Program-made: the position numbers and the translations under genes
Shown here: piece after piece, positions 1 through 64,000 of the stretch
How the letters are laid out: each line of letters opens with the position of its first letter
How positions within the stretch are numbered: the stretch's first letter is position 1
Notes under the pieces: model-generated
Databases searched by the model: none
What the model was told of the DNA's origin: nothing
What the model saw: only the letters and a program-made list of their open reading frames with translations
DNA from: an uncultured Clostridia bacterium
GTDB taxonomy: Bacteria > Bacillota > Clostridia > Peptostreptococcales > Anaerovoracaceae
Assembly: GCA_944383465.1 (NCBI GenBank)
Contig: CALWPQ010000025.1
Location: 62,001 to 126,000 of the forward strand
DNA: 64,000 nt
Reading direction: 5' to 3'

Positions 1-274
1 CCGGCGATTTTTCGTTTATCATCTCTATTACTTCTTCAAAATGCTCAAGATCATAGTAAAATCCGAAGTGTGTATCGCCAAATAAGGCGATAGTGAAAGG
101 CCGTGAAGCGCCTGACACAGACTTTCCGCTTGCGGTTATATCGTCTGCCGCAAGATTTATTTCATTAGCGTCAAGCTTAAATGGCTCTATGATGTGAGCA
201 TATACGAATACAAGAGCGAGTATTATGATCAGCGTTAGCGCTGTTTTAAAAACAAATTTTATCAGTTTAAACAT
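1..274 (-). CDS. metallophosphoesterase, partial at window edge
   Basis: This is the N-terminal 91 residues of a minus-strand gene that continues past the left edge. The start is the ATG read from 274. The product opens with a membrane segment (about residues 8-25, TALTLIIILALVFVYAH) and later has IALFGDTHFG, which fits the GDxHxG metal-binding motif of calcineurin-like phosphoesterases such as YkuE. A membrane-anchored phosphatase or lipid-headgroup hydrolase is the likely class. The substrate cannot be told because the rest of the active site is missing. It is divergent from the flavoprotein gene at 492, with about 215 bp between them. Confidence 0.7.
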   Translation of the reverse strand, partial: MFKLIKFVFKTALTLIIILALVFVYAHIIEPFKLDANEINLAADDITASGKSVSGASRPFTIALFGDTHFGFYYDLEHFEEVIEMINEKSP

Positions 275-491
275 AGCTTGTATATATTAACATTTCTAAA
301 TGAGCGTTGCAACTATAAATATGTGAAGTTTTTGTGTTTTATTCAAGATTTGAGAAAATTGCTGCCTGGAAGAAGCACGAAAAAGCTTTTTAATGCGTGG
401 AATTCCTACTATTTTTGTAAACAATTTATTGTGGTGATATCAGTTCACATATGATATAATAAAAAATATATTCGCTGAAAAGGAAAGATAT

Positions 492-1793
492 ATGAACACA
501 TATGATATATGCATTATCGGCGGCGGCGCATCGGGAATGGCAGCGGCGATAGCGGCGTCGATGGCAAATCCCGAAGTCAGAGTTGCAATAGCAGAAAAGA
601 AAGGAACACTTGGCAAAAAGCTTGCGGCGACTGGCAACGGGAGATGCAATATAACAAATACGGACTGCTCGGAATATGCGAAAACAGAAGCGTTTTTGCG
701 CAGCATCGGTATATTTACCCGCGAAGAAGCGGAAGGCAGAGTTTATCCTTATTCAGGGCAAGCTGAGCAGGTTGTCTCAGCGTTTGTGTCTAAGCTTAAT
801 GAGCTTGGAACAGACATCTTCTGCGGAGAAACAGCTGTTTCCGTAAGCTTAATTGCAAGCGCTGCTGACGCAAGCGAAAAAGGCAAAACCGGCGAAAAAA
901 ATAATAATGTTAATGGTCAATTCGTATTTTTGACGGAAATGTTATCCGGCAGGACGATAGCATCAAAAAAACTGATAATCGCGTGCGGAGGTAAGGCATC
1001 GCCGCAGTACGGCACGAGCGGAGACGGATATGCGTGCGCAAAGGCTTTTGGTCATACAGTAACACGTCTTGCACCTGTACTTGCGCCGATTACGCTTGAA
1101 TCAAGCGAATACGACGGCAGATTACTTAAAGGCATAAGAACGAGATGCACAGCCGCGCTTATAAAAGACGGACGACAAATCGCTGAAGAACGTGGCGAGG
1201 TGCAGTTTACAGAAGAAGGTGTTTCGGGTATAGCCGTATTTAATCTGAGCCGCTTTTTAAAGATCGAAGACGGTGAAACGCTTAAGGAGGGAATGAAGAG
1301 ATACAGCATAGCTCTTGATTTGATGCCCGATTATGAAGTAGGCAGTATTATACGCTTGCTTATTGAAAGACAAAAAACAGCTGGTTCAGTGAATCTGCTC
1401 CGTACAATCATAGATGACAGGCTTGCAAAGGCTGTGCTGGAACGGGCAGCCGCAGCAAACTTAAAAAGTACAGGCGCTAAGGCAGTAAATATGAAAACGG
1501 TGAACATATCTGAACCATGCGATATAGAATATATAGAAGACACAGCAAGAGCGCTCAAATGTCTTACATATACTGTAACGGGTACAGGCGGCTGGAAAGC
1601 TGCTCAGTGTACAGCGGGCGGTATTTCGCTGGACGAAATTGACGAAAACACAGGTGAATCCAAGCTGCAGAGCGGACTTTATTTTGCGGGAGAAATACTC
1701 GATTATGACGGACCATGCGGGGGCTTCAATCTGCAAAACGCGTGGATGACGGGAATAAAGGCAGGAAAAGATGCGGCACTTGACAAACATTGA
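492..1793 (+). CDS. HI0933/YhiN (BaiN-like) flavoprotein oxidoreductase
   Basis: The 433-residue product is a soluble FAD-dependent oxidoreductase of the HI0933/YhiN family, often annotated as aminoacetone oxidase family or BaiN-like. The FAD-binding GGGASGMAAAIAA lies near residue 10. It is followed by the family signature GNGRCNITN near residue 48, a GGKASPQYGTSGDG segment in the middle, and a C-terminal FAGEILDYDGPCGGFNLQ that closes the FAD site. Length is typical. The ATG at 492 has an upstream AAAGGAAAG. The physiological substrate is unknown for most of this family, and a bile-acid role should not be assumed from homology. A TATAAT at 455-460 may be its -10 box, without a convincing -35. 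A second flavoprotein gene follows. Confidence 0.85.
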   Translation: MNTYDICIIGGGASGMAAAIAASMANPEVRVAIAEKKGTLGKKLAATGNGRCNITNTDCSEYAKTEAFLRSIGIFTREEAEGRVYPYSGQAEQVVSAFVSKLNELGTDIFCGETAVSVSLIASAADASEKGKTGEKNNNVNGQFVFLTEMLSGRTIASKKLIIACGGKASPQYGTSGDGYACAKAFGHTVTRLAPVLAPITLESSEYDGRLLKGIRTRCTAALIKDGRQIAEERGEVQFTEEGVSGIAVFNLSRFLKIEDGETLKEGMKRYSIALDLMPDYEVGSIIRLLIERQKTAGSVNLLRTIIDDRLAKAVLERAAAANLKSTGAKAVNMKTVNISEPCDIEYIEDTARALKCLTYTVTGTGGWKAAQCTAGGISLDEIDENTGESKLQSGLYFAGEILDYDGPCGGFNLQNAWMTGIKAGKDAALDKH

Positions 1794-1808
1794 CTACAAG
1801 TGTAAACT
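1780..1808 (+). promoter_or_regulatory. sigma-A-type promoter for the 1868 gene
   Basis: TTGACA at 1780-1785 and TAAACT at 1803-1808 are separated by 17 bp. The promoter sits inside the 3' end of the preceding gene and runs through its stop codon. It would start transcription near 1815, just before the second operator. Confidence 0.5.
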
Positions 1809-1834
1809 ATAAAATAAGGACTACAAATGTAGTC
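1792..1834 (+). promoter_or_regulatory. paired TACANNTGTA operators (BlaI/MecI/CopY type)
   Basis: Two dyads share the core TACANNTGTA. The first, GACTACAAGTGTAAAC, is at 1792-1807. The second, GACTACAAATGTAGTC, is at 1819-1834 and has perfect 7-bp arms. Their centres are 27 bp apart. The first covers the spacer and -10 box of the promoter at 1780-1808, and the second covers the expected start site. TACANNTGTA is the known recognition core of BlaI/MecI and CopY winged-helix repressors. No such repressor gene is visible in this window. Confidence 0.6.
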
Positions 1835-1867
1835 TTGGAGTTTTATCAGCAGAGGATTGATTTTACT

Positions 1868-3532
1868 ATGTATAGAATAAGCGAAATCAAACTTAAAACA
1901 GATGAAAGCAAGGCGCTGATTCCGAAGAAAATAGAGAAGAAGCTCGGAAAAGCGCTGCATGGAGCGAAAATTTCGTCTTGGAATATAGTTAAAGAATCAC
2001 TCGATGCCCGCGATAAGCAAAATATTAGGTGGGTATATACGGTAGATTTTGATACTGATTCCACTGTACAGCTCAGACTTCCGCAGGGCGGAGAAGAGCA
2101 TTACGAATATCCAAAGTCCGGTACGGAAGAGCTAAAAGAGCGGCCTATAATATGCGGCTTTGGACCTGCCGGAATGTTCTGCGCACTTGCACTTGCCGAA
2201 AACGGATACAGGCCGATAGTGATAGAACGCGGCAAACCCGCAGACGAAAGAGCGGAGGATGTAAAAAGCTTTTGGGAAAGCGGGAAACTTGACCCCGAGT
2301 CGAATGTGCAGTTCGGCGAAGGCGGCGCGGGCACATTTTCTGACGGCAAGCTCACGACCGGCATAAAAGACATAAGGATAAAGAAAGTGCTGCGTGAATT
2401 TGTATATGCGGGAGAGAGGGAAGAAATACTTTACAGACAAAAGCCATATATAGGAACGGATGTCCTGCGTAGTGTCGTGAAAAACATAAGAAAAAAGATA
2501 GAAGCACTCGGCGGCGAAGTTCTGTTTGAGACGCGTCTTGACGGCGTAGAATTGAAGCAGATCACAGAAATCAAAACGCATAGCTGTGCAGACAAGGATT
2601 GCGGCATCATAAGTGCGGTATTTTTGTCGGAGCCGGCCATAAAAAACAAAAATGTCATAGCTGAGCCTGAAAGTAACTTACTGCCTGAAATACAAAAAGA
2701 CACGGGACGAAGCACGAAAAAAATAAACACACAGGTGCTCGTGCTCGCGGCAGGGCACAGCGCGCGTGATACGTTAAGGACGCTTTATTCACAGGGGCTT
2801 GAGTTAGAACAGAAGCCGTTTTCGATAGGTGTACGCATAGAACACCCGCAGAGTTTGATAGATATAGCACAGTACGGGAAGCCAGGCAAAGAGCTGGGAC
2901 TTCCTCCTGCGGAATACAAGCTTGCGCATAGAACGGAAGAAGGACGAGGAGTATACACATTCTGTATGTGTCCGGGTGGCGAAGTCATAACGGCGTCATC
3001 TGCCGAAGGAATGACAGTGACAAACGGCATGAGCTTTTCCGCGAGAGACGGAAAATTCGCAAACAGCGGCCTTCTTGTGGATGTCAGAACGAGCGATTTT
3101 GGAAGCGATGAGCCGCTTGCCGGAATAGACTTTCAGGAAAAATATGAAAAACTCGCATTCAAAAACGGAAGTGCGCCAAATAAACCCCCGCAGGCAGCTT
3201 GGAGCGAATTTAAGAGCAGATGCGATGCGGGAATAAGAGTGAGAAATTCGCTTCCCGAATTTGCGGCAGAGGCGATAGAAAAGGCGATGCCTCATTTCGC
3301 AAAGAAGCTGAAAGGCTTCGATTCCGACGACGCGCTGCTGACGGCTGTAGAAAGCAGAAGCTCATCGCCGGTCAGAATACCGAGAGATGAAAATTATGAG
3401 TCAAATATAAAAGGAATTTATCCTGCAGGCGAAGGAGCAGGATATGCGGGCGGCATTGTATCAGCCGCAGTTGATGGAATACGGACAGCAGAAATTTTAA
3501 TAAGAAAATATAAAAAATTTGAAAGGGGTTAA
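1868..3532 (+). CDS. FAD-dependent dehydrogenase (COG2509-like)
   Basis: The product is a large soluble flavoprotein of the uncharacterised COG2509 dehydrogenase group, about 554 residues from ATG 1868. That start is chosen because AGAGGA precedes it and the further upstream codons overlap the operators. After an N-terminal domain of about 85 residues comes the dinucleotide-binding ICGFGPAGMFCALALAENGY, then NVQFGEGGAGTFSDGKL, typical of this group. The C-terminal YPAGEGAGYAGGIVSAAVDG contacts FAD. The reaction is unknown. It lies downstream of another flavoprotein and 3 bp before a secreted glycosidase, but the paired operators suggest separate control. Proteins of this group occur in many anaerobes. 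Confidence 0.8.
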   Translation: MYRISEIKLKTDESKALIPKKIEKKLGKALHGAKISSWNIVKESLDARDKQNIRWVYTVDFDTDSTVQLRLPQGGEEHYEYPKSGTEELKERPIICGFGPAGMFCALALAENGYRPIVIERGKPADERAEDVKSFWESGKLDPESNVQFGEGGAGTFSDGKLTTGIKDIRIKKVLREFVYAGEREEILYRQKPYIGTDVLRSVVKNIRKKIEALGGEVLFETRLDGVELKQITEIKTHSCADKDCGIISAVFLSEPAIKNKNVIAEPESNLLPEIQKDTGRSTKKINTQVLVLAAGHSARDTLRTLYSQGLELEQKPFSIGVRIEHPQSLIDIAQYGKPGKELGLPPAEYKLAHRTEEGRGVYTFCMCPGGEVITASSAEGMTVTNGMSFSARDGKFANSGLLVDVRTSDFGSDEPLAGIDFQEKYEKLAFKNGSAPNKPPQAAWSEFKSRCDAGIRVRNSLPEFAAEAIEKAMPHFAKKLKGFDSDDALLTAVESRSSSPVRIPRDENYESNIKGIYPAGEGAGYAGGIVSAAVDGIRTAEILIRKYKKFERG

Positions 3533-3535
3533 ATA

Positions 3536-5098
3536 GTGAAGAAGACTATAGCATTTTTAATTACAGCGATAATGACGCTTTCCTGCATGTTATTTTCATT
3601 TGCTGAAGTAGCGGAGGGCGTGTATGCTGCGCAGCAGTCCTCGCAGCTTTACAGTATGACAAGCGCCGGAGTGTACGACACCTTTACAAATTATGCGGAA
3701 GGATATGAGCTTTCCGTGGATAAAGGAATGACCGTTGATATGAGCTATTCTGCTGTTGCAGCCGTGCTCGAGAACGGTGAAAAGCGCATTGAAATTTACA
3801 AGCAGGATATGCAAGGACTATCAAAGGAAGGATATATAGGATATTCTAATCAATTTCTGGAAAATACAATAGACCATAAAAACGGATACAGACGCACGGA
3901 GCAGATAGGCGGCTACAGTGTCGATGTTACGACCTGGGAGCGAGATAAACTCGCGAGAGTAACAAACGACAAGAATTATTATGCCTGTCTGGAAATTCAG
4001 AGCGGCGGATACATATATACAATTTTTGTAAAATCGTCAATAGCAATCGCAGAAGGCGGCGGTTACAGATATCTCGCTGAAAGCTTTAGAACATTTTCCC
4101 CGACCAGCTCCGGTATGATAAGAACCTCGAGCAAGGTAAGCTTGGAAGAACGAGGCTGGAATCAGGAGACACAGGAATTTTACAGCAAATATTTTAGTGA
4201 AGATGCGCCTCTTTCCTGGGGAATTTTTGAACCTGAGGTCGACTATACCGGCTATTCGCAGCTTAATATTTATGAAGAGGATTTTGATTACGAATTTCCT
4301 GTAATATTAAGCTATACGGAAGTGGTAAATACGACCATTCCGGTGCTGCAAGAAAGACTCGAAGACGCATATGAAAACGGTAAGGTTCTTGAGCTGACAA
4401 TACAGACATCGCAGGCACAGGACAATATGGTATATAATATTCTCAACGGAGAGTACGATAATTATCTCTATCAATATGCGGCCACGATAAAAGATTTTGC
4501 ACATCCTGTACTGTTCAGACCTTTTAACGAAATGAACGGCGACTGGTGCCCATATTCCGCATACAACACCTCAAAGGATACGGAGATATTTAAAGAAGCG
4601 TACAAATACATATATTCGATATTTGAAAGCAGCGGAGCAAACGAAAATACAATATGGGTATGGAATCCGAATTCAGTATCGTATCCTAACTTTGACTGGA
4701 ACAACGCACTTATGTACTATCCGGGAGATAATTATGTAGATATAGTGGGAATGACGGCTTATAACACAGGCACATATTACAGCGGTGAAAAATGGCAGAG
4801 CTTTAACGAGCTTTACAGCGAGCTCTACACGGCGTACTGCAAATGGTTTTCACAGCCGCTGATGATTACTGAATTTGCATCATCGAGTATTGGCGGCGAC
4901 AAAGAGGCGTGGATGAAAAATATGTTTGCCGAGATAAAAAAATTAAACAGAATAAAAATGGCGATATGGTGGGACGGCTGTGACTGGGATGCAAACGGCA
5001 ATATAGCGCGTCCGTACTTCCTCGATGAAACGCCGGCCACATACGAAGCCTTCAAAAAAGGAATCCAGCTTCCGTGGGATACAGACGTATATGCATAA
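3536..5098 (+). CDS. secreted GH26-family glycoside hydrolase (mannanase-like)
   Basis: This 520-residue extracellular enzyme most likely cleaves beta-mannan or a related beta-glucan. It starts at GTG 3536 behind AAGGGG. Residues 1-32 form a signal peptide (KKTIAFLITAIMTLSCMLFSFAE...). Residues about 35-200 form a domain I do not recognise. The catalytic domain follows: RPFNEMNGDWCPY with acid/base E332, and PLMITEFASSS with nucleophile E446, as expected for family GH26. An NPNSVSYPNFDW segment and a late WWDGCDWD lie between and after them. There is no SLH or sortase signal, so it is probably released. It is only 3 bp from the upstream flavoprotein gene and is probably co-transcribed. Substrate specificity within GH26 cannot be read from the sequence. 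Confidence 0.8.
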   Translation: MKKTIAFLITAIMTLSCMLFSFAEVAEGVYAAQQSSQLYSMTSAGVYDTFTNYAEGYELSVDKGMTVDMSYSAVAAVLENGEKRIEIYKQDMQGLSKEGYIGYSNQFLENTIDHKNGYRRTEQIGGYSVDVTTWERDKLARVTNDKNYYACLEIQSGGYIYTIFVKSSIAIAEGGGYRYLAESFRTFSPTSSGMIRTSSKVSLEERGWNQETQEFYSKYFSEDAPLSWGIFEPEVDYTGYSQLNIYEEDFDYEFPVILSYTEVVNTTIPVLQERLEDAYENGKVLELTIQTSQAQDNMVYNILNGEYDNYLYQYAATIKDFAHPVLFRPFNEMNGDWCPYSAYNTSKDTEIFKEAYKYIYSIFESSGANENTIWVWNPNSVSYPNFDWNNALMYYPGDNYVDIVGMTAYNTGTYYSGEKWQSFNELYSELYTAYCKWFSQPLMITEFASSSIGGDKEAWMKNMFAEIKKLNRIKMAIWWDGCDWDANGNIARPYFLDETPATYEAFKKGIQLPWDTDVYA

Positions 5099-5380
5099 TA
5101 TAGCTAATATGAATTATTAGGAAATAAATGTAGTGCAGTCCGCCGTTTTGCTTTTTAATCTTTTAATAAAAATGGAAGCTCAATATTGCTCCGGCATTAT
5201 TTTTTAAATAGGCATCTTTTAAGTAGCTTATATTTGATTACAGAATGGGTAAAGAAGAAGGGCAGAAAAAGCTTTTATTGCAGCAGTGAAAAAAGTTTTG
5301 CCGATGAGATAAAAGAAGTGCTGCTTGCATAAGAACGGTGTGCAAGAGCGCTGCCTAAACATAAAAAAATAAATGAAAAA

Positions 5381-5414
5381 CGGGTATCGCCTGTAGAGCA
5401 GATACCCGCTTTTT
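5381..5414 (+). terminator. rho-independent terminator
   Basis: CGGGTATC (5381-5388) pairs with GATACCCG (5401-5408) around a 12-nt loop and is followed by CTTTTT. A run of A before the stem makes it work in both directions. It probably ends the transcript of the 3536 gene or of the decayed frame before it. Confidence 0.65.
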
Positions 5415-5423
5415 GTATGCAGA

Positions 5424-5458
5424 AAAAGGTGATGTGAGTATTTTCCACATCGCCTTTT
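5424..5458 (-). terminator. hairpin terminator, best read on the minus strand
   Basis: AAAAGGTGATGTG (5424-5436) pairs with CACATCGCCTTTT (5446-5458) with one G-T pair. On the minus strand the stem is followed by a T-rich run. It lies about 45 bp past the stop of the minus-strand remnant at 5501-5728. Confidence 0.55.
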
Positions 5459-5500
5459 GTGGCTATGTAACATTATTTGTTTATAATTATACATTTATTT

Positions 5501-5728
5501 CTATTCATCTTTAGAAACTATGTATGATGTTCCGCCGACTTCTATTCTGTAAACTCCGTCTGTGAGTTCGCAGCTTATATTGAGCATTGATGGTATGCAC
5601 CTCTTGCTTTTCTTGCTTACGCGGTAATTAAGCTTGTTTGTTCCGAAAAAGTTGTATTTAAGAAGGTAAGCTGAAAGGCCGCATTTTGCACTTCCTGCAG
5701 CGGGGGGCTTCGAGGAGTCCCGTGTCTT
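5501..5728 (-). pseudogene. C-terminal remnant of an unidentified minus-strand gene
   Basis: A 75-codon open frame ends with TAG at 5501-5503 and is bounded upstream by an in-frame TGA at 5729-5731. It has no usable start codon apart from an internal ATG. The tail reads GVYRIEVGGTSYIVSKDE, which looks like real protein, and codon use (AGC, ATA, AGA) matches the neighbours. A minus-strand terminator follows. I read it as the 3' end of a decayed gene. The family is not recognisable. Confidence 0.35.
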
Positions 5729-5944
5729 TCAAAAAAATTTCAAGAAATGGTTGCATAATTGTGCAGTCAGATGTGTGTTTATGTTTAGTCGGTATGTATT
5801 TAAGTATTTATAACAAAAAATATTTTAAAAAATTGTTGCAAATAACAATAATATATAGTATACTAATGCTTTAATCAGACAAGCAAATGATGGAATTCTG
5901 ATTACTATTATTTATTACTATGAAAGAAAGAGAGGAATTGTAAG

Positions 5945-8900
5945 TTGAGAAAGAAAGTATTAACGCTTGTTTTGGCATTCGTTATGCTGCTCGGTCCGGT
6001 TATTCCGGCTTCAGCTTCAGAGGTGCCGGAAGTGTACGGCGATGTTGCCGATATTATTGCCGAATATGACGGTGACGATATCGTTACAACAGATGTGCTT
6101 GATGAACTTTACGCACTGATCGGCGATGCCTATGAAGCAGACAGAGAAACCGTATCGGGAGGTGCAGCGGAAAGTGAAACGGAGCCTGAACAGGTAAATG
6201 CGGCGACTGATCTCGCTGCTGATTTCAGTACAGCAGGTGCAGGCCCTGAGGAACTTAATGTTCCGAGCGGAGCTGCTGTTGTAATTGACGCAGCAGGTGG
6301 CGGAAGCGGTGGAAACGAGCCGACAAATGCAGAGAATCCTGTAGAACAGACAAACCCTGTAAATCCTGAAAATCTGCCAGTATCTGAAGAGCCGGGAGAA
6401 GAAGAAACTCCTGCTCCTGTACCCGCAGCTGCGACACAGCAGGAAAATGTAATATTTGTGCTTCGTTTTGCGGGTATGAATGACAGCCAGCTTTCGGCAG
6501 TCAGTCAGGAAGAAAATTCGGAGCAGTTTGCATATGACTGTGAGCAGCTTGCGGAAAGTATCAATCTGTTTAAAGGGATTGAGTATAATCAGACAGAAGC
6601 GTGTACATTTGCACAGCTTACAGCAATGTTAAGCAATGTTCAGCCGCTTTATGATGCGCTGCATGCTGACAAGCTTCAGCCGCTTTTCATAAACGGAATG
6701 GCACAGCCTATATTCCCGTACACGAGCGGAATGGTTGAATCAGATGACGATCACAATCTTACGGGCACTTACAATAATGCCGACAGTGATATCATTCGTT
6801 TCTTCGTATATGTAGAGACAAATTATGATACTGACGGTGACGGTGCGCTTGACCTTGTAAAGACGCTTGTTCAGCTTCCGCGTGCGGCAATGGAAGGAGA
6901 TTACAAGGCGGCTTCCATATTTGAAGCCCGTCCGTATATTACGGGATGCACGGACGGCAGAACTCCAAATGTAGAAGGAGCTTCATATGATATAGAAAAG
7001 ATGTACAGTCAGCCGGATGCCCGCATGCCAGAGGGCGAAACGACTACGGCAGAATATGCGCAGGACGCAGATATAAATGAGTGGTATTATTGGAACCCTT
7101 ATGAACGCATGTTTGATTATGAGGATTTGGATTGGTATGACTACTATCTTTCACGCGGATTTGCGGTAGTAGAGAGCGGCGGTCTCGGAACTCACGGTTC
7201 TGACGGATTTGAAACCTGTGGTACAGACCTTGAAATAGACGCCTTCAAGTGTGTTATCGAATGGCTCCACGGAGATAGGGTAGCTTATACAGATAAAACA
7301 AATAACATTACTATTGATGCAGATTGGTCAAACGGCAAAGTCGGCATGACAGGCCGTTCATATGCCGGCACTACCCAGTTCGGACTTGCGACTACGGGAG
7401 TTGCCGGACTTGAGACAATCGTTCCTGTTGCCGGTATAGCAAGCTGGTACGAGTATACAAATTCGCAGGGAACGGCAACGGGCGGTGTTTCGTATTCGGA
7501 TTATCTTGCATATTATTGCAACGGACGTCTTTTAGACGAAGATTACGAGACTGCAATTAAAGAAAAATATGAAGCTTACTTGACTCAGATAAGCAGTGAT
7601 CAGACTGCTCTCAACGGCGACTATGCCAATGCAGAGCTCGGTCTCGATCATTGGCAGATCCGCGACTATACTGTTGAGCCTTTGATGGACGACTGGACGG
7701 GAATACATATTCCGGCGCTTATCGTTCACGGACTTAACGATACAAATGTAAGGACAAAGCAGTTTGACCTCATGTACAAGTCGTTTGATAAGGCGGGACA
7801 GAATGTAAAACTTCTGCTTCACCAGGGAACACACCTTACTCCGACTTATCCGGGCGGAAGATATGAGATTAAGATTGACGGTGAGTACTATGATACAATC
7901 CTCAACAAGTGGTTCAGCCACTATTTGTACGGCGTAAACAACGGCATCGAAAGAATGGCAAATGTGACTGTACAGAGCAATGTTGACGGAAGCTGGGATA
8001 CATACAGCAGCTGGAAGACAGCTTCAAAGCAGATATTTAATGCTTCGGATGTAGCAGAGAGTGCAACATCGCAGATTATAGGTGCAGTAACAACAGGCTC
8101 GGGATGGAGACCTACCATCGTGGAACCTGCTGTTAACGGAAGTTATACTTTTGAGATTCCTGAAGATGTAATCATTCAGGGAGCGGTAGCTGTACATATC
8201 CGTGCAGCGGCGACTGCAACGGGAGAGACTCCGCTCAGCGATATGGATCGTGTTACTATGACGGTAGAGCTTACTGATAAAAACGATGAAAGCTTTGATG
8301 CTTTTGTTCCGAGCAGGAGTTATCTTCCTATCACGACATTGAAAGAAAAAGGTGCCTGGATGGGCGGTGGAGTTGCAAATTACGACTTGGTAGAATATGC
8401 GCAGACTCCGGCAACTTCAAAGAGTATAGGTCTTGGATATATCGATGTATTCAATCCGACAGCAGGATATGATTCGGCTTCCGCTTCTGTACGTACAGAA
8501 CTTGCCGACGGACAGTATTATGATTATACAGTATATATTCAGCCTACTGTGTATACTCTAAAAGCAGGTCATACGGCAGAGGTAACAATTAGTCTTTCTA
8601 ATAACAGCGGCGTAGCGCTTACTGTTGACAACAGCGCGACATATGTTGATATACCTGTTCACAGCACAAGTTCAAATGGAGGCGGTCATTCGGGCGGTTC
8701 ATCAGGCGGAAATGCAGCGGACACGCAGCCGCCAGCTGACAATACTACAGGTTCGGCTGTACAGACAGGAAGCTTCAGAGATGTTAATACAGGAAACTGG
8801 TATTACAGCGCAGTTGAGTATGTTGCTAAAAAGGGTATTATGACAGGCATAAGCGCAAGCAGTTTCGGACCGAATCTTGATACTACGCGCGGTATGATTG

Positions 8901-9316
8901 TTACTATTCTTTACAGACTGGAAAATCAGCCGACGGGCACAGAAGCGGCGGCTTTCAGCGATGTAAGAGCCGGTCAGTATTATGCAGATGCAATCGCGTG
9001 GGCTAATGCAAACGGTATTGTAACAGGCTACGGCAACGGACTCTTCGGACCGAACGACGCGATTACTCGTGAGCAGATGGTGGCTATTCTTTACAGGTAC
9101 GCACAGTACAAGGAATATGATGTATCGGCTTCGGCTGAGCTTACAGCTTTCAGCGATGCGGCAAGCGTAAGCGGATACGCAGTTGATGCTATGAAATGGG
9201 CAAATGCGGCAGGACTTATTAACGGAGTTACAAGCAGCAAGCTCGCACCTGGAAACAGTGCGGCAAGAGCACAGGTGGCTTCGATACTTATGAGATTCTG
9301 TGAGAATATTAAATAA
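5945..9316 (+). CDS. secreted Xaa-Pro dipeptidyl-peptidase (S15/CocE) with SLH anchor
   Basis: This 1123-residue surface enzyme would remove Xaa-Pro dipeptides from peptides outside the cell. It starts at TTG 5945. A signal peptide occupies residues 1-25, followed by a low-complexity acidic, Ala/Pro-rich stretch to about residue 165. The alpha/beta-hydrolase core carries GMTGRSYAGT with nucleophile S472, HGLNDTNV with D599, and GTHLTP with the likely catalytic H630. A C-terminal S15-type beta domain follows, then a Gly/Ser linker. Three SLH repeats (about 941-1123), beginning SFRDVNTGNWYYSAVEY, would bind cell-wall polymer. PepX enzymes are usually cytoplasmic, so secretion and anchoring are noteworthy. 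CocE-type esterase activity is the alternative. A hairpin terminator follows. Confidence 0.85.
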   Translation: MRKKVLTLVLAFVMLLGPVIPASASEVPEVYGDVADIIAEYDGDDIVTTDVLDELYALIGDAYEADRETVSGGAAESETEPEQVNAATDLAADFSTAGAGPEELNVPSGAAVVIDAAGGGSGGNEPTNAENPVEQTNPVNPENLPVSEEPGEEETPAPVPAAATQQENVIFVLRFAGMNDSQLSAVSQEENSEQFAYDCEQLAESINLFKGIEYNQTEACTFAQLTAMLSNVQPLYDALHADKLQPLFINGMAQPIFPYTSGMVESDDDHNLTGTYNNADSDIIRFFVYVETNYDTDGDGALDLVKTLVQLPRAAMEGDYKAASIFEARPYITGCTDGRTPNVEGASYDIEKMYSQPDARMPEGETTTAEYAQDADINEWYYWNPYERMFDYEDLDWYDYYLSRGFAVVESGGLGTHGSDGFETCGTDLEIDAFKCVIEWLHGDRVAYTDKTNNITIDADWSNGKVGMTGRSYAGTTQFGLATTGVAGLETIVPVAGIASWYEYTNSQGTATGGVSYSDYLAYYCNGRLLDEDYETAIKEKYEAYLTQISSDQTALNGDYANAELGLDHWQIRDYTVEPLMDDWTGIHIPALIVHGLNDTNVRTKQFDLMYKSFDKAGQNVKLLLHQGTHLTPTYPGGRYEIKIDGEYYDTILNKWFSHYLYGVNNGIERMANVTVQSNVDGSWDTYSSWKTASKQIFNASDVAESATSQIIGAVTTGSGWRPTIVEPAVNGSYTFEIPEDVIIQGAVAVHIRAAATATGETPLSDMDRVTMTVELTDKNDESFDAFVPSRSYLPITTLKEKGAWMGGGVANYDLVEYAQTPATSKSIGLGYIDVFNPTAGYDSASASVRTELADGQYYDYTVYIQPTVYTLKAGHTAEVTISLSNNSGVALTVDNSATYVDIPVHSTSSNGGGHSGGSSGGNAADTQPPADNTTGSAVQTGSFRDVNTGNWYYSAVEYVAKKGIMTGISASSFGPNLDTTRGMIVTILYRLENQPTGTEAAAFSDVRAGQYYADAIAWANANGIVTGYGNGLFGPNDAITREQMVAILYRYAQYKEYDVSASAELTAFSDAASVSGYAVDAMKWANAAGLINGVTSSKLAPGNSAARAQVASILMRFCENIK

Positions 9317-9350
9317 ATCAGCTGTATTTGCTGATATATAAATCAATATG

Positions 9351-9393
9351 AAAGGGGCTGTCTCTATCTATTTTGTTTTGAGACAGCCCCTTT
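9351..9393. repeat. hairpin repeat, copy 1 (bidirectional terminator)
   Basis: AAAGGGGCTGTCTC (9351-9364) pairs perfectly with GAGACAGCCCCTTT (9380-9393) around the 15-nt loop TATCTATTTTGTTTT. It sits between the convergent SLH peptidase and sigK genes and can terminate both. Copy 2 at 31622-31664 has the same stem core, and its loop is the reverse complement of this one with one mismatch. Confidence 0.8.
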
Positions 9394-9408
9394 TATTTCC
9401 GTATGTAT

Positions 9409-10035
9409 TCAGGGACTTATTTTTGACTTGAGTTTTTGCAGAGCTTTTTTTTCTATTCTCGATACATAGGAGCGGCTGATGCCGAGCTCCTGTGCCACTT
9501 CACGCTGCGTCATACTTTCCTGATTGTATATGCCGTAGCGCCTTATTATTACAAGCTTTTCGCGCTCGTCGAGCTCTTCCTCGATAGCCTTGTAAAGAGA
9601 AGATATCTGCATTTTAAGATTTATATCATCTATTATCGCATCGGGATCAGTACCGAGTATATCGTTAAAACTTATCTCATTGCCGTCTTTATCTGTGCCA
9701 AGCGGCTCATTTAATGAGACTTCTCCTCTGTTTTTTTTGGCTGACCTTATGCTCATAAGTATTTCGTTTTCGATGCACTTGGCGGAATATGTGCCGAGCC
9801 TTGTGCTTCGCTTGCTGCTGTATGTATTTACGGCTTTTATCAATCCTATCGTACCTATTGATATCAGGTCGTCGGGGCTGCAGGTTGCCACAGTATATTT
9901 TTTCGCTATATGTGCGACAAGCCTGAGGTTGCGCTCGATGAGTACCTTTTTCGCTTCCTCGTCTCCCGTCTGATACAAGCTGAGGTAGTATTCTTCCTCT
10001 TTTTCGTTAAGAGGCATCGGAAAGGAATCGCTCAT
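9409..10035 (-). CDS. sigK: sporulation sigma factor SigK, lacking a pro-sequence
   Basis: This is the late mother-cell sigma factor for spore coat and cortex genes, 208 residues. Region 2 contains NLRLVAHIAKKY, DLISIGTIGLIKAVNTY and CIENEILMSIR. Region 4 contains MTQREVAQELGISRSYVSRIEKKALQKLK. The protein starts MSDSFPMPLNEKEEEYY, which corresponds to the mature SigK start in Bacillus. The hydrophobic pro-peptide of about 20 residues is absent, and no upstream in-frame start supplies one. The gene is uninterrupted, so there is no skin element. The start has a strong GAGGGGG ribosome-binding site. A SigE/SigK-like promoter lies upstream. The SpoIVFB-cleaved pro-form seen in Bacillus is therefore unlikely here. 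Confidence 0.9.
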   Translation of the reverse strand: MSDSFPMPLNEKEEEYYLSLYQTGDEEAKKVLIERNLRLVAHIAKKYTVATCSPDDLISIGTIGLIKAVNTYSSKRSTRLGTYSAKCIENEILMSIRSAKKNRGEVSLNEPLGTDKDGNEISFNDILGTDPDAIIDDINLKMQISSLYKAIEEELDEREKLVIIRRYGIYNQESMTQREVAQELGISRSYVSRIEKKALQKLKSKISP

Positions 10036-10061
10036 ATATGTAACCCCCTCTATATGCTTTT

Positions 10062-10090
10062 CACTATATGCAAAAAAGAGGGGGAAAGTG
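10062..10090 (-). promoter_or_regulatory. SigE/SigK-type promoter candidate for sigK
   Basis: On the minus strand CATATAGTG (10070 to 10062) resembles the CATAnnnTA -10 box of SigE/SigK promoters. CAC (10090 to 10088) lies 17 bp upstream in the place of the short AC -35 element. It lies 27 bp before the sigK start and would allow SigE control and autoregulation. Confidence 0.35.
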
Positions 10091-10134
10091 CCTGACCTGC
10101 TTTAAATAAGCCTGGACCTATTTATCGGAGACTT

Positions 10135-10296
10135 TTATCTTTCAAAAGAAAGGCAGTCTGTGCACTGGTCTACCGTAGGGTTTGCTTCGTGAGTGCCTAC
10201 AGTGATGCAGTTAAGTGTGCAGTAGTCACTGGAATCGCAGTGATGCTTGCACTGCTCAACTGTACATTTGATGCTTGAATTGATATTATTTGACAT
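10135..10296 (-). CDS. DUF1540 cysteine-rich small protein
   Basis: This 53-residue protein has nine cysteines and starts at ATG 10296 behind a perfect TAGGAGG. It reads KCTVEQCKHHCDSSDYCTLNCITVG and then VDQCTDCLSFE, matching the DUF1540 pattern of spaced cysteines ending in a C..F motif. Such proteins probably bind metal, and their function is unknown. Several are found in sporulating Firmicutes. It is transcribed divergently from radC. A 13-bp palindrome lies just upstream of the ribosome-binding site. Confidence 0.8.
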   Translation of the reverse strand: MSNNINSSIKCTVEQCKHHCDSSDYCTLNCITVGTHEANPTVDQCTDCLSFER

Positions 10297-10316
10297 TTTA
10301 ATACCTCCTAAAATTT

Positions 10317-10329
10317 TAGTACAGTACTA
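10317..10329. promoter_or_regulatory. 13-bp perfect palindrome, possible operator
   Basis: TAGTACAGTACTA is a perfect dyad of 6-bp arms around one base. It lies 21 bp upstream of the DUF1540 start codon, where it would overlap the transcription start or leader. The binding protein is not identifiable. Confidence 0.35.
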
Positions 10330-10397
10330 TTTTGTCCACGCGTGCAAAAAATATTAAAAATTTCACATAATAATTATATTCTTGAGTACTTACTCAC

Positions 10398-10426
10398 TTG
10401 TTTTCATTCTCAAAAAATGTTAAAAT
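10398..10426 (+). promoter_or_regulatory. promoter candidate for the radC-mreB operon
   Basis: TTGTTT (10398-10403) and TAAAAT (10421-10426) are separated by 17 bp. It lies about 70 bp before the radC start and could serve the radC-mreBCD-mrdA-minD run, which has no large gap. Confidence 0.45.
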
Positions 10427-10497
10427 CAACTTAACTATATCCATTAAGGAAAAATAACAAAAAGGGAAAGAGAGATTATGAGAAACAGGGGAGGAAT

Positions 10498-11178
10498 ATG
10501 GACATTAAAAAACTGCCGGGAAGCGAAAGACCCCGGGAAAAATTATTGAGACTTGGAGCGGGAGCACTCTCTGACAGAGAGCTTCTCGCAATACTTCTCG
10601 GCACTGGAACAAGAGAACTTCCGGTGCTTGAGCTTGCCGAAAAACTGCTCGACAGTGACAGAAACGGTATACTTTTTCTTGCTGACTGTGTGCCTGAAGA
10701 ACTGTGCAGTATTTCCGGCATCGGGTACGCCAAGGCCTGCAGCATTGCAGCATCAATAGAGCTGGGAAAACGAATAGCGAAAAGGCCGAAAGACGGAAGA
10801 TATATAATAGCTTATGCTGAGCAGGCAGCGAATCTTATTATGGAAGATATGAGGCATCTTAAGCGCGAAGTATTTCTTGTCATACTTTTGAGCAGTAAGG
10901 GAGAAGTAATATCGTTTGAGAAAGTTGCCGAAGGCGATATCAATACGGCGGCTGTAAAGGCTCGCGAAATATTTCAGGCAGCGGTGCGCAGAAATGCATT
11001 TTCCGTGATACTTGCACATAATCACCCGAGCGGGGATCCGGAGCCGAGCCGAGCAGACATAGAGACAACAAGTAGGCTGATAGAAGCAGGCGAGCTTCTT
11101 GGAATATATGTGGCAGATCACATTATCATAGGAAACAACAGATATTACAGTTTTAAAGAAAACAAAATTATGCAATAA
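10498..11178 (+). CDS. radC: RadC family JAB1/MPN-domain protein
   Basis: The 226-residue protein has an N-terminal helix-hairpin-helix region (about residues 8-80, with SDRELLAILLGTGTRELPV and ISGIGYAKACSI) and a C-terminal JAB/MPN metalloprotease-like domain with HNHPSGDPEPSRAD. It is named for DNA repair, but that role in E. coli was withdrawn and the true function is uncertain. Length is normal. The ATG at 10498 follows GGGGAGGA. It precedes mreB by 18 bp, the usual radC-mreB arrangement in Firmicutes, so it is probably co-transcribed with the cell-shape genes. Confidence 0.93.
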   Translation: MDIKKLPGSERPREKLLRLGAGALSDRELLAILLGTGTRELPVLELAEKLLDSDRNGILFLADCVPEELCSISGIGYAKACSIAASIELGKRIAKRPKDGRYIIAYAEQAANLIMEDMRHLKREVFLVILLSSKGEVISFEKVAEGDINTAAVKAREIFQAAVRRNAFSVILAHNHPSGDPEPSRADIETTSRLIEAGELLGIYVADHIIIGNNRYYSFKENKIMQ

Positions 11179-11196
11179 AAAAGTGGAGGAAAAATT

Positions 11197-12246
11197 ATGT
11201 TCTTTTTTTCATCGAAAGATATGGGAATAGATCTCGGAACGGCAAATACACTCATATATCTGAGCGACAAAGGCATCGTGCTTAGCGAGCCTTCAGTAAT
11301 AGCAAAGGACAACGTAACAAAAGAAGTAATTGCGGTGGGAAAAGAGGCTAAGGAAATGCTCGGAAAAGCCCCGGCAAATATATCGGTCGTAAGGCCGCTT
11401 CAGGACGGAGTTATTTCCGATTTTGATATGACCGCGGATATGCTGCGCATATTTATAATGCGCGCTATGCCTAATGCAAGAAGAGTAAATTTAAGAGTTG
11501 TTGTTGGGGTGCCTTCAGGGGTAACGGAAGTAGAAAAACGGGCAGTAGAAGACCTTGTGCATCAGCTCGGTGCCAAAGAAGTATATATACTCGATGAACC
11601 TATGGCAGCTGCCATAGGAGCAGATATCCCGGTTGACGAACCGACGGGCCATATGATAGTCGATATCGGAGGCGGTACATGCGATATAGCTGTAATAGCA
11701 ATCGGCGGCATTGTTGCCAGCACATCGCTGCGCTATGCGGGCGATAAATTTAACGACGCCATAATTCAATATATGAGAAAGACATTTAATCTGCTCATAG
11801 GTGAGCAGACAGCAGAAGAAATAAAAGTGAACATAGGCTGCGCACTTCTAAATTACGACAAGGACGGAAATGAAGATTTGCAGTATATGGATGTAAGAGG
11901 AAGAGATCTTGTGACAGGACTTCCAAAAGTGGTGCCTGTGTCGAGCAAGGACACATATTTTGCGCTCGAAGAGTCTGTAGATATGGTGGTTGAGGCCATA
12001 AAAGCAACGCTTGAAAAGACGGCGCCGGAAATCGCTGCCGATATAGCTGTAACAGGCCTTATGCTTTCTGGCGGCGGCGGTATGCTTAAAAACCTCGATA
12101 AGATAATTGCGGAAAAGACCAATATCAGGGTTGATGTTGCGGAAAACGCGTTTGAAGCTGTGGCGTTAGGCACAGGCAAGAGTCTTGCTAATATAGACAA
12201 ACTCAAGAGATACGCAAACAGTAAAGCCAGCATTAAATATAGGTAA
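11197..12246 (+). CDS. mreB: rod-shape actin homologue MreB
   Basis: This bacterial actin (349 residues) organises lateral wall synthesis with MreC, MreD, RodA and PBP2. It opens with a hydrophobic N-terminus (MFFFSS) and phosphate-1 loop DMGIDLGTANTL. VDIGGGTCDIAVI is the second phosphate loop, and LSGGGGML the adenosine-binding segment. Length is typical. GTGGAGG lies 8 bp before the ATG. It is first of an mreBCD-mrdA-minD run with gaps of about 17 bp or less. Confidence 0.96.
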   Translation: MFFFSSKDMGIDLGTANTLIYLSDKGIVLSEPSVIAKDNVTKEVIAVGKEAKEMLGKAPANISVVRPLQDGVISDFDMTADMLRIFIMRAMPNARRVNLRVVVGVPSGVTEVEKRAVEDLVHQLGAKEVYILDEPMAAAIGADIPVDEPTGHMIVDIGGGTCDIAVIAIGGIVASTSLRYAGDKFNDAIIQYMRKTFNLLIGEQTAEEIKVNIGCALLNYDKDGNEDLQYMDVRGRDLVTGLPKVVPVSSKDTYFALEESVDMVVEAIKATLEKTAPEIAADIAVTGLMLSGGGGMLKNLDKIIAEKTNIRVDVAENAFEAVALGTGKSLANIDKLKRYANSKASIKYR

Positions 12247-12263
12247 GGACGGCGGTAAAAAGG

Positions 12264-13079
12264 ATGCTGAGATGGATAAAAGAACATAAAATATTTACGG
12301 CGGCCGTAAGCATAGTAATTATTCTCGCAGTTATAATATCCGTATCGTATTTCAGAGGAAACGGTTTTTTTGGAAAAGCTGTAAATAGTGCATATACGGC
12401 TGCCTCAGAGCCTGCGTCTGATGTTACGGGAGGAATTAAATCGGGAATTAAAGGGATTTTCGGATTCAGAAGCATAATGCGTGAAAACGAAGAGTTGAAG
12501 GATGAAGTTGAGGCGCTCAAGCGCGAAATCACTGAGATAAGATTGAGCGAAAGAGAACTTGCCGAGCTGAGGGAGCTTGCAAATGCACTCAATTATACGA
12601 GCGTAGCGGAGTCGCAGAGCTATGTTACCGGCAAAATAGTATTAACCGATAGTTCAAACTACTTCAATACATTCACAATCAATGTCGGTACGGAATCGGG
12701 AATATCGGAGAATGCTGTCGTAGTATCGGGAAATGGTCTTGTGGGCAGGGTCTCGGAGACCGGAAACGGGTATTCAAAAGTGACAGCTGTAATAGATGAT
12801 AATATAAATATTTCATTTCAGGTTGAGAAAAATATGAGTATACTCGGTGTAGTATCAGGTGACGGCAATGGAAAAATAGAGGGCTATACATTCGATGGAG
12901 ATTCCGGAATAGTAGAGGGTGATGTACTCATCACTACCGGTATAGGTATGTATCCGGAAGGTATAGAAATAGGAAATGTTACAGCCGTTGACTACAACAG
13001 CGACACGCAGCTTATGTCCATAAAAGCGGAGCCTGCCGTAAACTTCAAAAACCTGAGGAAAGTGATGGTACTTATTTGA
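12264..13079 (+). CDS. mreC: rod-shape protein MreC
   Basis: This 271-residue bitopic membrane protein is the periplasmic-side scaffold of the elongasome. One membrane helix lies at about residues 9-29 (FTAAVSIVIILAVIISVSYF). A coiled coil follows at about 70-105 (ENEELKDEVEALKREI). Then come the two beta-barrel lobes typical of MreC (TGKIVLTDSSNYFNTFTINVG and VVSGNGLVGRV...). Length and order are standard. It overlaps the mreD start by one base. Confidence 0.93.
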   Translation: MLRWIKEHKIFTAAVSIVIILAVIISVSYFRGNGFFGKAVNSAYTAASEPASDVTGGIKSGIKGIFGFRSIMRENEELKDEVEALKREITEIRLSERELAELRELANALNYTSVAESQSYVTGKIVLTDSSNYFNTFTINVGTESGISENAVVVSGNGLVGRVSETGNGYSKVTAVIDDNINISFQVEKNMSILGVVSGDGNGKIEGYTFDGDSGIVEGDVLITTGIGMYPEGIEIGNVTAVDYNSDTQLMSIKAEPAVNFKNLRKVMVLI

Positions 13080-13579
13080 TGAAATACAGGTACTCCTTTC
13101 TCGTTTTTTTGGCAGCGTTTTTAGTTCAGGGCACGCTGCTCAATCTATTCTCCGTTTTTGGAGTAACACCTAATCTGATGCTATGCCTCGTAGTGATGTT
13201 TTCGCTGCTCTATGATAATCAGATGCATGGAGTAGTGTTTGGATGCATATTCGGAGTAATTGCGGATATGTGCTTTATGATGTATGCCGGAGTTTCGTCA
13301 CTCGGATATCTTGCAGTATCGCTCATCGTTATGTTTGCAGGCAAGGTGCTGAGCAGAGAAAATTTAATTACAATGCTGGTGCTGACTGTGATTTCCACGG
13401 TGCTTTTTCAGTTTTATATATGGACGATGTATTTCTTCTTCGGAAGCAATATAGAAATCACATATATGCTGCGTCAGCTTCCTCTTAATATAATTTATAA
13501 TACGGCAGTTTCCGCAATTCTTTATCAAATTTTTATAAGAAAAGTAACGCGTTTCAGAAGCGATAGATATTACAGGTAG
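13079..13579 (+). CDS. mreD: rod-shape membrane protein MreD
   Basis: This small, very hydrophobic protein of about 166 residues has five or six predicted membrane segments. It is identified mainly by position between mreC and mrdA and by the FLVQGTLLNLFSVFGVTPNLML start typical of MreD. The start is taken as ATG 13079, which overlaps the mreC stop; a TTG three bases earlier is possible. It would bridge MreC to RodA and PBP2 in the elongasome. Confidence 0.88.
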   Translation: MKYRYSFLVFLAAFLVQGTLLNLFSVFGVTPNLMLCLVVMFSLLYDNQMHGVVFGCIFGVIADMCFMMYAGVSSLGYLAVSLIVMFAGKVLSRENLITMLVLTVISTVLFQFYIWTMYFFFGSNIEITYMLRQLPLNIIYNTAVSAILYQIFIRKVTRFRSDRYYR

Positions 13580-13586
13580 TGGGAAA

Positions 13587-16352
13587 ATGAGAAAAATTTT
13601 TGAATTTAGATATTATCAGTTTTTGATAGTGGGAGCGGTGCTTATGACAGTGCTTGCCATAAGACTTTTTGTGCTGACGGTTATTGAGCACGACGAGTGG
13701 AGTGTATACGCCGATAATTTGAGCCAGAAAAAAATATACACCTCGGCTCCGCGAGGCGAAATACTCGATAGATACGGCAGAGTACTTGCAGGAAATGTGC
13801 AGACATTTCAGGTGAGCTTTGATTCCACTGGAATGGAGAGCGAGGATATAAACAATATTGCGCTGAGCGTCATAAATATCCTTGAACAAAATGGAGACGA
13901 ATATATAGACGAATTTCCTATAATAATCGAAAACGGAAGCTTTGTGTACACATATCAGAAAAATATAGACGACTGGCTGGTAAGCGAAGGAATGCCGGTT
14001 TATTACACGGCGGAAATGGCGTTTAATCAGATCAGGGAAAATCTCGAAATAGATGAGTCACTTGATGTATATGAGGCGCAGCTTGTAATGCAGAACACAT
14101 ACAATGTATATCCGCCGATCTCTGTTAAAAATATGACATTTACACAGTATAATAACCAGCAGATTTTTCTCGGGAAATACGGTATGGCAAAGGATCAGAT
14201 AGATTATGATATTTCTGCTGAAGAGGCCTTTAATAAGCTGCGCGAGCGCTTTAAAATAGGAGAAGAATACTCAGTAGCTGATGCGCGCAAGATACTTGTC
14301 GTCAGAAATGAAATTGCTGAGCTTGGATATATGATGTATATGAGTGCGACGATAGCAAATGATATTTCTCAAAACAGCATCATAATGCTCGAAGAGATGA
14401 GCGACAGTCTTCCCGGAGTATCTGTTGTGTCGGAGACGAAGAGGTACTATCCGTATGGAAATACTGCATCTCATGTGATAGGATATCTCGGTAAAATTTC
14501 GGAGGCTAACAAAGAAGAATATGTAAACGAAAAAGGATATAATCCTAACGATCTTATAGGACAAAGCGGTATAGAGAGCAGTTATGAAGAAGTGCTCCGC
14601 GGCAGTGACGGCGTAAGGACAGTGCAGGTAAATGCGAACGGCGAGCTTGTCAATGTTATAAGCGAAATAGAGGAAAAGAAGGGCGATTCCGTTTATCTGA
14701 CGATAGATGCGGAATTGCAGCAGACGGCGGAGCGCGCGCTGGAGCAGGCGCTCGAAAAGATTCAGACTGCGGGAACATTTGAGAGCAAATATGGGAATTA
14801 TAAATACGGCACAGCATACCCAAATGCCAATGTCGGCGCTGCGGTTGCAATAGAAGTGGAGACGGGTGATGTGCTTGCAATGGCAAGCTGCCCGGATTTC
14901 GATCCTAATCTCTTTGCAACAGGAATTTCAAACGAGGACTGGCAAGCTCTGCAGAGCAAGAATACGCGGGATTACCTTTCGCCGGCGCCGCTTTACAATG
15001 TAGCGACGAGGACGGCCGTGCAGCCGGGCTCGACATTTAAGATGGTTGTTGCTACGGCAGCGATGAAAAAAGGACTTTCGCCGGAGACAAAGCTTCGTGA
15101 CGGCGGCTATATTATGGTCGGCAACAGACCGTTTAACTGTCTTATTTGGACGCGAAGCCACAGCACTCATGGCGCGGTTGATCTGCGCCATGCTATAGAA
15201 GTATCGTGCAACTATTATTTCTACGACATAGGAACGGGTTTTGACTACTACACCGGAAAAAGTCTCGGCTATGATATAGATATGAACGATATAATGGAGA
15301 CTGCTAAGGAGTATGGTCTGGGACTTGCGACAGGCATAGAGATAAGCGAGACCGTAGCAGAAGTGCCTTCGGCGGAGAGAAAGATGAATTCGATGAAATC
15401 ATCGCTCAGATATTACTTGAATTCTAATGCAGAAGACCTGTTTGAAGAAGATATTTTGAATGATGACGAGGCTCTCAGTGAAAACATAGAGACGATAGTT
15501 TCATGGACGGAGGAAAATCCGACGCGTTCAGAAATCATAGAAAGACTGCCGGAATACGGCGTAAAAGAAGATATGGTCACGAGCCTTGCCGATACCTGTA
15601 AGTTTGATTACTACAATCAGGCAAAGCTGACGCGTGCCGATGATTTTAACATATCTATTGGACAGGGTGAAAATTCCTATACACCGCTGCAAATGGCAAA
15701 TTATATAGCTACGATAGGAAACGGCGGATTTCATAACGAGGTATCCGTTGTCAAGGCGATAGAAAATCACGATCCGATAGAAAAAGCGGCTCCGACAAAG
15801 GTAGATATAACGGAAGAAAATCTTGAGGCTTTGATAGATGGAATGACGCTTGTTGCGAACGGCACGTCCGGAAGCCTGCGCGGCGTATTTGGAAATTTCC
15901 CGGTCACAGTTGCCGCTAAGACGGGAACTGCGCAGAAGTCGGGCGTGATACAGCCTGCGGACGAAGTCGAATATATAAGAACGCATCTCCGCCAGCTCGA
16001 TGCAAGTCTTAGCTGGGAAGATGTTGAAACCGAAATGAACAGAATTCTTGCGGAAGAATCGGACAAATACAGGACGCAGGCGGCGGCAGTAGATCAGGCT
16101 GTTAAGAATCTTTCAGGAGGCAAAGTCAATCAGACAAAGATAAATCAGTGGAAGTCTGAATACGATAACTTTGCCTGGGTGGTGGCAATGGCCCCTGCCG
16201 ATGATTCGAAAATAGCTGTTGCTGTGCTCATATTCCAGGGCGGTACAGCGGGATACGCGGCGCCTGTCGCGCGGGAAATCATAGGTGATTATCTCAAGCT
16301 TTATGACGATAATGAAAGTGTGGAGTTGAATATAAATACTGTTGTTGAGTAG
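13587..16352 (+). CDS. mrdA: penicillin-binding protein 2 (elongasome transpeptidase)
   Basis: This 921-residue class B PBP cross-links side-wall peptidoglycan with RodA. It has one N-terminal membrane helix (about 12-32), then the dimerisation motif APRGEILDRYGRVLAGN. The transpeptidase domain has S482-T-F-K485, S540-C-N542 and K778-T-G-T. It is longer than most PBP2 proteins, which run about 600-700 residues. One extra stretch lies at about 595-660, before the last motif, and another follows the KTGT box (about 785-850). Both are acidic and helical. It starts 7 bp after mreD and is followed 12 bp later by minD. Confidence 0.93.
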   Translation: MRKIFEFRYYQFLIVGAVLMTVLAIRLFVLTVIEHDEWSVYADNLSQKKIYTSAPRGEILDRYGRVLAGNVQTFQVSFDSTGMESEDINNIALSVINILEQNGDEYIDEFPIIIENGSFVYTYQKNIDDWLVSEGMPVYYTAEMAFNQIRENLEIDESLDVYEAQLVMQNTYNVYPPISVKNMTFTQYNNQQIFLGKYGMAKDQIDYDISAEEAFNKLRERFKIGEEYSVADARKILVVRNEIAELGYMMYMSATIANDISQNSIIMLEEMSDSLPGVSVVSETKRYYPYGNTASHVIGYLGKISEANKEEYVNEKGYNPNDLIGQSGIESSYEEVLRGSDGVRTVQVNANGELVNVISEIEEKKGDSVYLTIDAELQQTAERALEQALEKIQTAGTFESKYGNYKYGTAYPNANVGAAVAIEVETGDVLAMASCPDFDPNLFATGISNEDWQALQSKNTRDYLSPAPLYNVATRTAVQPGSTFKMVVATAAMKKGLSPETKLRDGGYIMVGNRPFNCLIWTRSHSTHGAVDLRHAIEVSCNYYFYDIGTGFDYYTGKSLGYDIDMNDIMETAKEYGLGLATGIEISETVAEVPSAERKMNSMKSSLRYYLNSNAEDLFEEDILNDDEALSENIETIVSWTEENPTRSEIIERLPEYGVKEDMVTSLADTCKFDYYNQAKLTRADDFNISIGQGENSYTPLQMANYIATIGNGGFHNEVSVVKAIENHDPIEKAAPTKVDITEENLEALIDGMTLVANGTSGSLRGVFGNFPVTVAAKTGTAQKSGVIQPADEVEYIRTHLRQLDASLSWEDVETEMNRILAEESDKYRTQAAAVDQAVKNLSGGKVNQTKINQWKSEYDNFAWVVAMAPADDSKIAVAVLIFQGGTAGYAAPVAREIIGDYLKLYDDNESVELNINTVVE

Positions 16353-16364
16353 GAGACGGACAAG

Positions 16365-17087
16365 ATGGGAAAAGTATTTTTAATAGCCTCGGGCAAGGGC
16401 GGAACAGGGAAAAGCATATTTGCTTCTAATATGGGAGCGCTGCTCGCAGAGCGCGGCAAAGGCGTCGTGCTTGTCGATATGGATATGGGATTGCGCACGC
16501 TCGATATCTATATGGGGCTCGAATCGAAAGTCGTATACAATGTATATGATGTGATATCGGGAATGTGCCGTATAAAGCAGGCGCTTATAAAGGACAAGCG
16601 TTTTGAAAATCTCTATCTTATGGCGGCAGCTCCGCACAGAGACGACGGCGAAATTACGATGCTCCATATAAAAGTTCTGTGCAGGAAACTTGCAGAAAAA
16701 TTCGATTATGTGATAATAGACGCGCCTGCAGGTATCGACGACGGATTTATACTTTCAACGGCGGGTGCAGACAAGGCTGTAATAGTCACGACTCCTGAGT
16801 ATGCGGCGGTACGCGATGCCGAAATGGTGGATAAGGTGCTTACAGATGTGGGCATAAAAGAAAAATGCTATGTCACAAACAAAGTACGGCCTGAGCTTAT
16901 GGTGGGCGGCGCGATGCCGTCTATATCGGAAATTGACAGTATACTTCGTATGCCGTTTGCAGGTATAATACAGTATGACGATAACATTCATATCGCAGCC
17001 AATAACGGACTGCCGATAGTGTTTAAAAAGGATTCGTATATATATGAAAATATGGAAAAAATCATCGATAGGATAATCGGAGAATGA
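16365..17087 (+). CDS. minD: septum-site ATPase MinD (MinD/ParA family)
   Basis: This 240-residue deviant-Walker ATPase, with SGKGGTGKS near residue 9, VDMDMGLRTLDIYMGLE and VIIDAPAGIDDGF, matches MinD, which positions the division septum by recruiting MinC to the membrane. No minC or minE lies beside it, although these usually flank it. The C-terminus stops at ENMEKIIDRIIGE, shorter than the 260-270 residues common in MinD, so the membrane-targeting helix is short or absent. Its place after mrdA agrees with a cell-shape role. A more distant ParA-like function is possible. Confidence 0.82.
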   Translation: MGKVFLIASGKGGTGKSIFASNMGALLAERGKGVVLVDMDMGLRTLDIYMGLESKVVYNVYDVISGMCRIKQALIKDKRFENLYLMAAAPHRDDGEITMLHIKVLCRKLAEKFDYVIIDAPAGIDDGFILSTAGADKAVIVTTPEYAAVRDAEMVDKVLTDVGIKEKCYVTNKVRPELMVGGAMPSISEIDSILRMPFAGIIQYDDNIHIAANNGLPIVFKKDSYIYENMEKIIDRIIGE

Positions 17088-17198
17088 GAAAGATTTATAA
17101 CATCTAAGGGCAGCATTCTTATTGTTTTAAATTTCTTTTCTTTATTGCGATGACTTTTACAATCATATTATCAAATTTAGGAGAAAAATGTTTTTTCG

Positions 17199-18308
17199 TT
17201 AGAAGTTTATCTGTTTGCTTCGCATACCGACGGACAATATGAGCCCAACGGCAATCATATTTGAAAGGATGGAAGAGCCGCCGTAAGAAATGAACGGCAG
17301 TGTGATACCCGCAACGGGCATTATACCCATTGTCATTGCGATGTTTTCAAATATCTGAAAACCAAACATACCTATAAAACCTACGACGATAAGAGCGCCA
17401 TAGAGATCGACGATATCTCTGGCTATAAGCGCCATTCTGTAAAGAAGTATTGAAAAGAGAAGGATGAGCAGGATTCCGCCTACCATACCGAGCTCTTCGC
17501 ATACGACGGAAAATATGAAGTCGGACTTTTGAACAGGGATGAAGTCAAGCTCCTTCTGCGAACCGTGAAACAGCCCTTTGCCGAGAAAACCTCCTGAACC
17601 TATTGCTATCTTGGACATCCATACTTGATAGGTTGAGGATATCGACAGGTCGTCAGGGTGCAGGAAAGCGAGAATACGGTTTTTTTGATGATCAGCCATA
17701 AACAGATATATGATCGGGAGGATGGCGACGAAGCAGCCCGCAAGCTTGGCGAACAGCTTATAGTCGACGCCCGCATAAAAAAGCATCACGACGAATATGG
17801 CGCAGAAAACTATTGCGCTGCCGAGGTCTTCTTTTAAAACTATAAGTATAATAGGAGAAGCATAGAGCGCAGCTTTGAGCACGCCTTTAAGGGTATCGAG
17901 ATCAGCTCTGTGCTTTGAAAAATAGATGGCCATAAGTATGACAAATGTTATTTTTACAAATTCCGAAGGCTGAATGGTTGTTACATGCGGTATCTGTATC
18001 CACGAGCGCGCGCCGTACTGTTCCTTTCCGATAAACGGTATATATACCGTAAGAAGAAAGGCGATAGAAACGCCGTATATAATTTTTTCGAAATGCAGAT
18101 ATGATTTATAGTCTATAAAGATCAGTATTACTACGGCAATAAAGCCAAGAAGGTAGGCAAGAGCCTGAATTATGATATCGCGGTTTATGACAAAACCGTC
18201 AGAGTAGGCGGTGCTGCTTATCATAACGAGGCTTATTACTGCAAGCACTGATACGAGCATTAAAATTGATTTATCTAAATTTTTTAATAGTCTAAAAAAA
18301 TACTTCAT
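17199..18308 (-). CDS. rodA: SEDS glycosyltransferase RodA
   Basis: This 369-residue polytopic peptidoglycan polymerase of the SEDS family pairs with PBP2 for side-wall growth. It shows about ten membrane helices, GARSWI and QPSEFVKITFVILMA, and the C-terminal GITLPFISYGGSSILSNMIAVGLILSV signature. The minus-strand ATG at 18308 follows AAAGGAC. It is convergent with minD, so the shape genes end against one another. FtsW is the alternative SEDS member, but the neighbourhood of mreBCD and mrdA favours RodA. Confidence 0.9.
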   Translation of the reverse strand: MKYFFRLLKNLDKSILMLVSVLAVISLVMISSTAYSDGFVINRDIIIQALAYLLGFIAVVILIFIDYKSYLHFEKIIYGVSIAFLLTVYIPFIGKEQYGARSWIQIPHVTTIQPSEFVKITFVILMAIYFSKHRADLDTLKGVLKAALYASPIILIVLKEDLGSAIVFCAIFVVMLFYAGVDYKLFAKLAGCFVAILPIIYLFMADHQKNRILAFLHPDDLSISSTYQVWMSKIAIGSGGFLGKGLFHGSQKELDFIPVQKSDFIFSVVCEELGMVGGILLILLFSILLYRMALIARDIVDLYGALIVVGFIGMFGFQIFENIAMTMGIMPVAGITLPFISYGGSSILSNMIAVGLILSVGMRSKQINF

Positions 18309-18410
18309 AGTTTGTCCTTTGCATCCTTGACATTTGTATCTTATATATTATAATATATAGTGTATGATTATATCAAGATTTATATAAATTTTGTTGTCAT
18401 AAAAATATAG

Positions 18411-18433
18411 ATGCGCAGAATTCTTCTGCGCAT
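18411..18433. repeat. perfect 10-bp inverted repeat between rodA and rny
   Basis: ATGCGCAGAA (18411-18420) and TTCTGCGCAT (18424-18433) form a perfect dyad around TTC. It lies in the leader of rny and upstream of divergent rodA. It has no following T run, so it is more likely a 5' UTR hairpin or operator than a terminator. Confidence 0.5.
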
Positions 18434-18469
18434 ATTCACACAAAAATAACAGAATAGGAGGAAAGTATA

Positions 18470-20014
18470 TTGTTAACAAAGCTGATGATTGCTTTGTGTA
18501 TGGTTTTTGTGCTGGCTGTAGGGCTGTTAATCGGATATATTATAAGGAAAAATGTCGGAGAAAAAGCTATCGGAAGTGCGGAGACAAAGGCACGCAACTT
18601 GATTTTGGATGCCGAAAACAGAGCGGAGACGATAAAAAAAGAAATTACCCTCGAGGCCAAAGAGGATGCGCACCGTTTGAGAAGCGAAGCGGAACGTGAG
18701 GTGCGCGAAAGAAGGTCAGAAATACAGAAGTCAGAGAGAAGGCTCATACAAAAAGAAGAGTCGATAGACAGAAAACTTGAAAATGTAGAAAAAAAAGAGG
18801 AGAGCATAGCCAATAAGGAGCAGGAGCTCATAGAAAAGAATAAAGAACTTGACGGCTTTCTGGCAAAGCAGATGGAGGAGCTTGAAAGAATATCGGGTCT
18901 TTCGGTTGATGATGCCAAAGCTATACTGCTTTCAAACTGCGAAAAGGAAGTACGCCATGAAGCTTCAATAATGATTAAAGACATTGAATCAAAAGCTAAA
19001 GAAGAAGCTGATAAACGCGCCAAGGAAATAATAACAGGAGCGATACAGAGATGTGCGGCAGATCACGTTGCAGAAAGCACCGTTTCTGTAGTTCCTCTTC
19101 CCAACGATGAGATGAAAGGCAGAATTATAGGGCGCGAAGGAAGAAACATAAGATCTATAGAAACGCTGACAGGTGTAGAGCTTATCATAGACGATACACC
19201 GGAAGCTGTAATACTTTCCGGATTCGATCCTGTGAGAAGAGAAATAGCGAGAATTGCGCTTGAAAAGCTCATAGTCGACGGAAGAATACATCCTGCCAGA
19301 ATAGAAGAAATGGTAGAGAAGGCAGAACGTGAAGTAAATAACATTATCAAGGAAGAAGGAGAGCAGGCTACATTTGAAGTCGGTATTCATAATCTGCACC
19401 CGGAGCTCATAAAATTGCTGGGAAGGCTCAAATACAGAACGTCGTATGGACAAAATGTGCTCAAGCATTCTGTAGAGGTGGCGCATCTTGCAGGACTGAT
19501 GGCGGGGGAGCTTGGACTTGATGTCAAGCTTGCCAAGAGAGCGGGGCTTCTTCACGATATAGGAAAGGCTCTCGATCATGAAGTTGAAGGAACGCATGTC
19601 GATATCGGTATAGATGTTCTCAAAAAGTATAAAGAATCAGAGATGGTAATAAACGGTATGGCCGCGCATCACGGCGATTATGAGCCTAAAAGTATGGAAG
19701 CTGTGCTGATTGCAGCGGCAGATGCACTTTCAGCGGCAAGACCGGGGGCGAGACGGGAGACGCTCGAAACTTATATCAAGAGACTCCAGAAGCTCGAGGA
19801 TATAGCAAATACTACGCCGGGCGTGGATAAATCATTTGCAATACAGGCCGGCCGCGAGATAAGAGTTATCGCAAAACCAGATGCTGTAAACGATGAGGAA
19901 ATAGTTTTCCTTGCAAGGGAAATAAGCAAGAAGATCGAGTCGGAACTCGAATATCCGGGCCAGATAAAAGTCAATGTGGTTCGCGAGACGAGAGCCATAG
20001 ATTATGCAAAGTAA
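18470..20014 (+). CDS. rny: ribonuclease Y
   Basis: This membrane-anchored endoribonuclease (514 residues) starts bulk mRNA decay in Firmicutes. It starts at TTG 18470 behind AGGAGG. One membrane helix lies at residues 4-24, followed by a charged coiled coil (about 30-190). Then come a KH domain with [19 protein letters not shown] (about 222-260) and an HD domain with [18 protein letters not shown] (about 360-375). All expected parts are present at normal length. It is a single gene with its own terminator. Confidence 0.96.
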
Positions 20015-20050
20015 TGTGCACAAAACGATATGCAGATATCGTGTATTAAG

Positions 20051-20080
20051 ATAGAAGTGACGCTATGTTGCTTCTATTTT
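20051..20080 (+). terminator. terminator after rny
   Basis: ATAGAAG (20051-20057) pairs with CTTCTAT (20071-20077) and is followed by TTT. An earlier dyad, ACGATAT at 20025-20031 with ATATCGT at 20036-20042, has no T run. Confidence 0.55.
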
Positions 20081-20098
20081 GATTGACAATGTGAGTGA

Positions 20099-20131
20099 TC
20101 CGGCCTCATGTAAAGCTAAAGCCGGAATGAG
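20099..20131 (+). promoter_or_regulatory. overlapping alternative stems in the MATE gene leader
   Basis: TCCGGC (20099-20104) can pair with GCCGGA (20121-20126). CTCAT (20105-20109) can pair with ATGAG (20127-20131). The order a-b-a'-b' has no spare loop bases, so the stems exclude one another. A TTGACA lies at 20083-20088, with only a poor -10 17 bp on. The arrangement could be a small RNA switch or chance. Confidence 0.3.
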
Positions 20132-20163
20132 GATATATCGGAAGAGAGGAGAGTTTTATTTTT

Positions 20164-21558
20164 ATGAACAATGTTCAGGCAACACACTACACACTTACAG
20201 CAGAGCAGAAATCGGAATTTTATAAGAAGATGATTGCGATTGCAATTCCTGTAATTATTCAGAATATGATCAGTATCGGCCTCGGTATGGCGGATACTAT
20301 GATGGTAGGAAAGCTGGGAGAAGAGCAGCTTGCAGGAGTAGGAGCTGCCAATCAGCTGATGTGGTTGTTTTGGGGTCTCGTATTCGGTTATTTCAGCGGT
20401 GCTGTAGCGCACGCTTCGCAGTATTGGGGCGCGGGGAATGTACATAGAGTAAGAAATGTACTCGGACTTGATTTCCTTGTAGGAGCGCTGGCAGGTATAC
20501 TTACTGTGGCATCTACATACCTTCTCGGACCTCAGCTCGTATGGCTGTTTTCGCGAGAACCGGTTGTAATCGGTTATGGTGTTGATTATATGAGGATAGT
20601 TTGCTTTGGGCAGCTGTTTTCGTTTATGACATTTGCGGTTACATTTAACTGCCGTGTAGTACAAAGACTTAGATTTATAACGACAGTAAACTGTATATCG
20701 CTGTTTTTGAATATTTTTCTCAATTATTGCTTTATATTCGGAAACTTTGGCTTCCCGCGCCTTGAAGCGGCGGGAGCAGCTCTCGCAACTCTTATATGCA
20801 GAGCGCTTGAATTTGTATCGGCGCTCATATATCTGCGTGTAAGCAAGGATCATCCGCTGCACTGCAAGTTTAAGGAAATGTTCGATTTCCACAAGGACTT
20901 TGCAAGAGAAGTGACAAAAACGGCATTTCCGGTTGTTGTTACCGAGGTAATGTTCTCGCTTCTTGCTTCAGTAACATTTGCGATTTACGGTATACTCGGA
21001 GCAGCGGAACTGGCTGTCGTACAGGTTGCTGAGGTAGTTGCCAATATGGCGCAGGTAATATTCTTCGGACTTGGAAACGCATCGGCTGTAAGTATAGGAG
21101 GGGCTCTCGGGCAGAACGATCCCGACAGAGCAAACGAATATGCAAAAATTTCATTTAAACTGGCAATATTGCTGTGTGCAATAACATGTACAGTAATATT
21201 TGTGATAGCAAAGCCTATTTCGGGACTATATACGGACTTTGAACCGTCTACGATAGATCTGCTCATAAAGACGCTTTGGGTATGGGGAATTATCACGATT
21301 CCGAAGATGATAAATTATGTAAATATCTGCGGCATTCTCCGTGCAGGCGGAGATACGTTTTATTCGCTTAAGGTAGATCTTGTCGGCAACCTTGGTATGC
21401 AGGTTCCGCTTGCACTGCTGGCGGTGCTCGTATTCAAGTGGCCGCTTTATTTCTGCATTCTTTTTGTAAGCATTAACGATATCGTAAAACTGATTATGAC
21501 TGTAACGAGAGTATTTTCAAAGAAGTGGATTAACATTTACAACCAGGATTATATGTAG
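20164..21558 (+). CDS. MATE-family multidrug/toxin exporter
   Basis: This 464-residue inner-membrane protein has about twelve helices in two homologous halves of six. The first half opens with IAIPVIIQNMISIGLGMADTMMVGKLGEEQLAGVGAANQL, a typical MATE start. The second half begins near residue 260 (AFPVVVTEVMFSLLASVTFAIYGILG). MATE proteins export drugs or toxic metabolites in exchange for Na+ or H+. The substrate cannot be deduced. It starts at ATG 20164 with GAGAGGAGAG upstream and a leader of about 85 nt with alternative stems. It is 13 bp before the cysteine desulfurase gene. Confidence 0.9.
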   Translation: MNNVQATHYTLTAEQKSEFYKKMIAIAIPVIIQNMISIGLGMADTMMVGKLGEEQLAGVGAANQLMWLFWGLVFGYFSGAVAHASQYWGAGNVHRVRNVLGLDFLVGALAGILTVASTYLLGPQLVWLFSREPVVIGYGVDYMRIVCFGQLFSFMTFAVTFNCRVVQRLRFITTVNCISLFLNIFLNYCFIFGNFGFPRLEAAGAALATLICRALEFVSALIYLRVSKDHPLHCKFKEMFDFHKDFAREVTKTAFPVVVTEVMFSLLASVTFAIYGILGAAELAVVQVAEVVANMAQVIFFGLGNASAVSIGGALGQNDPDRANEYAKISFKLAILLCAITCTVIFVIAKPISGLYTDFEPSTIDLLIKTLWVWGIITIPKMINYVNICGILRAGGDTFYSLKVDLVGNLGMQVPLALLAVLVFKWPLYFCILFVSINDIVKLIMTVTRVFSKKWINIYNQDYM

Positions 21559-21571
21559 GACGGGAGCTTTG

Positions 21572-22777
21572 ATGTTACAGGAAAAAGAAATGACAGTTTA
21601 CTTGGATAACAGTGCTACGACGCGCCAGTACGATGAGGTGACGGATATAATGATACGTTATATGCGTGAACAATTTGGCAATCCCTCGTCGCTTTACAGG
21701 CCGGGAATAGATGCCGAAAAGGCTGTGAAAGAGGCAAGACGTTCGCTTTCGCGAGCGTTTGCGTGCGGGGACGATGAGATATACTTTACATCGGGCGGCA
21801 CGGAGAGTGATAATACCGCTATTTTTGGTGCTGCCGAAGCAGGAAAGAGAAGGGGAAAGCGCATAATTACGACGGCGGTAGAACATCCGGCGGTGAGCGA
21901 GGCAGTGAAAAGGCTTGAAGAGTCCGGATTTGAAGCTGTGTATGTTCCCGTGAATAAGGATGGCATTCTCGATGTATCTGCGCTGAAAGACGCGGTAAAC
22001 GAAGAGACAGTTTTGATATCCGTTATGACTGTTAACAATGAGAACGGCGTTATAATGCCGATATCAGAGATTGCGGTTTTTAAAGACGCGTATAATAGGG
22101 AGCACGGCACTAAGATATTGCTTCACACAGATGCAGTGCAGGCTTTTGGCAAGATGCAGGTATTAAAATCCGGTGTTGATATGATATCGGTATCGGCGCA
22201 TAAGATACACGGGCCTAAGGGCATCGGGGCTCTCTATATAAAAAAAGGTATAAATATAAGACCATATATCGTGGGCGGCGGACAGGAAAAGCACTTCCGT
22301 TCGGGTACAGAAAATGTGCCTGCGATAGCGGGATTTGGAGCGGCTGCAGATAAGGCATATGCGGCGCTTGAGGCAAGAATGCAGCATATAGCGAGTGTCC
22401 GCGGTTATCTGCTGCGCGGTATCAAAGAGGAAATAGAAGATATAAGAGTAAACAGTGTGGAAGAGTGCGGAATACGCGGCGAGGAAAACCTCTGCTGCCC
22501 ATCCGTGCTCAATATATCGTTTCTCGGCACGAGAGGCGAAGTGGTGCTTCATACGCTCGAGCAGTCGGGTATATATGTATCCACGGGCTCTGCGTGCTCG
22601 TCAAACAAGAAGGGCAAAAGCCCGGTGCTGACGGCGATGGGACTTTCTGAAAAAGAAATAGAGGGAGCGATAAGATTCAGTTTCAGCGAAGAAAATACGA
22701 TTGAGGAAATGAATTATGTGCTGGCAAAGCTGAAAGAAGCCGTAATGAGATTCAGAAAGCTCGGCAGCTTTAGATAA
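21572..22777 (+). CDS. cysteine desulfurase (NifS/IscS family)
   Basis: This PLP enzyme of about 400 residues takes sulfur from cysteine as a persulfide. It carries YLDNSATTRQ at the N-terminus, HTDAVQAFGK, the PLP lysine in SAHKIHGPKGIGALY, and the reactive cysteine in TGSACSSNKKGKSP. The immediate neighbour is thiI, which needs a sulfur donor for 4-thiouridine in tRNA, so this is most likely the dedicated NifZ/NifS-type partner. ATG 21572 (GGGAG upstream) or ATG 21590 may be the true start; the second leaves MTVYLDNSATT, the commoner N-terminus. Confidence 0.92.
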   Translation: MLQEKEMTVYLDNSATTRQYDEVTDIMIRYMREQFGNPSSLYRPGIDAEKAVKEARRSLSRAFACGDDEIYFTSGGTESDNTAIFGAAEAGKRRGKRIITTAVEHPAVSEAVKRLEESGFEAVYVPVNKDGILDVSALKDAVNEETVLISVMTVNNENGVIMPISEIAVFKDAYNREHGTKILLHTDAVQAFGKMQVLKSGVDMISVSAHKIHGPKGIGALYIKKGINIRPYIVGGGQEKHFRSGTENVPAIAGFGAAADKAYAALEARMQHIASVRGYLLRGIKEEIEDIRVNSVEECGIRGEENLCCPSVLNISFLGTRGEVVLHTLEQSGIYVSTGSACSSNKKGKSPVLTAMGLSEKEIEGAIRFSFSEENTIEEMNYVLAKLKEAVMRFRKLGSFR

Positions 22778-22823
22778 AACGAAGCCCGCAAAGATTGCTG
22801 CGGGAAGCGAAAGAGGAAGTAAA

Positions 22824-24017
22824 ATGAACGAACAAAACATATTCATAGTCAGATGCGGCGAAGTAGCTCTTAAAGGTATGAATAAACCGTATTTTGAGAG
22901 AATGCTTGCAGATAGAATACGCGGCAGGCTTAAAAAAATATATACAGGCGCGCCGCTCGAAGTGAAGCGGCATGAAGGTCTCATATTCGTGCGCACGGAC
23001 AAGAGCTACGACAGTGAAGAGATTGTCAAAGAAGTATCAAAGGTGTTCGGCGTTGCTTCAATATCGCCTGCAGTTGAAGCGGAAACAAATCTCGATAAAA
23101 TAGGTGAAGCTGCGGTATCGTATATGCTGAAGCTGATAAATGAGCGCGGCGTTAAGACCTTTAAGGTAGAGGCTAAGCGCGCCGATAAGAATTTTCCTGT
23201 AAAATCGCCCGATATTGCAAGGATAATAGGCGCCAAGGTGCTCATCGGCTGCAAGGTGCTTAAAGTAAATGTGCATAACCCTGATGTGCTCTTATTCGTT
23301 GATGTCAGAAAAGATGTATCGTATATATACGACGCTAAGGTTTCAGGCTTTGGAGGGCTGCCTCTCGGGACAAACGGCAGAGGTATGGTGCTGATGTCGG
23401 GAGGAATTGATTCTCCGGTTGCCGCCTGGATGATGGCTAAACGAGGGATGATGATAGAAGCTGTACATTTTCACTCGTATCCGTATACGAGTGAAAGAGC
23501 TCAGGAAAAGGTTGAGGATTTGGCGAAAATACTCGCGGGCTACTGCGGTAGATTTAAGCTGCATACTATAAATCTGCTGCCGATACAGGAGCAGATAGTG
23601 TCAAATTGTCCGGAGGAAGAGACGACTATACTTGTAAGGCGGTTTATGATGCGTATTGCCGAAAAAATGGCGGAAAAGACGGGTTCATATATGCTTGTGA
23701 CAGGTGAAAACCTCGGGCAGGTGGCCAGCCAGACGGCGGAGGCGCTCGTCGTTACGGATGCGGCGGTTAAGATGCCGGTAATGCGGCCGCTTATAGCGAT
23801 GGACAAGATAGATATAATGGACAAGGCCAAGGAAATAGGCACGTATGATACGTCCATAATGCCGTACGAGGACTGCTGTACAGTATTTCTGCCTAAGCAT
23901 CCGGTGACGAAGCCGAAACTTGAAAAAATTATCGAATCGGAGAGTAAACTCGATGTGGATGGACTTGTTGCGGCGGCAGTTGAATCGGCAGAAACTATAA
24001 ATATATTCCCGGAATGA
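22824..24017 (+). CDS. thiI: tRNA 4-thiouridine synthase ThiI
   Basis: This 397-residue enzyme adenylates U8 of tRNA and inserts sulfur, and in some bacteria also serves thiamine synthesis. An N-terminal ferredoxin-like/THUMP region (about 1-165) is followed by the PP-loop LMSGGIDSPVAAWMMAKRG near residue 192. There is no C-terminal rhodanese domain, as is usual for the Gram-positive form that relies on a NifS-type partner. That partner is encoded 47 bp upstream. Confidence 0.95.
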   Translation: MNEQNIFIVRCGEVALKGMNKPYFERMLADRIRGRLKKIYTGAPLEVKRHEGLIFVRTDKSYDSEEIVKEVSKVFGVASISPAVEAETNLDKIGEAAVSYMLKLINERGVKTFKVEAKRADKNFPVKSPDIARIIGAKVLIGCKVLKVNVHNPDVLLFVDVRKDVSYIYDAKVSGFGGLPLGTNGRGMVLMSGGIDSPVAAWMMAKRGMMIEAVHFHSYPYTSERAQEKVEDLAKILAGYCGRFKLHTINLLPIQEQIVSNCPEEETTILVRRFMMRIAEKMAEKTGSYMLVTGENLGQVASQTAEALVVTDAAVKMPVMRPLIAMDKIDIMDKAKEIGTYDTSIMPYEDCCTVFLPKHPVTKPKLEKIIESESKLDVDGLVAAAVESAETINIFPE

Positions 24018-24154
24018 TTTATTTATTACACTAAAAATAAGAAAAATGTGACCTATTTCGACACAGTGTGACAAAAATAGAAGAATTCCCCCTTTTTTTC
24101 CTAAAGACACAGAGCAGCAATGCGAAGTATAATTAGGAGAAAGGGGGTTTTTAT

Positions 24155-24547
24155 ATGAAAACGGAATTTGAAATAACCGATAATATTTTGATAGCTAAAT
24201 TATCGGGCGAGATAGATCATCATGAAGCCGCGGACATAAGAAGCGATATTGACGGTACTTATGCCGCTTTCAAAAAGAAACACATAATAATGGATTTTTC
24301 GGGCGTTTCGTTTGTGGACAGCTCCGGGATAGGAGTTATTATGGGCAGGTATAAAAAAACTGCCGAAAACGGCGGCATAACGGCTATATGCGGCTGCTCG
24401 GAATATTTAAGGTCAATCCTTTATATGGCCGGTATATTTACGATAGTTAAGGAAGCGAAAAACAAGGAAGATGCGGTAAAGCTTGTAAAAAGGCTTGAGG
24501 CAGCTGAGAGCGGAGAAATATTTCAGGAAGAGAAGGAGGCGGAATAA
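24155..24547 (+). CDS. spoIIAA: anti-sigma-F factor antagonist SpoIIAA
   Basis: This 130-residue STAS-domain protein releases SigF by binding SpoIIAB in the forespore. The phosphorylation site is in FVDSSGIGVIMGRY (about residues 53-66). Length is slightly above the usual 115-118 because of a charged C-terminal tail (SGEIFQEEKEAE). ATG 24155 has a strong AAGGGGG upstream. It is the first gene of a tightly overlapping spoIIA operon. A TATAAT at 24128-24133 lacks a clear -35, so the promoter could be of another class. Confidence 0.93.
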   Translation: MKTEFEITDNILIAKLSGEIDHHEAADIRSDIDGTYAAFKKKHIIMDFSGVSFVDSSGIGVIMGRYKKTAENGGITAICGCSEYLRSILYMAGIFTIVKEAKNKEDAVKLVKRLEAAESGEIFQEEKEAE

Positions 24548-25101
24548 TGAGCGGTATATACAGCGAAAGACACACATTGGAAAAGACTGAATCAGCATCT
24601 GAGACGGCAAATGAGCCTGTTAAAAAGGGAGATACGGCAGAAGTAAAAGAGAGCGTGGCTGTGAATAAAATGAGGACTGAGTTTGCAGCTTTAGCGGTAA
24701 ATGAAGCATTTGCACGAGCTGCCGCCGCCGCATTTTTTTCGCGGCTCGATCCAACGGTCGAAGAACTCACGGAGATCAAAACTGCTGTATCAGAAGCGGT
24801 GAGCAATGCGGTGATTCACGGATATCAGGGAGGCAGCGCAGATAAGACCGTCGTTATGGAGTGCGAGTATGAGAACAGCGGAATCATCAAAATAGCAGTA
24901 TCGGACTGCGGCGTAGGCATAAAGGATGTTGAAGAGGCGCGGAGACCGCTTTTTACGACCGGAGATGCAGAGGAGCGTTCCGGTATGGGCTTTACCGTAA
25001 TGGAGAGCTTTATGGATAGGGTTGCGGTTGAATCTGAAGAAGGAAAAGGCACGAGAGTCACCCTTATAAAATCTCTCGATATATCGTATTATGGGGTATA
25101 A
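24547..25101 (+). CDS. spoIIAB: anti-sigma-F factor SpoIIAB with N-terminal extension
   Basis: This serine kinase/anti-sigma factor holds SigF inactive and phosphorylates SpoIIAA. The GHKL fold shows ELTEIKTAVSEAVSNAVIHGY, SDCGVGIKDVEEARRP and SGMGFTVMESFMD. It is 184 residues, about 40 longer than usual. The extra residues are all N-terminal, charged and Ser/Thr/Glu-rich, before MRTEFAALAVNEAFAR where the family alignment begins. The start at 24547 is supported by AAGGAGG and by one-base overlap with spoIIAA. An internal start near 24661-24670 lacks a good ribosome-binding site. Confidence 0.92.
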   Translation: MSGIYSERHTLEKTESASETANEPVKKGDTAEVKESVAVNKMRTEFAALAVNEAFARAAAAAFFSRLDPTVEELTEIKTAVSEAVSNAVIHGYQGGSADKTVVMECEYENSGIIKIAVSDCGVGIKDVEEARRPLFTTGDAEERSGMGFTVMESFMDRVAVESEEGKGTRVTLIKSLDISYYGV

Positions 25102-25852
25102 TTATGTACCGCTGTCAAAAGAAGATACATACAAACTTATAGAAAGAGCAAAAAACGGAGACGAAGAAGCGAAGGAAGCGATAATAAAAAATAACACAGG
25201 GCTTGTTAAAAATATAGCGGTCAAATTTACGCAGCGCGGCTATGAGCTCGATGACCTGATGCAGATAGGTTTTATCGGGCTTCTTAAAGCTGCGGAGCGT
25301 TTTGATACGGGCTTTGATGTTATGTTTTCGACATATGCCGTGCCTATGATAATGGGCGAAATAAAGCGTTATATAAGGGACGATGGCAGAATAAAGGTGA
25401 GCAGGCAGCTAAAGACGGATATTCGCAATATGACCCGCCTGCAGGATGAATATTTAAGCAAAAACGGCGAATATCCGCGGCTTTCCGTGCTTGCAGAAAT
25501 GATGAAGGTTACAAAAGAGGAGCTGCTTGAAATAATGGCAGCAAAGGATGCGCTTTCGGGTATTGAGAGCCTCGACAATCCCGAGAGAACGGAGACTGCA
25601 AAGGACGGCGGAAGCTTGATGAATCTTGATTTTACAGAAGGAGGCGGACATCCGGGCGAGCCATTTGATATGATTTTTTTAAAAAGTATAATAGGAAGTC
25701 TTCCGGAAAAAGAACGGCAGATAATAGTGCTTCGTTATTTCAAAGATATGACGCAGGCACAGATAGCCGGAAGACTTGGAATTTCGCAAGTGCAGGTTTC
25801 GAGGATAGAAAAAAGGGTACTTTGTAAGCTCAGGGAAAAAATAGCCGAGTAA
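25091..25852 (+). CDS. sigF: forespore sigma factor SigF
   Basis: This is the first forespore-specific sigma factor (253 residues). Region 2 contains NTGLVKNIAVKFTQRGYELDDLMQIGFIGLLKAAERFD and MFSTYAVPMIMGEIKRYIRDDG. Region 3 follows, and region 4 ends in MTQAQIAGRLGISQVQVSRIEKRVLCKLREK. It overlaps spoIIAB by 11 bp, giving the classic spoIIAA-spoIIAB-sigF operon. The start ATG 25091 lies inside the end of spoIIAB, so translational coupling is likely. Confidence 0.94.
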   Translation: MGYNYVPLSKEDTYKLIERAKNGDEEAKEAIIKNNTGLVKNIAVKFTQRGYELDDLMQIGFIGLLKAAERFDTGFDVMFSTYAVPMIMGEIKRYIRDDGRIKVSRQLKTDIRNMTRLQDEYLSKNGEYPRLSVLAEMMKVTKEELLEIMAAKDALSGIESLDNPERTETAKDGGSLMNLDFTEGGGHPGEPFDMIFLKSIIGSLPEKERQIIVLRYFKDMTQAQIAGRLGISQVQVSRIEKRVLCKLREKIAE

Positions 25853-25867
25853 AAACATAAAAAGACC

Positions 25868-25896
25868 TTGCAAAAACAGTATAAATGGTGTTTAAT
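25868..25896 (+). promoter_or_regulatory. promoter candidate for bcd-etfBA, followed by leader hairpin
   Basis: TTGCAA (25868-25873) and TTTAAT (25891-25896) are 17 bp apart. The leader of about 100 nt holds a hairpin, CAGTCCG (25954-25960) with CGGACTG (25969-25975). It has no T run and may stabilise the mRNA. AAGGAGG lies just before the bcd start. Confidence 0.45.
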
Positions 25897-26005
25897 AAAA
25901 TAGGAGATTGTTATATTGTTGACAATTTCCGTCACTTGAGATGCGGGCTATAACAGTCCGGGTTTATTCGGACTGCCGTTAATATTTATTTAAGGAGGCA
26001 TTTAC

Positions 26006-27148
26006 ATGAACTTTCAACTCACGAAAGAACAAGAATTTGTAAGGAAAATGGTAAGAGAGTTTGCTGTTAATGAAGTGGAACCACTTGCTGCTGACATCGA
26101 CAAAGAACACAGATTCCCCGTTGAAACAGTAGAAAAAATGGCAAAGTACGGTTTATTGGGCGTACCATTCCCGACAGAAGTTGGCGGAGCAGGCGGAGAC
26201 CACATCTCCTATGCTATTACGGTTGAAGAACTGTCGAGAGTATGCGCTTCAACAGGCGTTATCTGCTCGGCTCATACATCGCTTTGTGCATGGCCTATTT
26301 TTAATTACGGTACTGATGAGCAGAAGGCAAAGTATCTTCCTGATCTTTGTTCAGGCAGAAAGCTCGGAGCTTTCGGTCTTACAGAGCCGGGTGCAGGAAC
26401 AGATGCTGCAGGACAGCAGACGAAGGCTGTTGACGCAGGCGATGCTTGGATCCTCAATGGCTCAAAGTGCTTTATCACAAACGGAGGATACGCTGATGTA
26501 TTCATCGTTATGGCTATGACTGACAAGTCAAAGGGCACTAAGGGCATCAGTGCTTTCATCGTAGAAAAAGGCGACGAAGGTTTCTCAATCGGCAAGACTG
26601 AAGACAAGATGGGTATCTGTGCATCATCGACAACAGAGCTTATTTTCCAGAACTGCAGAATTCCGAAGGACAGACTTCTTTCAAAGATCGGCGACGGCTT
26701 CAAAGTTGCTATGTCAACTCTTGACGGCGGCCGTATCGGTATCGCATCACAGGCTCTCGGTATCGCGCAGGGCGCTCTCGATGTAACCATTGAATATATG
26801 CAGGCAAGAAAGCAGTTTGGAAAGAAGCTTTCACAGATGCAGGCACTTCAGTTTGAGGTTGCCAATATGGCTACTCAGATTGAAGCGGCAAGACTTCTCG
26901 TTTACAAGGCTGCGGACACTAAGGACAGACATCTTCCTTACGGTGTAAACGCTGCAATGGCTAAGCTTTTCGCGGCTGAAACTGCAATGTATGTAACTAC
27001 TAAGGCTGTTCAGCTTCACGGCGGTTACGGATACACTAAGGATTATCCGGTAGAGAGAATGATGAGAGATGCGAAGATCACTGAAATCTACGAAGGTACT
27101 TCGGAAGTTCAGAAGATGGTTATAGCAGGATCATTATTCAAGAAATAG
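26006..27148 (+). CDS. bcd: short-chain (butyryl-type) acyl-CoA dehydrogenase
   Basis: This 380-residue flavoenzyme interconverts crotonyl-CoA and butyryl-CoA or a similar short acyl-CoA, with electrons from the EtfAB encoded next. It has AFGLTEPGAGTDAAGQQTKA, GSKCFITNG, the FAD-binding QLHGGYGYTKDYPVERMMRDAKI, and the catalytic base E363 in IYEGTSEVQ. Length is normal. Codon use is more C/T-ended at fourfold sites than in the flanking genes, which fits high expression. The gene order bcd-etfB-etfA is that of the flavin-based bifurcating complex. Other short-chain acyl-CoA substrates cannot be ruled out. Confidence 0.9.
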   Translation: MNFQLTKEQEFVRKMVREFAVNEVEPLAADIDKEHRFPVETVEKMAKYGLLGVPFPTEVGGAGGDHISYAITVEELSRVCASTGVICSAHTSLCAWPIFNYGTDEQKAKYLPDLCSGRKLGAFGLTEPGAGTDAAGQQTKAVDAGDAWILNGSKCFITNGGYADVFIVMAMTDKSKGTKGISAFIVEKGDEGFSIGKTEDKMGICASSTTELIFQNCRIPKDRLLSKIGDGFKVAMSTLDGGRIGIASQALGIAQGALDVTIEYMQARKQFGKKLSQMQALQFEVANMATQIEAARLLVYKAADTKDRHLPYGVNAAMAKLFAAETAMYVTTKAVQLHGGYGYTKDYPVERMMRDAKITEIYEGTSEVQKMVIAGSLFKK

Positions 27149-27169
27149 TAAATAGGGAGGAATACAGAT

Positions 27170-27970
27170 ATGGCATTTAAGATTATCGTATGTGCAAAGC
27201 AGGTTCCTGATACAAACGTTATCAAAACAGATCCTAAAACAGGAACTCTTATAAGAGACGGCGTGCCTAGCATTTTAAATCCAGATGATGCTAATGCGCT
27301 CGAAGAAGCATTAAAAATTAAGGATAAGCATCCTGATACATATATTACAGTAGTATCGATGGGACCTCCTCAGGCGACAGACCTCCTTATGGAATGTCTC
27401 GCTATGGGAGCTGACGAAGGTATTCTCATATCCGACAGAGCAGTAGGCGGTTCGGATACTTGGGCTACTTCAAATACTCTTGAGGCTGCTATCAGAAAGA
27501 TCGGTGATTATGATATGATCTTTGCAGGACGTCAGGCTATCGATGGCGATACCGCGCAGGTAGGACCTCAGATTGCAGAAAAGCTCGGACTTCCGCAGGT
27601 TACATATGTAGAAGAATTTGAAATCGCTGATAACCTCAAGGATATCACTGTTAAGAGACAGCTCGAAGACGGCTATGAAATAATCAAGGTACAGACTCCT
27701 TGTATGCTCACTTGCATCAAGGAACTCAATACACCGAGATATATGTCGATGTCAGGTATCTTCTCAGCTAAGGACAAGACTGTAAAAATTTGGAACGCTA
27801 AGGATATCGAAGTTGACCTCACTAAGGTTGGTCTTGAAGCATCACCTACAAACGTATTCAGATCATTCACACCTGCTCCAAAGGGCAAGGGTGTTGTTCT
27901 TGAAGGAGATACAGAGAAGGATGTTGCAAAGCAGCTGCTCGCTAACCTTAAGAGCAAGCATGTAATCTAA
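27170..27970 (+). CDS. etfB: electron transfer flavoprotein beta subunit
   Basis: This 266-residue EtfB starts [40 protein letters not shown], typical of the bifurcating clostridial form. The [31 protein letters not shown] segment lies near residue 122. In bifurcating complexes this subunit binds the FAD that splits NADH electrons between ferredoxin and the acyl-CoA dehydrogenase. Spacing of about 20 bp to both neighbours and AGGGAGGA before the ATG indicate a single strongly translated operon. Confidence 0.94.
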
Positions 27971-27989
27971 TCGGAGGAGGAAATTTATA

Positions 27990-29252
27990 ATGGCTATTCA
28001 AGTATTAAAAGATAAATGTGTAGGCTGCGGCGCTTGCGTCAGCGCTTGCCCATTCAGCGCAATTTCAATGGTTGACGGCAAAGCGTCAATCGGAACTGCA
28101 TGTACAGCTTGCGGAGTTTGCGTATCAAAATGCCCCGTAAGCGCTATTGAAAAGACAGAAGACGAAAATGGACCTGTAGACTTATCAGCATATAAGAATA
28201 TCTGGGTATTCGCAGAGCAGAGAGACGGCAAACTTATGAGCGTTGCTCTTGAGCTTATCGGTGAAGGACACAGACTTTCAAGAGAAATCAGCGACGAAAC
28301 TAAGGTATATGCGGTACTCGTAGGAGACGGCATTGCCAACCTCGCTGACGAATGCTATGAATACGGAGCTGACGGTGTAATCCTCATTGAAGATCCGCTG
28401 CTCAAGAACTTCACAACTGACGGTTACACAAAGGTTATCTACGATGCAATTCAGGAATACAAGCCTGAAATCGTGCTTTACGGTGCAACACACATAGGCC
28501 GTGACCTTGCGCCGAGAATCGCTGCAAGATGCAACACAGGTCTTACAGCTGACTGCACAAGGCTCGACATTAAAGTATCAAGCTACATAGAATTTGCTAA
28601 GGCAAACACTACTCTTGATACTTCAACTCTCGACCCTAACGATCCTTCGACGGGAATCAAGCAGACTCGTCCGGCATTTGGCGGAAACCTCATGGCTACT
28701 ATCATCTGCCCGAGAACAAGACCGCAGATGTCGACAGTAAGACCGGGAGTTATGTCAAAGAGAGAGCCTGTTGCAGGAGCTAAGGGTGAACTCATCACAT
28801 ACAAGCCGCAGATTACGGCAGCTGATATTAGAACTACTATAGTAGAAATCGTTAAATCAGCTAAGGAAATGGTATCGCTCACAGATGCTGATATTATCTG
28901 TTCAGGCGGTCGTGGAGTAGGCGGACCTGAGGGCTTCAAGCTCATTCAGGAATTTGCTGACAAGGTTGGCGGAGTCGTAGGTTCATCAAGAGCATGCGTA
29001 GATAATGGCTGGATTGACCATTCGCATCAGGTAGGCCAGACAGGTACTACTGTAAAGCCTAAGATTTACTTTGCCTGCGGTATTTCCGGCGCTATTCAGC
29101 ACCTTGCAGGAATGCAGAACTCCGATATCATCGTAGCAATCAATAAGGATCCGGATGCGCCGATCTTTGAAGTTGCTGACTACGGTATCGTAGGAGACCT
29201 TTTCAAGGTAATTCCTGAGATTATGGCAGAGTGGGATAATGTAGAAGCTTAA
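27990..29252 (+). CDS. etfA: EtfA with N-terminal two-cluster ferredoxin domain
   Basis: This 420-residue electron transfer flavoprotein alpha subunit carries an N-terminal 2[4Fe-4S] ferredoxin domain. Cysteines C10, C13, C16, C20 and C38, C41, C44, C48 are all present. The EtfA proper begins near residue 68 ([11 protein letters not shown]). Its FAD-binding C-terminus has [20 protein letters not shown] and [17 protein letters not shown]. Ordinary EtfA is about 320-340 residues, so the extra length is the ferredoxin. Such fusions occur in several anaerobes and may route the low-potential electron directly into the complex. A terminator follows at 29373. Confidence 0.95.
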
Positions 29253-29568
29253 TTCTTTCTGCATAGAAAAAATACTGATATGATGAAGTGCCCCGCAGTT
29301 TTACACAGGTGTTCATTAAAAAGTGATTAAAAAATCACGATTGTGGCAGCTGTTACGGGGATTATAAGCGTGATAACGGGTATTTGGTATAAAAAAGCCA
29401 GGTGCCCGTTATTTTTCTGCATTGTTATTCTTCTGCAGGCAGTCAATTCTGCTTTACAGCTTTCAAGCAAGGCAAACTGCTTATATACAAGTTATAAAAA
29501 TATTCGTGGGTTTTCCTGCCGGCTCGTGTATAATTAGATAAAGATAAAATCTGAGAGGAGGATACGCC
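29253..29568 (+). other. gap between etfA and the ECF sigma gene
   Basis: This 316-bp gap holds a small dyad, GTGATT (29323-29328) with AATCAC (29333-29338), then the terminator at 29373. A TATAAT lies at 29529-29534, 35 bp before the sigma-factor start. No -35 that I trust accompanies it. A hydrophobic open frame crosses the terminator and is not credible as a gene. Confidence 0.5.
29373..29416 (+). terminator. terminator of the bcd-etfBA operon
   Basis: ATAACGGG (29373-29380) pairs with CCCGTTAT (29405-29412), with a smaller inner TGG/CCA pairing, and is followed by TTTT. Confidence 0.6.
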
Positions 29569-30111
29569 GTGCAAGAGCAGGAGATCATTGAATTACTACT
29601 GCAAAAAAATGAAAAAGGCATAGACGCTTTGCTGCTGCATTATGGACCGCTGATGAGATACGTTATTGCGCCTATTTTACAAAATCCGCATGAGCAAGAG
29701 GACTGCCTTTCAGAAGTTACAATACGAGTTTGGGAAAAAATAGAGCAATTCAAAAAAGAACGGGGAAGCTGGAACGCTTGGCTGACAGCAATTACCAGAA
29801 ATACGGCGTTAAATCATAGGAGAAACATGCTTCGCTGCGGAAGTGGCGCGGAGCTTTCAGATGATATACCATCAACGGAGCCGACTCCTGAAGAAGTAAT
29901 CGTACAACAAGAGCGTCAGACGGAGGTTAATCATGCATTGCGCCAGCTGCCGCCCAAGGAGAGGATGCTATTTTACAGAAAATATTATTACTTGCAGTCG
30001 ACTGCACAAATTGCTTCTGAGCTGGGAATGACCGAAAGAGCAGTTGAGGGAAAGCTGTATCGCTTGAAAAAGAAGCTTCGTAAAATGTTAGGGGGTGAAG
30101 TGCATGGATAA
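29569..30111 (+). CDS. ECF-type RNA polymerase sigma factor
   Basis: This 180-residue extracytoplasmic-function sigma factor has only regions 2 and 4. Region 2 shows HEQEDCLSEVTIRVWEKIEQFKKERGSWNAWLTAITRNTALNHRR. Region 4 shows LPPKERMLFYRKYYYLQSTAQIASELGMTERAVEGKLYRLKKKLRKML. It starts at GTG 29569 behind GAGAGGAGG. Its stop lies inside the start of the next gene, a large membrane protein, so the pair is translationally coupled. That is the usual layout of an ECF sigma factor with its anti-sigma factor. The regulon is unknown. Confidence 0.92.
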   Translation: MQEQEIIELLLQKNEKGIDALLLHYGPLMRYVIAPILQNPHEQEDCLSEVTIRVWEKIEQFKKERGSWNAWLTAITRNTALNHRRNMLRCGSGAELSDDIPSTEPTPEEVIVQQERQTEVNHALRQLPPKERMLFYRKYYYLQSTAQIASELGMTERAVEGKLYRLKKKLRKMLGGEVHG

Positions 30112-31591
30112 TCGTGAGTGTGATTCCATAAAAGAAAGGAATTTTGATACTATGCTCGAAAGCAGTGTTTCAGGGCTTCCTCCTGAAGATGTTGTCGTCG
30201 AGGTAACACCATGGAGAAAAGCGATGAGGCGAGTACTCGCTGGCATTGCGCTTTGTACAATTACGCTGAATTTTCTGTGCCTGAATTATATACTTCCTGC
30301 AATTGGAATGGTGCTGTCAATATTAGGCTTCCGCAGTCTGCGGCGTGAAAATAAATGGTTTAGGAATTGCTTCATCATAACAGTAATTAGGGCGGTATAC
30401 TTTTTTCCGCTGCTGATTCTAAATACGACCATTATTCAAAGTACTATATTGGCTCTGCCGGTCATGTCGGTGCTGACTATTGTAAATCTGCTGCTCCTGA
30501 TTGTCGAATTTTTCTGTCTCTGGTGTGGACTGAGAGCCGTGCAGCAAAAAGTAAACCTTCCGCCGCGAGCCGGAGGCGCGGTTGCGCTGATTATCTGGTA
30601 TGCGTTTATGTACATTCTGGCAGTTATTCAGTATAGCGGACTGGTAATTGCCGGGGCGATGGTTATCGGTTATATCTTTATTATCCGTAATATCTATAAG
30701 CTTTCCAAAGAACTTGATGAGGCCGGATATTCGATTCAAACTGTATCTGTTAAGGTGACGGATAGATGTATCGTGATTTCGCTTATTTCAGTGCTTATCA
30801 TCGGTTGTGCTTTCGGCTATATTTTCGGCGGCAGCTATAAAATGGATTGGAGCAAAGTGAATGCATCGGCAAATGCTGAGGTAGAGGAAATTAAGGAGCA
30901 GCTCATCGAACTTGGGTTTCCGCAGTATGTTCTTGATGACCTCACAGAGGATGACGTTGCAGCTTGCAGAGGCGCTTTACAGGTTGCTGTTGATGTTACG
31001 GAGGAGCCGCTTAATAACGGCGGAGCTTCCGGCGATGCAAAAGAGCTGCTTATTACCGGCGTTGGCGTGCAAATACCCGGAGAACGAGAAAACTGGATTA
31101 TATTCCACCATTTCCTATGGACTATTGATCCCGGATTTTATGGTACGGAGGCAATTCAGCTTTGGCCTGCATATCAAGGTGTTTCGGAGGGATGGGCCTC
31201 TTACGGCGAAGTGACCGGCCGCGTACTGTATGACGATAATGGGGAAATATTCGCTGCACCATACTATTTCCTTGGAAATCAAACTTTTACTTATAATAGT
31301 ATTTTTTGGGGTGAGCAGACAAATACCGATATCTTTGCAGCTTTCTCGATGCCGAGAAGGGGAGAAAATTACCGCGGCTATATCGCTTATCCTATTGTGG
31401 AGCTCGAGGATGGATATATCATCAGCAGCTGGATGAACTACACACATCAAAAAAGCTGGCTTCAGTATCCGGCGATGACAGCAATGGAAAAAAGAATGAC
31501 AAATAGCTGGAATGATGCCGGAGCCTTTATAACAATTCAGGATGCGCTTCAATTATATCCAGAAGATGAGGGCACCGAAATTATTAAATAA
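30104..31591 (+). CDS. polytopic membrane protein, candidate anti-sigma/sensor partner
   Basis: I do not recognise the family. From ATG 30104 (GGGGG at -9) the product is 495 residues. A cytoplasmic N-terminus of about 45 residues includes SGLPPEDVVVEVTPWRKAM. Six or seven membrane helices span about 48-250 (for example TLNFLCLNYILPAIGMVLSIL and RCIVISLISVLIIGCAFGYIF). An outer domain of about 240 residues is rich in Trp, Tyr and acidic residues (ENWIIFHHFLWTIDPGFYGTEA). The 8-bp overlap with the ECF sigma gene suggests it controls that sigma factor in response to something outside. It lacks a ZAS zinc motif, so the anti-sigma role is inference. Confidence 0.6.
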   Translation: MDNRECDSIKERNFDTMLESSVSGLPPEDVVVEVTPWRKAMRRVLAGIALCTITLNFLCLNYILPAIGMVLSILGFRSLRRENKWFRNCFIITVIRAVYFFPLLILNTTIIQSTILALPVMSVLTIVNLLLLIVEFFCLWCGLRAVQQKVNLPPRAGGAVALIIWYAFMYILAVIQYSGLVIAGAMVIGYIFIIRNIYKLSKELDEAGYSIQTVSVKVTDRCIVISLISVLIIGCAFGYIFGGSYKMDWSKVNASANAEVEEIKEQLIELGFPQYVLDDLTEDDVAACRGALQVAVDVTEEPLNNGGASGDAKELLITGVGVQIPGERENWIIFHHFLWTIDPGFYGTEAIQLWPAYQGVSEGWASYGEVTGRVLYDDNGEIFAAPYYFLGNQTFTYNSIFWGEQTNTDIFAAFSMPRRGENYRGYIAYPIVELEDGYIISSWMNYTHQKSWLQYPAMTAMEKRMTNSWNDAGAFITIQDALQLYPEDEGTEIIK

Positions 31592-31621
31592 GCCCAAATA
31601 AGCGAATTGCTCTATATAAAA

Positions 31622-31664
31622 TAAGGGGCTGTCTCAAAACAAAATAGTTAGAGACAGCCCCTTA
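31622..31664. repeat. hairpin repeat, copy 2 (bidirectional terminator)
   Basis: TAAGGGGCTGTCTC (31622-31635) pairs perfectly with GAGACAGCCCCTTA (31651-31664) around AAAACAAAATAGTTA. The reverse complement of the copy-1 loop is AAAACAAAATAGATA, so stem and loop are conserved in the opposite orientation. It again lies between two convergent genes. Confidence 0.8.
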
Positions 31665-31698
31665 GCTTTTGGTTAAAAAGCTGCGAGATCGCAGTGTG

Positions 31699-32220
31699 TC
31701 AGATACCGGCATGTGCGCAGTAGGTTTGCTCAATAAGAGCAAGGATTTCTTCGAGCTCAGGATATATGAATATTTCCTTACGGGCGATAATGCCGCGCAG
31801 CTCACCCGGCGTCATCCACTTCGCATCTTGGACCTCGCTGTCGTTGTAGCTGAGATCATCTATGCTGCCGTTCCATTTGAGGACGAAAATATCCCAGATA
31901 AGTGGGAGCGTTTCTCGTATGGCATGGTATATATGGATAAAGTCGCTTTCCTCAGCTTCTATACCAAGCTCTTCCGAAAGCTCGCGTACGCAGCCGGCCT
32001 TTGGAGTTTCGCCAGCCTTGATTCTGCCTGTCGTGAGACCCCAGTAGCCGGGATAGAATTCAACAGTTGCACTTCTTTGCTGTACAAGCAGAAGACCTTC
32101 GTCATTGACAATCCAAATTTCGATAGCCTTATGATATTCACCTTCGAGAAACTTTCCGTTTTTCTCAACGACTTTTCCTGTCAACTTTCCGTTTTTGTCG
32201 TATACATCCCAGTATTCCAT
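31699..32220 (-). CDS. Nudix hydrolase
   Basis: This 173-residue soluble Nudix protein has the full box G-RIKAG-E-TPKAGCV-RELSEELGI (GX5EX7REUXEEXGU). The opening WDVYDKNGKLTGKVVEKNG and the length resemble the YfcD/isopentenyl-diphosphate-isomerase-like branch rather than MutT. The substrate is unknown, with a nucleotide or diphosphate metabolite likely. The start is ATG 32220 because a clear AGGAG lies 9 bp upstream on the minus strand. Longer frames begin in the intergenic region. It converges on the ECF pair across the hairpin repeat. Confidence 0.88.
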   Translation of the reverse strand: MEYWDVYDKNGKLTGKVVEKNGKFLEGEYHKAIEIWIVNDEGLLLVQQRSATVEFYPGYWGLTTGRIKAGETPKAGCVRELSEELGIEAEESDFIHIYHAIRETLPLIWDIFVLKWNGSIDDLSYNDSEVQDAKWMTPGELRGIIARKEIFIYPELEEILALIEQTYCAHAGI

Positions 32221-32422
32221 ATATATTCTCCTAAAATTGTAATCAGTATGGGTCAAGCAGATAAAATTTGCTGTAAATATTATATCACCGCATAAGCTGC
32301 ATGCATAGCGTGTATTATTTTGTTGCTCACGATTATTTTTTATGGTAAGAATTGCAAAATACAACTCTATTGCAGAAATGAGAAGATAAATTGTAGATTG
32401 TGTGACAGTGCAAGATATTTAT

Positions 32423-32451
32423 TGATAGTAAATTGATAATATGTTACGATA
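32423..32451 (+). promoter_or_regulatory. promoter candidate for the interrupted ftsH
   Basis: TTGATA (32423-32428) and TACGAT (32446-32451) are 17 bp apart, about 100 bp before the ftsH ATG. The promoter looks intact although the gene is interrupted. Confidence 0.4.
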
Positions 32452-32548
32452 TAAAATAAGTACAAAAAAGGGTTTAAAATTTGTACAGAGAAAAACCTAT
32501 TGTAGTTGCAAATTTATAATTTATTTGCAAAAGATGGAGGAATTTGGA

Positions 32549-34363
32549 ATGAACGAAGTAAAAAAGCCGAAAAAGTCTCTTTTATATTACTATGGAATTG
32601 TCATATTGGTTGTTCTGTTTTTTAATCTTCTTCTCATGCCCAAGATGTTTGAGCAGCAGATAGAAGAAGTTGATTATGGAACTTTTATGAGTATGACCGA
32701 GGAGCAAAATATAGGCCGGGTTCAGGTAGAAGACAATCAAATTCTCTTTTCGGATAAGGATGGGACCGTCATATATTAAACAGGCGTGATGAACGATCCC
32801 GGTCTTATAGAACGTCTTAAAGCATCGGGCGCTGTTTTCTCATCGCCTATTGTAAATGAAGCCTCACCGATGCTGTCATTTTTACTGACATGGATTATGC
32901 CATTGGTAATTTTCATCGTTCTGGGCCAGATAATTTCAAGAAAGATGGTAGACAAGGCCGGAGGCCCAAATTCTATGATGTTCAATATGGGAAAGAGTAA
33001 CGCCAAAATATATGTGAAATCTTCGGATGGTATTAAATTTTCTGATGTTGCCGGAGAAGATGAGGCTAAGGAAAATCTTGCGGAAATTGTAGACTATCTG
33101 CACAATCCGGATAAATACAAGGAAATCGGTGCTTCTATGCCAAAAGGTATTTTACTTGTAGGCCCTCCGGGAACAGGCAAGACTATGCTTGCCAAGGCTG
33201 TTGCGGGAGAAGCCAACGTACCGTTTTTCTCTATGTCCGGCTCGGAATTTGTAGAAATGTTCGTGGGAATGGGTGCCTCTAAAGTAAGAGATTTATTTCA
33301 GCAGGCAAAAGAAAAGGCGCCATGCATTGTTTTTATTGATGAAATCGATGCGATAGGTCAAAAACGAGGAAACGGAAGGATAGGCGGAAATGATGAAAGG
33401 GAGCAGACTTTAAACCAGCTGCTTACAGAAATGGACGGTTTTGAAGGTAATGCTGGAGTTGTTATTCTGGCTGCGACCAACAGACCTGAAACTCTTGATG
33501 CCGCATTAACCCGTCCTGGACGTTTTGACAGACGTGTTCCGGTTGAGCTGCCTGATTTAAAGGGGCGCGAAGAAATATTGAAAGTTCATGCGAAGAAGAT
33601 AAAGTTAGAAAACGACATTGACTTTTCTAAAATTGCGCGTATGGCATCCGGTGCCTCAGGTGCAGAGCTTGCTAATATTGTAAATGAAGCTGCGCTGCGT
33701 GCGGTCCGCGCTGGGAAGAAGTATGTAAGTGAACAGGATATGGAAGAAAGTATTGAAGTTGTTATTGCAGGGTATGAAAAGAAAAACAAAATACTCACCG
33801 ACGACGAAAAACGTGTTGTTGCATATCATGAAATCGGTCACGCTCTCGTCGCTGCAATGTAGACCAATTCTGCACCGGTACAGAAAATTACAATCGTTCC
33901 CCGTACATCAGGAGCGCTCGGCTACACCATGCAGGTCGATGAAGGCAATCATTATCTTATGAGCAAGGAAGAGCTTGAAAACAAGATAGCTACTTATACA
34001 GGAGGGCGTGCGGCGGAGGAAATTGTATTTAATTCCATAAGCACCGGAGCATCTAACGATATTGAACAGGCCACAAAGCTTGCGCGGGCGATGATTACAC
34101 AATATGGAATGAGTGATGATTTTGATATGGTGGCGCTGGAAACCGTAACAAATCAATATCTTGGCGGAGACACATCTCTTGTCTGCTCATCCGAACTGCA
34201 GTCAAAGGTAGATTATAAGGTGATTGAGCTTGTCAAGGAGCAGCATGAGAAGGCAAAACGTATTTTAGAGGAAAATCGTACCAAGCTGGATGAACTGGCA
34301 CAGTTTTTATATGAAAAAGAAACAATCAGCGGCGATGAATTTATGAATATTCTTAATTCTTAA
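32549..34363 (+). pseudogene. ftsH: ftsH-like protease gene with two in-frame stop codons
   Basis: The frame would encode a 604-residue FtsH, the membrane AAA+ zinc protease. A GATGGAGG precedes ATG 32549. A membrane helix (about 14-32) and outer domain are followed by TAA at 32777 (codon 77), where an AAA lysine is expected in the conserved VYKTGVMNDPG-like stretch. The AAA+ domain with GPPGTGKT and FIDEIDAIGQKR is intact. HEIGH (427-431) is present, then TAG at 33860 (codon 438) where the family has Gln. The frame stays open to the end, with the third zinc-ligand region SNDIEQATKLAR. Both changes are single-base substitutions, so this is a young pseudogene, or a read-through gene, or sequence error. 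The 33-kb neighbourhood is not the usual tilS-hpt-ftsH locus, so another copy probably exists. Confidence 0.85.
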
Positions 34364-34386
34364 AGCAATATGCTGCAAAAAAGCGT

Positions 34387-34419
34387 GGTCAATCTTAAAA
34401 GCAGATTGACCGTTTTTTT
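34387..34419 (+). terminator. terminator after ftsH
   Basis: GGTCAATCT (34387-34395) pairs perfectly with AGATTGACC (34403-34411) and is followed by G and seven T. It is a strong intrinsic terminator. Confidence 0.8.
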
Positions 34420-34473
34420 GTGGGTAGATTCTAATTTTGCATGCTGCTTTTATATTTGCTTTTCAATGTTCAA

Positions 34474-35112
34474 TTATTTTCTATCTTTGAGCATCGCAAA
34501 TTCACGCGCTATACGATCCCAGGGAAAACCTATGACATTGTTAATATCGCCGTTTATGCGCTCTATATAGTTGCCGAAAGTGCCCTGAACGGCGTAACCG
34601 CCGGCTTTGTCATACGGCTCGTCGGTTTTTACATATTCAGCAAGCATAGCATCGCTGTAGTTTTTGAAAAATACTTCAGTAACTTCACAGAAAACCTTTC
34701 TTTTAGGTCTGCCTGTCTGAATTATTGCAATCCCTGTAGCGACAAAATGTGAGCTGTTTCTCAGCTTTTTAAGAATTTGCAGAGCATCGTCAGCATCGTG
34801 GGGCTTGCCGATGATGCCGTCCTTATAGACAATCGTATCTGCGGCTATTATATACGGCGGCTCGTCAGATATACCGCATTTGCGCTTTCCGCTGTTCTGC
34901 AAAGCGCGGCAGCAGCTTTCACTGAGCAGCTTTGCTTCAACATTCAGGGCCTTTTTCAAGGATAAAAACATTACTGCATCCTGCATTCCTATGTTTGCGG
35001 GGAGCGTTTCACTGCAGTCAGGCTTTATTATAATCGGATTTATGCCGTGAGCTTCCATCATTTCTATTCGCCTGGGTGATGAGGAAGCGAGAATTATATT
35101 TTCGTTTTTCAT
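34474..35112 (-). CDS. maf: Maf family nucleotide pyrophosphatase
   Basis: This 212-residue enzyme hydrolyses non-canonical or pyrimidine nucleoside triphosphates and is linked to septum formation. It carries ILASSSPRRIEMM at the start, YIIAADTIV with the catalytic Asp, and DEPYDKAGGYAVQG plus NVIGFP near the C-terminus. Length is slightly above the usual 190-200 because of an insertion of about 15 residues (SESCCRALQNSGKRKCGIS) with three cysteines. It is convergent with ftsH. Confidence 0.9.
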   Translation of the reverse strand: MKNENIILASSSPRRIEMMEAHGINPIIIKPDCSETLPANIGMQDAVMFLSLKKALNVEAKLLSESCCRALQNSGKRKCGISDEPPYIIAADTIVYKDGIIGKPHDADDALQILKKLRNSSHFVATGIAIIQTGRPKRKVFCEVTEVFFKNYSDAMLAEYVKTDEPYDKAGGYAVQGTFGNYIERINGDINNVIGFPWDRIAREFAMLKDRK

Positions 35113-35288
35113 TTTTTACTTCCATTTTGATTTAAATTTTATCATTATCATTATGGCATATTTTTTGGTATTTTTGAAGTAATCTATATAATATTTTCAG
35201 CTATTTTAGGGCATAATGTACTCAAATGAGAGCTTTTGAATAGATAAGTGCAAAATATAAATGATGGAAAAGCGGAGGAAAGCATAAA

Positions 35289-35789
35289 ATGAGTACCAAT
35301 AGGAATGGAAAAACAAGTGGGGGAAGCGGAGCTAAGACCATACAGAAAAAAGAAGTGGCGAAAGCATATGAAAAATACGCCGAAAAATTTACACCCAAGC
35401 CAACATATTTAAAAAATTGTATTATAGCCTTTATCGTCGGAGGCCTTATATGCATGGCAGCGCTTTATGTTAAGAACAGGCTTACTGCCGGAGGCATAGG
35501 CGAGGAGGATGCAGGAACATTCGTGACAATGATGCTCGTCTGCACGGCGCAGCTTTTGACAGGCTTCGGCTGGTTTGATACAATAGGTAAGGTATGCGGA
35601 GCAGGAGTAATAGTACCGATTACGGGCTTTGCCAATTCGATGGTGGCGCCGGCAATAGAGTATAAAAAAGAAGGAATTGTACTCGGAGTTGGTTCAAAGC
35701 TGTTTAGCCTTGCCGGACCTGTGCTCGCGTGCGGCATATCGGCGGCGACGGTTGTTGGTATTATCTACTGGGCTATGTATAAATTTTAA
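35289..35789 (+). CDS. spoVAC: stage V sporulation protein SpoVAC
   Basis: This 166-residue membrane protein of the SpoVA channel moves dipicolinic acid into the forespore and out at germination. The N-terminus is basic and polar. Four or five helices follow, with FIVGGLICMAALYVKN, TGFGWFDTIGKVCGAG and VPITGFANSMVAPAIEYKKEGIVLGVGSKLFSLAGPV, a typical SpoVAC core. GCGGAGG precedes the ATG. A TTGGTA/TATAAT pair upstream is possible, but the usual driver in sporulation is SigG. In many Clostridia spoVAD follows directly; here a peptidase gene intervenes. Confidence 0.93.
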   Translation: MSTNRNGKTSGGSGAKTIQKKEVAKAYEKYAEKFTPKPTYLKNCIIAFIVGGLICMAALYVKNRLTAGGIGEEDAGTFVTMMLVCTAQLLTGFGWFDTIGKVCGAGVIVPITGFANSMVAPAIEYKKEGIVLGVGSKLFSLAGPVLACGISAATVVGIIYWAMYKF

Positions 35790-35854
35790 TTAGTTATAGA
35801 ACTTGCAGAAACACATATGAATTTATGATATATGATAACAAAGGAGCTGATTTA

Positions 35855-36871
35855 ATGCGAGTGTTTGATATGCACTGCGATACGATGACGCTTATAAATA
35901 AAAAGGGACTTGACCTCAGTAATGAGCAAACGGCGGTATCGCTGCCAAAAGCGCAGCTTGCAAAGGCGGAAGCGTATGTGCAGTGCTTTGCGCTGTTTGT
36001 CAAAAACGATGACAGCGATGAAGCGGAAAAAGAATGGGCAGAGCACTATGAGTGGTTTAAAAATCAGATGGCGAAATATTCGGAGAAAGTGGAACAGGCT
36101 ATGACATACGATGATATTTTGCGCATCACCAAGGCCGGAAAAATGGCAGCCATACTGACGACGGAAAATGCAGCAGCCTTTGGCGGCAGGCTCGATCAGA
36201 TTTTGAAGATGAGGGAAAAAGGCTGCCTGATTTCTTCGCTCACCTGGAATGGTAAAAACGCGCTTGCGGGCGGGTCGCAGGCACAGGAATACGGGCTTTC
36301 TGATTTTGGGCGTGAAGCAATAATTGAAATGGAGCGCTGCGGAATGGTTGCAGATGTATCGCACATAAGCGACAGAGCAATGAACGATTTTCTGAAAACA
36401 GCGCGCCGGCCTTTCATAGCTACTCACTCAAATGCAAGGGCAGTTTGCAGTCATATGAGAAATTTGCCCGATGAATACATAAAGGAAATAATAAAACGCA
36501 AGGGGTTAATAGGAATAAACTATTTTAAAGAATTTCTGCGCGGCTCAGAATATAAAAGGACGAAAAGTGCAGAAGAAATGCAGAAAATGTATGCAGCAGA
36601 AGCTGGGACGGCAAAAAGCTCAGAAGTATTGAGAACAGAAGAAGCTGGGCTTGACGATATAGCTAAGCATATCGAGCATATACTAAAGCTCGGAGGTGAA
36701 AAGGCGCTTGCTCTGGGATCGGATTACGACGGAGCCGAGATACCCAAAGAAATAGACGGTATCGATAAGATAGGCACGCTCTATACATATCTTAAGGCGC
36801 GTTTTGGAAGCGAGATAACAGATAATATATTTTTTGAAAATGCGATGAACTTTTTCCGCATCAATTTTTAA
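35855..36871 (+). CDS. membrane-dipeptidase-like M19 peptidase inside the spoVA operon
   Basis: This zinc dipeptidase of the renal-dipeptidase family (M19) is about 338 residues from ATG 35855, which has AAAGGAGC upstream. Metal-ligand motifs are visible: FDMHCDTM at residue 3, SLTWNGKNALAGG, VADVSHISDRAM, FIATHSNARAVCSHMRN, and LALGSDYDGAEIP. There is no signal peptide, so it acts in the cytoplasm, probably of the forespore or mother cell. It lies between spoVAC and spoVAD on the same strand, with gaps of about 65 and 130 bp. Its role might be peptide or D-amino-acid dipeptide turnover. Whether it serves spores is inference. Confidence 0.85.
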   Translation: MRVFDMHCDTMTLINKKGLDLSNEQTAVSLPKAQLAKAEAYVQCFALFVKNDDSDEAEKEWAEHYEWFKNQMAKYSEKVEQAMTYDDILRITKAGKMAAILTTENAAAFGGRLDQILKMREKGCLISSLTWNGKNALAGGSQAQEYGLSDFGREAIIEMERCGMVADVSHISDRAMNDFLKTARRPFIATHSNARAVCSHMRNLPDEYIKEIIKRKGLIGINYFKEFLRGSEYKRTKSAEEMQKMYAAEAGTAKSSEVLRTEEAGLDDIAKHIEHILKLGGEKALALGSDYDGAEIPKEIDGIDKIGTLYTYLKARFGSEITDNIFFENAMNFFRINF

Positions 36872-37000
36872 ATAAAATAGCAAAACAGAAGGATCATTGT
36901 ATTAGGATTTTGTATTTAAAGCTGCAAGCGCCGCATTACAGGATTGCTGTGAATAAAATAGCCAAAGACGGGGGAAATTAGTGACAAAGGGGGAGAAAAA

Positions 37001-38053
37001 GTGGCGCAGAATAAAATAGGAAGACAGACTATAAAATTTGTAAATAGACCCATGATAACGGGAATGTGTTCGGTTGTCGGCAAAAAAGAAAGTCAGGGTC
37101 CGCTCAAGGACTGGTTTGACGTGAAGCTTGACGATGACACATATGGCGAAAAAACATGGGAAAAATCCGAGAGCAAGATGCTTAAAGAGGCTGTTATGAC
37201 AGCGATAAAGCATTCAGGTACACGTGAGGATGAAATAGATGTGATGCTTACGGGCGACCTCCTCAATCAGCTTATGTCAAGTGCATTTATGGCGCGCGAT
37301 CTTCATATACCGTTTATCGGTCTTTACGGTGCATGCAGCACTATGTCGCAGGCAATGCTGCTTGCGGGTATGATTGTGGACGGCGGCTTTGCGTCTAATG
37401 CTGTTGCGGGAGCATCGAGTCATTTCTGCACGGCGGAGAGGCAGTTCCGAATGCCGCTTGAACATGGAAATCAAAGACCGCCTTCGGCACAGTGGACGGC
37501 TACTGCGGCTGGAGCCGTTGTGATATCTGATGAGAAAAAGGAAGAAAGCGATAAACTCGTGCCGCCGCAGAAGACGATATGTCTTACTGAAGGGACAATC
37601 GGCAAGATAATAGATACGGGAATGAAAGACGCTAATCAGATGGGTGCGGCGATGGCGCCCGCAGCTGTGGATACACTTCTCAATCACTTTGAAGATATGG
37701 GAAGAAGCCCTGATTATTACGATATAATACTGACAGGTGACCTCGGATGTATCGGTAAAGATATAGCTATAGATCTTATGAGCGACGCGGGGCTTAACAG
37801 AAAGGTGCTGACGAACATATACGACGACTGCGGCACTATGATATACGAAAAAGAGCAGGATGTACACAGCGGCGGAAGCGGCTGCGGCTGTTCGGCTTCG
37901 GTGTATACAGGCTGGCTTTTCAAGCGTATGAAGAGAGGAGAAATAAACAGAGCACTTGTACTTTCGACAGGAGCACTGCTTTCAACGATCAGCCCGTTTC
38001 AGGGAGAGTCGATACCGGGTATCGCGCATGCTGTGGCGTTTGAAACAATATAG
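37001..38053 (+). CDS. spoVAD: stage V sporulation protein SpoVAD
   Basis: This 350-residue thiolase-fold protein binds dipicolinic acid for the SpoVA channel. It starts at GTG 37001 behind AGGGGGAG. Family features include NRPMITGMCSVVGKKE, GLYGACSTMSQAMLLAG, GASSHFCTAERQFRMPLEHGNQRPP, and LSTGALLSTISPFQGESIPGIAHAV at the end. Length is as expected. It lies after an inserted dipeptidase gene and before spoVAE. Confidence 0.95.
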   Translation: MAQNKIGRQTIKFVNRPMITGMCSVVGKKESQGPLKDWFDVKLDDDTYGEKTWEKSESKMLKEAVMTAIKHSGTREDEIDVMLTGDLLNQLMSSAFMARDLHIPFIGLYGACSTMSQAMLLAGMIVDGGFASNAVAGASSHFCTAERQFRMPLEHGNQRPPSAQWTATAAGAVVISDEKKEESDKLVPPQKTICLTEGTIGKIIDTGMKDANQMGAAMAPAAVDTLLNHFEDMGRSPDYYDIILTGDLGCIGKDIAIDLMSDAGLNRKVLTNIYDDCGTMIYEKEQDVHSGGSGCGCSASVYTGWLFKRMKRGEINRALVLSTGALLSTISPFQGESIPGIAHAVAFETI

Positions 38054-38142
38054 AGCAGGCGGAAAGCCGCTGATATTCACAGGCGCGTGAATTTGCTTGA
38101 GACAAACGAAGTAAGTGATATTAGATAAAGGGGAGAAGAAAA

Positions 38143-38496
38143 ATGGATTATTTGTACGCATTTGTGGTAGGGGGAATAATATGCGTGATAGGTCAGATAC
38201 TCCTTGACACCACCAAGCTGACCGCACCGAGAATACTCGTAATAATGGTTGTTTCTGGAGTTATTCTCACGGCTTTTCATATATATCAGCCGCTAGTTGA
38301 GCTTGCCGGCAACGGAGCGACGACGCCGCTTCCGGGATTCGGATATGCTCTTGCCAAAGGCGCAATGGATGGAGCTAAGGACGGATTTATCGGCGCTGTT
38401 ACGGGAGCAATAAAGGAGACGGCAGCGGGAATTACCGTGGCGATAGCTTTCGGATACTTGATAGCTCTAATATTCAATCCGAAGTCAATTAGATAA
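38143..38496 (+). CDS. spoVAE: stage V sporulation protein SpoVAE (SpoVAEb)
   Basis: This 117-residue hydrophobic SpoVA channel subunit begins MDYLYAFVVGGIICVIGQILLDTTKLTAPRIL and contains LPGFGYALAKGAMDGAKDGFIGAVTGAIKETAAGITVAI, which is diagnostic of SpoVAE/SpoVAEb. GGGGAG precedes the ATG. It closes the spoVA operon and is followed by a strong terminator. Confidence 0.94.
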   Translation: MDYLYAFVVGGIICVIGQILLDTTKLTAPRILVIMVVSGVILTAFHIYQPLVELAGNGATTPLPGFGYALAKGAMDGAKDGFIGAVTGAIKETAAGITVAIAFGYLIALIFNPKSIR

Positions 38497-38546
38497 TCGG
38501 CCGGAATTTGTACGCAGCTGAAAATTTAAATTATATAATCATAAAG

Positions 38547-38604
38547 AAAAGAGCGGTTACAGCGGTAAAAAAGTTCTTATTACCGGCCGCTCTTTTACTT
38601 TTTG
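38547..38604 (+). terminator. terminator after spoVAE
   Basis: AAAAGAGCGG (38547-38556) pairs with CCGCTCTTTT (38587-38596), with an inner CGGTAA/TTACCG pairing, followed by ACTTTTT. Confidence 0.7.
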
Positions 38605-38707
38605 ATACACAAAAATTTCCTCAAAATATAAGCAAAAAAAGTGATGACAAAGACTTCTGTTTGCGTTATCATTTAGATATGATTTCGGCTTTGTAGGGGT
38701 GATAGGG

Positions 38708-39670
38708 ATGAGGAAAAATTTTGTTATTTTAGTTGCTGCATTGTTTGTAATTTTGTCTTTGGTATCGTGCCTGGGGACGCGGGGAGAAGATGACGAAGGC
38801 ACTTATGCTTTTGAATCTGATTTGTCCGGCATTGCCGAGGAAGGCGAAGAAAAGACGGCAGAAAATAAAGCTGAAAATGATATAGACGCTGAAAAAAATA
38901 GCCTCAATCAGAGCAAAATTGAGGGTGCTGATGGAAATATCGATAGTAAAAGCGGTTTAAAAACAGATACGAGCGAATTGTCAGCAAATACCGATAAAAA
39001 TAATGAAGATGCGGCAGCCGGCGGTGAAGCGTACACAAGTTCATCGGCATTTGCCAAGCAGCCTGAAAATGAGGGCAATGTTTCTGAAAATGATGAGTAC
39101 GCAGTATTTGACGGCGCACTTTTTATCGGAGATTCTCGCACTGAGGGTTTATCGCTTTATTCAGGTATAAAGAATGCTGACTTTTTCTGTGCAAAATCGC
39201 TGTCAATAGATAAGGTGACAGACGGAGAGAAAGTTACGGTCTTTGGCACTAAAATGTCAATTTACGAGCTTCTGGAGTCGAAAAATTATAAAAAGGTGTA
39301 TATCAGTCTTGGTCTCAATGAGCTTGGCTGGACACATATAGAAAGATACATAGAAGAATATACAGAACTGATAAATGCGGTGAAAGAAAGCCAGCCTGAC
39401 GCAGTTATATTCGTACAGGCGCTGCTTCCGGTGTCCAAAGAAAAGTCGGACAAGGGCGGTACGGTGAATAATGCGCAGATATATTGGTACAATACCAATC
39501 TTGCTAAAATGGCGGAAGACACGGGCACTTTATACATAAACGCGGATACGCCGCTAATAGATGAAAACGGCTGCCTGCTTCCAGATGCTGCTACTGACGG
39601 CGTGCATCTTAAGAGCGAATACTGCAAGATATGGGCGCGGCGGCTTGCGGAACTTTCCTCGCCAGAATAG
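38708..39670 (+). CDS. SGNH/GDSL-hydrolase-like lipoprotein
   Basis: The product is about 320 residues. An N-terminal hydrophobic stretch ends in LSLVSC, a possible lipobox. A low-complexity acidic linker rich in Asn, Glu and Ser covers about 25-130. The SGNH domain has FIGDSRTEG with S143, SLGLNELGW in block III position, and DGVHL as the Asp-His block. SGNH enzymes remove or transfer acyl groups on surface glycans. It opens a run with DUF4358, MBOAT and DHHW genes, which fits polysaccharide acetylation. The start ATG 38708 is preferred over GTG 38699 because GGGGTGATAGGG serves as its ribosome-binding region. Confidence 0.75.
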   Translation: MRKNFVILVAALFVILSLVSCLGTRGEDDEGTYAFESDLSGIAEEGEEKTAENKAENDIDAEKNSLNQSKIEGADGNIDSKSGLKTDTSELSANTDKNNEDAAAGGEAYTSSSAFAKQPENEGNVSENDEYAVFDGALFIGDSRTEGLSLYSGIKNADFFCAKSLSIDKVTDGEKVTVFGTKMSIYELLESKNYKKVYISLGLNELGWTHIERYIEEYTELINAVKESQPDAVIFVQALLPVSKEKSDKGGTVNNAQIYWYNTNLAKMAEDTGTLYINADTPLIDENGCLLPDAATDGVHLKSEYCKIWARRLAELSSPE

Positions 39671-39743
39671 AGTCAAAATAAAGATGAGGTTTGCTGTTAG
39701 GTAAACGGAATAGAATAAAAAAGTATTATATTATGAAGGAGAA

Positions 39744-40274
39744 ATGCAGCAGAAAATGAGAAAGAAAGTGTGCGAATTACTGGTTATAATGATGATTTTT
39801 GCAGCTGTATCAGGATTTTACGGATGCAGCGGGCGCGATGAAATGGAAGACCCCGAAGAAAATCCGTATGACACAAATATAGATGCAGGCGCGCTTGCCG
39901 AATATCTTGCAGATAGAATAACCTTTGCTGACGAGCTCACAAAAGTTGACAACGATATAGCATATGAGATATATGGAATAGAAGAGAGCGCAGTCAGCGA
40001 TATAGCTGTGTATATGAGCACAGGCGCGACAGCTGAGGAAATAGCAGTTCTTACTGTAAAAGATGATGAGGGGGCGCTGCTTGCAGGCACGGCATTTAAT
40101 TCGCGCATAGAGTCGCAGAAAGGCGGGTTTGAAAACTATGTGCCGGAGGAGATACCTAAGCTCGAAAATGCCGTTATTACACAGATTGACAGTGCTGTAG
40201 TGATGATAGTCTGCGCGGATACCGATGAAGCAGAGCAGGCGGTTGACAGCTATATCAGTGAATATCTTGAATAA
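39744..40274 (+). CDS. DUF4358 domain lipoprotein
   Basis: This secreted protein of about 176 residues has a lipobox-like VSGFYGC near residue 28, then an acidic domain (LAEYLADRITFADELTKVDNDIAYEIYGI and VYMSTGATAEEIAVLTVKDD). This matches DUF4358, of unknown function. These proteins are often encoded beside MBOAT and DHHW acyltransferase genes, as here. ATG 39744 is very close to AAGGAG, so ATG 39756 may be the true start. Confidence 0.75.
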   Translation: MQQKMRKKVCELLVIMMIFAAVSGFYGCSGRDEMEDPEENPYDTNIDAGALAEYLADRITFADELTKVDNDIAYEIYGIEESAVSDIAVYMSTGATAEEIAVLTVKDDEGALLAGTAFNSRIESQKGGFENYVPEEIPKLENAVITQIDSAVVMIVCADTDEAEQAVDSYISEYLE

Positions 40275-40304
40275 ACAAACAAATTTATGAAAGGCAGAGC
40301 ATAA

Positions 40305-41777
40305 ATGGTATTTAGCAGCATTACTTTTTTAATATATTTTTTGCCGATTACAATATTTTTATATTATGTGGCTCCCGTAAGGCTTAAAAATACGCTCTTG
40401 CTCGCGGCGAGCCTTTTTTTCTATGCATGGGGCGAGCCAATTTATATTTTTTTGATGATATTTTCGATTGTAGTCAATTATGCGGCGGGAATTTGTTTTG
40501 AACACATTGAAAATAAGATAAAATGTGCTGGAGACGACAGTTTTAGGTTAAAAAGAGCGATGTTTGCCAAGAAAGCTGTTATCGCAGCTGCGGTAGCGGT
40601 AAATATTTTACTGCTCGGCTTTTTTAAATATGCAGATTTTTTGATATCGGGAATAAATATGATTTTCGGGCTTGCAATTGAGCCTCTTGAGCTTTCGCTG
40701 CCTGTAGGTATATCGTTTTATACATTTCAGGCGGTGTCGTATCTGGTAGATGTACAAAGAGGCAATGTGAAGGTGCAGAAAAATATCATTGACTTTGCTA
40801 TGTACATCTCTATGTTTGCACAGTTGATAGCGGGCCCGATAATACGCCTTGCGGATATAGAATGCAGTCTGCACAGGCGCACGCTTTCACTTTCGATGTT
40901 CGCAGATGGGTCGAAGCGTTTTACAGTTGGGCTTGCTAAAAAGGCGCTGCTTGCAAACGGGGCAGGCGCGTTATGGGAAGCGGTATGCGAAGTGCCTTAT
41001 GCGGAGATGTCGGTGCTGACAGCCTGGATAGGAATTATCGGCTTTACATTTCAAATATATTTTGATTTTTCCGGATATTCAGATATGGCAATAGGGCTCG
41101 GCAAGATGCTGGGATTTGATTTTCCGGAGAATTTCAGATATCCGTATACATCGCGTTCGGTAACGGAATTTTGGCGCAGATGGCATATTTCTCTTGGCAG
41201 CTGGTTTAGAGAATATGTTTATATTCCGCTTGGAGGCAGCAGGTGCGGTGCGCTCAGGCGTTCTTTCAACATTTTGACTGTGTGGCTGCTTACAGGACTA
41301 TGGCACGGAGCGAGTATGAATTTTGTGCTTTGGGGACTCTATTTTGCGCTGCTTTTGGTGTTGGAAAAAGCCTTTTTGCTGCGAATTCTCGAAAAGCTGC
41401 CGCGCGCAGCAGGACATTTATACACGATGCTGGCCGTGATTATAAGCTGGGCAATATTTGCGCTTGATACGGATGCGATAATACCGTATTTAAAAACTAT
41501 GCTGGGAATCGGTGCGCCTGCCATATATGATTTAGACGCGCTCTATATGCTCAGTGGGAATGCACTGTTTTTCGCAGTGCTTGCAGTAGGAAGCACCGGA
41601 ATGGTTTCGGCGCTTTACAGAAAATTCTTCAGCGGAATGGGCACAGAATACGAAGGCAAAGAACGCGCGGCATTAAAGATGATTGTAGAAAATGTGTGCT
41701 TAGCGGCGCTTTTGATTATTTCGCTCGCGTATGTCGAAGCATCGACCTACAATCCATTTTTGTATTTCAGATTCTGA
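40305..41777 (+). CDS. MBOAT O-acyltransferase (AlgI/DltB-like)
   Basis: This 490-residue membrane-bound O-acyltransferase moves acyl groups across the membrane to an extracellular acceptor. It begins MVFSSITFLIYFLPITIFLYYVAP, the usual AlgI-type start, and has FWRRWHISLGSWFREYVYIPLGGSR and the catalytic-His motif GLWHGASMNFVLWGLYF with H334. About eleven helices are expected. The following DHHW gene and preceding SGNH gene match alginate-type or exopolysaccharide acetylation modules. DltB is less likely because no dltA or dltC is present. Confidence 0.9.
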   Translation: MVFSSITFLIYFLPITIFLYYVAPVRLKNTLLLAASLFFYAWGEPIYIFLMIFSIVVNYAAGICFEHIENKIKCAGDDSFRLKRAMFAKKAVIAAAVAVNILLLGFFKYADFLISGINMIFGLAIEPLELSLPVGISFYTFQAVSYLVDVQRGNVKVQKNIIDFAMYISMFAQLIAGPIIRLADIECSLHRRTLSLSMFADGSKRFTVGLAKKALLANGAGALWEAVCEVPYAEMSVLTAWIGIIGFTFQIYFDFSGYSDMAIGLGKMLGFDFPENFRYPYTSRSVTEFWRRWHISLGSWFREYVYIPLGGSRCGALRRSFNILTVWLLTGLWHGASMNFVLWGLYFALLLVLEKAFLLRILEKLPRAAGHLYTMLAVIISWAIFALDTDAIIPYLKTMLGIGAPAIYDLDALYMLSGNALFFAVLAVGSTGMVSALYRKFFSGMGTEYEGKERAALKMIVENVCLAALLIISLAYVEASTYNPFLYFRF

Positions 41778-41791
41778 CGTGAGGGGCAACT

Positions 41792-43156
41792 ATGAAAAAT
41801 GCGCACATAGAAAAAAACAAGAAAGAGACCGGGGGAAAATACTCTAAGGGCTTAAAAAATATTGAAAATATGATAACGGCGGTCTTATTTGCAGCTGTGT
41901 TCTGCGTTTTTTTGCTTGCATCGCTGATACTTCCGGACAGAGAATTTTCGGAAAATGAAAACAGGTATCTCGCCAAGATGCCTACATTAAAGGCAGCAGC
42001 AGTTGCTGACGGCTCATTTAGTGCGGATTTTGAGCTTTATGCACAGGACAGCCTGGCAGGACGTGATGCACTGATGATGCTTAAAACCGCCGGTGACAGA
42101 GCGCTCGGCAGAAAGGATAACGGCAGCGTGTATTTTGGTAAGAACGGCTATTTGTTTGCGATAGAAAAAGTAGACTCAGTGCAGCTTGAAAAAAACATAG
42201 GTTATATGGAAAAATTCTGTGCAGCGGCGGAAGAAAACGACATAAATGTGAACGTTATCGTAACTCCGACCGCAACCGAAATACTTGCGGACAGGCTCCC
42301 GCAAAACGCACCGGTACCGGATCAGAGCGAAGCCATAGGAAAAATAAAAGAGAGACTCGGAGATCATTTTATCGACGTGACGGATAATCTGCGGGCTCAC
42401 AGCGATGAATATATTTTTTACAAAACGGATCATCACTGGACGACACTCGGCGCGTATTATGCGTATAGGCAGTACGCGGACTATTGTGATATATCAGATC
42501 AGAAGACAGGTGTTTCTGCAAATGGCGGAAGCACTTTGCGCAGCGATGCTTTTGATTATGAATTGCCTGCTGATGCCGGATATACGGAAACCATAGTATC
42601 TGCAAGTTTCCTTGGAACGAACTATTCCAAAGCGCCGGGCATAAACATAAAGCCAGATACGATAACGAGAATGGAAAAGAGCGTGGCAGACAGCAGCGCA
42701 AATGCGGAAAACGGAGCAGGGAATGGCAATATAAGAATGAGCATCCTTTCAGCAAATCTCGAATGTGAAAAAATATTTGACAGTGTATATGACGAGTCAT
42801 ATCTTGATAAAAAGGATAAGTACTCATATTTTCTTTCTGGAAATAACCCGGTAACATTTATTGAAACAGAGCGGGATGCGTCAGAAAACGGCGGTGTTAA
42901 TATGCAGGCGGCTGAGGATAGTAATGCGTATGGCAAGGGAGGCCGCAGAAATCTGCTTGTTGTTAAAGATTCGTATGCGCATGCGTTTATCCCATTTCTG
43001 ACAAGCGATTTTGATACTATTACGGCTGTTGATATGCGTTATTACAGAAGCAGCCTCAGCGGAATCATCGCAGAATATGAAATAACGGATATACTCGTGC
43101 TTTATAACGTATTGAATTTTGCCAGCGACAGCAATTTGATCTATCTTGCAAGATAA
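41792..43156 (+). CDS. DHHW-family (AlgJ/AlgX-like) protein
   Basis: The product is 454 residues with one N-terminal membrane helix (about 29-50) and an outer SGNH-like domain. FVLLASLILPDREFSENENRYLA-like sequence precedes NGYLFAIEKVD. D213-H214-H215-W216-T-T is the signature that names the family and includes catalytic-type His residues. VVKDSYAHAFIPFLTSDFD near the C-terminus carries the usual Ser-containing motif. It would complete acyl transfer with the MBOAT encoded 14 bp upstream. The acceptor polymer is unknown. Confidence 0.87.
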   Translation: MKNAHIEKNKKETGGKYSKGLKNIENMITAVLFAAVFCVFLLASLILPDREFSENENRYLAKMPTLKAAAVADGSFSADFELYAQDSLAGRDALMMLKTAGDRALGRKDNGSVYFGKNGYLFAIEKVDSVQLEKNIGYMEKFCAAAEENDINVNVIVTPTATEILADRLPQNAPVPDQSEAIGKIKERLGDHFIDVTDNLRAHSDEYIFYKTDHHWTTLGAYYAYRQYADYCDISDQKTGVSANGGSTLRSDAFDYELPADAGYTETIVSASFLGTNYSKAPGINIKPDTITRMEKSVADSSANAENGAGNGNIRMSILSANLECEKIFDSVYDESYLDKKDKYSYFLSGNNPVTFIETERDASENGGVNMQAAEDSNAYGKGGRRNLLVVKDSYAHAFIPFLTSDFDTITAVDMRYYRSSLSGIIAEYEITDILVLYNVLNFASDSNLIYLAR

Positions 43157-43209
43157 AACAAAAAAATAAAGGTATATTTGTTTACGGACAACAAAAAGAT
43201 AAAAAAGTA

Positions 43210-43238
43210 TTGACATATCGGCTTTAAAGTAGTAAATT
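43210..43238 (+). promoter_or_regulatory. strong sigma-A-type promoter for leader ORF and transporter
   Basis: A perfect TTGACA (43210-43215) and TAAATT (43233-43238) are separated by 17 bp. The expected start is near 43245, giving a leader of about 280 nt before the transporter gene. Confidence 0.65.
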
Positions 43239-43309
43239 GTATGAGTAGGTTTATCGCAGAAATCGATACGGCTTATCGTCAAAACCGTTAATAAAAACAG
43301 GAGCGCATT

Positions 43310-43435
43310 ATGGCTATTACCGGAGTAAAAAATTCGATTTATTTTTTCGGCTTTACGAACGCTTACTATTATGTAAGCGATTTTGGTGTAGATAAATCAG
43401 TTATTTCGGTAGGGCATAATTGCCGCGCAATGTGA
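43310..43435 (+). CDS. 41-residue aromatic-rich leader peptide
   Basis: A short frame begins at ATG 43310 behind ACAGGAG with 6-bp spacing and ends at TGA 43433. The peptide contains IYFFGF and NAYYYV, so 8 of 41 residues are Tyr or Phe. It stops 21 bp before an intrinsic terminator that precedes an ABC transporter of the tryptophan/tyrosine type. This suggests a leader peptide for attenuation. I found no convincing antiterminator, and a small functional protein or a chance frame remain possible. Confidence 0.5.
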   Translation: MAITGVKNSIYFFGFTNAYYYVSDFGVDKSVISVGHNCRAM

Positions 43436-43456
43436 TATAAAATTTATTGTTAATCA

Positions 43457-43488
43457 CGGCTGTGTCCTCATCGGAAACAGTCGTTTTT
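43457..43488 (+). terminator. intrinsic terminator, probable attenuator
   Basis: CGGCTGT (43457-43463) pairs with ACAGTCG (43477-43483), one pair being G-T, then TTTTT. It lies between the only good promoter and the transporter genes, so the operon can be expressed only by reading through it. Confidence 0.6.
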
Positions 43489-43525
43489 ATTTGTTAATCA
43501 TTTTAAAATAATAGGAGGTAATCTT

Positions 43526-44500
43526 ATGAAAAAGTTAATTACAGGCATCTTACTCGTCGTAATGATGCTTAGCCTTGCGGCCTGCGGCGGAGACACTGCG
43601 GATGATGACAGCAGCAATACAGGTGCTGTATATCATGTAGGCGTATGCCAGCTCGTTGAGCACGATGCTCTCGATGCTGCAACTGAGGGATTTGTCGATG
43701 CGCTTGAAGAAAAGCTTGGAGATGCTGTGGAAATTGAAGTCCAGCTTGCACAGGGCGAACCTAATAACTGCACGACTATTATCAATAATTTCGTTGCAGG
43801 TAATGTAGATCTCATTATGGCAAACGCTACACCTGCTCTTCAGGCAGCTGTATCCGGTACAGATACTATTCCTATTCTCGGAACTTCTGTAACAGAATAC
43901 GGCGTAGCTCTTGGAATAGATAATTTCAACGGCACTGTAGGCGGTAACGTATCAGGTACTTCGGATCTTGCTCCTCTTGACGGACAGGCAGCTATGATTC
44001 AGGAGCTTTTCCCTGAGGCAAAGAAAGTAGGTCTTCTTTACTGCTCGGCAGAGGCAAATTCGCAGTATCAGATTGATGTTGTAACTGAAGAGCTGACAAA
44101 GCTCGGATACGAGTGTACACCTTATTCTTTCTCAGATTCAAACGACCTTGCAACTGTAGCGACTTCGGCTGCTGAAAACAGCGATGTAATATATGTGCCT
44201 ACAGACAACAAGTGCGCGGACAATACAGGTATTATAGATAATGTATGCCGTCCGGCAAAGGTACCTGTAGTTGCAGGTGAAGAAGGTATTGCAAGCGGCT
44301 GCGGAGTTGCAACTCTTTCGATTAGCTATTATGACATCGGATATCAGACAGGCGTAATGGCAGCGGAAATTCTCGCAGAAGGTGCAGACATCTCGACAAT
44401 GCCTATCGCATACGCTCCGTCTGTAACAAAGAAGTACAATGCAGAAATCTGCCAGGAGCTCGGAATTACTATCCCTGACGATTATGTAGCAATAGACTAA
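43526..44500 (+). CDS. ABC transporter substrate-binding lipoprotein (TrpX/PF04392 type)
   Basis: This 324-residue lipoprotein has signal peptide MKKLITGILLVVMMLSLAAC with the lipobox cysteine at 20. It is a type I periplasmic-binding fold with VGVCQLVEHDALDAATEGFVDALEE, NNFVAGNVDLIMANATPALQA and VGLLYCSAEANSQYQ, matching the PF04392 family whose members bind tryptophan, tyrosine or other small ligands. The following genes encode its permease and ATPase. An aromatic substrate is inferred from family and the leader peptide, not shown. Confidence 0.88.
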   Translation: MKKLITGILLVVMMLSLAACGGDTADDDSSNTGAVYHVGVCQLVEHDALDAATEGFVDALEEKLGDAVEIEVQLAQGEPNNCTTIINNFVAGNVDLIMANATPALQAAVSGTDTIPILGTSVTEYGVALGIDNFNGTVGGNVSGTSDLAPLDGQAAMIQELFPEAKKVGLLYCSAEANSQYQIDVVTEELTKLGYECTPYSFSDSNDLATVATSAAENSDVIYVPTDNKCADNTGIIDNVCRPAKVPVVAGEEGIASGCGVATLSISYYDIGYQTGVMAAEILAEGADISTMPIAYAPSVTKKYNAEICQELGITIPDDYVAID

Positions 44501-44538
44501 TATAAACATCATAAAACAACAAGCGGAGGATTTTTATT

Positions 44539-45495
44539 ATGAATATTGACGCACTGATAAACGGTTTGCCAGGTGCGGCGGCGCAGGGCCTTATATGGGG
44601 CATTGTAGCCATAGGAATATATATTACATATAAAATATTAGATATAGCGGATCTTACTGTAGATGGATCGCTCGGCACAGGCGGGGCTGTATGTGTTATG
44701 ATGATGCTTGCAGGCTATAGTAACGGAATGTCACTTGCAGCGGCGTTTGTTATCGGTATGGTGACAGGTTTAGTGACGGGACTTCTTAATACTGTTATGG
44801 GAATCCCGGCAATACTTGCGGGTATACTCACACAGCTGGGTCTTTACTCTGTAAACTTAAAAATTATGGGCAGCAGAGCTAATACGCCGATAAACCCCAA
44901 TAATTACGATCTGCTCGTATCGCTCCGCAATGTTAAAAATGTGCCGTTTTACGAAAATGCGATTTTTATAACAGCTGTTATTACACTTGTTATAGTTGCG
45001 ATTTTGTATTTGTTTTTCGGGACAGAATTCGGCTGTACGCTGCGCGCAACAGGCGGAAGCGAGGCGATGTGCCGAGCTCAGGGTGTAAATGTCGAATTCA
45101 ATAAAGTTGTCGGACTTACGATATCAAACGGATTAGTTGCGTTTGCAGGCGGCCTTCTCGCGCAGTATCAGGGCTTTGCCGATGTAAATATGGGGCGCGG
45201 GGCGATAGTTATAGGTCTTGCGGCTGTTGTAATAGGTGAAGCAATTTTTGGAAGAATATTCTCGAATTTTGCGCTCAATCTTATTGCAATGTCGCTCGGC
45301 TCAATAATCTACTATCTGGTGCTTCAAGTTGTTATCTGGAGAGGTCTTGATCCTCAGCTCCTCAAGCTGCTGTCAGCAATAATAGTTGCGATATTCCTGG
45401 CGATACCATACTTCAAGGGCAAGTATTTTAACGGAGTGATTTTAGCAAGACATAGCGGAAGCGAGAAAGGAGATGCCGAAAATGCTGGAAATTAA
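44539..45495 (+). CDS. ABC transporter permease (TrpY-like)
   Basis: This 318-residue permease has eight or nine helices and resembles the ribose/branched-chain (BPD_transp_2) class: GLIWGIVAIGIYITYKILDIADLTVDGSLGTGGAV, GLLNTVMGIPAILAGILTQLGLYSVNLKIMG, and TLRATGGSEAMCRAQGVN as the ATPase-coupling loop. It lies between binding protein and ATPase genes. A good AGCGGAGG precedes the ATG. Its C-terminus overlaps the ATPase start. Confidence 0.9.
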   Translation: MNIDALINGLPGAAAQGLIWGIVAIGIYITYKILDIADLTVDGSLGTGGAVCVMMMLAGYSNGMSLAAAFVIGMVTGLVTGLLNTVMGIPAILAGILTQLGLYSVNLKIMGSRANTPINPNNYDLLVSLRNVKNVPFYENAIFITAVITLVIVAILYLFFGTEFGCTLRATGGSEAMCRAQGVNVEFNKVVGLTISNGLVAFAGGLLAQYQGFADVNMGRGAIVIGLAAVVIGEAIFGRIFSNFALNLIAMSLGSIIYYLVLQVVIWRGLDPQLLKLLSAIIVAIFLAIPYFKGKYFNGVILARHSGSEKGDAENAGN

Positions 45496-46276
45496 GAATA
45501 TAAGCAAGACATTCAATGCCGGCACCATAAATGAAAAACGCGCGCTCGACAATCTTTCGCTTAAGCTTGATGAAGGTGATTTCGTAACTGTAATAGGAGG
45601 TAACGGTGCGGGTAAGAGCACGATGCTCAACGCTGTTGCGGGAGTGTGGAAACCGGATTTGGGACAGGTATTTATAGGCGGCGTAGATGTGACGAAGATG
45701 CCGGAGCATAAGAGAGCGAAGTTTCTCGGACGTGTATTCCAGGATCCGATGATCGGTACGGCTGCCAATATGCAGATAGAAGAAAACCTCGCGATAGCTA
45801 TGAGGCGCGGTAATAGGAGAACGCTAAAATGGTTTATAACCAAGAAAGAGAGAGAGTCTTATAGAGAAAAGCTTGCGGAGCTCGGACTCGGACTCGAAGA
45901 CAGGTTAAAGAGCAAAGTCGGACTCCTTTCAGGAGGCCAGAGACAGGCGCTTACGCTGCTTATGGCGTCGCTGAAAACGCCGAAGCTTCTGCTTCTCGAT
46001 GAGCATACGGCGGCACTCGATCCGAAAACGGCTGCAAAAGTGCTCGAACTTACCGACAAGATAGTAAACGAAAATAAGCTGACGACGCTGATGATTACTC
46101 ACAATATGAACGATGCTATAGCGTACGGCAACAGGCTGATAATGCTGTCGGACGGCAAGCTAATTCTCGATATAAAGGGAGAGGAAAAAAAGCATCTGAC
46201 AGTGGAAAGTGTGCTCGCTAAATTCTACGAGGTGAGCGGCGACAGCTTCGCCGACGACAGTACATTGCTCGGATAG
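45482..46276 (+). CDS. ABC transporter ATP-binding protein (TrpZ-like)
   Basis: This ATPase of about 264 residues has Walker A GGNGAGKSTM, signature LLSGGQRQALTLLMA, and Walker B LLLLDEHTAALD with a His where most have Pro. The switch His is in TLMITHNM. The start is put at ATG 45482 because AAAGGAG lies 9 bp upstream, while ATG 45473 directly abuts it. It overlaps the permease gene by 14 bp and ends the transporter operon before a hairpin terminator. Confidence 0.9.
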   Translation: MLEIKNISKTFNAGTINEKRALDNLSLKLDEGDFVTVIGGNGAGKSTMLNAVAGVWKPDLGQVFIGGVDVTKMPEHKRAKFLGRVFQDPMIGTAANMQIEENLAIAMRRGNRRTLKWFITKKERESYREKLAELGLGLEDRLKSKVGLLSGGQRQALTLLMASLKTPKLLLLDEHTAALDPKTAAKVLELTDKIVNENKLTTLMITHNMNDAIAYGNRLIMLSDGKLILDIKGEEKKHLTVESVLAKFYEVSGDSFADDSTLLG

Positions 46277-46330
46277 ATAAACGGCAAATAAAAGTATATT
46301 TATAAGCATATAATAAATAACAATATGTTG

Positions 46331-46375
46331 AAAACGCGCCCCGGTGCTTTGTAAGACAGGATCGGGACGCGTTTT
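46331..46375 (+). terminator. terminator after the ABC transporter operon
   Basis: AAAACGCG (46331-46338) pairs with CGCGTTTT (46368-46375), with inner CCC/GGG pairing, and T-rich sequence follows. It isolates the recombinase gene from upstream transcription. Confidence 0.65.
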
Positions 46376-46461
46376 CTGTTTTCTTTTGGTCATTGCAGGT
46401 ATAAAAAACACTCCTGATTAAAGAATATAAGTAGCCTGAACAAACTAAAGGAGGAGTTTTT

Positions 46462-47310
46462 ATGACGTATATATTAAAAAATTCAAGCATTGCTGAATAT
46501 AAAAAGCATTTGGCGCTGGAGGAAAAAAGCAAAAGCACCATTGAGAAGTATATGAGAGATATTCAAAATTTTTATGCGTATTTATCAGAAGACAAGAACA
46601 TTGATAAGGAAAAGGTTATTCATTTTAAAGAATCTTTGCTGGAAAACCGTGCGGTCAGCACAGCTAATTCTGCAATTGCAGCTTTAAACGGCCTGTTTTC
46701 CTTTCTGGGATGGGATGAGCTTAAAGTTAAGCCTTTTAAGCAGCAGCGCCGCATTTTTCGCGACAGGGAAAAGGAGCTGAATAAGGCGGAATATCTGCGG
46801 CTTTTAAATGCTGCGAAGCAAAGAAATAATCAGAGGTTATTTTATATTATGGAAACATTATGCGCTACCGGCATCCGGATTTCGGAATTGCAGTATATTA
46901 CGGCAGAGGCTGTGAAAAAAGGTATATGTACGGTAAACTGTAAAGGAAAGATAAGGACAATTCTTTTGCCGAAAAAACTGATCAGGTCTTTAGAAAAATA
47001 CTGCAAGGTAAACGGGATTATGACCGGTGCGGTATTTATTACAAGAAGTGGCAGGCCTATGGAGCGGACAAATGTATGGGTTGAAATGAAAAAACTTTGC
47101 AAAGATGCAAAGGTAGATTCGGGCAAAGTCTTTCCGCATAATTTCCGGCATTTATTCGCAGTTTGTTTTTATAATTTGGAAAAAGACATAGCCAAACTGG
47201 CGGATATTTTAGGACATGCCAGCATAGATACAACACGTATTTATATTATGGAAAGTATAGAAGAACATGCAAGGCAGATAGAGAGGCTGGGACTGGTCAT
47301 ATCAATATGA
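46462..47310 (+). CDS. tyrosine recombinase, probable DNA invertase of the adjacent switch
   Basis: This 282-residue tyrosine recombinase of the XerC/D type has all catalytic residues visible: R139 (ATGIRISEL), K161/K163 (CKGKIRT), H226 and R229 (HNFRHLF), H252 (LGHAS) and Y261 (TRIYIM). An N-terminal SAM-like core-binding domain lies at about 5-95. There is no phage or transposon gene nearby. Its stop codon lies inside the left arm of an inverted repeat that flanks a promoter segment, so it most likely inverts that segment. Upstream, ACTCCT (46410-46415) could pair with AGGAGT at 46452-46457 and mask its ribosome-binding site. AAGGAGG precedes ATG 46462. Confidence 0.9.
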   Translation: MTYILKNSSIAEYKKHLALEEKSKSTIEKYMRDIQNFYAYLSEDKNIDKEKVIHFKESLLENRAVSTANSAIAALNGLFSFLGWDELKVKPFKQQRRIFRDREKELNKAEYLRLLNAAKQRNNQRLFYIMETLCATGIRISELQYITAEAVKKGICTVNCKGKIRTILLPKKLIRSLEKYCKVNGIMTGAVFITRSGRPMERTNVWVEMKKLCKDAKVDSGKVFPHNFRHLFAVCFYNLEKDIAKLADILGHASIDTTRIYIMESIEEHARQIERLGLVISI

Positions 47311-47333
47311 CAGAATGACAATTCCGTTATTAA
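47310..47333 (+). repeat. left inverted repeat / recombination site
   Basis: The repeat starts ACAGAATGACAATTCC and its reverse complement is exact at 47582-47605. Around it, TATGACAGAAT (47306-47316) and ATTCCGTTATT (47321-47331) are imperfect mirror arms around GACA, as in tyrosine recombinase core sites. Confidence 0.85.
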
Positions 47334-47491
47334 ACCATTTTATGAGAGAATGTAATTACATAATAAGTAATTCTATAATGCAAAAAAGCAAGAAAAGTGA
47401 TATCTGCATATTTATCTTTGCATAAAAAAACAGTACTATAAATAGACCGTCAAAAAATAAGATTTTTGTGGTATCTTTTTTAGTAAATTAC

Positions 47492-47520
47492 TTGTAAAAG
47501 TATGTCCAATGTTATATACT
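47492..47520 (+). promoter_or_regulatory. promoter inside the invertible segment
   Basis: TTGTAA (47492-47497) and TATACT (47515-47520) are separated by 17 bp and point to the SLH gene at 47742. Transcription would start near 47527. I see no comparable promoter between the right repeat and 47742. Confidence 0.65.
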
Positions 47521-47581
47521 TATATGCGATAGCATTGTTTTTATACATATTGAGAATAAACGTATGATTTTGCAAAGCCGC

Positions 47582-47605
47582 TTAATAACGGAATTGTCAT
47601 TCTGT
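47582..47605 (-). repeat. right inverted repeat / recombination site
   Basis: This is the exact reverse complement of 47310-47333. The core has arms AATAACGGAAT (47584-47594) and ATTCTGTTATT (47599-47609) around TGTC, inverted relative to the left GACA. A GTTATTAAACCATTTT direct repeat (47326-47341 and 47604-47619) follows both cores. Confidence 0.85.
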
Positions 47606-47741
47606 TATTAAACCATTTTTAAGCTAAGAAATTAGCCGCTTAATCTGTTTATTTAAAAATAAATGACAGCTTAAATGGAGGGTGTCATTGAAAGTTTGTT
47701 TTGAACAATGCTGATTAAAAGATTTTAAAAGGAGGATGAAA

Positions 47742-50700
47742 ATGAAAAGACGAATACTGATAGCAGTTTTATCTCTCTGCATGGTTGTAACTATGTTGCC
47801 GCTTTCCATCTATGCAGCAGAAGACGGGATTGATGATATCAATACTGATGGGATAAACACGCTTTCTTTGGAAGGTGAAGGAACAAAAGAAAGTCCTTAT
47901 CTTTCTGCGGATGAAAGTACGCTGGCAGAAGCGGTGGCGGCAGGCGGATATATTAAGCTGACGGCTTCCTTTGCAGGTCAAGGTCTGACAGTAAATAAAG
48001 ATGTTACGCTGGATTTAAACGGTCAGACACTTACATTTAACCATGTCGGCAGCGAAAATATTGAAACTGGATTTACTGTAGACGCAGACGGCAGTTTGAC
48101 TATTACAGACAGTGCAGAAGGAGCCGTGGGCAAGGTGACCGCGGAGGAAAAATGTTTTGATGATAAACAACATGCTTTTTATGTAGTTAAAGTCAACGCT
48201 AACGGTGAATTTATACTGGAAGACGGTAAATTAGAAAATACATGGTATGATTTAGCCGCATCTCCTGTAATTTACAACAGTGGTACGCTTACGCTCAATG
48301 GCGGAGAGGTTAGCGGGACTACCTGCATCTATAACTGGGCTGTTGAAAATGCTGTTACAACAGTTAATGTAGAAAAAGACGCTGTTGTTGAAGGTGTGCC
48401 TTGCACAACGGATTCACTTTATAATAATCGCTATCTGGGTGCTAGCTACGGCCTTACCTGGATGGGTTTAGGCGTGGGAGAATCCGGCAGAGTGAATAAG
48501 ACAGAGACTCCTATCAACGATGCTATGATTATCAATATTAACGGCGGTAAAATTTCCGGCACGCAAGGTCTTGGTACAAACGCATCCAATGGCAGCTATG
48601 CCGGCTTTACACTGAATATTACTGATGGATTGATCGACGGCGGCGCCGACGGCACAGGTGCATACATTCCTGCTTTGGGCGTTATCAATATTTCCGGCGG
48701 AACTATAACCGGCGCGCAGGGAATACGTATTGCGGCCGGAGAGCTGAATATTACCGGCGGTGAAATCATCGGCACGAAGTGCAGCGATGGCGAAGATTTA
48801 ATTGCCGGCGGCAGCGGCGGAACCTTGGGTGCTGTCGTTATCGGCAAGGCGAGCTCCGGATATGTCGGCGATGTCAAAGTCACAGTTTCCGGAGAAACTG
48901 TAGTTAAAAATACTTCAGATGAAAGCGATACACCGAGACCGGCTATCGTTGTTTCTGATAAGAATATGGCAAATGCCGACTACGGTTATCAAGATGCTTC
49001 TATTTCTGTAGTCGTTGATGGCGGTGAGATCGCCGGTGATATTGTTAAGATCTCCAATCTTAAAAAAGGAACTACTACACAGGACGGCGGCAATACTAAT
49101 CTCACAGTTAAAAACACCACGGTTTCCGGCGATGTTATTAACCAGAGTAAAACTGGTCTTACCGTTGAAAATGGAACGGTAACAGGAGATATAACAAACA
49201 GCTCGAGCGGCTCTGTTTTAGCAAACGATACTGCAATTGAGGGCAATTTAACAAATAGTTCAGACGGCTCCATTGTCGTACTCGGCAGTTCAAAAGTGAA
49301 TGGAGAAGTGAAGAACGACGGAATGGAAAGCGGCGGCAGCCTTTATATCGAGAACGACGAGAATAATGCCGATAAAGGTGATACTGTTGCTGTTTCAATA
49401 AATAGCGGCAAGCTTTATGACAGTTTGGAAGAAGCAATTAACGAAGCAGTTTCCGGAGATACGATTACACTGCTTGATAACGTGGAGCTTGCGGCGACGC
49501 AAAATATTACAAAGGATCTGACGTTGAACCTGAATGGTCATACTGTAACAGGAAATGACGTCCGCGCTTTTCAGGTAAAAGAAGGTACGCTGAGCTTAAC
49601 AGGTGAAGGTACGGTGACCAGTGTAAGGGCAGAAAACGATAGCCAGCTTGCCGAAAGCAGTTCTGTAATCCGCGTTGGTGACAACGATGGTGATGGCGGC
49701 AGGGACGCTGCGCTTATCATAGGCGAAGATGTTACTATCAGCGCTCCAGCAACTTATGGGGTATCCGTCTTTGGCTCTAAAACAACAGAGACAGTGACTG
49801 TATTCGGCACGATTGAGGCTGTTCCTGCAGCGGCCATTGCGGGCAATGGCTCTGCCGGCTATGAAGGAACTACCATTATCATTAAAGACGGAGCGGTGCT
49901 GGAATCCGGCTCTGATGAGATCAATGAGAATCCGGCGATTTACCATCCGCAGGCAGGTGAACTTATTATCGAGGGAGGTACAATCTCGGGTGCAAGCGGT
50001 ATTGAAATGAAGGCGGGCACATTGACTATTACCGGCAGCCCTACAATTACAGCGACAGCTGAGGTAGATCATAATAAAAACGGCAATGGGCCGTCTACCA
50101 AAGGATATGCGGTAGTTGCTGTAGAAAATGATGCTTATGCCGGCGCAGTTAAAGTGCAGCTTGACGGCGGAAATTATGAAGGTAAGGTTGCTATTGTCAG
50201 CGATAATGATGAAGGAACCGACCCAGGCGAAAAGGCTGGAGATATTGAAATTTCCGGAGGTAAGTTCTCAGATACGGAGGGTCTTAATGAATATCTTGCT
50301 CCTGGTAAAAAACTGAGCAGCAACGGAACTGTAGTGAAAAAATCTTCAGGAAGCAGTAGTAGTAGTGCTGCATCTTATTCGGTTACTGCGCCGTCAAAAG
50401 TGGAGAACGGTTCAATTTCCGTTTCACCAAAAAATGCGGATAAGGATAAAACAGTGACAATTACAGCAAAAGCAGATGAAGGCTATGAATTGTCCAAGCT
50501 GATAGTTAAAGACAAAAACGGAAATGAAATCAAGTTGACAAATGCAGGCAATGACAAGTATACATTTACAATGCCTGCGGGAAATGTAACGATTGAGGCA
50601 GACTTCAGCGAAGCTGTAAAGCAATTGCCATTTAAGGATGTTTCCAAGACAGATTGGTATTATGAAGCGGCAAAATATGTTTATGATGAGGGAATGATGA

Positions 50701-51161
50701 GCGGAACAGCGGACGATTTGTTCAGCCCGAACATAAGCACAACACGCGGTATGATTGTTACGATTCTCTATCGTTTGGAAAAAGAACCGACTGTTTCCAA
50801 TAGTTCGTTCAGCGATGTAAGTGAAAATGCTTACTATGCGAAAGCAGTTGCCTGGGCAGCTACAGAGAATATCGTAGGTGGTTATGGCGACGGCAAATTT
50901 GGACCGGAGGATCCAATTACACGCGAACAGCTGGCAGCAATCCTTTATAGATATGCACAGTATAAAGGCACTAACAATTCCAACACTGCGGATCTCTCGG
51001 TATTTACTGATGCTGCAAGCATAAGTGAATATGCGGAAGATGCTATGCGTTTTGCAGTCGGAAATGGCATTATGAATGGAAACGGTGATGGAACGATCAA
51101 TCCGACAGGCACGGCAACACGTGCCGAGGCAGCTCAGATGCTGATGAATTTCTTAAAATAA
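47742..51161 (+). CDS. phase-variable candidate: secreted beta-helix surface protein with SLH anchor
   Basis: This surface protein of about 1139 residues starts at ATG 47742, seven bases after GGAGG (ATG 47736 is too close). The signal peptide covers 1-25 (RRILIAVLSLCMVVTMLPLSIYAA). Residues about 55-870 are repetitive, with many LTLNGG, GTLTITG and NISGGTI strands, as in right-handed parallel beta-helix adhesins or lyases. I see no catalytic motif. A Ser-rich hinge (SSGSSSSSA) and a bacterial-repeat domain (KVENGSISVSPKNADKDKTVTITAKA split around 890-955) follow. Three SLH repeats (about 963-1139) then anchor it to the wall. They closely match those of the SLH peptidase at 5945. Its only good promoter lies in the invertible segment. 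Adhesion or carbohydrate binding is a guess. Confidence 0.85.
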   Translation: MKRRILIAVLSLCMVVTMLPLSIYAAEDGIDDINTDGINTLSLEGEGTKESPYLSADESTLAEAVAAGGYIKLTASFAGQGLTVNKDVTLDLNGQTLTFNHVGSENIETGFTVDADGSLTITDSAEGAVGKVTAEEKCFDDKQHAFYVVKVNANGEFILEDGKLENTWYDLAASPVIYNSGTLTLNGGEVSGTTCIYNWAVENAVTTVNVEKDAVVEGVPCTTDSLYNNRYLGASYGLTWMGLGVGESGRVNKTETPINDAMIININGGKISGTQGLGTNASNGSYAGFTLNITDGLIDGGADGTGAYIPALGVINISGGTITGAQGIRIAAGELNITGGEIIGTKCSDGEDLIAGGSGGTLGAVVIGKASSGYVGDVKVTVSGETVVKNTSDESDTPRPAIVVSDKNMANADYGYQDASISVVVDGGEIAGDIVKISNLKKGTTTQDGGNTNLTVKNTTVSGDVINQSKTGLTVENGTVTGDITNSSSGSVLANDTAIEGNLTNSSDGSIVVLGSSKVNGEVKNDGMESGGSLYIENDENNADKGDTVAVSINSGKLYDSLEEAINEAVSGDTITLLDNVELAATQNITKDLTLNLNGHTVTGNDVRAFQVKEGTLSLTGEGTVTSVRAENDSQLAESSSVIRVGDNDGDGGRDAALIIGEDVTISAPATYGVSVFGSKTTETVTVFGTIEAVPAAAIAGNGSAGYEGTTIIIKDGAVLESGSDEINENPAIYHPQAGELIIEGGTISGASGIEMKAGTLTITGSPTITATAEVDHNKNGNGPSTKGYAVVAVENDAYAGAVKVQLDGGNYEGKVAIVSDNDEGTDPGEKAGDIEISGGKFSDTEGLNEYLAPGKKLSSNGTVVKKSSGSSSSSAASYSVTAPSKVENGSISVSPKNADKDKTVTITAKADEGYELSKLIVKDKNGNEIKLTNAGNDKYTFTMPAGNVTIEADFSEAVKQLPFKDVSKTDWYYEAAKYVYDEGMMSGTADDLFSPNISTTRGMIVTILYRLEKEPTVSNSSFSDVSENAYYAKAVAWAATENIVGGYGDGKFGPEDPITREQLAAILYRYAQYKGTNNSNTADLSVFTDAASISEYAEDAMRFAVGNGIMNGNGDGTINPTGTATRAEAAQMLMNFLK

Positions 51162-51190
51162 ATTGTAAATTGAGATCATAACTGAAATTT

Positions 51191-51214
51191 AAAAGGGAGC
51201 TTTAGCTCCCTTTT
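51191..51214 (+). terminator. terminator of the SLH protein gene
   Basis: AAAAGGGAGC (51191-51200) pairs perfectly with GCTCCCTTTT (51205-51214) around TTTA. It works in both directions. Confidence 0.8.
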
Positions 51215-51246
51215 AAATTGACTAAGCTCTATAGCTCAAAGCCTTT

Positions 51247-51270
51247 ACCTATAAACCTATATACCTATAA
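51247..51270 (+). repeat. three tandem 8-bp repeats
   Basis: ACCTATAA, ACCTATAT and ACCTATAA stand head to tail between the terminators of two convergent genes. No function is evident. Confidence 0.6.
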
Positions 51271-51275
51271 AATTT

Positions 51276-51303
51276 ATGAAGCCACAGCTTAGTGTGGCTT
51301 CAT
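51276..51303 (-). terminator. terminator of the PBP1A gene
   Basis: ATGAAGCCACA (51276-51286) pairs perfectly with TGTGGCTTCAT (51293-51303) around GCTTAG. It lies 22 bp beyond the stop of the minus-strand PBP1A gene and has A/T-rich tails on both sides. Confidence 0.7.
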
Positions 51304-51325
51304 TTAATTGCTGTTTATTTTTTGC

Positions 51326-54325
51326 CTATAACCAGTCTGGAGGCGGCTGTTCAACGACGGGAGAGGTTTGCGTATTACCGGAGCTGTCAGTATTGCCGTC
51401 AGTAGATGTGTTGCCATCCGTATTGCCGTTATTTTCATCACCCCACGGATTACTGTCGATTACAGGTGGGTCTGTAATATCAGGATCCAAGAGATCTTCC
51501 GGGTCATCCATTATGATATCGTCTCCGCCGACGGCATCGCCGCTGCCGCCGTAAGCCGGGTCAATAGGGTATGTTCCCGGATCAGGATTGTGCAGCTGGC
51601 AATAGTAATGCGGCAGCTCGTATTCTATATCACCCACAACAGGATTTACGGCATAAGGACGCATAACTCCAAATCGCGAATATGTTGACGGGCAGAGAGG
51701 CGTTGCCAGATATCCTGTATACGAGCAGGCTGTAACAGTTTTGTGTACATTATCGTATTCCGTCGGCTCAGTACCTTTTATGAAATATTCCCAGCGGATT
51801 GTTCCGCGCGTATCAGCCCGTGAAAGGTCTGTCGGCAGCAGTCCGCTCTTCGTATCTATTTCGAGGGCAATTACATTTTCAGGCTGTGAAGGGTAAGTGC
51901 CGGTAGGAATATTTGCGCATACCTGACTCATAATTTTGCGCCATACAGAAGTTGCTGCAGCAGAGCCTCTGGTGAGCTCAATATTTACATCGTTTCCGAT
52001 CCATACTGCCGCTGCATACTGCGGAGTAAAGCCTACAAACCAGGCATCGTAATTATCGGTTGTGGTACCGGTCTTACCGGCTACAGGCTGATTGCTGAGT
52101 GCGGCACCGCTTCCGAGGCCTTCTGTAACGACTGAGCGGAGTATATCCGTCATAATAAACGCCACGCCCGGATCGACAACGTCTTCGCTGTACGATACCT
52201 TTTCCAGTATTGTTTCGCCATGCTTATTGGTAACGGTAGTATAGGCAGCAGGTTCAACATAGACGCCGCCATTGGCGTAGACTCCGTAAGCCGCTGCCAT
52301 TTCGAGAGGTGAAACACCATTTGACATACCTCCGAGTGCAAGTGCGGCGGCGTTCATATCATTGGTATCGCCGTCGCGCACTATCGTCGTGATGCCGAGG
52401 TTTTCGCCATAGTCGGCGGCGTATTCGACACCGACCTGCTGGAGTACCTTTACAGCGTTGACGTTCACGGACTGCTGTACGGAAGTCCGCAAGGTGTAGA
52501 GGCCGCGGAAACCTGAATACCAGTTCTTAGGCCACTGTCTGCCGCCCGAAATCATAGGAGAATCGTCGATGACAGAGGCGGCTGTAAAGTATGTGCCATA
52601 TAAATTTTCTATCTCGTTTCCGTTGTTGTCATAAGTTATGAACGTAGGCGTACTGCCGCCGTTCATTATTTCGAGACTCTGCTGGAGTGCCGCTCCGTAT
52701 ACGGTAATCGGCTTGATTGAGGAGCCTGGCTGACGTGGATTTACAGCTCTGTTAAAGAGCTTTACGCCGACAGTGTTTCTGCCGCCCGCCATAGCTTTTA
52801 TCTGTCCGGTCTTGTAATCGAGGATGACCATTGCAGACTGTGGCTGCACTACGCGCTGCTTGAGCGAATAGTGCTGGGCGTCAACGAAAAGATTGCCGTT
52901 TTCATCTGTTCTTATATAATTTGCGTAGTCGCTGTTTTCAAACATCTTAGCGCTGATAATGGCATTTTTCTCACTATCGCGCGATTTATACTGCTGCGGT
53001 ATGAGTATCGTGCCTCCTTGAATGCTGTAAAATACATCGTCTTCTATTATATATAGGTTTTTAAATTCTATTGACACATCGCTGTTTCCCTGGACAGTTG
53101 TCTGATAGAAGTTTAGACGCTTGCCGGTGTACAGCTTGAGGTCGCCGTTTGAAAGCCATTCATATTCGTCAGGAGCGAAGTAGAAACGTCCTTCTTGGTC
53201 AAAGAAATTGTTATAGTTATATAAAAGTATGTTGCCGTTTTTTCCGAGAACATTGCCATCGGCATCGCGGGAAAGGTTGGCTACCCCAGGGAAATTAGCG
53301 TTGTTTGAAAATTCGGTATCGACGATTTTCTGCATGCTGGTATTCATTGTGGTATAAATCTGGAGACCGCCGGTATAAACCTTATCGCGTGCTTCGGAAT
53401 AATCAATATTGTTTTCCGCAGCATAGTCCTGTATTACCTGTTCGATGGCGTAGTCTGAGAAATACGATGAGATTTCCGTGAGACTGCTGATATTCGGGTT
53501 GATGTGGTCGAGAAGATTTTCGGCAAGCGCTGCGTCGCGCTCTTCTTCAGTAATCATTCCCTGTTCACACATATTTTTAAGTGTCAGATTTCTTCTGCTT
53601 TCGGAAGCATCTCCGTTATAGACGTAGGTGTAGTCGCTGCCTTCATATATTATGATATCTTTTTCGGGGTCGACATCCTCAGGATTGTATTTCTTTATGA
53701 GCGCGAACTTTGTCGGCGCTTTTGGAAGAGCTGCGAGAGCAGCGCATTCAATGAGATCAAGCTCGCCTACATCTTTTGAGAAATATGACTGTGCAGCTGC
53801 CTGTACGCCATATGAGTCAAAACCAAGGTTGATGGTATTGAGGTAGGCTTCGATAATCAGCTCCTTGGAAAGGGCGTTTTCTATGAGCACCGAGTAGTAT
53901 GCTTCGGCTATCTTTCTTTCGAGGGAGCGGACTTCGCGTGATTCTGTTAGATAAACATTTCTGGCGAGCTGCTGGGTAATTGTGCTTGTACCGCTTATTT
54001 GACCGCCAGAAACTATGGCGTCTCGTATAGCGCCAAATATTCTTATGATATTAAAGCCATTGTGATCCCAGAATGTCTTATCCTCGATGGCGATGAACGC
54101 ATTGACGAGGTTATCCGGGAGATCCTCGAATTCGATGTTGGTGCGCGTTTCACCGCTGCCGACGGTGGCGATGATATTGCCTTCGTCATCGTAGAGCACT
54201 GAACTTTCGGAAAGCATCGAGTAGATGTTATCCGGGTTTATTTCCGGTGCTTTGATGATGACAACCGCGGCGTATGCGCCGACTATGAGCACCATAACGA
54301 GAAATATGCATGCGAAGAGACGCAC
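51326..54325 (-). CDS. class A penicillin-binding protein 1A (main frame)
   Basis: This bifunctional peptidoglycan synthase has 999 residues in this frame. One membrane helix (about 3-24) precedes the GT51 transglycosylase domain with FIAIEDKTFWDHNGFN and TSTITQQLARNVYL. The transpeptidase has RQPGSSIKPITVY (SxxK), QQSVNVNAV (SxN) and VAGKTGTTTDNYDAW (KTGT). A Gly/Asn/Thr/Pro-rich tail ends it. The frame begins only with a GTG (54325) that has no ribosome-binding site. Upstream it runs back through a Lys-rich stretch to a TGA. The normal N-terminus is in another frame (54228-54830), so the gene appears to be split by the A9 run at 54364-54372. Confidence 0.9.
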   Translation of the reverse strand: MRLFACIFLVMVLIVGAYAAVVIIKAPEINPDNIYSMLSESSVLYDDEGNIIATVGSGETRTNIEFEDLPDNLVNAFIAIEDKTFWDHNGFNIIRIFGAIRDAIVSGGQISGTSTITQQLARNVYLTESREVRSLERKIAEAYYSVLIENALSKELIIEAYLNTINLGFDSYGVQAAAQSYFSKDVGELDLIECAALAALPKAPTKFALIKKYNPEDVDPEKDIIIYEGSDYTYVYNGDASESRRNLTLKNMCEQGMITEEERDAALAENLLDHINPNISSLTEISSYFSDYAIEQVIQDYAAENNIDYSEARDKVYTGGLQIYTTMNTSMQKIVDTEFSNNANFPGVANLSRDADGNVLGKNGNILLYNYNNFFDQEGRFYFAPDEYEWLSNGDLKLYTGKRLNFYQTTVQGNSDVSIEFKNLYIIEDDVFYSIQGGTILIPQQYKSRDSEKNAIISAKMFENSDYANYIRTDENGNLFVDAQHYSLKQRVVQPQSAMVILDYKTGQIKAMAGGRNTVGVKLFNRAVNPRQPGSSIKPITVYGAALQQSLEIMNGGSTPTFITYDNNGNEIENLYGTYFTAASVIDDSPMISGGRQWPKNWYSGFRGLYTLRTSVQQSVNVNAVKVLQQVGVEYAADYGENLGITTIVRDGDTNDMNAAALALGGMSNGVSPLEMAAAYGVYANGGVYVEPAAYTTVTNKHGETILEKVSYSEDVVDPGVAFIMTDILRSVVTEGLGSGAALSNQPVAGKTGTTTDNYDAWFVGFTPQYAAAVWIGNDVNIELTRGSAAATSVWRKIMSQVCANIPTGTYPSQPENVIALEIDTKSGLLPTDLSRADTRGTIRWEYFIKGTEPTEYDNVHKTVTACSYTGYLATPLCPSTYSRFGVMRPYAVNPVVGDIEYELPHYYCQLHNPDPGTYPIDPAYGGSGDAVGGDDIIMDDPEDLLDPDITDPPVIDSNPWGDENNGNTDGNTSTDGNTDSSGNTQTSPVVEQPPPDWL

Positions 54326-54830
54326 GAGCTTCTTTACATTGATCCTGTATTTCTTTTTTCTTCTTTTTTTTTCCGGTCATTGAACTTCCTACTGCTGAGT
54401 TTTCCGCACTTTCGGAGTTGTCTTCATCTACGAGAAACTCTTCTTTTGCCTTTCTGGAAATTTTGGAGAAGAGAACTTCACATTTTTCCGAGATGCTCGA
54501 GGCAATACCGGAAAATCTGTTGCGCTGTTTGCGCAGTTCTTTTTCCTCGGCGAGCCTTTCGCTCCTTGTCTTCCTTTTTTGAGCATCAGTGCTGCTTAAA
54601 AATTCTGCGATAGCTTCTTCCTTTAATATATCGGCGTCGGCAGCGCTTTTCACGGAATTATTCTCTGAAAGCGCGTCAGTGTGTTTATTACCGCTGCCGG
54701 CAGTGTCGTCTTTGTTAAGTCCTTCGGCAATTTCGTCAAACTGAGCGAAAAAGTCGTCGATTTCATTCGACTCGGAGAAAAACTTGTCATTATTTTCACC
54801 TGATTTGTCGTTTCTGTAATCGTCACTCAA
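54228..54830 (-). CDS. cytoplasmic N-terminal part of PBP1A, out of frame with the rest
   Basis: A frame from TTG 54830 (AGGTGA upstream) encodes an acidic, Ser/Asp-rich cytoplasmic region of about 155 residues with a coiled stretch (TRSERLAEEKELRKQRNR). It ends in MTGKKKKKK. After the poly-A tract it reads nonsense to a stop at 54228. The other frame continues with KKYRINVKKLVRLFACIF, the expected membrane entry of PBP1A. Long acidic or basic cytoplasmic tails are common in clostridial PBP1A, so these two frames are probably one gene of about 1165 codons. Confidence 0.6.
   Translation of the reverse strand: MSDDYRNDKSGENNDKFFSESNEIDDFFAQFDEIAEGLNKDDTAGSGNKHTDALSENNSVKSAADADILKEEAIAEFLSSTDAQKRKTRSERLAEEKELRKQRNRFSGIASSISEKCEVLFSKISRKAKEEFLVDEDNSESAENSAVGSSMTGKKKKKKEIQDQCKEARASLRMHISRYGAHSRRIRRGCHHQSTGNKPG
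54364..54372 (-). other. A9 homopolymer at the PBP1A frameshift
   Basis: Nine T on the plus strand (A9 in the coding strand) lie just before AAG and six more A. Losing one A would join the two PBP1A frames. Such tracts are prone to replication slippage, transcription slippage and sequencing error. Confidence 0.7.
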
Positions 54831-54883
54831 AATTATCACCTGCCTTGAAAATTGTAGTAAATGCCTAATGATATACAAACTAT

Positions 54884-54892
54884 ATTATACCA
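54884..54892 (-). promoter_or_regulatory. extended -10 promoter candidate for PBP1A
   Basis: On the minus strand TGG-TATAAT (54892 to 54884) forms an extended -10 box, 54 bp before the TTG start at 54830. No good -35 is visible, which extended -10 promoters tolerate. Confidence 0.45.
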
Positions 54893-55090
54893 TATATAGT
54901 ATTGAAAAAAAATAGAAATTCTCTTTCATAATTATTAACGAATTCTTACTTTTTTAGACCGCTGCGAATAAGAAGGAAAAGTCTCCGGCATCTTTATCAG
55001 CATCGTCCGCCTTTAATATTGTGCTAAAGGGTTTTTTATAGAGGGCGATAACGGCAAAAGAATTCTTTAATATATTTGACGAATTTGTTG

Positions 55091-55119
55091 TTGAAAAGTT
55101 CCTTTATATGGAATATAAT
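55091..55119 (+). promoter_or_regulatory. promoter for comEC-holA
   Basis: TTGAAA (55091-55096) and a perfect TATAAT (55114-55119) are 17 bp apart, 48 bp before the comEC start. It is among the best promoter matches in the window. Confidence 0.65.
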
Positions 55120-55166
55120 AGAAAAAAAGGGATAAATTAGAATAAAAGGGCTGGAGAGAGAATAGA

Positions 55167-57752
55167 ATGAGGCGACCTGTAGTACCTATATGCGGCGGTT
55201 TTGTTTCGGGGGCTGCCATCGCATATTTTTTGATAGCTAAATACGATAATGAAGTGGTAAAGTGCATTTATGCCGTGCTGATAACGGGAATAGCATCAGC
55301 GGGAGCCGCAGGCGCGTTAAAACTTCGCATTGCTTTGTGCAGGAGAAAAGGCGCGCGCAAGTGCGGCTTCTGGAAAGAATTTGACGGTCATGCGCCTGTT
55401 TGGCGGAAATTTTGCTTTAATGCAGGAATATCCGCGCGTATACAGAGCGCAATGCTTTACTTAAAAACGACGGCGCGTGTGCCGATTATTCTGTTTGCTG
55501 CGGCATTTATATTGTCGGCGGCACTTATGCACGCGGAAAACGGGAGACAGGGAAGCCTTGAAAAAAATGTCGGAAGCGTATGCGATATAAGAGGTGTAGT
55601 GCTTCGTGCAGAGGAAAAAGAAATGGGTGAAAGGTACAAGCTGCTCGTTCGCACGGATGAGGGTGAGAAAACACTGGTTACTGTTAGCGGCGGGCAGTTT
55701 GCGGGGGATTCTGAAAATTGCGAGGATAAATTGCAGGGAAATAAGCATAATGCAGAAGATGCATCGATCCTGCCTGAAACAAGGCCCTTGCTGCGCGAAC
55801 TCGTTGGCTGCCGCATAAGTCTGCGCGCTTATGTAGAATTTCCGCAGGGAAGGCGCAATCCCAAATGTTTTGATTACAGGCTGTATCTTAAGAGCCGCGG
55901 CGTGAAGACAGTAGTAAGTGCGAAGGCAGCGCAGATAAAATTAGAGGAGACTCCGAAAACGCTCGGTGCCAAATATCTGCATAAGATATCGGAATTCAAA
56001 GGCGGATTCAGCGAAAAGCTTATGCAAAATATAGATAAAAAAAGTGCGGCTCTGCTTCTCGGTATGCTTTTCGGAGAAAAAGAATTGATAGAAGATGATA
56101 CATATACGATTTACCGCCAAAACGGTACAGCGCATGTGCTTGCGGTAAGCGGCCTGCATGTAGGTGCACTTTACGCCTGCGTATCAAAACTCGTGCGGAA
56201 AAGAGGGAGCATAGCGGTAAACGCGCTGATGGCGGCAGTGCTCTTAACATATGCGGCGCTGGCAGGATTTTCACCTTCGGTTACAAGAGCTGCCGCAATG
56301 ATATTCATACATATTATTGCAGATATGCTGCACCGCCGTTATGATATGCTGTCGGCTGCTTGCCTGTGTATAATAATAAATATGGTAAAAAATCCATTTG
56401 TTTTGTTTGATACGGGCTTTCAGCTTTCATATACGGCGGTAATAGCTATAGCCATTTTAGGCTCTGCGGCGAAGCTTATGCCTTATGGGGGCGCGCTGTC
56501 ATTTCTTTCGGTGCAGCTCGGTACTGTGCCGCTGACGGCATATATATTTAACTATTTTTCGCTGGGGAGCTTTATTGTAAATATACCTGTAATACTCATC
56601 GCAGGTGTGACGGTACCATGCGGCATGCTTGCGTTTGCCGTGCATAATATCAGCAATACGCTCTTTGTACTTGCGGCACAGATGGCTTCTATCCTCTGTG
56701 ATTTTATGACTTATATAAATGAGCTTGCATATATGGACGGACACTTGACTTTCGATACTGTGAGCCCGGGCATTGCTTTGATGATAATTTATTATGGCAT
56801 AGTGCTCGGGGGATTTTCCGAAATGGCTCTTGTATGGTATGCCAGGCGCAGCACGAGAAAGATTGCGGCAGCAACGGTACTTATCGTGCTCATCGGGTTT
56901 GCCGCCGGCGCATTTGCGGACGACGGCTTTTCAAAGACCGGTATCGTATTCGTCGATGTTGGGCAGGGCGACTGCCTGCATATAAAGAGCGGCAGCAGGC
57001 ATTATCTTATTGACGGCGGTGGATCTTTATCGTATGATGTCGGAGAAAACACGCTGAAACCGTATCTTCTGAAAAACGGTGTGCGCAAAGTGGAGGCAGC
57101 TTTCGTGAGCCATCTTCACACTGATCATTACAGAGGAATAGCATCTCTATGCAGGCGCGGTATGGTCAGATATTTATGTACATATGAAGGAAACAGAAGC
57201 AGAGAAAAAGAGATACTTGCTGAAACGGGACTTATGCCTGAACGGATAATTTATATAAAGGCAGGCGATCGGATATCGCTTGCGGGAGACGGCAGCGTTA
57301 CGGTGCTGAGTCCCGCAAGCCGGGAAGATGTCACGGGATATCAAGAAAATAATGACGATGAAAATAAAAACTCGCTGATAATGCGCGTAGAATGCGGAGG
57401 CATTTCAGTGCTTATGAACGGTGATATATCGGCGGAAGCGGAAATGGAGCTTGTCAGAAAATTCACAAGCAAGGACGGTGCGTCCGCAGGGTTACTTGAA
57501 TGCGATATATTAAAAGCTGCACATCACGGCAGCAAGTACAGCAGCTGCGACGAATTTGTAGAAGCAGTGCAGCCTGAAATAATGATGTTTCAGGTTGGCA
57601 GTAATAATTACGGGCATCCGGATAAAAGTTTAATTGAAAAATGCCTTAAAAAAGGTATAATGGTATATAGAAACGACACTGACGGTGCTGTAGGCTTTTA
57701 CCGCGAAAGGAGAACAAACAGCATAAAAGCGCTTGCGGTACGAAAGGATTAA
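55167..57752 (+). CDS. comEC: ComEC/Rec2 DNA-uptake channel protein
   Basis: This 861-residue membrane protein of natural transformation carries single-stranded DNA into the cell. It contains an N-terminal DUF4131-like region, a Competence domain with GTAHVLAVSGLHVGALYACV and TYAALAGFSPSVTRAAAMIF, and a C-terminal metallo-beta-lactamase domain with FVDVGQGDCLHI, AAFVSHLHTDHYRGIASL and KAAHHGSKYSS. All are in the usual order and length. It precedes holA by 8 bp, the standard comEC-holA neighbourhood. Whether the organism is competent cannot be judged from this gene alone. Confidence 0.93.
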   Translation: MRRPVVPICGGFVSGAAIAYFLIAKYDNEVVKCIYAVLITGIASAGAAGALKLRIALCRRKGARKCGFWKEFDGHAPVWRKFCFNAGISARIQSAMLYLKTTARVPIILFAAAFILSAALMHAENGRQGSLEKNVGSVCDIRGVVLRAEEKEMGERYKLLVRTDEGEKTLVTVSGGQFAGDSENCEDKLQGNKHNAEDASILPETRPLLRELVGCRISLRAYVEFPQGRRNPKCFDYRLYLKSRGVKTVVSAKAAQIKLEETPKTLGAKYLHKISEFKGGFSEKLMQNIDKKSAALLLGMLFGEKELIEDDTYTIYRQNGTAHVLAVSGLHVGALYACVSKLVRKRGSIAVNALMAAVLLTYAALAGFSPSVTRAAAMIFIHIIADMLHRRYDMLSAACLCIIINMVKNPFVLFDTGFQLSYTAVIAIAILGSAAKLMPYGGALSFLSVQLGTVPLTAYIFNYFSLGSFIVNIPVILIAGVTVPCGMLAFAVHNISNTLFVLAAQMASILCDFMTYINELAYMDGHLTFDTVSPGIALMIIYYGIVLGGFSEMALVWYARRSTRKIAAATVLIVLIGFAAGAFADDGFSKTGIVFVDVGQGDCLHIKSGSRHYLIDGGGSLSYDVGENTLKPYLLKNGVRKVEAAFVSHLHTDHYRGIASLCRRGMVRYLCTYEGNRSREKEILAETGLMPERIIYIKAGDRISLAGDGSVTVLSPASREDVTGYQENNDDENKNSLIMRVECGGISVLMNGDISAEAEMELVRKFTSKDGASAGLLECDILKAAHHGSKYSSCDEFVEAVQPEIMMFQVGSNNYGHPDKSLIEKCLKKGIMVYRNDTDGAVGFYRERRTNSIKALAVRKD

Positions 57753-57760
57753 GACTTTAT

Positions 57761-58822
57761 ATGGCATATCAAAAATCAAGATCGAGCAAGAAAGAGCATG
57801 CTTTTAAGAGAATTGCGAGAGATGTAAAAGCAGGCGAAATACCGCCTGTTGTTTTGCTGTGCGGAAAAGAGCAGTATCTTGCAGCCTGGGGAGCGGAGCT
57901 TATAGAAAACAGATTTGTAAATCCGGCTGCAAAAGCGCTTGACTTAGTGCGTTTTGCGGACGATACAGTGACGGTAACAGGCATTATAGAGGCGTGCGAA
58001 ACCCTGAGTATGTTTTCCGAACGAAGAGTTATCGTAGTTTCTGACTTTGCGCCGCTTGAAGGTGCGCGGCTCAAGGGCTTTTCGGACGATGACGAAGCGC
58101 ATCTTGCAGAATATATAAAGGACATACCCGAAAGCGCCGTGCTCATATTTACATGCGTTATCCCTGATAGAAGGAGAAAGCTTTATAAAGCATGCAGCGA
58201 GATTGGAGCTGTGTACGAGTTTGATACGCTGTCAGAAAGCGATCTTATTAAATTTATAATAAAGAGGATAAAACTTGCGGGAAAGACCTGCCAAGCAAAT
58301 GTTATAGAAGAATTCATAGAAAACAGCGGATATTATAATAAGGAAACAGATTACACGCTGTATAATCTGGAAAATGACCTCAAGAAAATAATAGCGTATG
58401 CGGCGGACGATGAAATAATTATGCAGGATGTGCTGTCTGTTATATCAGGAAGCCTTGAAACATATATATTTGCACTCATAGACAGCATCAGCACGGGAAA
58501 AAAAGGTGAGGCCTATAAACTGCTTTATAATATATTGAGCGGCGGTGAGAGCATATACAGGGTGCTCTCGATGATAGTATCGCAGTATGAACTTATTCTC
58601 GAGGTTAAAGAGCTTAAAGAAGCAGGGTTCGGAAAGGATGAGATAGTTAAAACTCTCGGCGTGCATGAATTCAGGGTCAAAAAAGCGATAGGCTTTGCCA
58701 ATAAATATTCGTCGGCTGCACTGCGCAGCATTCTCATTTCGGCATATGATACTGATAAAAATATCAAGAGCGGACTTATTACTCAGGATCTTGCACTGGA
58801 AATGCTCATTGCTTCAATATAA
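57761..58822 (+). CDS. holA: DNA polymerase III delta subunit
   Basis: This 353-residue clamp-loader subunit opens the sliding clamp. The N-terminal PPVVLLCGKEQYLAAWGAELIENRFVNP and the later YNLENDLKKIIAYAADDEIIMQDVLSVISGSLETYIFALIDSIS match HolA. Then LLYNILSGGESIYRVLSMIVSQYELILEVKEL forms the collar region. Sequence conservation in this family is low, so the comEC neighbour adds weight. A basic N-terminal tail of about 25 residues (SRSSKKEHAFKRIARDVK) is slightly longer than usual. Confidence 0.9.
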   Translation: MAYQKSRSSKKEHAFKRIARDVKAGEIPPVVLLCGKEQYLAAWGAELIENRFVNPAAKALDLVRFADDTVTVTGIIEACETLSMFSERRVIVVSDFAPLEGARLKGFSDDDEAHLAEYIKDIPESAVLIFTCVIPDRRRKLYKACSEIGAVYEFDTLSESDLIKFIIKRIKLAGKTCQANVIEEFIENSGYYNKETDYTLYNLENDLKKIIAYAADDEIIMQDVLSVISGSLETYIFALIDSISTGKKGEAYKLLYNILSGGESIYRVLSMIVSQYELILEVKELKEAGFGKDEIVKTLGVHEFRVKKAIGFANKYSSAALRSILISAYDTDKNIKSGLITQDLALEMLIASI

Positions 58823-58865
58823 AGCTCTTATAAAAAATGTAAATCGAAAAAAAGGACGATAATTG

Positions 58866-58894
58866 TTGAATTTTTGTCAATAATGCTATATGAT
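58866..58894 (+). promoter_or_regulatory. promoter for nfnAB
   Basis: TTGAAT (58866-58871) and TATGAT (58889-58894) are 17 bp apart, 65 bp before the nfnA start, which has CAGGAGG. Confidence 0.55.
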
Positions 58895-58959
58895 AGAATA
58901 TAGACCAATAAAGCATAAGGTGAAACCTGTGCAAATAAGCATATTCCAGGAGGAAAAGA

Positions 58960-59847
58960 ATGTTTAAAATTTTGAAGGCAGAGCAGCTCTCTGCAAATGT
59001 ATATTTGAAGGTTGTCTACGCTCCGAGAGTAGCAAAGACTTGCGAGCCGGGACAGTTTATCATCGTAAGACTCGATGAGGTATCAGAACGAATCCCGCTC
59101 ACTATCTGTGATTACGACCGTGAGAATGGTACGGTTACTATCGTATTCCAGCCTGTAGGTGCATCTACTCAGAAGATGGTTGACTTAAAGGAAGGAGATT
59201 ATTTCGCAGATTTCGTCGGTCCTCTCGGTTGCCCGTCAGAGCTTGTTACGGACGATCTTGAAGAAGTAAAGAAAAAGAAGATCCTTTTTGTTGCCGGCGG
59301 TGTAGGCACAGCGCCTGTATATCCGCAGGTTAAGTGGCTTCATGAGCACGGTATAGATGCTGATGTTATCGTAGGTGCAAAGACTAAAGATTTGCTTATA
59401 TTTGAAGAAGATATGAGAAAGGTTGCTGGTAACCTCTACATATGTACAGATGACGGAAGCTACGGCTTCAGCGGTATGGTTACAGGAATGATAGAAAAGC
59501 TCGTAGAAGAGGGTAAGCAGTACGATCTCTGCGTAGCTATCGGACCTATGATTATGATGAAGTTCGCATGCCTCACGACAAAGAAGCTCAATATTCCTAC
59601 TATCGTAAGCATGAATCCTATTATGGTAGACGGAACAGGAATGTGCGGAGCCTGCCGTGTTATCGTAGGCGATGAGGTTAAGTTTGCATGCGTAGATGGT
59701 CCTGAATTTGACGGACACAAGGTTGATTTCGACCAGGCTATGAAGCGCCAGACGATGTATAAGTCTGAGGAAGGAAGAGCGGCCCTGAAGCTTCAGGAGG
59801 GCGATACGCACCACGGCGGCTGCGGAAATTGCGGAGGTGACAAATAA
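58960..59847 (+). CDS. nfnA: NfnA-type FAD/[2Fe-2S] subunit of bifurcating transhydrogenase
   Basis: This 295-residue subunit resembles ferredoxin-NADP reductase and dihydroorotate dehydrogenase electron-transfer subunit. It binds FAD (PLTICDYDRENGTVTIVFQ), NAD (FVAGGVGTAPVYPQVKWL) and a [2Fe-2S] cluster (DGTGMCGACRVIVGDEVKFACVDGPEFDGH). With NfnB it couples NADPH oxidation to reduction of NAD+ and ferredoxin, or the reverse. The C-terminus has a His/Gly/Cys-rich tail (HHGGCGNCGG) that could bind metal and is not usual for the core fold. It overlaps nfnB by one base. Confidence 0.88.
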   Translation: MFKILKAEQLSANVYLKVVYAPRVAKTCEPGQFIIVRLDEVSERIPLTICDYDRENGTVTIVFQPVGASTQKMVDLKEGDYFADFVGPLGCPSELVTDDLEEVKKKKILFVAGGVGTAPVYPQVKWLHEHGIDADVIVGAKTKDLLIFEEDMRKVAGNLYICTDDGSYGFSGMVTGMIEKLVEEGKQYDLCVAIGPMIMMKFACLTTKKLNIPTIVSMNPIMVDGTGMCGACRVIVGDEVKFACVDGPEFDGHKVDFDQAMKRQTMYKSEEGRAALKLQEGDTHHGGCGNCGGDK

Positions 59848-61235
59848 TGGCAGATGCATTGAAGAAAGTACCTGTAAGAGAACAGGATCCTAAAGTTCGT
59901 GCTACGAACTTTGAAGAGGTATGTCTTGGATATAATAAAGATGAAGCGGTAGAAGAAGCTCAGCGCTGTCTGGGCTGCAAGAATGCAAAGTGCGTAGAGG
60001 GCTGTCCTGTAAGCATCAGCATTCCAGATTTTATCGCCAATGTGAAAGAAGGCAAATTTGAGGAAGCTTATAAAGTAATCAGCGAATCTTCGTCGCTTCC
60101 TGCAGTATGTGGTCGTGTCTGCCCGCAGGAAAGCCAGTGCGAAGGAAAGTGCATACGCGGTATTAAGGGCGAGCCTGTTTCTATCGGTAAGCTTGAGCGT
60201 TTTGTAGCTGACTGGGCAAGAGAAAACAACATCAAGCCTGAGCCTCCGAAAGAGAAGCTGGGAAAGAAGGTTGCTGTAATCGGCTCAGGTCCTGCGGGAC
60301 TTACTTGTGCTGGAGACCTCGCTAAGCTCGGATATGATGTAACTATTTTTGAAGCGCTGCATAAAGCAGGCGGAGTACTTGTATACGGTATTCCTGAATT
60401 CCGTCTTCCTAAGGACGGCGTAGTGCTTCCTGAGGTTGAAAATGTAAAGTCTCTCGGTGTAAAGGTGGAGACAGATGTCATCATCGGCAAATCGGTTACT
60501 ATCGATGAGCTTATGGAAGAAGAGGGCTTCGATGCCGTATTTATCGGCTCGGGCGCAGGCCTTCCTAAATTTATGAATATTCCGGGCGAGACTGCCTGTG
60601 GAGTATTTTCAGCTAATGAATTTCTCACGAGAAACAATCTTATGAAGGCGTTTGACGATAATTACGATACACCTATTTCAAGAGGCAAGAAAGTCGTTGT
60701 TGTAGGCGGCGGAAACGTAGCAATGGACGCTGCTCGTACGGCTCTTCGCCTCGGCGCAGAGGTACACGTAGTATACAGAAGATCGGAAGAGGAGCTTCCT
60801 GCTCGTGTTGAAGAGGTACATCACGCTAAGGAAGAGGGCATCATTTTTGATCTCCTCACAAATCCTGTGGAAATCTTAGTAGGAGAAGACGGATGGGTAA
60901 GCGGTATCCGCTGTATTAAGATGGAACTCGGTGAGCCTGATGCTTCGGGAAGAAGAAGCCCTGTTGAAATTCCGGGGTCGGAATTCGATATCGACTGCGA
61001 TACAGTAATTATGTCGCTTGGCACATCGCCTAACCCTCTTATTTCATCGACTACAAAGGGCCTTGAAATTGACAGAAGAAAGTGCATCGTAGCCTCAGAA
61101 GATGTCGGTGCTACTTCAAAGGAAGGCGTATTTGCCGGCGGAGATGCTGTGACAGGAGCGGCAACTGTAATCCTTGCAATGGGAGCAGGCAAGGATGCTG
61201 CGCGCGGTATTCATGAATATTTAAGCAAAAAATAA
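59847..61235 (+). CDS. nfnB: NfnB-type subunit (GltA-like, glutamate synthase small-chain fold)
   Basis: This 462-residue iron-sulfur flavoprotein has N-terminal cysteine motifs CLGCKNAKCVEGCP and CGRVCPQESQCEGKCIRG for two [4Fe-4S] clusters. Two nucleotide-binding folds follow: GSGPAGLTCAGDLAKLGYDV and GGGNVAMDAARTALRLGAEVHVVYRR. The NADPH/FAD C-terminus has GVFAGGDAVTGAATVILAMGAGKDAA. Databases often call it homotetrameric NADPH glutamate synthase, but the coupled upstream gene points to the NfnAB transhydrogenase. Its role would be to balance NADPH, NADH and ferredoxin with the Bcd-Etf system. Confidence 0.9.
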   Translation: MADALKKVPVREQDPKVRATNFEEVCLGYNKDEAVEEAQRCLGCKNAKCVEGCPVSISIPDFIANVKEGKFEEAYKVISESSSLPAVCGRVCPQESQCEGKCIRGIKGEPVSIGKLERFVADWARENNIKPEPPKEKLGKKVAVIGSGPAGLTCAGDLAKLGYDVTIFEALHKAGGVLVYGIPEFRLPKDGVVLPEVENVKSLGVKVETDVIIGKSVTIDELMEEEGFDAVFIGSGAGLPKFMNIPGETACGVFSANEFLTRNNLMKAFDDNYDTPISRGKKVVVVGGGNVAMDAARTALRLGAEVHVVYRRSEEELPARVEEVHHAKEEGIIFDLLTNPVEILVGEDGWVSGIRCIKMELGEPDASGRRSPVEIPGSEFDIDCDTVIMSLGTSPNPLISSTTKGLEIDRRKCIVASEDVGATSKEGVFAGGDAVTGAATVILAMGAGKDAARGIHEYLSKK

Positions 61236-61313
61236 GATTTATGCGCTAAATTGTGTGCAAACATAAGTAAATATGCAGGAAGCGGTGCAGGGCGCCGCAA
61301 TAAAGCTTATACG

Positions 61314-61349
61314 TGAACGCAGAATCGCAGAGATTCTGCGTTCATTTTT
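61314..61349 (+). terminator. terminator after nfnAB
   Basis: TGAACGCAGAATC (61314-61326) pairs perfectly with GATTCTGCGTTCA (61332-61344) around GCAGA, followed by five T. It is the strongest terminator in the window. Confidence 0.85.
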
Positions 61350-61386
61350 GTTATAAAAAAATATTAAAAAAACTTTAAAAAAGGGG

Positions 61387-61415
61387 TTGCATATTGTCGC
61401 GAAATGGTGTATATT
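61387..61415 (+). promoter_or_regulatory. promoter for the amino-acid ABC transporter
   Basis: TTGCAT (61387-61392) and TATATT (61410-61415) are 17 bp apart, 72 bp before the binding-protein gene. AACGTT lies close downstream. Confidence 0.55.
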
Positions 61416-61487
61416 TATTATCAACGTTGTTAAATTGTTATACAATACTACTTATAAAAATTCAAAAGAGAAAAGGAGAACAGAAAA

Positions 61488-62285
61488 ATGAATAAGTTAT
61501 TGAAAAAAGTATTGGTTTTAACGCTTATGATTGCTATGGTATTTTCGATTGCGGCCTGCGGCGGAGATGAAAGTACGGATGACGAAAACGGTGGTGGCAC
61601 GGAGGCAGTTACTTATAAAGCTGTTACGGAAGCTACGTTCCCGCCTTTTGATACTGTTGACGAAGACGGCAACATCATCGGATTCGATATGGATCTTATG
61701 AATGCTATCGCAGAAGATCAGGGCTTTAAAGTAGAATATGTCGATATGGAATTCGATTCACTTATTCCTGCTGTTGAAAACGGTGACGCCGATATTATTA
61801 CAGCTGGAATGAACGCTATGGATCCCGCTCGTCAGGCAAAAGTTGATTTCTCTACAACATATTATGATTCAAAGCTCGTAGTTGTTGTTAGTGCAGAGAA
61901 TAACGATATAAACGGCGTTGACGATCTTACTGCGGATATGAAAGTTACAGCTCAGATAGGCACTACAGGTGCTGACGAAGCTGAAGCTCTTGCAAGCGAG
62001 GGCAAGATCGGCGAAGCTGTTATCTTAAATGAGTACAGTTCCTGCATACTTCAGGTAATCAACGGCGATGCTGCTGCATGTATCGTAGATAAGCCTGTAG
62101 CGGAAGCGTACATCAAGAGCCAGGATGGCAAGGTTAAAATTGTCGGCGATGAGATGGGTGCCGAGTCATATGGATTTGCCGTTCAGAAGGGCAATACGGG
62201 AGTTCTCGAAAAGATTAACACCGGTCTTCAGAATATGATAGATAACGGCACTTACGACGAGCTCGTTGCTAAGTGGTTTAATTAG
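61488..62285 (+). CDS. polar amino-acid ABC transporter substrate-binding lipoprotein
   Basis: This 265-residue family 3 solute-binding lipoprotein has a signal peptide ending in FSIAAC (lipobox cysteine near 24). Family hallmarks are TEATFPPFDTVDEDGNIIGFDMDLMNAIA, ENGDADIITAGMNAMDPARQAKVDFSTTYY and a C-terminal NTGLQNMIDNGTYDELVAKWF. Ligands of this family include glutamine, histidine, arginine and cystine. The sequence does not single one out. It shares an operon with a permease and an ATPase. AAAGGAG precedes ATG 61488. Confidence 0.92.
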   Translation: MNKLLKKVLVLTLMIAMVFSIAACGGDESTDDENGGGTEAVTYKAVTEATFPPFDTVDEDGNIIGFDMDLMNAIAEDQGFKVEYVDMEFDSLIPAVENGDADIITAGMNAMDPARQAKVDFSTTYYDSKLVVVVSAENNDINGVDDLTADMKVTAQIGTTGADEAEALASEGKIGEAVILNEYSSCILQVINGDAAACIVDKPVAEAYIKSQDGKVKIVGDEMGAESYGFAVQKGNTGVLEKINTGLQNMIDNGTYDELVAKWFN

Positions 62286-62313
62286 TACAAGGCAAGATTG
62301 GATTTAGACTAAA

Positions 62314-63093
62314 ATGGAAACATTAAAACTTTATTTAAAAGGAATAGAGTTAGCATTGCAAGGCGTCCCCATGACCGTGGGGGTCAGCCTTGTTGCTGTG
62401 TTAGTGGGTGTTATGCTCGGACTTGTGATAGCCCTGATGCGGATGTCAAAGCACAGGGTGCTTTCTGTACCGGCGATGATCTATATAGAAGTGGTGAGAG
62501 GTACGCCTATGCTTGTGCAAGCCCTTGTGCTGGCTTACGGTCTGCCGCAGCTTCTTCGTACTGTAGGCATAAAGTTTACATGGCCATATCTTCTCATACC
62601 GGCTGTTATCGTCTGCGGCCTCAACAGCGCCGCATATGTAGCGGAAATAATAAGGAGCGGACTTCAGGCTGTCGATAAAGGCCAAATGGAAGCGGCAAGA
62701 TCGCTGGGGATGCCGCATGGTATGGCTATGAGGCTCATAATAATACCGCAGGCGTTCAAAATAGTACTGCCTGCGTTCGGCAACGAATTTGTGACGCTCA
62801 TCAAGGAAACATGTGTGCTTTCATATGTGGGTGTGCGCGAAATTCTGAGACGCGGTGCACTTTGGAATGCGGCGACATTTAACACATTTCAGGCATACAT
62901 TGGCGTGGCGATAGTGTATATGATGCTTACAATTCCGCTTTCAAAACTTATTGGCCTTCTCGAAAAGAAGATGTCGACAGAGAATACGACATCAAAAAAG
63001 CGCAGGAAGAGTGCTTCGGAAAGATCGTTAAGCGGATCTTTGCCGCTCAGCGTGCCTGAAGCTGATGCGGAAGGGGCGGTGCAGACAGTATGA
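62314..63093 (+). CDS. polar amino-acid ABC transporter permease
   Basis: This 259-residue HisM/GlnP-type permease has five helices. [30 protein letters not shown] and [20 protein letters not shown] are typical. [35 protein letters not shown] is the EAA loop that contacts the ATPase. A hydrophilic tail of about 40 residues rich in Ser and Lys ([20 protein letters not shown]) follows the last helix and is not usual. Its stop overlaps the ATPase start by 4 bp. Confidence 0.92.
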
Positions 63094-63806
63094 TAGAAGT
63101 AAAGGGTCTGAAAAAGAGTTTTAATGGTCTCGAGGTGCTTAAAGGAATTACGGAAACGATAAATGACGGCGAGGTTGTATGCGTTATAGGACCGTCTGGC
63201 TCAGGCAAGAGTACATTTCTAAGGTGTCTCAATATGCTGGAAGAGCATACAGCAGGTGAAGTTATAATAGACGGCGAGGTACTTTCAGAATTAAATGTAA
63301 ATCAAGTGAGAAAAGAGATGGGAATGGTGTTCCAGAGCTTTAATCTCTTTCCGCATATGACAGTGCTCAAAAATATAACGGTGGCGCCGATAAAGGTAGG
63401 AGGCCTTTCGGAAAAGGAAGCTGAGAAAAAGGCGCTTGAGCTTCTCGAACGTGTTGGGCTCTCAGAAAAGGCAGAAGCTTATCCGCGGGAACTTTCGGGA
63501 GGGCAGCAGCAGAGAGTCGCCATAGCGAGAGCTCTGGCGATGAATCCGCGCTATATGCTGTTTGACGAGCCGACGTCGGCGCTCGATCCTGAAATGGTGG
63601 GTGAAGTGCTTGAAGTAATGAAAGGGCTTGCGCACAGCGGCATGACGCTCATAGTCGTAACGCACGAAATGGGTTTTGCAAGCGAAGTCGCCGACAGAGT
63701 GATGTTTATGGACGGCGGTTATATTGTAGAGCAGGGCACGCCTGACGAAATTTTCGCCAATCCGAAAGAAGAAAGGACAAGATCGTTTTTAAGCAAGGTG
63801 CTTTAG
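63090..63806 (+). CDS. polar amino-acid ABC transporter ATP-binding protein
   Basis: This 238-residue GlnQ/HisP-type ATPase has Walker [19 protein letters not shown], signature [17 protein letters not shown], Walker [21 protein letters not shown] and switch VVTHEMGFA. It belongs to the uptake class that serves family 3 binding proteins. It overlaps the permease gene by the ATGA arrangement and ends before a terminator, completing a three-gene uptake operon. Confidence 0.94.
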
Positions 63807-63881
63807 AGGTTTTGTGCAGTGTATTCAGGTCTTCTGAAAAAACGCATTTGCTGCCTGATGGGGCAATTAAATAAAGAAAAC

Positions 63882-63914
63882 AAGGCACGGATGGAAACAC
63901 CCGTGCCTTTTTAT
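63882..63914. terminator. bidirectional terminator
   Basis: AAGGCACGG (63882-63890) pairs perfectly with CCGTGCCTT (63901-63909), followed by TTTATT. It lies between the transporter operon and the minus-strand partial gene. Confidence 0.8.
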
Positions 63915-63935
63915 TGAAGATATTTTGCAAGAAAT

Positions 63936-64000
63936 TTATTTAAGCGCAGTGTAAAGCAATACGGAAAAAAACAGGGCAAAAAGTATTGTCTTGATTGACG
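63936..64000 (-). CDS. C-terminal end of a minus-strand membrane protein, partial
   Basis: The last 21 codons before a TAA at 63936-63938 read SIKTILFALFFSVLLYTALK, a single membrane segment with a short tail. The gene continues beyond the right edge. Too little is present to name it, and the frame could be chance, although a terminator lies in the right place. Confidence 0.4.
   Translation of the reverse strand, partial: SIKTILFALFFSVLLYTALK

Follow-up and report, generated by a model that had tools for sequence, protein, structure and literature searches.

Does the tyrosine recombinase gene that ends at a short inverted repeat at this locus control the large surface-layer homology (SLH) protein gene behind it, by inverting the promoter that lies between the two repeat arms? 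We analyzed a window of 64,000 nt (the whole stretch of DNA studied, with no Rfam matches and no tRNA genes), and the arrangement is best explained by site-specific promoter inversion by the adjacent recombinase, which we consider very probable based on the sequence and its relatives. The features involved are as follows (window coordinates):

46330-46376, + strand: terminator-like hairpin (predicted function) with 19-nt arms (84%), followed by a T-rich stretch
46462-47310, + strand: Xer-like tyrosine recombinase of 282 aa, complete open reading frame with domain matches
47308-47329, + strand: left site core, TGACAGAAT-GACA-ATTCCGTTA, with the centre GACA at 47317-47320
47310-47333, + strand: left arm of a 24-bp perfect inverted repeat, the exact reverse complement of the right arm
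47334-47581, no strand assigned: invertible segment of 248 bp, about 25% G+C
47492-47520, + strand: candidate promoter TTGTAA-17-TATACT facing the SLH gene
47582-47605, - strand: right arm of the 24-bp inverted repeat, an exact match to the left arm
47586-47607, - strand: right site core, with the centre TGTC at 47595-47598, the reverse complement of GACA
47730-47735, + strand: ribosome-binding site AGGAGG, read from the sequence
47736-51161, + strand: secreted surface protein of 1141 aa with a signal peptide, beta-rich repeats, Flg_new_2/InlB B-repeat and three C-terminal SLH repeats

The recombinase open reading frame is intact and its last base is the first base of the repeat, in agreement with the preliminary description of a complete tyrosine recombinase ending at the repeat edge. 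A domain search of 46462-47310 recovered Phage_integrase (1e-24) and an N-terminal SAM-like domain, and the R, K, H-x-x-R, H and Y motifs can be read in the protein (TGIRISEL, KGKIRT, HNFRH, LGHASI and IYIM). The nearest named families are XerA and XerD. The protein matches no curated equivalog by NCBIfam cut-offs, scoring below those for XerD (121.9 versus 329.6), XerC (109.5 versus 335.15), XerA (145 versus 220) and XerS (64.9 versus 267), and also below those for FimB/FimE-type invertases (26.1 versus 221 for NF007370; 19.2 versus 222 for NF007371). The hairpin at 46330-46376 sits behind an upstream ABC ATPase (ABC-transporter) gene and probably closes it off; thus, the recombinase would have its own promoter.

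The 24-bp perfect inverted repeat noted earlier (47310-47333 / 47582-47605) is exact on re-checking, with 248 bp between the arms; it extends to 27 nt at 96%, and each arm is in itself an imperfect palindrome. Short inverted repeats thus surround a segment that is intergenic save for the recombinase stop codon, as in invertons. Sites of tyrosine recombinases consist of two half-sites around a short asymmetric centre. The right core (47586-47607), when reverse-complemented, reads TAACAGAAT-GACA-ATTCCGTTA. Because the centres match in the inverted sense only, exchange between the sites would produce inversion and not excision. The partner of the left core matches it at 21 of 22 positions, versus a maximum of 16/22 in 300 shuffles of the downstream kilobase. 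Beyond these two, no copy of the site occurs elsewhere in the genome (1.72 Mb, 43 contigs; three mismatches allowed), and we therefore reject the idea that the recombinase acts on another, remote target. The left recombination site includes the recombinase stop codon TGA (47308-47310), which comes ahead of the crossover region, and therefore inversion would leave the protein unaltered.

Promoters were scored with an approximate sigma-A-like matrix of our choice and judged against dinucleotide shuffles. The TTGTAA-17-TATACT promoter reported toward the SLH gene is present at 47492-47520 on the + strand, and nothing promoter-like lies between the right arm and the gene, as had been claimed. Taken by itself, this promoter is weak, unremarkable and not above chance: it scores 9/12, in a region that holds five promoter-like sites versus 6.7 expected, with p=0.42 for the segment alone and p=0.09 when restricted to the position usual among recombinase homologues.

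The product of 47736-51161 combines a signal-peptide-like N terminus (MKRRILIAVLSLCMVVTMLPLSIYAAE) with C-terminal SLH repeats (three stretches; PF00395, 3e-36), and can be classed as SLH-anchored. The spacing from AGGAGG suggests that the true start is the second ATG, at 47742. Of the earlier assignment as a secreted beta-helix/SLH protein, the SLH repeats stand; the beta-helix is plausible only, coming from a poor beta-rich single-sequence model (pLDDT 47). BLASTP without filters aligns the two SLH proteins at 27% over 802 aa (E 3e-50).

In the proposed mechanism, the recombinase would bind four ~10-bp half-sites (roughly nnACAnAAT) in the two arms, and strand exchange in the matched 4-6 bp centre would turn the 248-bp segment around. 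As the window stands, the promoter at 47492-47520 would point toward the SLH gene (ON), giving a leader of about 215 nt; after flipping it would point toward the recombinase, leaving the SLH gene without a promoter (OFF). As the segment flips between ON and OFF, cells would randomly switch production of one surface-anchored protein. We infer catalysis by this recombinase, use of this promoter and ON/OFF expression in the strain. Promoter inversion is well supported by comparison with other genomes; the ON/OFF phase variation postulated before, with the given sequence ON, is a prediction for this strain.

The site pair and the gene order are directly seen, the cassette is conserved family-wide, and related genomes carry the same switch in opposite orientations. 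Recombinase homologues were found in 38 of 350 genomes from the same taxonomic family and in 62 of 391 sampled class-wide (one genome per species, mostly metagenome-assembled genomes, MAGs). We fetched 99 homologue loci (59 same family, 40 class-wide) and applied one procedure, which looked for a palindromic site behind the recombinase stop codon and, further downstream, for its inverted partner. The site motif was tuned on the first 59 loci and kept unchanged for the 40 class-wide loci, which were fetched later. Matched inverted sites were found just 3' of the recombinase stop in 75/99 loci (41/59 same family, 34/40 class-wide), and the centres of a pair are separated by 202-423 bp; run on sequence upstream of the recombinase gene, the procedure returned 0/54. 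It found no matched pair in the other 24/99 homologues; some of these are at contig ends, and others seem decayed or of another kind. In 73/75 pairs (39/41 and 34/34), both sites have the same 4-nt centre. In contrast, centres agree in 0.4% of between-locus comparisons, and outer half-site positions in just 59-73% of pairs. This is the best comparative sign that the sites are in use, because pair centres stay identical while flanks drift, as strand exchange demands.

Promoters are likewise a property of the family. The best sigma-A-like promoter in the 75 segments scores a mean z of 2.19 above shuffles, and in 64/75 the -10 box is found 20-70 nt away from an arm (23% expected). Of the promoters called with confidence (48), 20 point toward the target and 28 toward the recombinase, a split that would be close to expectation for random sampling of a two-state switch. 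The comparison of recombinase-linked homologues across genomes, which the preliminary description had proposed, thus revealed conserved matched sites and internal promoters in either orientation.

In the window's own genome one orientation of 47310-47605 was assembled. Its closest relative (L007; recombinase 76% identical) has a promoter TTGTAA-17-TAAGCT that faces the recombinase, and the two promoters lie almost equally far from the arm (67 versus 65 nt). The two segments align only when one is inverted (score 107.5; shuffles 51.2 +/- 10.0, maximum 92.5), a match that blastn extends over 225 nt (E 4e-9). With the segments reversed and the promoters facing opposite ways, the window is predicted to be ON and L007 OFF. 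A second pair of loci (L109 and L119) also has inverted segments, 80% over 236 nt, with recombinase genes that are 84% identical. Contig ends point indirectly in the same direction, as assemblers make such breaks when both orientations are present. In a relative (genome G309), the left arm's first base opens the recombinase contig (C6), the right arm's last base closes another (C55), and neither includes the segment. In G200, two contigs that overlap by 55 nt join up at an arm. Of the survey contigs, 11/59 end within 305 nt past the recombinase stop. The G309 and G200 breaks are as expected if both orientations coexisted, and contig breaks in MAGs can have other causes.

A terminator or attenuator switch of the cwpV kind would require transcription to start upstream and the flipped segment to complete a terminator at the right junction. 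When flipped, this junction (window 47560-47640) does yield a perfect 21-bp hairpin followed by UUUUU (AAAATGGTTTAATAAC...GTTATTAAACCATTTTT), with -23.3 kcal/mol versus -12.2 in the given orientation. However, we regard this mechanism as very unlikely, since in 22 confident cases among the homologous loci the OFF-orientation hairpin is more stable in 11 and less in 8, and the internal outward promoter is strongly conserved across the family. The OFF hairpin is not a family feature, and an OFF-state terminator is rejected as the general mechanism. In the window, a terminator effect may act in addition to promoter inversion, the flipped-state hairpin possibly being a local insulator. Another hairpin, internal to the segment, is common among homologues (z below -2 in 20/41) and lies upstream of the promoter in 11/13 confident cases; it is absent from the window segment (z 0.4).

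The single assembled orientation and the weak promoter could also indicate a cassette that once inverted and is now locked in the window species. We consider such a fossil switch very doubtful given an intact recombinase, a perfect 24-bp repeat with identical centres, and a closest relative in the opposite orientation. It is extremely improbable that the enzyme is a Xer-type or transposon integrase of the usual sort, with the repeat as its attachment site or transposon end and no regulatory role. Its closest named families are XerA/XerD, and at three homologous loci another integrase-like gene lies downstream. Against this, every curated Xer cut-off is missed by far and two other tyrosine recombinases in the genome lack such repeats, on which grounds we reject the general Xer/attachment-site reading. 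Nor do inverted site pairs 200-420 bp apart, enclosing a promoter and preceding varied targets, fit an attachment site or a transposon end.

Genomes with several cassettes mostly have different centres; for example, G331 has five cassettes with nearly the same half-sites (TCACGGAAT / TCACAGAAT) and five different centres. The centre may act as an address. A broader proposal, which we put forward only tentatively, is a portable class-wide cassette in which the 4-6 bp centre would be a private address and the OFF promoter, antisense into the end of the recombinase gene, would help to set the rate at which the switch flips. The near-identical G331 cassettes would then be independent because their centres differ.

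The genome encodes a second cassette outside the window (G000:C25:41558-45800; L011 5547-9799). Its recombinase is 49% identical to that of the window and has its own site, with the centre AGAT, in 26-nt inverted repeats 244 bp apart. The promoter (TTGACT-17-TATAAT) is strong and faces the recombinase (predicted OFF), and the target is an LPXTG/VWA pilin-tip-like adhesin of 1003 aa. Elsewhere, the first genes behind the switches encode SLH, CWB2, VWA, BspA-like LRR and SPFH proteins, a SipW-type signal peptidase, an HD-GYP/GGDEF response regulator and a second integrase-like protein. The latter has an integrase N-terminal domain at three loci (L043 and L071 by Pfam, L066 by eye), and these switches may control a further recombinase. 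At L149 (Subdoligranulum variabile OY725846.1), a third copy of the site lies inside the segment (TTACATAATGCAAATTATGTCA) and the target starts with a Wzz-like chain-length protein (by eye), which suggests a multi-state switch of a polysaccharide operon. At L068 (G241:C38), a recombinase-linked switch with diverged arms precedes the HD-GYP and GGDEF response regulator, a target that recalls the phase-variable c-di-GMP enzymes of C. difficile (PMC9286219).

In a sibling species (G226; L160, G226:C59:36000-41200), synteny with window 45355-54371 holds for the ABC ATPase and penicillin-binding protein genes on either side, and a different, arginase-like gene occupies the place of the recombinase-switch-SLH cassette. 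Thus, the cassette would be accessory and probably moves or is lost as a unit. Two cassettes with SLH targets lie elsewhere in the sibling genome. The isolate Pusillibacter faecalis MM59 also carries a recombinase (KJS55_RS16795), a switch with matched repeats and an SLH protein gene (KJS55_RS16790) in this order.

These findings amount to a recipe for picking out candidate phase-variable genes in single assemblies, with no need for reads: a recombinase of the family and, behind it, two palindromic sites that share their centre and lie about 250 bp from each other. In Clostridia, the candidates for random switching that it brings up are SLH and CWB2 proteins, pilin-like adhesins, BspA-like LRR proteins, SipW-type signal peptidases and c-di-GMP enzymes. 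Paired centres provide a testable rule for how several recombinase switches could share one genome without scrambling it.

Among known systems, cwpV/RecV of C. difficile shares with the window its class, Clostridia, and a DNA inversion in front of the gene for a large cell-wall protein (PMC2784873). The preliminary description cited it as an invertible promoter, which is the wrong mechanism: the cwpV switch segment has no promoter and no ORF, and the model proposed for it is a terminator switch, with the promoter outside the segment and RecV unlinked, whereas in the window the promoter is inside and the recombinase adjacent (PMC2784873). The assertion that such recombinases are usually unlinked also has to be corrected, since linked ones are common (fim, PMC2784873; BF2766/Tsr19, PMC4747536). 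The fim recombinases are encoded in the immediate vicinity of their switch, and E. coli fimS with FimB/FimE shares with the window linked tyrosine recombinases, a short promoter segment and an adhesin target (PMC2784873). However, fimS has two recombinases and the window one, and the window enzyme falls outside that NCBIfam invertase family (26 bits versus 221). In B. fragilis, BF2766/Tsr19 inverts a promoter immediately downstream of itself, and with IVp-I resembles the window in its tyrosine recombinase, directly downstream promoter and surface target (PMC4747536). Unlike the window recombinase, for which there is no second site copy, Tsr19 also inverts a distant promoter, and phylum and target differ (PMC4747536).

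A further close likeness comes from a 2025 Microbiome survey, which ties an inverton group (139; Clostridia in 32/33) to a tyrosine-recombinase (invertase) group (35) and observed flipping in two isolates, Clostridium sp. D5 and Intestinimonas butyriciproducens (PMC11892184). Like the window cassette, group 139/35 is from Clostridia and has a linked tyrosine-type recombinase; its coordinates span about 255-257 bp including arms, which is close to the window size (PMC11892184). Judged by class, linkage and size, invertase group 35 is probably the family of the window recombinase. As the survey already links group 139 to group 35 with flipping, the cassette type is probably not new. The main-text passages of PMC11892184 describe neither how the sites are built nor a rule of identical centres, and give no fixed promoter geometry or SLH targets; the window species is not known to belong to the survey groups. 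What is added here is this rule of identical centres, the geometry of the promoter and the range of targets, and the window cassette is one member of a widespread family of on/off switches, probably related to those that flip in cultured gut bacteria.
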